Shown here: piece after piece, positions 1 to 33,175 of the stretch
Numbering within the stretch: position 1 is the first letter of the stretch
How the letters are laid out: each line of letters starts with the position of its first letter
DNA from: Candidatus Buchananbacteria bacterium
GTDB taxonomy: Bacteria > Patescibacteriota > Patescibacteriia > 2-01-FULL-39-33
Length of the DNA: 33,175 bases
Assembly (NCBI GenBank): GCA_903863425.1
Contig: CAIPBY010000002.1
Location: 1-33,175, forward strand
Direction of reading: 5' to 3'
Made by a program: the position numbers and the translations under genes
Notes under the pieces: model-generated
Told to the model about the DNA's origin: nothing
The model's input: only the letters and a program-made list of their open reading frames with translations
Databases searched by the model: none

Positions 1-11
1 AAAAAATAAAA

Positions 12-473
12 ATGCCAAACAAAAATTTTTATAAAATAATTTTCATTTTTTTAATTATAATTGTTCTTTGTCTGGCAGTGATCATGGCTTTCTCGCCAAA
101 GCAAAGCAGTAAGAATTTACGAGCAGTCATTGGTAATAAAGAAATAAATATTGAGGTAGTAACCAAATCTGCCGACATGGAAAGGGGATTGGGGTATAGA
201 AAGTCGTTGGATCAAAACAGCGGAATGCTGTTCTCCTACGTCGGTTATGTCCGGCCCAGCTATTGGATGAAAGGCATGGAGTTTCCATTGGATATGATTT
301 GGATTGGGGATGACAAGGTTATCGGATATGAGCAGAATGTGCCCGTGGTCGCTACGGGGATGCTTCCTACTTATGCCCCCAAGGAGCTGATAAATATGGT
401 ACTGGAGGTAAATGCCGGTTTTGTGCAGACAAATAGCATAAAGATTGGGGATAGTCTGATTATCCATAATTAA
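12..473 (+). CDS. DUF192 family protein with N-terminal membrane anchor/signal
   Basis: ORF track; N-terminal hydrophobic segment, then DUF192-like core (ERGLGYRKSLDQNSGMLFSY...SYWMKGMEFPLDMIWIGDDKVIG...VLEVNAGFV). Confidence 0.85.
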   Translation: MPNKNFYKIIFIFLIIIVLCLAVIMAFSPKQSSKNLRAVIGNKEINIEVVTKSADMERGLGYRKSLDQNSGMLFSYVGYVRPSYWMKGMEFPLDMIWIGDDKVIGYEQNVPVVATGMLPTYAPKELINMVLEVNAGFVQTNSIKIGDSLIIHN

Positions 474-476
474 TTG

Positions 477-505
477 TTGACAAAAGGAGGTTTTTTGTGT
501 AGAAT
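477..505 (+). promoter_or_regulatory. sigma70-type promoter for rplU (TTGACA-N17-TAGAAT)
   Basis: TTGACA 477-482, 17-nt spacer, TAGAAT 500-505, just upstream of rplU. Confidence 0.75.
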
Positions 506-537
506 AAGAACAATGTAAAAAATCAATATTAACCATT

Positions 538-840
538 ATGAAATTAGCGGTAATTAAGACAGGTGGAAAGCAATATTTAGTCAAAGAGGGCGATAAGCTC
601 AAAATTGAAAAATTAGAAGCCCAAGTCGGCGATAAGGTGGAACTTGAGGCTTTGATGGTTGCTGACGGTGATAACTTGGAAATCGGTACTCCAGTGCTTG
701 AGGCCAAAATTTTAGCCACTGCCATCAAACAAGGTAGAAGCAGAAAAGTGACTGGCATCAAGTATAAACCGAAGACGAGGCAAGCCAAGAGATTCGGCCA
801 CAAACAATATTTCACGGAAGTTGAAATTGCAAAGATATAA
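538..840 (+). CDS. rplU: 50S ribosomal protein L21
   Basis: ORF MKLAVIKTGGKQYLVKEGDKLKIEKLE...GRSRKVTGIKYKPKTRQAKRFGHKQYFTEVEI, typical L21. Confidence 0.97.
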   Translation: MKLAVIKTGGKQYLVKEGDKLKIEKLEAQVGDKVELEALMVADGDNLEIGTPVLEAKILATAIKQGRSRKVTGIKYKPKTRQAKRFGHKQYFTEVEIAKI

Positions 841-851
841 TCTCTCTCAAT

Positions 852-882
852 AAAAAAGTCTTTCGAAATGAAGGATTTTTTT
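852..882 (+). terminator. rho-independent terminator after rplU
   Basis: AAAAAAGTCTTTC-gaaat-GAAGGATTTTTTT. Confidence 0.65.
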
Positions 883-912
883 ATTTTATAATTTTAATAT
901 CTTTATCTCAAA

Positions 913-934
913 CCCACCTTTTTAAAAAGGTGGG
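913..934. repeat. perfect 22-bp palindrome CCCACCTTTTT/AAAAAGGTGGG
   Basis: 11-nt arms with no spacer, read directly. Confidence 0.8.
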
Positions 935-942
935 GCCAAAAC

Positions 943-1069
943 GCAAGCGTACAAAATCATGGCCAATTTTCCCTGCACTCACTAAGGCACATGCGCTTCT
1001 GCTGGAGCTATATGTGCCTTTTAACGCTCGTGCTTAGGAAAAATTAGCACAATATTTTGTAATGCTTGC
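943..1069. repeat. long nested imperfect inverted repeat (structured intergenic element)
   Basis: Nested arms: GCAAGC 943-948/GCTTGC 1064-1069; TACAAAAT 950-957/ATTTTGTA 1054-1061; AATTTTCC 965-972/GGAAAAATT 1037-1045; GCAC 975-978/GTGC 1030-1033; AAGGCACAT 984-992/ATGTGCCTT 1012-1020; apical GCTTC-TGCT-GGAGC. Confidence 0.75.
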
Positions 1070-1100
1070 ATGGGTGCGGGTGCAAATACAAATACAAATA

Positions 1101-1700
1101 TTAAATCTCTTTCCTATCAATCAGCGCATTTTCCAGTGTGGCCTCATCGGCATATTCGAGGTCGGCGCCCATAGGCAGTCCTCGGGCTAGTCGAGAGATT
1201 TTTAAATTTGGAATTTGTTTGAATAATTTTATTAGATATAGGGAAGTGGTTTCACCCTCGATATCCGGATTAAGAGCAAGAATAATTTCTTTCACCTGAT
1301 CATTTCTAATTCTTTCCAATAGCTCCCTGATCTTTATTTTATCTGGGGTAATGTTTTCGATTGGATTAATATAACCGCCGAGCACGTGATAAGTGCCTCC
1401 AAAAGAATGAGTTTTTTCAATGGCCACGATGTCTTGATTTTTACTTACTAGACAAATCATTTCTCGGCTTCTGACTGGATTAGAACATATTGGACAAGGA
1501 TCATTTTCGCTGAAATCAAAGCAGGTGGAACAGAGCTTGACACTTTCCTTGATGTGCTTAATAGCTTCGCCGAATCGCACAAGCTCCTCTCTTGGTTTTC
1601 TGAGTAAATGAAAAACAAGACGTTCCGCCGTCTTGGGGCCAATGCTGGGAAGTTTGGCGAATTGATCAATTAAGTTTTGAATGCTTTTGGAATACATCAA
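1101..1700 (-). CDS. recR: recombination mediator RecR
   Basis: SIGPKTAERLVFHLL, four-Cys zinc finger (CSTCFDF...CPICSN), TOPRIM (ALNPDIEGETTSLYL), LARGLPMGADLEYADEATLENAL. Confidence 0.97.
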   Translation of the reverse strand: MMYSKSIQNLIDQFAKLPSIGPKTAERLVFHLLRKPREELVRFGEAIKHIKESVKLCSTCFDFSENDPCPICSNPVRSREMICLVSKNQDIVAIEKTHSFGGTYHVLGGYINPIENITPDKIKIRELLERIRNDQVKEIILALNPDIEGETTSLYLIKLFKQIPNLKISRLARGLPMGADLEYADEATLENALIDRKEI

Positions 1701-1702
1701 TT

Positions 1703-1993
1703 TTAATTCATTCCGGGAAATTTCATACCCAGTGAGGACATCTTCTGCGCCATGACCCTTTGCACCTTTTTGATGGCATCATTGGTGGCTTCGGCTATGC
1801 CAGATTCCAGTTTGCTCTTGTCTCCCAAAATGTCTTGCGCAATCTCTACTTTGGTCACTTCTTGATTTCCATCCATGGTAATTTTCACTTTGCCCCAACC
1901 ACCAGCTCCTTCGACTGATTCTTCAGCTAAGGCCTTCTTAATTTGATTGGCTTGACTTCGCAATTCTTGGACTTGTTTGATTTTTGAAAACAT
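1703..1993 (-). CDS. YbaB/EbfC family nucleoid-associated protein
   Basis: Coiled N-terminus, GKVKITMDGNQEVTKVEI core, adjacent to recR as commonly seen. Confidence 0.92.
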   Translation of the reverse strand: MFSKIKQVQELRSQANQIKKALAEESVEGAGGWGKVKITMDGNQEVTKVEIAQDILGDKSKLESGIAEATNDAIKKVQRVMAQKMSSLGMKFPGMN

Positions 1994-2008
1994 ATTTTTG
2001 TTTATTTA

Positions 2009-3403
2009 TTATTCATTATTACTATAATTATGACTGTAACTTTTATCTAAATTTTTGAAGCTGACAGTATTGAAGTCGAAGTAAAGGGGGATGACTCCGG
2101 TCGGGCCGTTTCTGTGTTTAGCTACATGAATTTCAGCAATATGTTTCTCCTCTTCAGTGAGTGAATTAGTATCATAGCCTTTGTCTTGCGCTTTGCGGTA
2201 AATGAACAGCACCACATCCGCATCTTGTTCGATAGATCCTGATTCGCGAAGGTGGGATAATTTTGGAATAGCCGGCTTGGTCTGCTCCACGGCACGGGAT
2301 AATTGAGATAAGGCAAGCACAGGGACATTGAGTTCTCTGGCAATGCCTTTGAGTGCTCTGGAAATTTCGGCAATTTCTTGCACTCTATTTTCGCTACCGG
2401 CCTTGCTACCGCTACCTTCCATGAGTTGTAAATAGTCAATTACAATAAGATCGAGGCCGTGTTCCATCTGCAGTCTTCTGGCTTTGGTGCGCAGTTCCAT
2501 GATGTTGGTATTGGCAAAGTCATCGATATAAATTTGGCTCTCAGCTAGAACGCTCATGGCTTGTCCGATTTTGGGGAAGTCATCACCGCTCTCAGACAAT
2601 TTACCGGTTCGCATCTTCCACATATCCACTCCGGCTTCACCGCAAATTAATCTATCAACTAGTTGCTCCTTGGACATTTCCAAGGAAAATAATCCAACTG
2701 ATTTGTGATATTTGGTGGCCACGTTTCTGGCAATGTCTAGGGCCAAAGAAGTTTTACCCACCGAAGGTCGAGCGGCTAGAATAATTAAGTCGGATTTTTG
2801 AAGTCCGGCCAAAAGATTGTCTAAGTCGGTAAATCCGGTTGGTAATCCGCGCAGTTTGCCTTTTTCTCTGTGAAGCTCATCGATGCGATCAAAGGCGCTG
2901 GTAAGTACATCGCGGATATGAGTGAATTTTTCTTTCAAATATTTCTGTGAAACTGAGAAAATGGATTGCTCGGACTTGTCTAGAATTTCATTGACTTCTC
3001 TTTCTTCGTGATAGCCGAGTTCTAGGATGTTGTTGGCCGCAGAGATAAGTCGACGCAGAGTGGCCTTGCGTTGGATGATTTGGGCGTGAGCCAAGACGTG
3101 GGCGGCCGACGGCGTCTGATTAGTCAAGGTTAATAAATATGACCTGCCTCCGATTTGCTCCAATAATTTTTTTTCATCCAAACGACTGGTAAGGCTCAAA
3201 ATATCAATTGGGTCCTTTTTGTCGAATAATTCAGTAATGGTTTCAAATATGTGGCTATGACTGGAGAGGTAAAAGTCGTCAGCCGTGATCAAATCCGCAA
3301 TTTTGATAATGGCGTCTTTGTCCAAAAGCAAAGCTCCGAGCAGGGATTGCTCGGCTTCGATATTCTGTGGGGGGAGTTTTGGGTTAATGTTGGTATCGCT
3401 CAT
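2009..3403 (-). CDS. dnaB: replicative DNA helicase DnaB
   Basis: PPQNIEAEQSLLGALLLD, Walker A ARPSVGKTSLALDIA, VIDYLQLM, LSQLSRAVE...RESGSIEQDADVV. Confidence 0.97.
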   Translation of the reverse strand: MSDTNINPKLPPQNIEAEQSLLGALLLDKDAIIKIADLITADDFYLSSHSHIFETITELFDKKDPIDILSLTSRLDEKKLLEQIGGRSYLLTLTNQTPSAAHVLAHAQIIQRKATLRRLISAANNILELGYHEEREVNEILDKSEQSIFSVSQKYLKEKFTHIRDVLTSAFDRIDELHREKGKLRGLPTGFTDLDNLLAGLQKSDLIILAARPSVGKTSLALDIARNVATKYHKSVGLFSLEMSKEQLVDRLICGEAGVDMWKMRTGKLSESGDDFPKIGQAMSVLAESQIYIDDFANTNIMELRTKARRLQMEHGLDLIVIDYLQLMEGSGSKAGSENRVQEIAEISRALKGIARELNVPVLALSQLSRAVEQTKPAIPKLSHLRESGSIEQDADVVLFIYRKAQDKGYDTNSLTEEEKHIAEIHVAKHRNGPTGVIPLYFDFNTVSFKNLDKSYSHNYSNNE

Positions 3404-3607
3404 GTTCGACTCTATTTTAACTTATCGAGCACAAATAAGCAACCGCGGATTTACCCAAGATATGCACGGGATTTACCCTCTCAGATTATGGTTAAAATTA
3501 AGATAGTTTGCTTCTATAATTATCAGTATTTTTTCGTTAAAACTTGCTAAAATTATTTTTATTTGTTATAATTTTAAGCGATTGATGCAATTTAAGCGCC
3601 TATAGCT

Positions 3608-3628
3608 TCCGCCCAAGGCGGACAGGCA
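3608..3628. repeat. small palindromic repeat TCCGCC-caa-GGCGGA-CAGGCA (copy 1)
   Basis: Perfect 6-bp arms; related copy with covarying outer pair at 25387-25406 (CCCGCC-aga-GGCGGG-CAGGC). Confidence 0.6.
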
Positions 3629-3662
3629 GTCGCAATAGATATAGTCAAAAATAGATATATAC

Positions 3663-3735
3663 GCGCTCATAGCTCAGACGGTAGAGCAACAGCATTTTAA
3701 GCTGATGGTCCCAGGTTCGAGTCCTGGTGGGCGCA
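3663..3735 (+). tRNA. tRNA-Lys (UUU)
   Basis: Acceptor GCGCTCA/TGGGCGC, D stem GCTC/GAGC, anticodon loop ATTTTAA (TTT), T arm CCAGG-TTCGAGT-CCTGG. Confidence 0.96.
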
Positions 3736-3776
3736 TAAATAAAAAAACGGGTTTACCCGTTTTTTTATTTATGCGC
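3731..3776. terminator. terminator-like perfect inverted repeat overlapping the tRNA-Lys 3' end
   Basis: GCGCATAAATAAAAAAACGGG 3731-3751 and CCCGTTTTTTTATTTATGCGC 3756-3776; 21-nt arms (22 with the t/a pair). Confidence 0.85.
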
Positions 3777-3926
3777 AGGTCAGAAGCGAGACAAGTTTTG
3801 AGCCGGAAGGCGAAAAGCGCAGTCGAGCGTCGATGGATGCGATCAACGGGAGCATTCATCGCTGACCCTGGACGAGCGAAACCGCCGGATTCGCCGGCGG
3901 TTGAGAGAGATTGCGCAGGTCAGAAG
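3773..3926 (+). ncRNA. tRNA-associated structured element, copy B (candidate RNA or mobile element)
   Basis: Closing helix GGTCAG/CTGACC, conserved AAGCGAG, hairpin CGATGGATGC/GCATTCATCG, hairpin AACCGCCGG-attcg-CCGGCGGTT; homologous with copy A on the minus strand at ~28690-28804. Confidence 0.55.
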
Positions 3927-3955
3927 AAACGGCCATTGTGCCTTTTTATTTATAT

Positions 3956-3984
3956 TTGACAAAATCATAAAAGTATTCTATAAT
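3956..3984 (+). promoter_or_regulatory. consensus promoter TTGACA-N17-TATAAT
   Basis: TTGACA 3956-3961, 17-nt spacer, TATAAT 3979-3984. Confidence 0.85.
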
Positions 3985-4051
3985 TTAATTTGTTTTATAA
4001 TGGTTCTTTTCGGAATTGTAATGGCGTAGTTCAACAACGGAGGACAGTGAT

Positions 4052-4324
4052 ATGAAAAGAGTAAATGCGGTTACTATTTATAGACCCAAAAAACGCATCA
4101 TCTTGGTGCGTGTTCCTGATGGCGACAGATCAAGTTGCGAGATTAATGTGACGGGTCAGTTTCGCAAGGCTTTCGGCGGTAAATTGAACGCCAAGATACT
4201 TAGGGCGATTTTTGCCACGGCGCCTAGGACGCTGGAAGTTCTTTTTGAAAGCGGTCCTGTTCGTATTAGCGAAGACAGTATCGAAAGCTGGTATCAGCGG
4301 ACGCTTAGGAAGATGTTGCGATAA
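4052..4324 (+). CDS. hypothetical protein (orphan cassette 1, gene 1)
   Basis: ORF preceded by GGAGG SD and a consensus promoter; compositionally GC-richer than neighbours. Confidence 0.7.
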   Translation: MKRVNAVTIYRPKKRIILVRVPDGDRSSCEINVTGQFRKAFGGKLNAKILRAIFATAPRTLEVLFESGPVRISEDSIESWYQRTLRKMLR

Positions 4325-4359
4325 AGCCAGGATTCAATTTTAATGAAAGGATGCGCGGG

Positions 4360-4860
4360 ATGATTGAAATTAGAGATTTATCCGACATGCAACTATGCTG
4401 GCTTCTCCTGCGGTGGATAGCCGACAGTTATCAGGGAAGACAAAGGCTAGCAAAGAACGGTACGCTTCTTCTTTGTTTTTTGGAGATAGTGGTTGATCGG
4501 GAGATTATCTATGACGATTACAGGGAGAACGTATCGACGTTACTCATGGAGGCCGGAAGAAGGGTCCTGGAGGTTAGGGAGTATCCTCGGCAAACTCAAA
4601 TGATGTTGCCATTTAAATTGGTTGCATTTCTGCCGAACTGTGCGCTTGCATATGTTCTGTTGGATCAATTGAGTAGATGGTATCATTATGAGCTTGCCAG
4701 GAAGGGAAAACATTCACCCAAGGGTTATTTAAGTTTTGAGGCTGCCATTTTCGATGTAGCCTTTCAGCTTTTCCCGATAGAATGCCTTTCTGCCACCGAA
4801 TTTAATCCATCGTTTGAGGAGATTGTCTCCGAGGCTGAGAGAAAGTCGAGGAGAGGATGA
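4360..4860 (+). CDS. hypothetical protein (orphan cassette 1, gene 2)
   Basis: ORF track gives 4351; ATG at 4360 (MIEIRDLSDMQLCW) has better spacing to GAAAGG. Closely follows 4052-4324. Confidence 0.7.
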   Translation: MIEIRDLSDMQLCWLLLRWIADSYQGRQRLAKNGTLLLCFLEIVVDREIIYDDYRENVSTLLMEAGRRVLEVREYPRQTQMMLPFKLVAFLPNCALAYVLLDQLSRWYHYELARKGKHSPKGYLSFEAAIFDVAFQLFPIECLSATEFNPSFEEIVSEAERKSRRG

Positions 4861-4884
4861 TGGTGCTCAACGCAATGCAACCTT

Positions 4885-4912
4885 GCCCGTTAGGTCGAAA
4901 CGGGCGTTTTTA
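4885..4912 (+). terminator. rho-independent terminator of orphan cassette 1
   Basis: GCCCGTT-aggtcga-AACGGGC followed by GTTTTTATTT. Confidence 0.8.
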
Positions 4913-4985
4913 TTTACCAAAATTTTATATAATTGCAATTTTTGGTTGAAAATGTGATAATTACGGATATAAATTAAAATAAAAT

Positions 4986-5294
4986 ATGCCAGAAGATTTT
5001 TATTGCGATTTTGCTTTGAATAATAAAATAGAAGTTGAAAAGATAAAAGAAACAGAAGATGTTTTGGCCTTTTATCACACCAAGCCGAGTTACAAGATTC
5101 ATATTGTGGTAATTCCTAAATTACATATTGATAATTTAAATTCGGTTGGTGATTTGGAAATTATCAAAGAGATTTTTATGGTTATTAAAGATGTGGCAGA
5201 AGAATTAAATTTAAAAGATTTTAAGGTTATAAATAATAATGGAAAGTATCAGGATAGTAAACATTTGCATTTTCATGTAATATCAGATAATTAA
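4986..5294 (+). CDS. HIT domain protein
   Basis: HIVVIPKLHIDNL...KHLHFHVIS (HxHxH). Confidence 0.9.
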   Translation: MPEDFYCDFALNNKIEVEKIKETEDVLAFYHTKPSYKIHIVVIPKLHIDNLNSVGDLEIIKEIFMVIKDVAEELNLKDFKVINNNGKYQDSKHLHFHVISDN

Positions 5295-5298
5295 AATT

Positions 5299-6102
5299 AT
5301 GAATACAAATACCAAAGAATTTGTTGATTTATTGGTTAGTTTGGAGCCAATATTTAGACAAGCCGGAGATTTGGCCAAAAAGCTTAGGCCTAGTGCGGTA
5401 GCTAGCAAAAAATCAGATACGGGTATAGCCGGAGTAGATATTATCACCGATGCTGATTTGGCAGTACAGGAGTTCGTGCTTTCTGAGATAGCAAAGACCA
5501 ATCTTATTAATTGCGCTTTGATTGCAGAAGAAGATACGCCATCGGTTTCCAAATTTAAAGGCACAAATGGTTTAGTGCTTACTATCGATCCAATAGACGG
5601 AACTAGGGTTTATGCTGAAGGTGGAAATTTTTATTCAATTATAATTTGTCTGCATGACAAAAAATCCTATCATTATGTATATTTGTATTATCCAGAAGTT
5701 GATTGGACTAGAAGGATCACTGATAGTGAAGTGATAGATTTTGGACAGTTGCCCAAGGCTGAAATAAAAGTTGGATTAGATTTGGAGCGTGTTATAGCCC
5801 ATGCCCATAGATCTCCCGAGAAGACAGCTCCCGAAATGTATGATGAGATGATTAATCGAGGATATACTTTCAAATCAATAGAGGAGCTAACTTTTGAAAA
5901 CGGACCATGGCCAATGTCGTTATTCTTTGTTAGTCAGCTAGGTGGTTTTTATGATGAAATGCCATGTTCTTATGACGGCGTTTGTGTTTTGTATTATGGC
6001 CAAGTGAAAGGTCTCGAGGTTCTATCAGTAATAGATATTGCCAATCCTTTTAAAAATGATCGTGGCATACGTTATCCAGGTTGGTATTTAGTTTTAAAAT
6101 AA
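5299..6102 (+). CDS. inositol monophosphatase/CysQ-family phosphatase
   Basis: DIITDADLAVQEFV, AEED, LTIDPIDGTRVYAEGGNFYSI motifs. Confidence 0.85.
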   Translation: MNTNTKEFVDLLVSLEPIFRQAGDLAKKLRPSAVASKKSDTGIAGVDIITDADLAVQEFVLSEIAKTNLINCALIAEEDTPSVSKFKGTNGLVLTIDPIDGTRVYAEGGNFYSIIICLHDKKSYHYVYLYYPEVDWTRRITDSEVIDFGQLPKAEIKVGLDLERVIAHAHRSPEKTAPEMYDEMINRGYTFKSIEELTFENGPWPMSLFFVSQLGGFYDEMPCSYDGVCVLYYGQVKGLEVLSVIDIANPFKNDRGIRYPGWYLVLK

Positions 6103-6107
6103 ATACT

Positions 6108-6602
6108 ATGTCCAAAATTCCCGTCGTCAATGAAAATGACGAATTAATTGAATATAAGGAGCGCGAAGATCTGAATATCGCGGATATTTATCGCGTGTCT
6201 GCTCTGTGGATAACTAATTCCCAAGGGCAAATACTTTTGGCGCAAAGAGCTTTTACTAAGAGCCATAATCCTGGCAAATGGGGTCCGGCTGTGGCGGGTA
6301 CGGTTGAAGAAGGCGAAGATTATGAAACAAATATTATTAAGGAAGCGGAAGAAGAATTGGGGTTGACTGGCATTGAATTCAAAAAAATAAATAAGACTAG
6401 AATAAAAGATAAATTTAATTCATTTACGCAGTGGTTTTTTGCCATAGTAGATAAAGCCATTGATGAATTTAAAATTCAAAAGAGTGAAGTGGAAGCGATA
6501 AAATGGTATGATAGGGGAGAGCTGGAAAAAGATTTGGCAGAAAATCCGGATAATTATTTAGTAGATTTTGAAGAATATTTGAAAACATCTAATATTATCT
6601 AA
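6108..6602 (+). CDS. NUDIX hydrolase (IDI-like)
   Basis: GTVEEGEDYETNIIKEAEEELGL Nudix box; likely start ATG 6108 (MSKIPVVNEND) rather than 6081. Confidence 0.88.
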   Translation: MSKIPVVNENDELIEYKEREDLNIADIYRVSALWITNSQGQILLAQRAFTKSHNPGKWGPAVAGTVEEGEDYETNIIKEAEEELGLTGIEFKKINKTRIKDKFNSFTQWFFAIVDKAIDEFKIQKSEVEAIKWYDRGELEKDLAENPDNYLVDFEEYLKTSNII

Positions 6603-6611
6603 TATTAACTC

Positions 6612-8336
6612 ATGACACAATCTCAAGCGCTGGAAATCATGAAGACCGGCGCTAACATATTTCTCACCGGCGAGCCGGGATCTGGTAAGACGCATATAGT
6701 CAATCAATATGTGTCTTATTTGCGTTCGTGCGGAATTGAGCCGGCCATAACCGCTTCGACCGGCATTGCCGCGACCCATATCGGTGGGATGACCATCCAT
6801 TCGTGGAGCGGAATTGGCATCAAGACGGATTTGAGTCGGCATGAGGTGGACAAAATCGCTAATGACAAAAGAATTAGCAAAAGAATCAGAGCATCTGACG
6901 TCTTGATTATTGATGAAATTTCTATGCTTCCGCCATACGCGCTTAATATGGTTGACTCTGTCTGCCGGCGCGCCAAGAATAATCCCAATCCTTTCGGCGG
7001 GATGCAAGTGATTTTCGTCGGGGATTTCTTTCAACTCCCCCCAATCATGAAGCGTCAAGACGAACATTCGCAAGTTGCTCTGCTCGAGGAAATGTCAGCT
7101 CGATTTGCTTATGGCTCCTCGGCTTGGGAAAGCGCCAATCCTATCACTTGCTATCTCCATGAGCAATACCGACAAGATGACAAGGAGTATTTGAATCTGC
7201 TCTCAGCCATTCGCGCCAATAATTTCTGCGACAGCCATCTCAATCATTTACAATCTCGCAAAATTGATTACCATCAAGCGCCGAGCGGTCTGCCCAAACT
7301 GTTTTCGCACAATCTGGACGTAGATAGTGTTAATAATCAAATGCTTTCTAAATTGCCAGGAAAATCCCAGGCTTATGAGATGTTTACTGACGGCCATAGG
7401 AATCTGATTGAAACGCTCAAGCGTGGTTGCCTCTCGCCGGAGAATTTGGAATTAAAAATAGGCGCTAGTGTAATGTTTACCAAGAATAGTCCCAAGGGCT
7501 TGTTTGTAAATGGCACCTTGGGCACAGTGGAAGGATTTGACGCGGGCAGTAATTATCCGATAATTGTGACTACAGCCGGCAGGCGAGTGACTGTGGAGCG
7601 CGCGGATTGGGTACTCGAGGATGGCGGCAGGGATTTGGCGCGTATCACCCAGTTTCCGCTTCGGCTGGCTTGGGCCATTACCGTGCACAAGAGCCAGGGT
7701 ATGTCGCTTGATGGCGCGATTATGGATTTGTCGTCTGTCTTCGAATTCGGCCAGGGTTACGTGGCTCTTTCACGTGTCCGCCGTTTGTCGGGTCTGCACT
7801 TGCTCGGGTGGAACAAGCGAGCCTTCGAGGTTCATCCGGAAATTGTGGCCAAGGATGTGGATTTCAAGACTTCTTCCGAGGATGACGGGTTGGTTTTTGC
7901 CAAGATGTCGCCAGAGGATTTGGCCAAGATTCAGACTGATTTTATTAATCTTTGCGGAGGCCAGCCCGGACTGATTGTGGAGCGCGAGGTCAAGGATTTC
8001 TATCCGATTAAAATTAAAAAAATTAAGATAGATACTTATAATGAGACATTCAAGCTTTGGCGGGAAGGGAAGAGTGTTGGGGAAATTGTGGAAGCGCGTA
8101 ATCTCAAGGAAAATACGATTTTATCACATTTGGAAAAACTTTGTGAAAAGGGTAAAATTAGAGCAGAAGAGTTTTTGAAATTAATTCCTGAATCTTTTTG
8201 TAAATTTTTGCCGGAAGTACATGATGTATTCCTTCGATTAGACACGAGCAAGCTAGGGCCGATTTTTGAATATTTTGACGGCAAGTTTTCTTATGAGAAT
8301 TTGCGGTTGGCACGGATGGTGATGAAGAAGAAATAA
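6612..8336 (+). CDS. PIF1-like superfamily 1B helicase with C-terminal HTH domain
   Basis: LTGEPGSGKTHIVNQYV, ASTGIAATHIGGMTIHSWSG, LIIDEISML, VGDFFQLPP, AITVHKSQGMSLDGAI; C-terminal region resembles the HTH_40 domain. Confidence 0.9.
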   Translation: MTQSQALEIMKTGANIFLTGEPGSGKTHIVNQYVSYLRSCGIEPAITASTGIAATHIGGMTIHSWSGIGIKTDLSRHEVDKIANDKRISKRIRASDVLIIDEISMLPPYALNMVDSVCRRAKNNPNPFGGMQVIFVGDFFQLPPIMKRQDEHSQVALLEEMSARFAYGSSAWESANPITCYLHEQYRQDDKEYLNLLSAIRANNFCDSHLNHLQSRKIDYHQAPSGLPKLFSHNLDVDSVNNQMLSKLPGKSQAYEMFTDGHRNLIETLKRGCLSPENLELKIGASVMFTKNSPKGLFVNGTLGTVEGFDAGSNYPIIVTTAGRRVTVERADWVLEDGGRDLARITQFPLRLAWAITVHKSQGMSLDGAIMDLSSVFEFGQGYVALSRVRRLSGLHLLGWNKRAFEVHPEIVAKDVDFKTSSEDDGLVFAKMSPEDLAKIQTDFINLCGGQPGLIVEREVKDFYPIKIKKIKIDTYNETFKLWREGKSVGEIVEARNLKENTILSHLEKLCEKGKIRAEEFLKLIPESFCKFLPEVHDVFLRLDTSKLGPIFEYFDGKFSYENLRLARMVMKKK

Positions 8337-8356
8337 AACAAATTTAAAAAATCAAA

Positions 8357-8845
8357 ATGGAGGTTGATAAAGATAAATTTGAGTTAGTAAAAAATAATGC
8401 TAAAGAATTTTATGATAAGGTTGGCGCGGTTAATTGTCCTTACTTAAATAGGGATGTTCATTTTAATGAAGAAGGCTTTAGTCATTTGCTTTCAAAATCA
8501 TGGAATAGGGGTCGGTCATTGTCTGAACAGTATATCCGTTTGAAAATATTACCTAAAGTAATCGAGGTAATTAGGAAATCCCATACTCTTCAAGAATACG
8601 ACGAAAGACAAATGCTGGTAAGGCAAAAAATTAATTCTCGTTGGGAGAAAAGACCAAAGTTAATTCGTTATTTTGTATTTATTGCTTTGGTAATAAAATA
8701 TAATTGCCGTTTTAAGGTAGTTATTAAAGAAATTGAAGGTGGAAAGCCATTTTTTTGGAGTGTTTATCCATCTTGGAGAGTTATGAAGGATTGCAATGGT
8801 GATAAAAAGAAAGTGTTTTATTCGGGGAATTTAGAAGAAGATTAA
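8357..8845 (+). CDS. hypothetical protein, possible BECR-fold nuclease-like domain
   Basis: ORF; pattern VHFNEEGFSHLLSKSWNRGRSLSEQYIRLKILPKVIEVI with late FVFIALVIKYNCRFKVVIKEI...FFWSVYPSW; family guess is weak. Confidence 0.75.
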   Translation: MEVDKDKFELVKNNAKEFYDKVGAVNCPYLNRDVHFNEEGFSHLLSKSWNRGRSLSEQYIRLKILPKVIEVIRKSHTLQEYDERQMLVRQKINSRWEKRPKLIRYFVFIALVIKYNCRFKVVIKEIEGGKPFFWSVYPSWRVMKDCNGDKKKVFYSGNLEED

Positions 8846-8851
8846 TCCAAC

Positions 8852-8919
8852 AAAAAAAGCACCAGTCTGCGGTTTATGAATATGGACCGCTGGGGGGCCA
8901 AAGCCCCCACAAGTGCTTG
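8852..8919 (-). ncRNA. candidate small RNA, three-way junction with intrinsic terminator
   Basis: Minus-strand AAGCAC...GUGCUU closing helix, hairpins GGGGGC-UUUG-GCCCCC and GCGGU/ACCGC, then U7; promoter TTGACA-N17-TATATT immediately upstream. Confidence 0.65.
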
Positions 8920-8924
8920 ATTGC

Positions 8925-8953
8925 AATATACACTATTTTGGGCTAAATGTCAA
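8925..8953 (-). promoter_or_regulatory. minus-strand promoter TTGACA-N17-TATATT
   Basis: TGTCAA 8948-8953 and AATATA 8925-8930 on plus; 17-nt spacer. Confidence 0.75.
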
Positions 8954-8986
8954 TATTTATCCACAGGGTATATAAAAGCAAAAATT

Positions 8987-9478
8987 ATGCAAATAAATAG
9001 TAGAGCAACTTTTGATGGTCGAGATTGTGCCATAGAATACAACGACGCGGAGGATTTTTCTCAATTACCTCGTGAATTGTGCACTCAGATTTATGGAGTT
9101 TGTTTTCTTAATGATAAAATGGTTTTGGTTCATTGCATGGATACTAATAAATGGGGTTTAGTTGGCGGTACCATTGAATCGGGTGAGACGTATGAGCAGG
9201 CATTAAAAAGAGAAATTCAGGAAGAATCAAATATGGAAGTTCTGGCTTGGAAGCCGATTGGTTATCAGAAAATAGTTTATGACGATAACGGTGAAATTTT
9301 ATTCCAGCTTCGTGCTGTCTGTAAAGTCAGGCCCTTGGGAAAATTTATAAGTGATCCTGATGGAGATGTGGACGAGATAAAATTGATTAATCCGGATGAT
9401 TACCGTAAATATTTTGATTGGGGGGAGACGAGTGAGAGAATAATGGAAGTAGCAAAGATGGAATTGAATAATTTATAA
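8987..9478 (+). CDS. NUDIX hydrolase
   Basis: GGTIESGETYEQALKREIQEES Nudix box; ATG 8987 preferred, since the TTG 8921 start would overlap the minus-strand promoter. Confidence 0.85.
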   Translation: MQINSRATFDGRDCAIEYNDAEDFSQLPRELCTQIYGVCFLNDKMVLVHCMDTNKWGLVGGTIESGETYEQALKREIQEESNMEVLAWKPIGYQKIVYDDNGEILFQLRAVCKVRPLGKFISDPDGDVDEIKLINPDDYRKYFDWGETSERIMEVAKMELNNL

Positions 9479-9503
9479 ACAAGATGAAGAAGAAATAAAA
9501 ATT

Positions 9504-10196
9504 ATGTCACTTACCAAGAAACAACAAGATCAAATTGATTATCAGTTGGAAAACCATAAACATTCACGCTATGAAGTTGATATTGTTTTAGCCGAAGGCC
9601 AAATATTGGAAAAATTTATTGTTCTGCCTGATGTTCTTCGTCCTGATAAATTGATTGCCAGTTTTTTGAGTAGTTGGTTATTTTATAATAATGGCTTGTA
9701 TCAAGACAAAACGGTAATTGATATGGGTTGCGGATCAGGCATCCAGGGGATAGTTTGTGGAATTTATGGCGCCAAGAAAGTGATATTTTCCGATATTGCC
9801 ACTGAGCCGATTGATAATACCAAAGAGAATATAAAAAATTATAAATTAGAAACAAAAACTGAGGTTTATCAAGGAGACCTGTTTGAAAATATCAAGGAGA
9901 AGGCGGATCTCATAATTTTTAACCACCCCTTTTGGCCGATAAATCCTACAGAACAAAAAGTTTCTATTTCCATTCTTGGCGGAGTAGAAGTAATTCATAA
10001 TTTTTTTGATTCTGTGGGAAATTATCTAAATCAAGGTGGGATTATTATCATGCCATACTTTCATCTGGCAGGAGAAGAAAATGATCCAGGCATTCAGGCA
10101 CCAAAGCATGGATTAGGTGTGGAAGTTGCTTTTCGAGCCGAAGTCAGTAAGACTTTACATACCGGATTGATGAGTATTTATAAAATAAAAAAATAA
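9504..10196 (+). CDS. class I SAM-dependent methyltransferase
   Basis: VIDMGCGSGIQGIVCGIYGAKKVIFSDI; DLIIFNHPFWP at the NPPY-motif position. Confidence 0.85.
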   Translation: MSLTKKQQDQIDYQLENHKHSRYEVDIVLAEGQILEKFIVLPDVLRPDKLIASFLSSWLFYNNGLYQDKTVIDMGCGSGIQGIVCGIYGAKKVIFSDIATEPIDNTKENIKNYKLETKTEVYQGDLFENIKEKADLIIFNHPFWPINPTEQKVSISILGGVEVIHNFFDSVGNYLNQGGIIIMPYFHLAGEENDPGIQAPKHGLGVEVAFRAEVSKTLHTGLMSIYKIKK

Positions 10197-10206
10197 AAAC
10201 AAAAAT

Positions 10207-10935
10207 ATGGCAGTTTCAAATTATACTGAAGAAATATTTCTCAAGCTTTATGAACTTAAGGTTGCTGAGCATTGGCTTACTCTTTATCCTTGCTTTCTGA
10301 AAATTATGGGAAGTTTGAAGGGTAATAAAATTCTCGATCTGGGTTGTGGTAATGGAGAGTTTACTGATTATCTAGCAAGTCATGGTGCTAAGGTGATCGG
10401 AGCGGATAAGTCTCAAAAATGGATTGACTATTGTAAAGATAGGTATAAAGGAAATAAGAATTTAAAATTTATTCAGGCGGATGGCGTAAACTTGAAATCA
10501 TTGAAGAGTGGGAAATTTGATTCCATTATTATGAATATGGTGCTTCTAAATGTTGAGACAGAATCTGAAATCCAGAAGATCTTTAAAGAATGCAAGAGAG
10601 TTTTGAGGCCTGATGGCAGTTTAATTTTTACTGATCTTAATCCTATTATGGTAATGACTCCCAAGGTGGCCGTGAGGGAGCAGAAATATAGCAAGAATTT
10701 CTCATATTTCAAGAACGGTTCGCAATTCACGGCGGTTTTGCATCTTCCCGGCGATAAAAAGATTGAATTCATAGATAAGCATTGGACTTTGGAATTTTAT
10801 ACTAAGTGCCTAGAGAAAGCGGGATTGTATTTAAGTCTGATTGTTGAGCCGAATTACGGCAAAAATGCGCCCAAGAGATTTAAGGGATACAATATTCCGG
10901 AGTATATCGCTTTTCAATGCAAAAAATTAAATTAA
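10207..10935 (+). CDS. class I SAM-dependent methyltransferase
   Basis: ILDLGCGNGEFTDYLASHGAKVIGADKS; KFDSIIMNMVLLNV. Confidence 0.9.
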   Translation: MAVSNYTEEIFLKLYELKVAEHWLTLYPCFLKIMGSLKGNKILDLGCGNGEFTDYLASHGAKVIGADKSQKWIDYCKDRYKGNKNLKFIQADGVNLKSLKSGKFDSIIMNMVLLNVETESEIQKIFKECKRVLRPDGSLIFTDLNPIMVMTPKVAVREQKYSKNFSYFKNGSQFTAVLHLPGDKKIEFIDKHWTLEFYTKCLEKAGLYLSLIVEPNYGKNAPKRFKGYNIPEYIAFQCKKLN

Positions 10936-11014
10936 AAATGTATTAATTTACTCTAAAATTAAGTAACGATTAAATCGTCATAAGGCGGTTTTTTTGTTTA
11001 ATTTTGGCCAATAC

Positions 11015-11043
11015 TTGACAAAAAGTTAATATTTTGTTATTTT
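11015..11043 (+). promoter_or_regulatory. promoter TTGACA-N17-TATTTT of cassette 2
   Basis: TTGACA 11015-11020, 17-nt spacer, TATTTT 11038-11043. Confidence 0.6.
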
Positions 11044-11113
11044 ATGATGATGCCATGTGGGCATTATTTTCTGTACATCACAATAAAAATAGGTTTGGAA
11101 AGGAGGTGAAACG

Positions 11114-12403
11114 ATGAAATTCGCAGATTACAGTAGTAACTATTCGCGTGACTATCTGGCTGGCTATCAGCCCACCAGAGAACCGCTATTCCCAACATGG
11201 TCTTTGTGGATGAAAGTGCGTGCTTGGATGATTATCACCATGTGCGTATTATTATTCGCAGACCTGGATTTTGTGGCGCAGTATCTTGCCGCAGGTCCGA
11301 GTGAGAGGATGCAAGTCGGTACACCCGAGTGGAACCAGAAAATGAAGGAGTTTGTCGCCGCCAAAAATATGGAATCGAAGCTTGCAGGAAATCAAGAGCT
11401 TACCATGTCTAAGGCGGTTGAACTCCAGCACCAAATGTATGATTTGGGTGAGGACCTGGGTTTGTATCCTTGTGGAGGCTCTCGAGCCACTAGGTATGTG
11501 TATGAAGATTGTCTGAAAATCTACACATGCAACTGGCATCCGCCCAACGACTGGTCCGAGCAGGACAGGAATAAGGCGGAGCAGTGGGAACCGGACTTGA
11601 AGGAAGAACGCGTTCGTAATATCTTCTGGGGTCTGTGGGGTAAAGAGTGTAAAGAATACAACGAAGCTCATCCCCGAATCAACAGACCGCCCGAGACCAT
11701 TACTGGCGCGCGGATTCTGGTCTTGCTCTACTGGTTGGTGAAGTGGTATAGCCTTATGACCATTCCGGCACTCCTGATTTTTCTGCTCAACAGAAGAAGC
11801 GCCGGAGAGATGGTGCTCGGGCAACCACGAAGAATCCTCTTGGCTTGTTGTTTTGGGCCGATTGGAATCTTGGCGATTTCGGATGATGCCGTACGCGCGC
11901 GAAGTTATAATGAGCTATCTTCTTGGTACCAGCGGGAATATTGCAAAACCCGTTTAGAAAAGAAAGAGAAGCTCGCTTTGTGGCAAATGGTCGACAATCC
12001 GCTTTTGAAGTTTGAAGAAGCGGTTGGGTTGATTAGCGGCAGAAAGTTTCGGCGACCTGCTCTCGCTTGCTTATTGGCTTGGCTGATAGGCATGTGGCTA
12101 AGCCCGGTTCCGAAGAACGTCATTAGGTATGTTGCAGTGGCGTTTGTGTCTAGTGAACAAAATCTTCCGGAGGCTAAAGTCAAAGGCGGAAGCGATCCGT
12201 CAATGCTGATGGCGATAATGCCGACGGAAGTAGAAGTGCAATACGAAGAAGTTACAGTTGTGGTCGAAGAAGAGCAGGCGGAAGTCAGCTGGCTGTACCA
12301 GTTGGCCGAAAACCCGCGTGCGCCTCCGGTCGCGGTCAAGGAACAACACGAGAATTCATTCTCGACCCTTGGCTGCACAAACAGTAAAGGGTTGATCAAA
12401 TGA
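11114..12403 (+). CDS. hypothetical multi-pass membrane protein (cassette 2, gene 1)
   Basis: ORF with optimal SD AAAGGAGGTGAAACG-ATG; several hydrophobic segments; overlaps the next ORF by ATGA. Confidence 0.8.
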   Translation: MKFADYSSNYSRDYLAGYQPTREPLFPTWSLWMKVRAWMIITMCVLLFADLDFVAQYLAAGPSERMQVGTPEWNQKMKEFVAAKNMESKLAGNQELTMSKAVELQHQMYDLGEDLGLYPCGGSRATRYVYEDCLKIYTCNWHPPNDWSEQDRNKAEQWEPDLKEERVRNIFWGLWGKECKEYNEAHPRINRPPETITGARILVLLYWLVKWYSLMTIPALLIFLLNRRSAGEMVLGQPRRILLACCFGPIGILAISDDAVRARSYNELSSWYQREYCKTRLEKKEKLALWQMVDNPLLKFEEAVGLISGRKFRRPALACLLAWLIGMWLSPVPKNVIRYVAVAFVSSEQNLPEAKVKGGSDPSMLMAIMPTEVEVQYEEVTVVVEEEQAEVSWLYQLAENPRAPPVAVKEQHENSFSTLGCTNSKGLIK

Positions 12404-13443
12404 AGAAAGTAACGTATGTTGCGATCGTGTTGTTGTCTCTGTGTTTAAGCGTTGTGGCCGTGGGCGAGGAGCGGAAAGGTTTCATCCCGCCGATGGAAGT
12501 CGGTGGAGGAACGCTCGCACTGCGCGGGTTCGCGTGGTGGACGGTCACATCCAGCGATGGAAAAATTGCGGAAGATGTTCCATACTTCCGCATCCACGCC
12601 AAGTACGACTTCGACCAGTTCGGCTTTGGCGCCGTCGTTAATTTTCCGGAAATTTGGAATGGAAAAGGCAACGAATTGTGTGAGCTCTGGGGTAAGGTCA
12701 AGCTGACCGACAACTTCGAAGCCTATGCTGGACGCCTGTTCCTTCCTTCCGGCTACTATTGGCCATCTCCTGATATGCGCGAAACACTGCCACCCAAGGC
12801 GGAGACTTTCGACTCATATGCCTGGGGCGGAATGCTGGTTAATACCTGGGAGGATGGCTCGACCGCAAAGTTGGCTCTTTCAGGAAGGCCGGGCGTGACG
12901 TTTGACAGCGACACGAACTGGACGACCTGGTGCCTCTCCGGGAGACTGGAGAAGAAATGGGATGCCAACTCGGTAGGCGGTATCTTCGAGATCACCGGCG
13001 AATGTCGAAGGTTCGATGTGGACACCACGTGCAAGCCGACTGAAACCTTGACGCTAAGGGCTGGCACTACGTACGAGCAGAACCTGGACAAGAAGACCAG
13101 TGATCGCGTAGGCCTGTATTTCTTCGCCGCGTATCGGCCGATCAGGGAGTTTGAGGTCGACTTCATGATCGACTACCTCCAGTCTTTGGCCAAGAGCTGG
13201 GAGGAGACGAAAGTCTCGGTCGACAAGAAGACAGGAAAGGTTTCTGTCAGTATAGCGCAGTACCAGAGCAGTGATGCTCATGTTACGACGCTTACTATTG
13301 GCGGGCGTTTTTTCCCGGCGACTCTATTCTCTAAGGATACTTTCGATTGGCTGTCAGTGACGGTCGATGTGAGAATCCCTCTGGAGAATGAGGGCTCGGG
13401 TAAGGATCCGAGCGTCTGGTTTAAGACTCAGATCGCGTTCTGA
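12400..13443 (+). CDS. putative signal-peptide beta-barrel (porin-like) protein
   Basis: Signal peptide MKKVTYVAIVLLSLCLSVVAVG, alternating amphipathic strands (AYAGRLFLPSGYYWPSP, WLSVTVDVRIPL), C-terminal strand ending in Phe (VWFKTQIAF). Confidence 0.7.
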   Translation: MKKVTYVAIVLLSLCLSVVAVGEERKGFIPPMEVGGGTLALRGFAWWTVTSSDGKIAEDVPYFRIHAKYDFDQFGFGAVVNFPEIWNGKGNELCELWGKVKLTDNFEAYAGRLFLPSGYYWPSPDMRETLPPKAETFDSYAWGGMLVNTWEDGSTAKLALSGRPGVTFDSDTNWTTWCLSGRLEKKWDANSVGGIFEITGECRRFDVDTTCKPTETLTLRAGTTYEQNLDKKTSDRVGLYFFAAYRPIREFEVDFMIDYLQSLAKSWEETKVSVDKKTGKVSVSIAQYQSSDAHVTTLTIGGRFFPATLFSKDTFDWLSVTVDVRIPLENEGSGKDPSVWFKTQIAF

Positions 13444-13457
13444 GGTATCGCAAGCTT

Positions 13458-13513
13458 CGGGGTGCCGGTTAGTCATGATACGTAGATGACTAACTGGCAC
13501 ACCCGATTTTTTT
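13458..13513 (+). terminator. long-stem terminator of cassette 2
   Basis: CGGG-GTGCCGGTTAGTCAT-gatacgtag-ATGACTAACTGGCAC-a-CCCG then TTTTTTT. Confidence 0.9.
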
Positions 13514-13580
13514 ATCTAAAAATTTTAACCCTTCCATTTTTAACTGGATTTTGTATACTTAAATAATAATATTTCTATAT

Positions 13581-13679
13581 CGTCATTCCGGAATTTTAAT
13601 GTAATCATTAAAATATCCGGAAACCAGGTCTATTCTAACCTGGATCCCGGATCTCCGCTGCGCTACGTCCGGGATGACG
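13581..13679. repeat. multi-hairpin intergenic repeat element
   Basis: Outer CGTCATTCCGG/CCGGGATGACG; inner ATTTTAAT/ATTAAAAT, CCAGGT/ACCTGG, CCCGGAT.../GTCCGGG. Confidence 0.75.
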
Positions 13680-13699
13680 GCTTAAATTAAAACAATAAT

Positions 13700-14182
13700 A
13701 TGAAAACTCTAATTATTTTTTACTCTCTCGAGGGCAATACCAAATTCCTGGCTGAGTCCATTTCTAGCACAATTGGAGCCGACACATTTGAAATCAAAAC
13801 AACCAAAGAAATGGGGACCGGGTTTATGAAGTATTTCTGGGGAGGCAAGCAGGTGATGATGAAGGAAAAGCCGGAAATCTTGTCTTTTGACAAGAATTTG
13901 GCTGATTATGAGATGATTCTGATTGGTTCACCGGTTTGGGCTAGCACTTTTGCGCCGGCACTCTATACTTTTTTAAATAATAACAAGATTGCTGGCAAGA
14001 AAGTTGCTTTATTCTGCTCTTATGGCGGAAGTGTGGGCAGAACCTTGGATAATTTGAAAGTTGTTCTCAAGGATAATGAAATTGTGGGAGAAATAGGCTT
14101 TAAAAACCCTTTAAAAGACAAGGAGGCTAGCGCTAAGAAAATCCAGGAATGGATTAAGGATATTATGGCTAAACAAATTTAG
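13700..14182 (+). CDS. flavodoxin-family protein
   Basis: TLIIFYSLEGNTKFLAESI; ILIGSPVWASTFAPALYTFL. Confidence 0.9.
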   Translation: MKTLIIFYSLEGNTKFLAESISSTIGADTFEIKTTKEMGTGFMKYFWGGKQVMMKEKPEILSFDKNLADYEMILIGSPVWASTFAPALYTFLNNNKIAGKKVALFCSYGGSVGRTLDNLKVVLKDNEIVGEIGFKNPLKDKEASAKKIQEWIKDIMAKQI

Positions 14183-14201
14183 ATGGCTAATTAATAAAAT
14201 T

Positions 14202-14229
14202 CACGCCGGAGAAAAAGGGCGTGTTTTTT
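14202..14229 (+). terminator. rho-independent terminator
   Basis: CACGCC-ggagaaaaag-GGCGTG-TTTTTT. Confidence 0.85.
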
Positions 14230-14276
14230 ATTCCAATTTATGCTAGAATTAAGATAATAATAATTATTTTAAACAA

Positions 14277-15932
14277 ATGAAAAAATTAGCCTTCTCGGCC
14301 TTATTGTTATTTGTCGGGGTATTCGCCGTTGCCTATTTGGCCAATGCCGCTACTTGCGAGGTTAAGCCAGTTTGTATGGATAGTATACGTCTAGGTATGC
14401 AGACTGAGGATTGCAAAATTATTTCTGCCGAGGAGATGATGAGGCAACTCGCAGGAGCTTTCGGTGGAGATACGGCTGCGACTTATTCATGTTATATCGG
14501 ATGCAAAGATGGAGCCTGTATTAAAGATAATACGCCAGATGTTTGCACAGATACGGATGGTGGAAAAGATTATTTTGTGAAGGGAAAGGTTAGTACCAAG
14601 GGAAACGGGGAACAGGGCAATAGCAGTGATATATGCTCGGATAAAAATACTTTGTCCGAGACTAGTTGCAGTAAGAAAGGAGATAAATATACTATTGATG
14701 TAAGTTCTTATAAATGCCCCAATGGCTGTGTCGATGGCGCTTGTGTCAAAGATGCTAGTGGTGGCACGGGGAGTAAATGCACTGATTCTGACGGAGGAAA
14801 AGATATTTTCAAGGTGGGTATTATCACTATAAACGGCAAGGCACAAGATTTATCGGATACTTGCGGGCTTGATCCTCAGACAATCAATGAAAAATTTTGT
14901 CTGCCCAATGGCACTTATTCCAGTGAAGATTTGAAATGCCCGGGTTTATGTGAAATTATGCCAGATACTTATGGCGCCGCTTATTGCACGAAAAGCTGTG
15001 AGAAAAGCGATGGCTATTATTGCCATAATTCTATTGATGGCAATATTGGCATTGCTTTTTTAACCAAGGATTGTAAATGGGAGAAAGCTACGCCTTGTCA
15101 GAGTAATGCTTGCGGAGGTCCTGTTTGTGCAACATTTGGTGCATTAGTTGACTCTGATGGCGATGGCTTGCTTGATGTTAATGAAGCCAAGTGGGGGACT
15201 GATCCGAAGAAATTTGATACTGATGGTGACGGTTTTGGTGATATGACGGAAATTTTCGGTGGTTACAATCCTTTGGGACCAGGCAAATTTACTGCCGCGC
15301 AAGTGTCTTTGGCTACGCAATTAGATTCAATCGGTGGTAATTCTAGCGCCGCAGCAAATGGCATAACCAGTGCTCCTGATTTTTCGACTTCTACGGTGGT
15401 GGCAACTAGCGTTCCTGATTTGGCGATCGTAACCGCTACAGAAGCAACAGCAACTATTCCAGGCATAACAGATGCTAAATCGACAACAGGTAAATATCCG
15501 CCGGCTGGTTTGGAAATAATGTCGGCAATAAATCAAAATCCGGCCATTGCTTATATTATTTTTGGAATAATCGCCCTTCTTATTATCGCCTTGTATGCGT
15601 ATACGGCGATTTGTCTGCAATTCATCGCACGGAAGCTCAACGTCTCGCGAGCTTGGCTGGCTTGGATTCCAATTGCCAGTACCTTTCTCATGATCAAGTG
15701 CGCGGGCAAACCGTATTGGTGGTTTTTGCTTTTCTTTGTGCCGATTTTAAATATTGTGATCGGAGTCCTGCTTTGGGTTTATATTTGTCAGAAATTAAAT
15801 CGCCCGGGTTGGCTGGCTATATTAATGTTAATTAGTCCGATAAATTTGATTGTTATGGGCTATCTGGCTTTTGCCGGAGGTGATTCTCAGATAAATTATC
15901 CGCCTCAAATTCAAAATAATAATTTAACCTAA
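14277..15932 (+). CDS. secreted/membrane Cys-rich protein with TSP3-like repeat and C-terminal DUF5684-like membrane domain
   Basis: Signal peptide, CTDTDGGKD/CTDSDGGKD modules, DSDGDGLLDVNEAKWGTDP, C-terminal multi-TM. Confidence 0.8.
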   Translation: MKKLAFSALLLFVGVFAVAYLANAATCEVKPVCMDSIRLGMQTEDCKIISAEEMMRQLAGAFGGDTAATYSCYIGCKDGACIKDNTPDVCTDTDGGKDYFVKGKVSTKGNGEQGNSSDICSDKNTLSETSCSKKGDKYTIDVSSYKCPNGCVDGACVKDASGGTGSKCTDSDGGKDIFKVGIITINGKAQDLSDTCGLDPQTINEKFCLPNGTYSSEDLKCPGLCEIMPDTYGAAYCTKSCEKSDGYYCHNSIDGNIGIAFLTKDCKWEKATPCQSNACGGPVCATFGALVDSDGDGLLDVNEAKWGTDPKKFDTDGDGFGDMTEIFGGYNPLGPGKFTAAQVSLATQLDSIGGNSSAAANGITSAPDFSTSTVVATSVPDLAIVTATEATATIPGITDAKSTTGKYPPAGLEIMSAINQNPAIAYIIFGIIALLIIALYAYTAICLQFIARKLNVSRAWLAWIPIASTFLMIKCAGKPYWWFLLFFVPILNIVIGVLLWVYICQKLNRPGWLAILMLISPINLIVMGYLAFAGGDSQINYPPQIQNNNLT

Positions 15933-15936
15933 AAAT

Positions 15937-16419
15937 ATGCTCAAAGCTCTCAAATTCATAATTTCCATCGTGATCGTCCTCGTAGTCGGTAACATTGGCA
16001 CCTTGTTCACCACGCCCAATATTGCGACCTGGTATGCGACACTCAATAAGCCCTCATTTAATCCGCCGAATTGGATTTTTGCGCCAGTTTGGACCACGCT
16101 TTTTGTGCTCATGGGCATCAGTTTGTTTTTGATCTGGAATAATAAGAGGAAGAAAGAGGGGAATCGCAAAGCGTTTTTCATTGTTTTCGCCATTAATCTT
16201 GCCTTGAACGTCTTATGGTCATTAATATTTTTTAGCCAACATTTCACGGGAGTAGCTCTTGTAGAGTTAATATTTTTAGCTATTTCAATTCTAGTTTTGA
16301 TTATTTTGTCTTGGAAAATTTCCAAAGCAGCAGCCATATTGTTTATACCGTATTTGGCTTGGGTTTGCTTTGCTTCTTTTCTTAATTATAATATTTGGGC
16401 GTTGAATGTTATTAAATAA
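15937..16419 (+). CDS. TspO/MBR family protein
   Basis: WYATLNKPSFNPPNWIFAPVWTTLFVLMGISLFLIW; ALNVLWSLIFF; YLAWVCFASFLNYNIW. Confidence 0.92.
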   Translation: MLKALKFIISIVIVLVVGNIGTLFTTPNIATWYATLNKPSFNPPNWIFAPVWTTLFVLMGISLFLIWNNKRKKEGNRKAFFIVFAINLALNVLWSLIFFSQHFTGVALVELIFLAISILVLIILSWKISKAAAILFIPYLAWVCFASFLNYNIWALNVIK

Positions 16420-16437
16420 ATAAATAAATAAATAAAT
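16413..16437. repeat. TAAA tandem repeat
   Basis: Six consecutive TAAA units plus t. Confidence 0.9.
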
Positions 16438-16446
16438 ACTAAGTTT

Positions 16447-16545
16447 ATGCCAAAAGCTAAAGTCAAAGCAGTTGCCAAGAAAGCAACTTCTAAGAAAAAG
16501 AAATCAGCTAACAAATGCTCATGTAGTTGTAGTTGCTGTAAGTAA
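16447..16545 (+). CDS. 32-aa Lys/Ala-rich mini-protein with Cys-rich tail (MPKAKVKAVAKKATSKKKKSANKCSCSCSCCK)
   Basis: ATG 16447 to TAA 16545; followed by a strong terminator; below the ORF-track size cutoff. Confidence 0.6.
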   Translation: MPKAKVKAVAKKATSKKKKSANKCSCSCSCCK

Positions 16546-16566
16546 GATTCAAAATAAACAAAAAAT

Positions 16567-16592
16567 CCTCGGCTGAATGCTGAGGTTTTTTT
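16567..16592 (+). terminator. rho-independent terminator
   Basis: CCTCGGC-tgaat-GCTGAGG-TTTTTTT. Confidence 0.9.
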
Positions 16593-16650
16593 AACCATTG
16601 CTGTGGATATCTTTTTTATGTTATAATTAATGAAAATATAACTTATCCCC

Positions 16651-18831
16651 ATGCCTATCAAGAAGAAGAAAACTTCTCCTATTAAAATTAATTCTAAACC
16701 AGTCAAAAAAGCGTTGAAAAAAGCATCGCATATTTTAACTATGAGCAGTTCGGCCAAGGCCAAAGCGAAAAAGCTGAAAATAGATTTGGAAAAACTGAAA
16801 TATCTTATTGATTCCGATGGCGATGGCTTGACCGATTATCAGGAGAAACTCTATGGCACTGATCCTTACAAGGCAGATACAGACGATGACGGACTTAGCG
16901 ATTATGAAGAAATAAAGATTTATGGTAGTAATCCGTTGAAAGCTGATACTAACCGGGATGGCATTAAAGATGGCGATTCCGTGAAAAGAGGCCTTGATCC
17001 GGCCGGCAAAGGAAAATTGAAAAGTTTATCCGCAGATAAGGGCGGTTCTAGTAAGAAAATAAAGGCGTTGGAAGAGAAGTTGAAGAAGATGAAGATGATT
17101 ATTGATTCTGATGGCGATGGCCTGACCGATTATCAAGAGAAGCTCTATGGTACTGATCCATTTAACCCGGATACAGATGGCGACGGGTTGAGTGATTATG
17201 AAGAAGTGAAGATTTATCAGACCGATCCTTTGAATCCTGATACCAACAATGATGGTATTAATGACGGCGATTCCGTGAAAAGAGGGATAAATCCCAGAGG
17301 CAACGGTAAATTGCGTGATTTATTCATTCCATATTATGGCAATAATTATCAGCCGGAATTTTTGAAAGCCAAGAGAGTGCTGTTTTATAGTGGCTCGGCG
17401 ATTTTGGTCAAGATTATTGTGGTTTTGGCTATTGCCATGTTGCCACTTAGCGCTTGGGTTACGCCAGATGTTTCTACTGAGCAATCCAGGAAAATTATTC
17501 AGCTAACCAATCAAGTCAGGCAGAATCTCAAGCTTCAACCGTTGACGGAAAATTATATTCTTGATCAAGTGGCTTTGGCCAAAGCTCAGGATATGCTTAC
17601 TAACCAATACTTCGCTCACATTAGTCCCAGTGACAAGGGGATTGATTCTTTTTTGAATATGTTCGGTTATCATTATGACTTGGCTGGTGAGAATTTAGCC
17701 ATGGGATTTAGCGGTTCCGCGGATGTGGTTAATGCTTGGATTAAGAGCAAGACGCATTATGCTAATTTGACTGATCCTAATTTTACAGAAATTGGCGTGG
17801 CCATGTCTACTGGCAAATTCAATAGTTTAGATACCACCTTGGTGGCGCAGGTTTTTGGCAGTCCCAGACAGCAAACATCACCGGCTAAGAATACACAGCC
17901 GACAATCAAGAATATAAACACGGCTAAGCCAAAGGTTATTGAAAAAGGCATTCCGGGCAAGAAAATAGTCCAATTAAATCAAGACCTTGCCACAGTTTCC
18001 GCCAATAGGGTTTTGGGAGAAAAGATAAAGCAGGAATTGGCGGTTCCAACACTAATTTATCCTTCTGATAATTTTGTCACCAAAGACGGCAAGATAGATT
18101 TGAAGATTTCTGCTCCATCAGCCGATAAGGTGGCTATTTTTGTTGATGGCAGTGGCATTCCTGCGCAAGGCACATTTACTAATGATAATTATACTCAAAC
18201 CATAGATTTTACTGAGGGTGCGCATAACGTGCAATTTAAGTCATCACTAGGCGATCAAACGGTTTCGTCTATTAATTACAATATTACTATTGATGCTACT
18301 GCGCCGTCCATAGATCAATCTCGTACCAAGATTGTGGTAGTTGAGTCAGCCAACAAAGATCAGAAAGTTGTCAGAGTCGAAGCTTATATGAGTCCGGATG
18401 CCACTTCGGCAGAGGTGAATTTTGGAAATTATACGGTTAAGCTGGCCAAGGACGGCGTTGACCCCCAGAAGTGGAATGGAAGTACTATTATTTTTACTCA
18501 AGAACAGGAGCAGATATTTAATCCGGTAGTCATGGCTACAATTACGGCAAGTGATGGCCAAGGTAATACGGCCACAACAGATATTAAATGGCAGAATATC
18601 ACACCCGTCAAGCCAAGTGTTTTGACGCAATATCTATATGCCAAGGATTACGGTTCGAAATATACTAATTGGCTGTTTAGCCTCAGCTCAATCTATTATA
18701 AAATATTGTTAGGTTTGGTGGTTTTGGTTTTGGCTTTGAATATATTCATGAAGGTTAGAAAGCAAAATTTTAAACTGATAATTCCAGTTATAGGATTAAT
18801 TCTTCTTTTAGTGGCTTTAATTTTGATATAA
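16651..18831 (+). CDS. CAP (SCP/PR1-like) domain protein with two N-terminal TSP3-like Ca-binding repeat blocks
   Basis: [19 protein letters not shown] twice; CAP domain [21 protein letters not shown]...[12 protein letters not shown]...[29 protein letters not shown]-terminal TM helices. Confidence 0.88.
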
Positions 18832-18856
18832 ATTTTAATTTTATAAAAAGATAAAT

Positions 18857-20914
18857 ATGAAAAAGCACTCACTAGGCATATTTTTATTTGTTTTTGCTGT
18901 AATATTTGGCATTTGTGGATTGGGGAAATCAGTTAGTGCCATAGGGGATGTTAGTGTTAATGAATTTTCACTTTATCCCATAGGCGCTCAGTGGCTAGAA
19001 TTAGTTAATAATTCCGGTTCCGCCGTTGATTTGTCTAATTGGGAAATATGGGTTTATGGTTCATCGGGTTTAAGTAGTGTTTCCTCTATAAATAACAATA
19101 CTATAATTCCCGTCAATGGATTGATTACATATGACTTTAGTCCTTCCGCTTTGGATATAACAGGTGGAGCAATATTTTTAAAGGATGTTTCATTGGGGAC
19201 ATATAAACAACTAGCTTATGGCTCTTTTCCTTTGCCGGGTCAAGACCATGCAGACCTTCCTGGCGATGGCGAGTCGGCATCGGTGATTAATAGTGTTTGG
19301 TTAACTACTTCTACTCCCACCAAGGGCTGGTTCAATAATGCTAGTGGTTTGGGCGACAGCACAACTCCGCCAGAGTTATCAGCAATTCAATCGGCTCTAA
19401 GTTCTCTAGACATAAATACAAATATTGGTGATTTACCGAATCCCTCTAGCGCCGTTGGTTTATATTTTTCCAAGACTAATGTGGGGAAAATTCAATTTGA
19501 TGATGGGATTAATTTAACTGATGCTTCGGCTGTTGAAGCTATAAAGAGTTTGACTAGTTCGGTCTCTTTTACCACGGGAACGGTTGCCTTCACCGGTGAT
19601 GACACATCTCTCTTGAAAAATACCGGCGCCACTATTACTTTGTACGGATTATCCCATGATAATTATTTCCCAAGTGATTTGATTATTAAAGGTGATGATG
19701 ATTCCATAATTGCTTCATCAAGCGATGATTATCCACATATTACTAATTTTAATTTTGATATTCCAACGCAAGCTTTAATCTTTCACACCAATCATTTCAC
19801 TTCTTTTTCGGTAGCAACTGATTTTTTTGATCTTATCTCTCCTACGATTAATTTTGCCAGTCCGACACCTGTAGATAATTTTCTAACCAATAGAGCCACG
19901 ACAAGCATCAAAATAAGTTCGACTGAAAATATGGGCTCTGCTGTTGTTACGGTCAATAGTTCTTCATCATTTGATATGGCCAGGACAAATTATGGATCTT
20001 CGAGCGTGGCTGTTTATATTATAAATCTTGTGCCTGGTCAAAATACTTATCGGGTATCCGTGACTGATTTAGCCGGGAATCCCGCCTCAACCACAATTAG
20101 AACCATAACCTATGACAATACCGCCCCAACTGTAATACTTACCGGTTTACCCACGGCTTCGACTTATGACCGCAGTCTTTCTATCACTGTCGGTGGCACG
20201 GATGTCGCTTATTATAGATATAATTTAGATAATAGTGGTTATGGCAGTGAAATTGTCACCTCGACAGCCATTAGTAATTCTAGCTTATCTGTTGGCTCCC
20301 ATAATATCAAAGTAATCGGCAGAGATTTGGCGGGAAACTGGCAGGCTACTTCGACTAATTATGTTTGGACAATATTAAGTGCTCCTTCCGGTGGAGGAGG
20401 CGGTGGCGGCGGTGGCGGCGGTGGTGGCGGTGGTGGTGGTGGAAGTTATTACCCTCCAGCAACTATAGTTAATCCGCCGGTAACTCCCATTACTGTTATC
20501 ACATCTCCACAGCAGTCACAAACGACGCCAACCATTGATTCTGGAGCAACAGTTGCTTCTACGGGGCAAGTTTTGGGCATTAAGACATATCCCAATGGCA
20601 GCTTGCTTAGATCAACTACAACTAAGAAGATTTATATTTTGCAAAAATATCAGAAAAAATTAATTATTTCTCTTAAAGAATTAAAACAGTACAAGAATAA
20701 GCCGATTAATAATGTTGATGATACTATTATTGCCAATTATCCGGATTATCGCGTTGATGGCACTTTAATTAGAAATTCAGCTGGGAAGATATATGTGATC
20801 AAAAACGGACGCAAGCAACACATTGCTACCCTGAATGAATTAAAAACAAAGTATCGGGGCAAAAAAATCTTGAATTTGAGTGATGGCGAAGTTGCCCTGT
20901 ATAAAGAAATATAA
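18857..20914 (+). CDS. lamin-tail domain surface protein with Ig-like region, poly-Gly linker and duplicated C-terminal module
   Basis: Signal peptide; VSVNEFSLYPIGAQWLELVNNSGSAVDLSNWEIW; 18-Gly tract; C-terminal LLRSTTTKKIYILQKYQKKLIISLKELKQY/LIRNSAGKIYVIKNGRKQHIATLNELKTKY. Confidence 0.85.
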   Translation: MKKHSLGIFLFVFAVIFGICGLGKSVSAIGDVSVNEFSLYPIGAQWLELVNNSGSAVDLSNWEIWVYGSSGLSSVSSINNNTIIPVNGLITYDFSPSALDITGGAIFLKDVSLGTYKQLAYGSFPLPGQDHADLPGDGESASVINSVWLTTSTPTKGWFNNASGLGDSTTPPELSAIQSALSSLDINTNIGDLPNPSSAVGLYFSKTNVGKIQFDDGINLTDASAVEAIKSLTSSVSFTTGTVAFTGDDTSLLKNTGATITLYGLSHDNYFPSDLIIKGDDDSIIASSSDDYPHITNFNFDIPTQALIFHTNHFTSFSVATDFFDLISPTINFASPTPVDNFLTNRATTSIKISSTENMGSAVVTVNSSSSFDMARTNYGSSSVAVYIINLVPGQNTYRVSVTDLAGNPASTTIRTITYDNTAPTVILTGLPTASTYDRSLSITVGGTDVAYYRYNLDNSGYGSEIVTSTAISNSSLSVGSHNIKVIGRDLAGNWQATSTNYVWTILSAPSGGGGGGGGGGGGGGGGGGSYYPPATIVNPPVTPITVITSPQQSQTTPTIDSGATVASTGQVLGIKTYPNGSLLRSTTTKKIYILQKYQKKLIISLKELKQYKNKPINNVDDTIIANYPDYRVDGTLIRNSAGKIYVIKNGRKQHIATLNELKTKYRGKKILNLSDGEVALYKEI

Positions 20915-20928
20915 TTTTTAGAGTAGAA

Positions 20929-20957
20929 ATCCTCGATAATTTCGGGGATTTTTTTGA
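20929..20957 (+). terminator. rho-independent terminator
   Basis: ATCCTCGA-taat-TTCGGGGAT-TTTTT. Confidence 0.8.
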
Positions 20958-21007
20958 TTATTATTTTTTATTTTTAAATGTTATAATATAAGTAATAAAT
21001 AGTCATT

Positions 21008-23683
21008 ATGCAAAAAATTTGGCACAATCTTCCGGCCAAAGAATTATTTCATTATTTAAAAAGTTCAGAGAGTGGCTTGTCTTCTGGGGAAGTGAGAAAA
21101 AGACAAGCCAAGTATGGGCCTAATGAAATTCCTCCTGGCAAGACAGCGACCATTTTAAGATTGATTTTTAATCAAATCAATACTCCTTTGGTTTATATTC
21201 TTATTTTTGCGGCTATAGTTTCATTAATTCTTGGACAATTTACTGATACAAGCGTAATTCTATTTATTGTAGCAGTAAATACCGCCATTGGTTTTTGGCA
21301 AGAAAGCAAGGCCAATAAGGCCATAATCAAGCTAAGGCGAATGATCGAGCAGAAGGCGTTGGTCAAAAGGGATAAGGGGAAGTTAATGGTTGATTCCAAA
21401 GAGCTTGTTCCTGGAGATTTGATTTATCTTCGGGCCGGTGACAAAGTGCCAGCTGATTGCCGGCTTCTTACGGTTAAGGGTTTGCAAGTAACTGAGTCGT
21501 CTTTGACCGGAGAATCCATTCCAATTAATAAGAAGATAAATATTTTAGACAAGGGAGTTATTTTGGCTGAAAGGGTAAATACGGTCTACATGGGAACATC
21601 CGTTGTCGCTGGTTATGGCGAAGCCATGGTTTGTCAGATTGGCAGGGATACAGAAATAGGAAAGATCGGCCAACTGATTAATGAAACAGAAGATTCTGAT
21701 ACCCCTTTGCAAAAGCAGTTAGCTGTATTCAGCAGAAATTTAGCTGTAGTTATTTCTATAATTTGTGTAATAATTTTTGCGTTTGGCGTTTTTTTGCATA
21801 AGGATATAATGGAAATGTTTACGGTTTCTGTGGCCATAGCGGTAGCTGCTATACCGGAGAGTATGCTTATTGCGGTTACGGTGATTCTGGCCTTCGGTGT
21901 GGGAATAATTTTGAAACAGAAGGCTTTGATTCGTAAATTGGTAGCGGCGGAAACTTTGGGCTCTACTTCAGTTATTTGCATGGATAAGACGGGTACGCTC
22001 ACTGAAGGCAATATGAGAGTATCTGCTATTATCGGAGTAGATGAGGAATATGCTTTGCAGAAAGAGTCTGATGAAATCAAGCTGGAGAAAGCCCATGATT
22101 TAATGTTGAAAATTTCTGCTTTGTGCAGTAGTGCCATCCTAGAAAGAAACAAAAATGAGCTTGAAGATTTCAAAATTATTGGAGATTCAACGGAAAAAGC
22201 GCTTCTTCTGGCGGCCGTTGAGGCTGGGTATTCAAAAGATAAATTAGATTTGGAATATCCTAAGATATCCGAAATCACTTTTGATTCGGAGAAGAAATAT
22301 ATGGCAACCTTGCATAGTCAGACAATAAGCAGTCATGATCATGTTTTTGTCAAAGGCGCTCCGGAAAAGGTTTTTAATTTTTGTTCCATGGCTTTAACCG
22401 GAGGCAAAGCGCAAAAGTTATCCCCAGCAAGATTTAAGGAATTAGATAAGAAATTTAAATCTTTAACCACAAAAGGTCTTCGGGTCATTGCTTTGGCGTA
22501 TAAAACTGGAAAATTCAAATCCATTGAAAATGAATTAAACGATCTTATTTTTCTAGGATTTATTGCGCTTAAAGATCCGCTTCGTCGTGATGCCAAAGAA
22601 GCTATCGGCATCTGTCTGCAAGCCGGAATCAGGCCTGTAATTATCACAGGAGATAATCGTCTTACGGCCATGGCTATATTTAAAGATTTAGGCGTAAAGG
22701 CGCTAGGAAGAGCTGTGGAGGGGAGTGAATTAGATAATTGGACGGATGAGCAATTAAGCCAGAAAATAGCCGGCATAGATATTTTTGCCCGCGTGGAACC
22801 GCATCATAAACTCCGAATTGTCCACGCTTGGCAAGCCAAAGGAGAGGTTGTGGCCATGACTGGCGATGGCATTAATGATGCTCCAGCAATTAAGGCAGCG
22901 GATATTGGCATTGCTCTGGGATCCGGATCAGATGTGACCAAGGAAGTGGCTGATATGGTGCTGTTAGACAGTGATTTTATGGTTATTGTTTCTGCAGTAA
23001 AACAGGGAAGGGTAATTTTTGATAATATCAGGAAAGTTATTCTTTATCTGCTTTCAAGCTGTTTTTCGGAAATGATTCTTGTGGTAAGTAGCCTCTTTCT
23101 GGGTTTGCCTTTGCCACTTTTAGCTATTCAAATTTTATGGATTAATCTTATAGCTGATGGCTTACCCAATATTGCCATGGCGGTTGAACCGGCTGAGAAG
23201 GGAATTATGTCATTACCGCCCAGGCCGAGAAGCGAACCGATCCTAAATAGCCGGATGAAATTCGTTATTTTTGTGGTGAGCATAGTCACGGATTTTATCT
23301 TGGTGGGATTTTTCTTGCTTTTACTTAGAAACAATACTGACATTTATTATGTCAGGACGGTTATGTTCGTTGCGGTCGCCTGTAATTCATTGTTGTTTGT
23401 TTTTAGCACTAGATCCATCAGGCATTCCATTTTTTCCCAGAATCCTTTCAGAAACAAATATTTAATATTAGCTTTGATTTCTTCCTTTGCGACTTTATTG
23501 GCTGTGGTTTATGTGCCGGAATTGCAGAAATTTTTCCATACAAAATCTTTGGGGTTTGGAGAGTGGAAAATTATTTTGGAGCTTTCTATTTTGAAAGTAT
23601 TTTTAATTGAAATATTCAAACGCCAACCGAAATTTTTTTCTAAGTCAGTTATAGAGCAGAAAGCAACCATAAAATATACTTAA
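21008..23683 (+). CDS. P-type cation-translocating ATPase (type II, Ca2+/cation-like)
   Basis: SSLTGES, DKTGTLTEG, VKGAPEKV, MTGDGINDAPAIKAADIGIA. Confidence 0.96.
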   Translation: MQKIWHNLPAKELFHYLKSSESGLSSGEVRKRQAKYGPNEIPPGKTATILRLIFNQINTPLVYILIFAAIVSLILGQFTDTSVILFIVAVNTAIGFWQESKANKAIIKLRRMIEQKALVKRDKGKLMVDSKELVPGDLIYLRAGDKVPADCRLLTVKGLQVTESSLTGESIPINKKINILDKGVILAERVNTVYMGTSVVAGYGEAMVCQIGRDTEIGKIGQLINETEDSDTPLQKQLAVFSRNLAVVISIICVIIFAFGVFLHKDIMEMFTVSVAIAVAAIPESMLIAVTVILAFGVGIILKQKALIRKLVAAETLGSTSVICMDKTGTLTEGNMRVSAIIGVDEEYALQKESDEIKLEKAHDLMLKISALCSSAILERNKNELEDFKIIGDSTEKALLLAAVEAGYSKDKLDLEYPKISEITFDSEKKYMATLHSQTISSHDHVFVKGAPEKVFNFCSMALTGGKAQKLSPARFKELDKKFKSLTTKGLRVIALAYKTGKFKSIENELNDLIFLGFIALKDPLRRDAKEAIGICLQAGIRPVIITGDNRLTAMAIFKDLGVKALGRAVEGSELDNWTDEQLSQKIAGIDIFARVEPHHKLRIVHAWQAKGEVVAMTGDGINDAPAIKAADIGIALGSGSDVTKEVADMVLLDSDFMVIVSAVKQGRVIFDNIRKVILYLLSSCFSEMILVVSSLFLGLPLPLLAIQILWINLIADGLPNIAMAVEPAEKGIMSLPPRPRSEPILNSRMKFVIFVVSIVTDFILVGFFLLLLRNNTDIYYVRTVMFVAVACNSLLFVFSTRSIRHSIFSQNPFRNKYLILALISSFATLLAVVYVPELQKFFHTKSLGFGEWKIILELSILKVFLIEIFKRQPKFFSKSVIEQKATIKYT

Positions 23684-23741
23684 CTACTAAATTTATCTGG
23701 CATATTTCCGATTAATAATAATTGTGTTATAATATATACTA

Positions 23742-24167
23742 ATGTCGATTACAAGAGATAAGAATAATACATTTTTTAAATCCAAGATTGTTTTGTTGGT
23801 TTGTATTATTGTGCTGATATTTTTTATCATCGGATTGGTCAGAGAAATTATCAACAGGCGTGACATCAATAATCAGATAAATAGCCTAGAAAGCCAAGTT
23901 GCAGAACTGCAATCACAAAAAAACCAGGTCTCAGAGTTGGTTGGTTCTTGGCAGGATGGCAGTCATCTTGAGAAAGAGGCTAGATTGCGTTTAGGCCTGC
24001 AGAAGCCCGGAGAGAAAGCAATTATTATTTCCAGGGCGGAAGATCAGACCGCTAGTAGCGTCGCTTCGCCACTGGCCACTCTTAGCGGTAATCAGACGAA
24101 TTTAGCCATGGCAAGCAATAATCCGGAATCTAATCCGGTAAAATGGATTCATTATTTCTTTAAATAA
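23742..24167 (+). CDS. septum formation initiator family (FtsL/DivIC-like)
   Basis: Single TM then coiled-coil INSLESQVAELQSQKNQV and EKEARLRLGLQKPGEKAI. Confidence 0.85.
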   Translation: MSITRDKNNTFFKSKIVLLVCIIVLIFFIIGLVREIINRRDINNQINSLESQVAELQSQKNQVSELVGSWQDGSHLEKEARLRLGLQKPGEKAIIISRAEDQTASSVASPLATLSGNQTNLAMASNNPESNPVKWIHYFFK

Positions 24168-24172
24168 ATTTT

Positions 24173-25360
24173 ATGCCTTCAAAAATTGTTCTAACTTCGG
24201 AAAAAAAAGCCAGACCCAGGAAAAAATTATCAGATAGTGCCGTGAAAGTTGTAAAGACGAAAAAAACAGCTTCTTCTAAACTGATAAAAACTAGAATTGC
24301 CAAAAAGGCTTCTGTCAGACCGAGAAGAAAAGCTATTTTGGATTTGCCATACGATTCTATCCAAAAAGATGATCTATTGCCTATATCCGAGGTTAAGCCA
24401 AGGAAGCCGGTAGATGATTTTTTTGCCAAGCCGTCTGTCAAGCCGAAGAAAGGATTGGGTTTTTATTTTAGCAGATTAGCGGCTTTTATAATTTTATTAG
24501 CCGTGTTAGCATTTTGCATAGACATTTACGGTATATATCAAATGAGTTGGCACGGTAGCATTAGCCATCAAGTGGCACATATTCTGCCTTTGCCAGCAGC
24601 CACGGTCAATAGTAAAATTATTAAATTATCTGATTATTTTGATGATGTTGATGTTTTGCAGATTGCCTTGTCCAATCAGAGAGAGGGATTGTCCGATCAA
24701 ATAATTTCTCCGGACAATAAGTCGTCGGTTATCGATCGACTTGTTCTTATAAATATTATAAATGAACAATTGAAGAAATATGGCCAGTCTGTTTCAGAAC
24801 AAGATTTAAATAGTAATTTGGATAGTATAATAACCCAATTCAATGGAAGATCTGAGGCTGAAAGCAACGTTAAAAAATTATATGGTATAAATCTTGATCA
24901 ATTCAAAGCCAAGGTTTTGAAACCGCTTTTGGCCAAGAATTTATTGCAATCGCAGATTGTCAAAGATGATAACTTAACCGTCAATAGGGATGCTAAGGCC
25001 AAGGCTGAGATGGTTCTGGAGTTGGCTTTGAGGCCGGGAGCGAATTTTTCTGATTTGGCCAAGCAATATACTGAGGATGAAGCTGGCATCAATACTGGAG
25101 GAGACTTGGGATTTGTATCTAGAGGTGAAGCCACGCCGGAAATAGAACAAATATTATTTTCTTTGCCCGCCAATACGGTTTATGATAAGATAATTACAAA
25201 CAATGTGGGCTATCACATTATTATGGTGGAAAATAAGCTAACTGATCCTTCGACAAACAAAGAAAGTGTCCAAGCCAAGCAAATATTAATTAAAGTAGAT
25301 GTGGATAAGTACCTTAGAGATTTAATGGCTGGGTTAAAGGTAGTTAAATATATAAAATAA
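24173..25360 (+). CDS. membrane-anchored parvulin-type peptidylprolyl isomerase
   Basis: ALRPGANFSDLAKQYTEDEAGINTGGDLGFVSRGEATPEIEQILFSL...GYHIIMVENK; basic N-terminal tail before a TM. Confidence 0.92.
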   Translation: MPSKIVLTSEKKARPRKKLSDSAVKVVKTKKTASSKLIKTRIAKKASVRPRRKAILDLPYDSIQKDDLLPISEVKPRKPVDDFFAKPSVKPKKGLGFYFSRLAAFIILLAVLAFCIDIYGIYQMSWHGSISHQVAHILPLPAATVNSKIIKLSDYFDDVDVLQIALSNQREGLSDQIISPDNKSSVIDRLVLINIINEQLKKYGQSVSEQDLNSNLDSIITQFNGRSEAESNVKKLYGINLDQFKAKVLKPLLAKNLLQSQIVKDDNLTVNRDAKAKAEMVLELALRPGANFSDLAKQYTEDEAGINTGGDLGFVSRGEATPEIEQILFSLPANTVYDKIITNNVGYHIIMVENKLTDPSTNKESVQAKQILIKVDVDKYLRDLMAGLKVVKYIK

Positions 25361-25386
25361 AAATTAAAATTGGAATTTAAGCCGAC

Positions 25387-25406
25387 CCCGCCAGAGGCGG
25401 GCAGGC
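25387..25406. repeat. small palindromic repeat CCCGCC-aga-GGCGGG-CAGGC (copy 2)
   Basis: See copy 1 at 3608-3628. Confidence 0.6.
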
Positions 25407-25442
25407 GTGGGAATCGCTCCGCTACTATAATACGTTTAATTG

Positions 25443-25514
25443 AGCCGAAGAGAGGACTTGAACCTCCAACCTACGGTTTACGATACCGTTGCTCTACCAT
25501 TGAGCCACTTCGGC
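25443..25514 (-). tRNA. tRNA-Thr (CGU)
   Basis: Minus: GCCGAAG...CTTCGGC acceptor, anticodon loop ATCGTAA, T arm GGAGG-TTCAAGT-CCTCT. Confidence 0.95.
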
Positions 25515-25526
25515 AAACAATTTAGA

Positions 25527-25597
25527 AGCGGGTAACGAGAATCGAACTCGTGCGTCAACCTTGGGAAGGTCGCATTCTACCACTAAATCATACCCGC
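25527..25597 (-). tRNA. tRNA-Gly (CCC)
   Basis: Minus: GCGGGTA...TACCCGC acceptor, anticodon loop TTCCCAA, T arm ACGAG-TTCGATT-CTCGT. Confidence 0.95.
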
Positions 25598-25625
25598 GAA
25601 AGGTAATATAAATATAACGTTAATT

Positions 25626-26480
25626 ATGATAAAAATCAATATCTGGCAGATGTTTAAGCGGAAAATGGGCACATTTAGTAAATTAAAATTATTCCTTTCA
25701 TTTGTGGCTCTGGCCAGTATTTTTCTTTTTTGTGGTCAGATAGCTAAGGCGAGTGATTTTTTCTTTCTGAAAGAGGTGAGTTATCCGCTAGAATCTGATT
25801 ATATTTTGAAGACAGAAGACGGTTTGCTTTCACTTAATGTGTTGGCCAGCTCTACTAATGATAGGTTTTATTTGAAAATGAGTAATTTAGCTAGGCAGGA
25901 TAGCATTAATCAGTTTTTTACTTATCCAGAAAGCTCTACTCCGGCAACAGATTTGTATTCAATTAGACTCGAGGGTAGTAAAGATATTACTTTTACTAAG
26001 CAACCAAGAATAACCTTGACTTACACGGAAAGTAATAAGTTTAATCAATTGTATTATTATGATTGGTATAATTTAAAGTTCGAGAAGCTTGATACTGTAA
26101 GAGATACAATTAAACATACTTTGCAATTCGATTTTCCTGCTGGCAAGCAGTCATTGCAGTTTGCGATTTTTAATGAGCCAGAGCTTATTGGCAGAGCATC
26201 GTGGTATGTGCACCCGAAGTATGAAAATGATTTGATTGCGGCCAGCGTTGATTTCGCCAAAGACACAAAATTAAGAGTAATTAATTTGGATAATAATAAA
26301 GAAGTAATTGTCACAGTCAAAGACTACGGTCCCAAGAAATGTTCTGACTGGACAGCTGAGGAGCAACGCAAGATGGGTCCATGTCAGGAAAGGATTTTGG
26401 ATTTATCTCAGGTGGCATTTAAAAAAATTGCTTCGACCAGTCAGGGAGTAATTCGCGTCAAAGCGATTCCTATTGAATAA
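25626..26480 (+). CDS. RlpA-like double-psi beta-barrel protein
   Basis: GRASWYVHPKYENDLIAASVDFAKDTKLRVINLDNNKEVIVTVKDYGP...RILDLSQVAFKKIA. Confidence 0.85.
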   Translation: MIKINIWQMFKRKMGTFSKLKLFLSFVALASIFLFCGQIAKASDFFFLKEVSYPLESDYILKTEDGLLSLNVLASSTNDRFYLKMSNLARQDSINQFFTYPESSTPATDLYSIRLEGSKDITFTKQPRITLTYTESNKFNQLYYYDWYNLKFEKLDTVRDTIKHTLQFDFPAGKQSLQFAIFNEPELIGRASWYVHPKYENDLIAASVDFAKDTKLRVINLDNNKEVIVTVKDYGPKKCSDWTAEEQRKMGPCQERILDLSQVAFKKIASTSQGVIRVKAIPIE

Positions 26481-26492
26481 TTTCACATTATC

Positions 26493-27173
26493 ATGATACA
26501 TCTTATAGATATTTTTAAGGAGTTTCCGCCCAATACAGTTGCCTTAAGGGGTATTAATTTACACATTGAGGCAGGGGAGTTTGTTTCTATCGTGGGATTG
26601 TCCGGTTCTGGCAAAACTACGGTGGTAAGGTTGCTTATCGCTGAGGCTAAGCCCACCAAAGGTCAGATTGTGGTTGGCGGTTGGGACATTACCAAGATTA
26701 AAAATAGTCAAGTTCCGTGTTTGCGCCGGCAGATTGGTGTGGTTTTTCAGGATTTTAAATTATTAAATAAAAAGACTGTTTTTGAAAATGTAGCTTTTGC
26801 CTTGCAAGTAGCCGGAACTGTCCGATCCAGGATTAACTCTATTGTGCCTCAAGTGCTTGAGATTGTGGACTTAAAAGACAAGGCCAATCGTTATCCACAG
26901 CAGTTATCTGGTGGAGAGAAGCAGAGGGTGGCTATTGCTAGAGCGCTTATTCATCGACCTAAGGTGCTTCTCGCCGATGAGCCGACTGGAAACTTGGATA
27001 CCATAAATTCTAAAGGCATTATTGATTTACTGCTCAAGATAAACGAGTTTGGCACGACAGTGGTACTCGTCACTCATGATAAGGATATTGTTAATTCGCT
27101 TAAGAAGAGAGTAGTGACTTTGGATGCTGGAGCTGTTAGTCAGGATCAAAGAGTGGGTAAGTATGTTATTTAA
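26493..27173 (+). CDS. ftsE: cell division ATP-binding protein FtsE
   Basis: ABC ATPase (GLSGSGKTTVVRLL, LSGGEKQRVAIARALIHRPKVLLADEPTGNLD) directly before ftsX. Confidence 0.95.
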   Translation: MIHLIDIFKEFPPNTVALRGINLHIEAGEFVSIVGLSGSGKTTVVRLLIAEAKPTKGQIVVGGWDITKIKNSQVPCLRRQIGVVFQDFKLLNKKTVFENVAFALQVAGTVRSRINSIVPQVLEIVDLKDKANRYPQQLSGGEKQRVAIARALIHRPKVLLADEPTGNLDTINSKGIIDLLLKINEFGTTVVLVTHDKDIVNSLKKRVVTLDAGAVSQDQRVGKYVI

Positions 27174-27191
27174 ATAAAACTAAATTCTGAA

Positions 27192-28109
27192 ATGTTTATT
27201 CTTTCTCTCGGCAGATCATTAATGTTTGCTCTCCAGTCTTTCTGGCGTAATTTCTGGTTGTCTTTGGCGACTATTGTTATTATTTTTCTGACTTTTTTGT
27301 CTATTAATTTTTTAATTGGTATTAATGCGGTTTCTGATTCAGCCTTAGCTGCGGTTAAAGATAGAGTGGATATATCAGTATATTTTAAGCCAGAAGTGCA
27401 GGAAGTCAAGATTTCTGAAATTAAATCGCATTTAGGGGCTATGCCTCAAGTCAAGGATATTGTTTATAAATCGCCTGAGCTGAATTTGAAAGAATTCCAG
27501 GAGAGGCACAAAAATGATGCCAATATTCAAGAAACGCTTAAGGAGCTAGAGGGAAATCCTTTGGGTGGGACGCTTGTGATAAGAGCTGGACAATTAGCAG
27601 ATTATCCGGAAGTGCTTAAGGCCGTGGATAATCCGGCTTATGCGGATTTGATTGAGGAGAAGAATTACGAGGATCATCAATTGGTAATAACCAGGATAAA
27701 TAATATTTCTGATAATGTCCGCAAAGGCGCTATAATAATCAGTATTCTTTTCATTCTTATTGCCATTCTTATTGTATTTAATACTGTAAGAATTGCCATT
27801 TTCACTCATCAGAATGAGATTTCCATTATGAAATTAGTCGGTGCTAGCAATTGGTTTATTCGGGCGCCATTTATATTTGAAAGTATTTTCTCGGGAATTA
27901 TTGGATGTCTTTTGGCCTTGGCCGTGTTTTATCCGCTTTTGTCATTAGTCCAGCCACAATTAGCGAGTTTTTTTAATGGCGCTAACTTTGATTTAGTGGG
28001 GTATTTTAATAATCATCTCGTCTGGATAGTGGGATCGCAGTTGGTGGGGATTATTATTTTGAATTTTATTAGTAGTAGTGCGGCTATCGGTAGGTATTTG
28101 AAGGTGTAA
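27192..28109 (+). CDS. ftsX: cell division protein FtsX
   Basis: Four-TM permease; VDISVYFKPEVQEVKISEIKSHLGAMPQVKDI ectodomain; adjacent to ftsE. Confidence 0.95.
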   Translation: MFILSLGRSLMFALQSFWRNFWLSLATIVIIFLTFLSINFLIGINAVSDSALAAVKDRVDISVYFKPEVQEVKISEIKSHLGAMPQVKDIVYKSPELNLKEFQERHKNDANIQETLKELEGNPLGGTLVIRAGQLADYPEVLKAVDNPAYADLIEEKNYEDHQLVITRINNISDNVRKGAIIISILFILIAILIVFNTVRIAIFTHQNEISIMKLVGASNWFIRAPFIFESIFSGIIGCLLALAVFYPLLSLVQPQLASFFNGANFDLVGYFNNHLVWIVGSQLVGIIILNFISSSAAIGRYLKV

Positions 28110-28121
28110 TTTTTGAAACTA

Positions 28122-28160
28122 AACAACCGTTCCGATATAACATCGAAACGGTTGTTTTAT
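28122..28160. terminator. bidirectional-looking terminator hairpin
   Basis: AACAACCGTT...AACGGTTGTT flanked by T-rich and A-rich tracts. Confidence 0.75.
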
Positions 28161-28191
28161 TTGAATTTAGTTTTATTATTTAAATGGGGGA

Positions 28192-28224
28192 CGGACTGCA
28201 GAAGTGTGTGACTACTGCAGTCCG
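28192..28224 (-). repeat. 10-bp perfect inverted repeat CGGACTGCAG/CTGCAGTCCG downstream of the zinc-ribbon gene
   Basis: Read directly; weak T-tract, so terminator function is uncertain. Confidence 0.7.
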
Positions 28225-28232
28225 ATGCGCGA

Positions 28233-28385
28233 TCATGCCGCCACCCTTTGGGGTGGGGGGATGGTCAATGTGGCTTTTTTGGGAAGTGGTCCCAGTTTGC
28301 AAACAACACAAATAGGGCCACCTACTTCGCGGTACTTACCAATGCCGGGTGGCAAAGGCCTACCGCACAAAGAGCATTCTTCCAT
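28233..28385 (-). CDS. 50-aa zinc-ribbon-like protein
   Basis: Translates MEECSLCGRPLPPGIGKYREVGGPICVVCKLGPLPKKATLTIPPPQRVAA; CxxC-x18-CxxC; SD AAAGGTGA; consensus promoter upstream. Confidence 0.8.
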   Translation of the reverse strand: MEECSLCGRPLPPGIGKYREVGGPICVVCKLGPLPKKATLTIPPPQRVAA

Positions 28386-28447
28386 ATTGTCACCTTTGTT
28401 ATTGCCTTGTTTTTACTTTTCGACATATTCCTAGGCAATAACGAGTT

Positions 28448-28476
28448 ATTATAAGTAAAATTAGATTAATTGTCAA
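28448..28476 (-). promoter_or_regulatory. minus-strand consensus promoter TTGACA-N17-TATAAT
   Basis: TGTCAA 28471-28476 and ATTATA 28448-28453 on plus; 17-nt spacer. Confidence 0.85.
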
Positions 28477-28572
28477 TGGCAGTTATTAACTTATTTTTTA
28501 ACTAAAATTAGCAAAAATAAAACACCACAAAAGGTGTTTTATTATTTTGAATAATAGTTTTCCCGCGCAAAG

Positions 28573-28643
28573 CTGGGAGACTAGGAATCGAACCTAGATT
28601 AATGGCTTCAAAGGCCACTGTCCTACCATTAGACGATCTCCCA
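28573..28643 (-). tRNA. tRNA-Gln (UUG)
   Basis: Minus: TGGGAGA...TCTCCCA acceptor, anticodon loop CTTTGAA, T arm CTAGG-TTCGATT-CCTAG. Confidence 0.95.
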
Positions 28644-28689
28644 ATAATATTCTTTAATTTTTCTAACTATTCAGTTGTAATACATTTCC

Positions 28690-28804
28690 CGCACGGGCCT
28701 AAGGCCCATCCCTGGGTTGGCGCTGGATGCTCCTTATGGTCGCATCCATCGACTCTCGTCCGGATTACCGAACTCGCTTCCAACCTGTCGGTGATTACAC
28801 CGAC
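28690..28804 (-). ncRNA. tRNA-associated structured element, copy A
   Basis: Minus: GTCGGTG-taat-CACCGAC, GGTTGG-AAGCGAG...CGATGGATGC/GCATCCAGCG-CCAACC, then GGGCC-tta-GGCCC; homologous to copy B. Confidence 0.55.
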
Positions 28805-28822
28805 CCATTAGACGATCTCCCA
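28805..28822 (-). repeat. 18-nt exact duplicate of the tRNA-Gln 5' end
   Basis: TGGGAGATCGTCTAATGG (minus) identical to 28626-28643. Confidence 0.9.
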
Positions 28823-28843
28823 GTTTTGGGCGGGATTCCCAGT

Positions 28844-28930
28844 TTATTTCTGCTTTTGCTTGCCCTTTTTCTGTTGCCATTTCAATTTTGGCACTTTTGC
28901 TCCGGGGTCTCTTTTTGTTTTCTTAGGCAT
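28844..28930 (-). CDS. 28-aa basic mini-ORF (MPKKTKRDPGAKVPKLKWQQKKGKQKQK)
   Basis: ATG 28930 to TAA 28844; TTGATT-N17-TATATT-like promoter upstream on minus; no SD. Confidence 0.4.
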   Translation of the reverse strand: MPKKTKRDPGAKVPKLKWQQKKGKQKQK

Positions 28931-29009
28931 TTTGTTTTGTTTCAATTTAAAATCTCCAATTCGGAGATAGGAACAATATAGCATAATTTAATGAATAAAT
29001 CAATAAAAA

Positions 29010-29038
29010 TTGACAAAGGCCATATAATATGTTAATAA
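29010..29038 (+). promoter_or_regulatory. promoter TTGACA-N17-TAATAA
   Basis: TTGACA 29010-29015, 17-nt spacer, TAATAA 29033-29038. Confidence 0.6.
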
Positions 29039-29102
29039 TATATCGGTAATTCAGCGAGATTCTTTACAACCAGCTGTGCTAGTAGAAGGAGAGGATTCGG
29101 TC

Positions 29103-29486
29103 ATGGCGAAGGTATTGATAATTGATGATGAGGAAGATGTGCGCGTGATGATAGCCAGAACATGCAATATTGCTGGCGTGGAGGTTGTTCAAGCCGAGAG
29201 TGGCCTGAATATTGAAAGAGTCGTGGATTCCGAAGTAATTGTGGCATTTCTGGATTGGGCTGGTGACAGCCAAGGACTGGAGTGTGCCCGGTTCCTCTAC
29301 GAGTGGTTTCCCAAGATTCGTGTCTATATTTTCTCGGGCAACGATCGCAGGGTCATCGTGAGGAATCTTTATTCGGAGAGTGTCTCCGTAGCCGGAGTTG
29401 TCGATAAGACAGCTTCCATGGAGGAAATTGAGTTGCTGGTACGTTCGGCTCTGTACGCCAAAAAGGCCGAAGGGGCTACGGCGTGA
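29103..29486 (+). CDS. stand-alone response-regulator receiver domain
   Basis: MAKVLIIDDEEDVRVMI, FLDWAGD (phospho-acceptor), FSGND, VVDKTAS; SD AAGGAG before ATG 29103. Confidence 0.85.
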   Translation: MAKVLIIDDEEDVRVMIARTCNIAGVEVVQAESGLNIERVVDSEVIVAFLDWAGDSQGLECARFLYEWFPKIRVYIFSGNDRRVIVRNLYSESVSVAGVVDKTASMEEIELLVRSALYAKKAEGATA

Positions 29487-29513
29487 AATACACGGCAACA
29501 GTCAACCAGTCAC

Positions 29514-29557
29514 AAAGGACGAATGCATCAGCGAGTGCATATACGTCCTTTTTTTAT
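29514..29557 (+). terminator. terminator of the receiver-domain cassette
   Basis: AAGGACG-a-ATGCA-tcagcgag-TGCAT-ata-CGTCCTT-TTTTT. Confidence 0.85.
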
Positions 29558-29585
29558 TTTTCAAATATTCTGCTACAATATAGTC

Positions 29586-32573
29586 ATGTCTGAATTAGAG
29601 AAGCTCAACTTACAGCAGAAAGAGGCCGTTACCCACGATAATGGCCCTCTTTTGATTGTGGCTGGTGCCGGAACTGGCAAAACCACGGTCATAACGCAAA
29701 GAATCGCCCAATTGATTAATACCGGCAAATGTAAGCCCGAGGAAATCTTGGCTCTCACTTTTACAGATAAGTCAGCCGGCGAGATGGAAGAGCGCGTAGA
29801 TATGTTTTTACCCTATGGCTATGTGGATTTGTGGATTTCCACTTTCCATGCTTTTGCCGAGCGTATCTTAAAAGAGCACGGGTTGGAAATCGGCTTGCCC
29901 AATGACTTCAAATTACTCAATACTACCGAGCAGTGGTTACTGATCAGGAAAAATATAGAAAAATTCAAGTTGGATTATTATCGACCACTAGGTAATCCCA
30001 CCAAGTTTATTCACGGATTGCTCAAGCATTTCTCCCGCGCCAAGGATGAAAATATTTCTTCCGAGGAATATCTCAAATATGTTGAGGATTTAAAGTTGAA
30101 TAATGATAGTGCTGAATTTATCAGTGATATTTTGAGTGAGGAAGAAAGGAAGAAATTAACCAAACAAGAGCTGAAAGAATTGGCTGGAGAGGAAATCAAG
30201 AAGCAGACCGAGGTGGCTGAAGCTTACCACGTCTATCAGAAATTACTGCTGGACAACAATGCCTTGGATTTCGGTGATTTGATAAATTATTGTCTCAAAT
30301 TATTTAATGCGCGTAAGGGGATTTTGCTCAAATACCGCCAGCAATTTAAATACATTTTGGTGGATGAATTTCAGGATACCAATCTGGCTCAGTATGAATT
30401 AATCAAATTGCTGGCCAATCCGACCAACAATATTACCGTGGTTGGCGACGATGATCAATCTATCTATAAATTCCGTGGCGCATCAGTTTCCAATATCTTG
30501 CAGTTCAAAGATGATTTCCCGGATTCCAAAGAAATTTTCCTCAACAATAATTATCGCAGTGCGCAAGGCATCCTGGACTTGTCTTATAATTTTATTTGTC
30601 AGAATAATCCCAATCGCTTGGAGGTGAAGCTCGCCGGAAATGGTAAAAATTTATCCAAGAAATTAATTGCTTCAACGGAAGACAAAGCTGAGATAAAGCA
30701 CTTCCATGGTAATACTTTGCAGGATGAAGTTAATTTGACGGTTAATAAAATTATTGAGTTGTATAATGCTGACACCAATCCCAAGTGGTCTGATTTTGCT
30801 ATTCTAGTTCGCGCTAATTCCGGCGCCGATGATTTTGTTTATGCGCTCGAGAAAGCCAAAGTGCCATATAACTTCTGCGCTTCCAAGGGTTTGTATGCTA
30901 AGCGAGTAGTCCTTGATTTGTTGGCCTATCTCAAGCTGTTGGATAATTATCACGAAAGCCCGTCCATGTATCGACTGCTGACAATTCCTATGTGGGAAAT
31001 AGGTCATCATGATATTGTTAATTTGAATTACTGGGCTAATCGTAAGGGCTGGTCGCTGTATGAGATTATGAAGCAAATTATATTATTTAAAAATATCTCT
31101 GAGCCAGCGATCAAAAAAATAGAGATAATTCTGGCACAGATTGCCAAGGGATCAACTATGGTGCGCGAGGGCAAGAAGACAACCGAGATTATTCAGGAAT
31201 TTCTTAACTCCAGCGGATATCTCAAGATGATTGTGGCTACAGATTCTCTGGATAATCGCGAGCAAACAAATTATTTAAATCAGTTCTACAAAAAGGCCAA
31301 GCAGTTTGAGCAAGAGAATCCCGACCACTCGCTTAAGGCGTTTATGGAAATGGTTGATTTTGAATTAGAAGCTGGAGAAGAGGGAAGCATTTCCCAGAAT
31401 TTGGAAGATTCCAGTCCAGACACTTTGAAAATCATGACGGTTCATGGCTCCAAAGGTTTGGAATTCAAATATGTTTTCATTGTTAATATGGTTGATAAGC
31501 GTTTCCCGGCCGTGGGCAGATCAGAAGCGATTGAGTTGCCAGCAAAATTAGTCAAAGAAATAATTCCCGAGGGCGACGTACATTTACAGGAGGAGAGAAG
31601 ACTTTTCTATGTGGCTATGACGCGCGCCAAGCTGGGGTTGTATTTTACTTCAGCTAGTGATTATGGCGGAGCCAGAGACAAGAAATTATCCAGATTCCTC
31701 GTGGAGATGGAAGAGTTGGGTTTTATTTTGGCCCAAGAAGCCAAGCGTGACAAGAAAGAATATGAGGAAATCAAGGAAGTGGAGAAGTCTGATCGGCCAA
31801 TGGGATTTATGCCCCAGAAATTTTCCTTTACTCAGATCAAAGCGTTTGAGAATTGCCCGTATCAGTACAGATTCGCTCATATTTTGAAAATTCCCACTTC
31901 GGGCAAGTCAGTGTTCTCTTTTGGCAAAACCATGCACTCGACTTTGCAGAAGTTTTTCATTTTGGTAAATTCGCTCAAGAGTTCCAATCAGGCTGATTTA
32001 TTTAATCAACAGCCCAAGGAATTCGTTCCTCCCAAATTAGAGGAATTATATAAGATCTACGAAGAGACATTTATTGACGATTGGTATCCTGACAAGAAAA
32101 CCAAAGAGGATTATTTCGCCAAAGGTAAGACTGCCCTGAAGATGTTTTATGATTCATATTTGCAGAGATTGCCGGAAGCCATAAATTTGGAATATGGTTT
32201 TAATTTAAAGATTGGCGATTATAGTTTACGCGGACAAATTGATCGCATTGATAAGTTAGGCGATGGCATCAAGATTGTGGATTACAAGACTGGCAAGGCC
32301 AAAGAGAAACTATCGAGTGAAGATAAGGAGCAGTTGTTGATTTATCAGATTGCTGCTGAGCAGGTTTTAAGAGTAAAGGTGAATGAGCTGAGTTTTTATT
32401 ATCTCGAAGAGGGGAGAGAAGAAACTTTCCTGGGCAATGAGAAAGAATTAGTCAAGGTCAAAGAGCGAGTCATCAATACTATCTCGGAAATTAGAAAAGG
32501 ATATTTCACGGCTACTCCAAGCGAGCTGTGTAAGTATTGTGATTTTAATTCAATTTGTGAATTTAGAAAATGA
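29586..32573 (+). CDS. UvrD/PcrA-type SF1 helicase fused to a C-terminal PD-(D/E)XK nuclease with Cys cluster
   Basis: VAGAGTGKTTVITQRIAQL, VDEFQDTN, DDDQSIYKFRGA, TVHGSKGLEFKYVF, VAMTRAK; LRGQIDRIDKLGDGIKIVDYKTGK; CKYCDFNSIC. Confidence 0.95.
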   Translation: MSELEKLNLQQKEAVTHDNGPLLIVAGAGTGKTTVITQRIAQLINTGKCKPEEILALTFTDKSAGEMEERVDMFLPYGYVDLWISTFHAFAERILKEHGLEIGLPNDFKLLNTTEQWLLIRKNIEKFKLDYYRPLGNPTKFIHGLLKHFSRAKDENISSEEYLKYVEDLKLNNDSAEFISDILSEEERKKLTKQELKELAGEEIKKQTEVAEAYHVYQKLLLDNNALDFGDLINYCLKLFNARKGILLKYRQQFKYILVDEFQDTNLAQYELIKLLANPTNNITVVGDDDQSIYKFRGASVSNILQFKDDFPDSKEIFLNNNYRSAQGILDLSYNFICQNNPNRLEVKLAGNGKNLSKKLIASTEDKAEIKHFHGNTLQDEVNLTVNKIIELYNADTNPKWSDFAILVRANSGADDFVYALEKAKVPYNFCASKGLYAKRVVLDLLAYLKLLDNYHESPSMYRLLTIPMWEIGHHDIVNLNYWANRKGWSLYEIMKQIILFKNISEPAIKKIEIILAQIAKGSTMVREGKKTTEIIQEFLNSSGYLKMIVATDSLDNREQTNYLNQFYKKAKQFEQENPDHSLKAFMEMVDFELEAGEEGSISQNLEDSSPDTLKIMTVHGSKGLEFKYVFIVNMVDKRFPAVGRSEAIELPAKLVKEIIPEGDVHLQEERRLFYVAMTRAKLGLYFTSASDYGGARDKKLSRFLVEMEELGFILAQEAKRDKKEYEEIKEVEKSDRPMGFMPQKFSFTQIKAFENCPYQYRFAHILKIPTSGKSVFSFGKTMHSTLQKFFILVNSLKSSNQADLFNQQPKEFVPPKLEELYKIYEETFIDDWYPDKKTKEDYFAKGKTALKMFYDSYLQRLPEAINLEYGFNLKIGDYSLRGQIDRIDKLGDGIKIVDYKTGKAKEKLSSEDKEQLLIYQIAAEQVLRVKVNELSFYYLEEGREETFLGNEKELVKVKERVINTISEIRKGYFTATPSELCKYCDFNSICEFRK

Positions 32574-32580
32574 GTTTCTT

Positions 32581-32711
32581 CCCCTCCTTTCAAAGGAGGG
32601 GCAAGGGGAGGTTATGAAAGTCACGAATTACACGTTTATATTTAGCAAATAAAAGTCACGATTATATACTTGTTCCAAAACCCCTCCCTGCCTCCCCTTG
32701 GAAAGGGGAGG
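32581..32711. repeat. inverted pair of ~33-bp self-complementary repeats (MITE-like)
   Basis: Left CCCCTCCTTTCAAAGGAGGGGCAAGGGGAGGTT 32581-32613; right 32679-32711 is a near reverse complement. Confidence 0.7.
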
Positions 32712-32726
32712 AAAAATACAAAAAAT

Positions 32727-33023
32727 ATGTCTTTCACCAACATCAAAACTATCCTTCCCGAATCTCTCAAGCGTCATGGCATCAAGAATCAGGTGGATGA
32801 GAAGCGCATCATTGCCAAGTTTGAGGAAGTCAAAGATGTGATGTTTGAGAAGCGCGACGCCGAGCAGATAAAGGCGGTTTATGTGAAGTGGGGGACTTTG
32901 TCTGTGGCCTGCCTCTCAGAAACGGTGGTGGAACTGCTTAGAGCCAAGGAGCATGAGCTTATTGACATAATTAATAAGGAATTGGGTACTGGATTAGTGA
33001 AGGGCTTGTATTATTTGACATAA
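32727..33023 (+). CDS. DUF721/DciA-like protein
   Basis: MSFTNIKTILPESLKRHGIKNQV...VYVKWGTLSVACLSETVVELLRAKEHELIDIINKELG; ATG 32727 preferred because the upstream in-frame extension lies in repeat sequence. Confidence 0.75.
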   Translation: MSFTNIKTILPESLKRHGIKNQVDEKRIIAKFEEVKDVMFEKRDAEQIKAVYVKWGTLSVACLSETVVELLRAKEHELIDIINKELGTGLVKGLYYLT

Positions 33024-33055
33024 ATAATAATAATAATCATCATTGTAATTATTAG

Positions 33056-33082
33056 AAATAGGGAATTAATCCCTATTTTTTT
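33056..33082 (+). terminator. rho-independent terminator
   Basis: AAATAGGGA-attaa-TCCCTATTT-TTTT. Confidence 0.85.
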
Positions 33083-33125
33083 GTTGTAAAATTAGATAAT
33101 AATTTAATTAATTGGCCCAAACCTC

Positions 33126-33154
33126 TTGACAAATATTTCGATATATGCTATACT
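33126..33154 (+). promoter_or_regulatory. strong promoter TTGACA-N17-TATACT at window edge
   Basis: TTGACA 33126-33131, 17-nt spacer, TATACT 33149-33154. Confidence 0.75.
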
Positions 33155-33175
33155 GCTATGTTGAGTATAAATTGA

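What the first reader, a model, noticed from the sequence alone, without database searches (positions are those of the whole stretch)
3773..3926. tRNA-linked structured element (copy B) with a covarying homologue near tRNA-Gln
Just downstream of tRNA-Lys is a GC-rich stretch homologous to the minus strand of ~28690-28804 (copy A, beside tRNA-Gln). Shared features: CAGG-NNNG-AAGCGAG, CGAG[A/C]GTCGATGGATGCGAYCA...GGAGCATYCAKCGC, then CCC[A/T]GG and a GC-rich hairpin. The closing helix is GGTCAG/CTGACC in B and GGTTGG/CCAACC in A, i.e. two compensatory base-pair changes; the internal hairpin CGATGGATGC/GCATYCAKCG also changes G-U to G-C at one position. An additional arm in B is TTT-GA-GCC-GGAA-GGC-GA-AAA. 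This suggests conserved RNA (or cruciform) structure with recurrent tRNA association. I recognise no named family.
Basis: partly seen in the sequence, partly recalled or inferred. Interest (0 to 1): 0.85.

Follow-up and report, generated by a model that had tools for sequence, protein, structure and literature searches.

The report
tRNA-loop-inserting folded mobile DNA element
The two look-alike stretches beside tRNA genes are copies of an apparently undescribed, protein-less mobile element, found in many copies across Patescibacteria, that folds into a conserved three-armed shape and lodges in the loops of tRNA genes while leaving an intact tRNA behind.

Summary
A covariance model built from window copies A and B plus two relatives found 154 distinct copies in 53 of 381 genomes of the class, and more in other Patescibacteria. 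Rfam has no match. All 21 modelled base pairs covary; no shuffle reaches the observed scores. 119 of 154 copies lie within 120 nt of a same-strand tRNA gene, none near an opposite-strand one. The element is mobile: congeneric genomes differ in presence at the same tRNAs, and near-identical cores sit at different tRNAs with flanks fitted to each. Copies sit in a D-, variable- or T-loop of a partial tRNA copy beside an intact tRNA. T-loop copies carry a reverse complement of their own tRNA's T-arm. One copy follows tmRNA; one lies in a non-tRNA site with the same anatomy. Some form arrays enclosing cargo genes. Best reading: a non-coding mobile element recognised by its fold and moved in trans, integron-like in arrangement but not an integron. 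The enzyme, and whether DNA or RNA folds, are unknown.

The parts
3663..3735 (+). intact tRNA-Lys(TTT), the target gene of copy B
   Evidence: ARAGORN and Rfam RF00005
3731..3776 (+). perfect inverted repeat GCGCATAAATAAAAAAACGGG-TTTA-CCCGTTTTTTTATTTATGCGC: tRNA-Lys 3' end and trailer followed by their inverted copy (x'), also terminator-like
   Evidence: sequence; the same arrangement in the G003 and G008 tRNA-Lys loci
3776..3871 (+). copy B core: three-way junction. P1 3778-3783/3862-3867; P2 arm 3790-3792/3822-3824 with a hairpin; P3 3831-3840/3852-3861
   Evidence: CM R1 92.5 bits, R2 84.2 bits; covariation
3880..3902 (+). H2 hairpin AACCGCCGG-ATTCG-CCGGCGGTT downstream of the core
   Evidence: fold
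3913..3926 (+). direct repeat GCGCAGGTCAGAAG of 3773-3786 (tRNA end plus start of core), the right flank remnant
   Evidence: sequence; tandem units repeating the start of the core occur in G285:C16 and L252
28572..28643 (-). intact tRNA-Gln(TTG), the target gene of copy A
   Evidence: ARAGORN and Rfam
28711..28787 (-). copy A core (type II, D-loop insertion)
   Evidence: CM R1 82.1 bits; P1 GGTTGG/CCAACC
28788..28803 (-). H1 hairpin TCGGTG-TAAT-CACCGA between the tRNA half and the core
   Evidence: sequence, junction analysis
28805..28822 (-). partial copy of the tRNA-Gln 5' half ending at D-loop GG (tRNA positions 1-18)
   Evidence: 18/18 identity

Best explanation
Shown: it is a non-coding mobile element of Patescibacteria. 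Its core is about 60-115 bp, up to about 135 bp with a following hairpin, and folds as a three-way junction kept by covariation. Copies sit in the D-loop, variable loop or T-loop of tRNA genes (once tmRNA), on the tRNA strand, inside a partial duplicate of the tRNA so that one intact tRNA remains. The core is the same at different tRNAs; the flanks are made from the target. Inferred: the element is recognised in folded single-stranded form (most likely DNA), sits on a stem given by the target (the D-stem, or the T-arm reverse complement paired with the right-hand tRNA copy), and is moved in trans by a host enzyme. A chromosomal Xer-type tyrosine recombinase is the leading candidate, at about one chance in three. 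Repeated insertion or recombination at one tRNA gives arrays in which accessory genes lie between elements, as in integrons.
For: 154 copies in 53/381 class genomes. Covariation in 21/21 pairs in two sets, 0/500 shuffles. 119/154 within 120 nt of a same-strand tRNA, 0 opposite strand, 37 anticodons. Reverse complement of the left flank matches the own tRNA for 9.7 nt on average against 6.0 for other tRNAs; right flank repeats the own tRNA end for 19.1 nt against 7.4. D-loop copies break after tRNA position 18/19 and resume at 20/21. Full inverted copies of the tRNA 3' end in L177, L180, L191. Empty sites in G003, filled in G007 and G009. G008 cores 97% identical at tRNA-Gln and tRNA-Asp with different, tRNA-matched flanks; copies A and G000:C11 share a core with unrelated flanks. 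Nearest core in the same genome 43 times against 4.6 expected. tmRNA and non-tRNA insertions. PF00589 in 60/60 genomes tested, while G008 lacks RVT_1, Y1_Tnp and IS110-type hits.
Against: No enzyme is shown. Tyrosine recombinases are equally present in genomes without the element, so the candidate is consistent but not discriminating. Direct repeats vary from 17 to over 100 nt, unlike the fixed core of ordinary site-specific recombination. G-T pairs outnumber A-C cells on the tRNA strand (80 against 34), which fits RNA or top-strand folding rather than the bottom strand that attC uses. D-loop copies probably lie within the tRNA transcript. The presence/absence comparison rests on three genomes of one genus and could include losses.
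Confidence: 0.8

Rival explanations
1. A functional structured RNA, such as a processed small RNA or tRNA-trailer regulator, kept for the host; the repeats are by-products of tandem duplication.
For: Strong covariation; always on the tRNA strand; G-T pairs exceed A-C; copies at the same tRNA-Lys in G000, G003 and G008.
Against: 59/97 T-loop copies have a terminator-like hairpin plus T-run between tRNA and element. Any of 37 anticodons, tmRNA and a non-tRNA site serve. Presence varies within a genus. Flanks are target-derived. G-T pairs are 2.6-3.4% against 6.9% in tRNAs of the same loci.
Confidence: 0.12
2. A retro-element: an RNA copied by a reverse transcriptase primed or template-switched at tRNA 3' ends, which would explain the inverted T-arm copy.
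For: Variable target duplications; inverted copy of tRNA positions 53-71 next to the core in fresh insertions; diversity-generating-type RT genes next to elements in L060 and L140.
Against: RVT_1 is about as frequent without the element as with it, and G008, with many copies including a 97% identical pair, has none.
Confidence: 0.15
3. Attachment-site remnants of larger tRNA-targeting integrative elements or phages.
For: tRNA-end direct repeats and cargo (restriction-modification, TIR, Fic, radical SAM) between copies are typical of tRNA islands.
Against: Most copies have no cargo and sit 52-71 nt from the tRNA. No match in 2.9 million viral contigs with two exact patterns (the first was narrow). 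The core fold is conserved across classes. One core occurs at D-loop and T-loop sites.
Confidence: 0.15
4. True integron attC sites with tRNA as attI.
For: Folded site, arrays with genes between sites, left/right complementarity, tyrosine recombinases present.
Against: None of ten tyrosine recombinases passes the integron-integrase cut-off (best 132 bits against 265). The R-box-like sequence is target-specific, the fold is three-armed, and insertion duplicates the target.
Confidence: 0.04

Closest known systems
Integron attC sites (PMC2727003)
   Same: Non-coding folded sites at gene borders in arrays; left end complementary to right end; single-strand folding likely
   Different: No IntI above cut-off; three-way junction with conserved loops; anchored at many different tRNA genes; complement is specific to each tRNA; target duplicated
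REP/REPIN and other miniature non-autonomous repeats (PMC3116915); Rickettsia palindromic elements (from memory)
   Same: Short, non-coding, dispersed, foldable, presumably moved in trans
   Different: No Y1 transposase needed (absent in G008); inserts in tRNA loops; fold kept by covariation across classes; target-derived inverted flank
tRNA-targeting integrative elements, including tycheposons (named in PMC11389934; details from memory)
   Same: Insertion in tRNA genes with regeneration of the tRNA
   Different: Element itself under 140 bp with no integrase gene; D-, variable- and T-loop sites; many isotypes within one genome
IS110 bridge RNA and IscB/TnpB omega RNA (from memory)
   Same: Structured non-coding part next to sequence matching the target
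   Different: No linked recombinase or nuclease gene; IS110-type hits in only 5 of 34 genomes; D-loop copies carry no target-complementary guide

Membership tests
Rfam RNA family | score above the gathering threshold of any of 4227 models | tested here: not met
   only tRNAs reach threshold; only tmRNA and tRNA in L203 and L257
Integron (attC/IntI) | integron integrase with the IntI-specific subfamily score | tested here: not met
   10 tyrosine recombinases, TIGR02249 at most 132 bits against cut-off 265; not every recombinase was scored
Integron (attC/IntI) | sites delimit gene cassettes in an array | tested here: met
   L059, L060, L061, L065
Integron (attC/IntI) | recombination of the folded bottom strand | not testable with these tools
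   needs an experiment; pair types lean to the other strand
REP/RAYT | Y1 (HUH) transposase in the genome | tested here: not met
   Y1_Tnp absent in G000, G003, G008 and others that carry the element
IS110 bridge-RNA element | DEDD transposase with Transposase_20 domain | tested here: not met
   absent in 29 of 34 genomes including G000-G009
Retro-element | reverse transcriptase required | tested here: not met
   no RVT_1 in G008, G009, G033, G199, G551; genomes 95-100% complete, so absence is likely but not certain
Classical MITE | element-borne terminal inverted repeats with short fixed target duplication | tested here: not met
   inverted flank is target-derived and duplications vary in length
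Rickettsia palindromic element | sequence similarity to known RPE families | not tested
   no RPE sequences were compared

The most novel reading that the evidence does not exclude
A new class of mobile genetic element: a protein-less DNA hairpin that uses the loops of tRNA genes as its universal landing site, builds its own closing stem from the target, repairs the tRNA as it inserts, and acts as an integron-like border for gene cassettes in Patescibacteria.
Probability: 0.45. Interest if true: 0.93.

Novelty: categorically new. Interest (0 to 1): 0.86.

Why it matters
Patescibacteria have tiny genomes and few known ways to gain genes. A widespread element that targets tRNA loops without killing the tRNA, and that borders accessory genes including likely defence genes, would be a route for gene acquisition. 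It also gives tRNA loops a role as universal landing sites for folded DNA, and the target-derived flanks record each insertion, so the mechanism can be tested.

Tried and rejected
Exact long-pattern scans of genome and viral collections returned nothing because the pattern was too strict. My first relatives pattern had one base too many in the loop, though it hit a true copy. RT, Y1, IS110 and serine recombinase families show no association with the element. Two hits outside Patescibacteria (L184 Caldilineaceae, L192 Verrucomicrobiota) are chance pattern matches: neither gives a model hit. The strand question is undecided: G-T 80 against A-C 34 cells. Seven literature searches found no description, and an eighth gave the attC literature; the library holds open-access papers only.

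Full report
OBSERVATION. Copy B (3776-3871 +) and copy A (28711-28787 -) are homologous, with compensated closing helices as described. Both fold more stably than shuffles. A search of the own genome found a third copy between tRNA-Arg and tRNA-His. A pattern search found a fourth before tRNA-Asn in a genome of the same family. Rfam gives only the tRNAs at gathering thresholds and only chance-level extra matches at relaxed ones.

FAMILY. A covariance model from these four sequences was run over 381 genomes of the class: 53 have matches at E <= 0.1, mostly far stronger. A more permissive pass over ten family members found up to 12 copies per genome and six credible copies in the window's own genome. 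A second model found copies in other classes: 17 of 380 genomes across the phylum and 16 of 49 in one other class. Named records include Moranbacteria, Kerfeldbacteria, Komeilibacteria, Doudnabacteria and Uhrbacteria. Two other-phylum pattern hits gave no model hit.

FOLD. P1 closes a three-way junction. P2 is a variable arm with a tandem GA/GA internal loop near its base. P3 is usually GC-GA-NN-loop-NN-A-GC. In two alignments (60 and 82 sequences) all 21 pairs show changes on both sides, with 230 and 441 such cells and 0/500 shuffles reaching any measure; slid controls collapse. The alignments were fitted to the structure, which flatters percentages. The seed of four, aligned by MAFFT, gives 7 pairs with double changes.

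tRNA LINK. Of 154 distinct hits, 119 lie within 120 nt of a same-strand tRNA (mostly 52-71 nt upstream or 23-71 nt downstream), none near an opposite-strand tRNA, with 37 anticodons. My rough chance expectation, taking about 45 tRNA genes per megabase, is about 1%. Most of the other 35 carry a T-arm complement and a tRNA-end remnant, so they are array members or have lost their tRNA. Out of sample, almost all loci from other classes are also beside a tRNA, and one is beside tmRNA.

ANATOMY. Type I (T-loop): tRNA, trailer, reverse complement of that tRNA's T-arm starting at G53, core, often a hairpin H2, then a second copy of the tRNA's 3' end starting at about position 58. The complement fits the own tRNA (mean 9.7 nt; other tRNAs 6.0), as does the right-hand copy (19.1 against 7.4). 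In the freshest copies the direct repeat is 75-107 nt at 97-100% identity. In L177, L180 and L191 the left flank is a near-complete inverted copy of tRNA positions 53-71 around the terminator hairpin. Type II (D-loop or variable loop): leader and tRNA 5' half ending after the D-loop GG, hairpin H1, core, then about 10 nt of tRNA from position 20/21, then the full leader and tRNA again. Window copy A is type II; B is a T-side copy whose inverted segment covers the tRNA-Lys end and trailer.

MOBILITY. G003, G007 and G009 belong to one genus and share tRNA-fMet, tRNA-Met and tRNA-Leu in the same order. G003 has no element there, G009 two, G007 three, including one of the other type. In G008 a 97% identical core lies at tRNA-Gln and in the tRNA-Asp array; identity extends through H2 and stops where tRNA-specific sequence starts. 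In the window's genome, copy A (type II) and the C11 copy (type I) share a core with unrelated flanks. The nearest core is in the same genome 43 times against 4.6 expected; this count includes copies within one array. L218 shows a non-tRNA insertion with the same anatomy: a 20-nt direct repeat and an 8-nt inverted stretch beside the core. The flanks are therefore made from the target.

ARRAYS. L059, L060, L061 and L065 carry 2-3 elements separated by genes, bounded by tRNA-end repeats. Cargo near elements includes radical SAM enzymes, nitroreductase, EutH, Fic, reverse transcriptases of diversity-generating type and, in L068, a type II restriction-modification pair with a ThsB-like TIR protein.

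MECHANISM. Shown: conserved fold, tRNA-loop placement, target-derived flanks, presence/absence variation. Inferred: recognition as a folded strand and movement in trans. 59 of 97 type I copies lie behind a terminator-like hairpin, and G-T pairs are rarer than in tRNAs; both favour DNA, while the excess of G-T over A-C leans towards the top strand or RNA. Complementarity of the immediate left and right flanks is above that of shuffled loci (6 nt or more in 55% against 20%). Tyrosine recombinases occur in all 60 genomes tested and the ten scored are of XerC/XerD/XerA type, not IntI. RT, Y1, IS110 and serine recombinases are each absent from one or more element-rich genomes. The variable duplication length is unlike ordinary site-specific recombination; replicative template switching at the palindromic T-loop is an alternative I cannot exclude.

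LITERATURE. Searches found no description. attC features come from PMC2727003. tRNA-targeting integrases and Rickettsia palindromic elements were compared from memory.

VERDICT. Real, apparently undescribed and mobile; outside every family tested here; enzyme unknown.

Noticed in passing
L052 (G004:C21:1374), L046 1856-1931, L111 (G005:C25:16739), L090 (G000:C86:34591): In four type II copies the P3-like bulged hairpin (GCGACC..GGAGC) sits in H1 instead, and P3 in the core is a plain or altered hairpin, as if a binding motif moved between arms.
   Followed up: partly
L060 2459-3478 and L140 140-1273: Reverse transcriptases of diversity-generating type lie directly upstream of elements in two families.
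   Followed up: partly
L068 9378-12715: Cargo upstream of an element: type II restriction enzyme, D12 methylase, LexA-like protein, ThsB-like TIR protein and 8xMP membrane protein, a likely defence island.
   Followed up: partly
L203 1501-1580 (-): An element follows tmRNA, with the complement of the tmRNA T-loop and a second copy of its 3' end.
   Followed up: yes
L218 1501-1581 (-): Non-tRNA insertion, apparently at the 3' end of an open reading frame, with a 20-nt direct repeat and an 8-nt inverted flank.
   Followed up: partly
L197 near tRNA-Ser(tga), L040 near tRNA-Asn, L235 near tRNA-Pro: A T-arm complement is followed by a different short sequence (CCGGAGCG[A/T]T.TTT), possibly a second family using the same tRNA-arm arrangement.
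   Followed up: no
L242 191-1171 (+) and 1143-2081 (-) (G000:C46); similar pair at G009:C46: Two tyrosine recombinase genes in tail-to-tail arrangement recur in two genera of the family.
   Followed up: no
window 4052-4324 and 4351-4860: Two open reading frames directly downstream of copy B have no Pfam match.
   Followed up: partly
L252 1737-1911; L066; L069: Perfect tandem copies of the whole unit (periods 105, 199 and 214 bp), suggesting amplification or re-insertion.
   Followed up: partly
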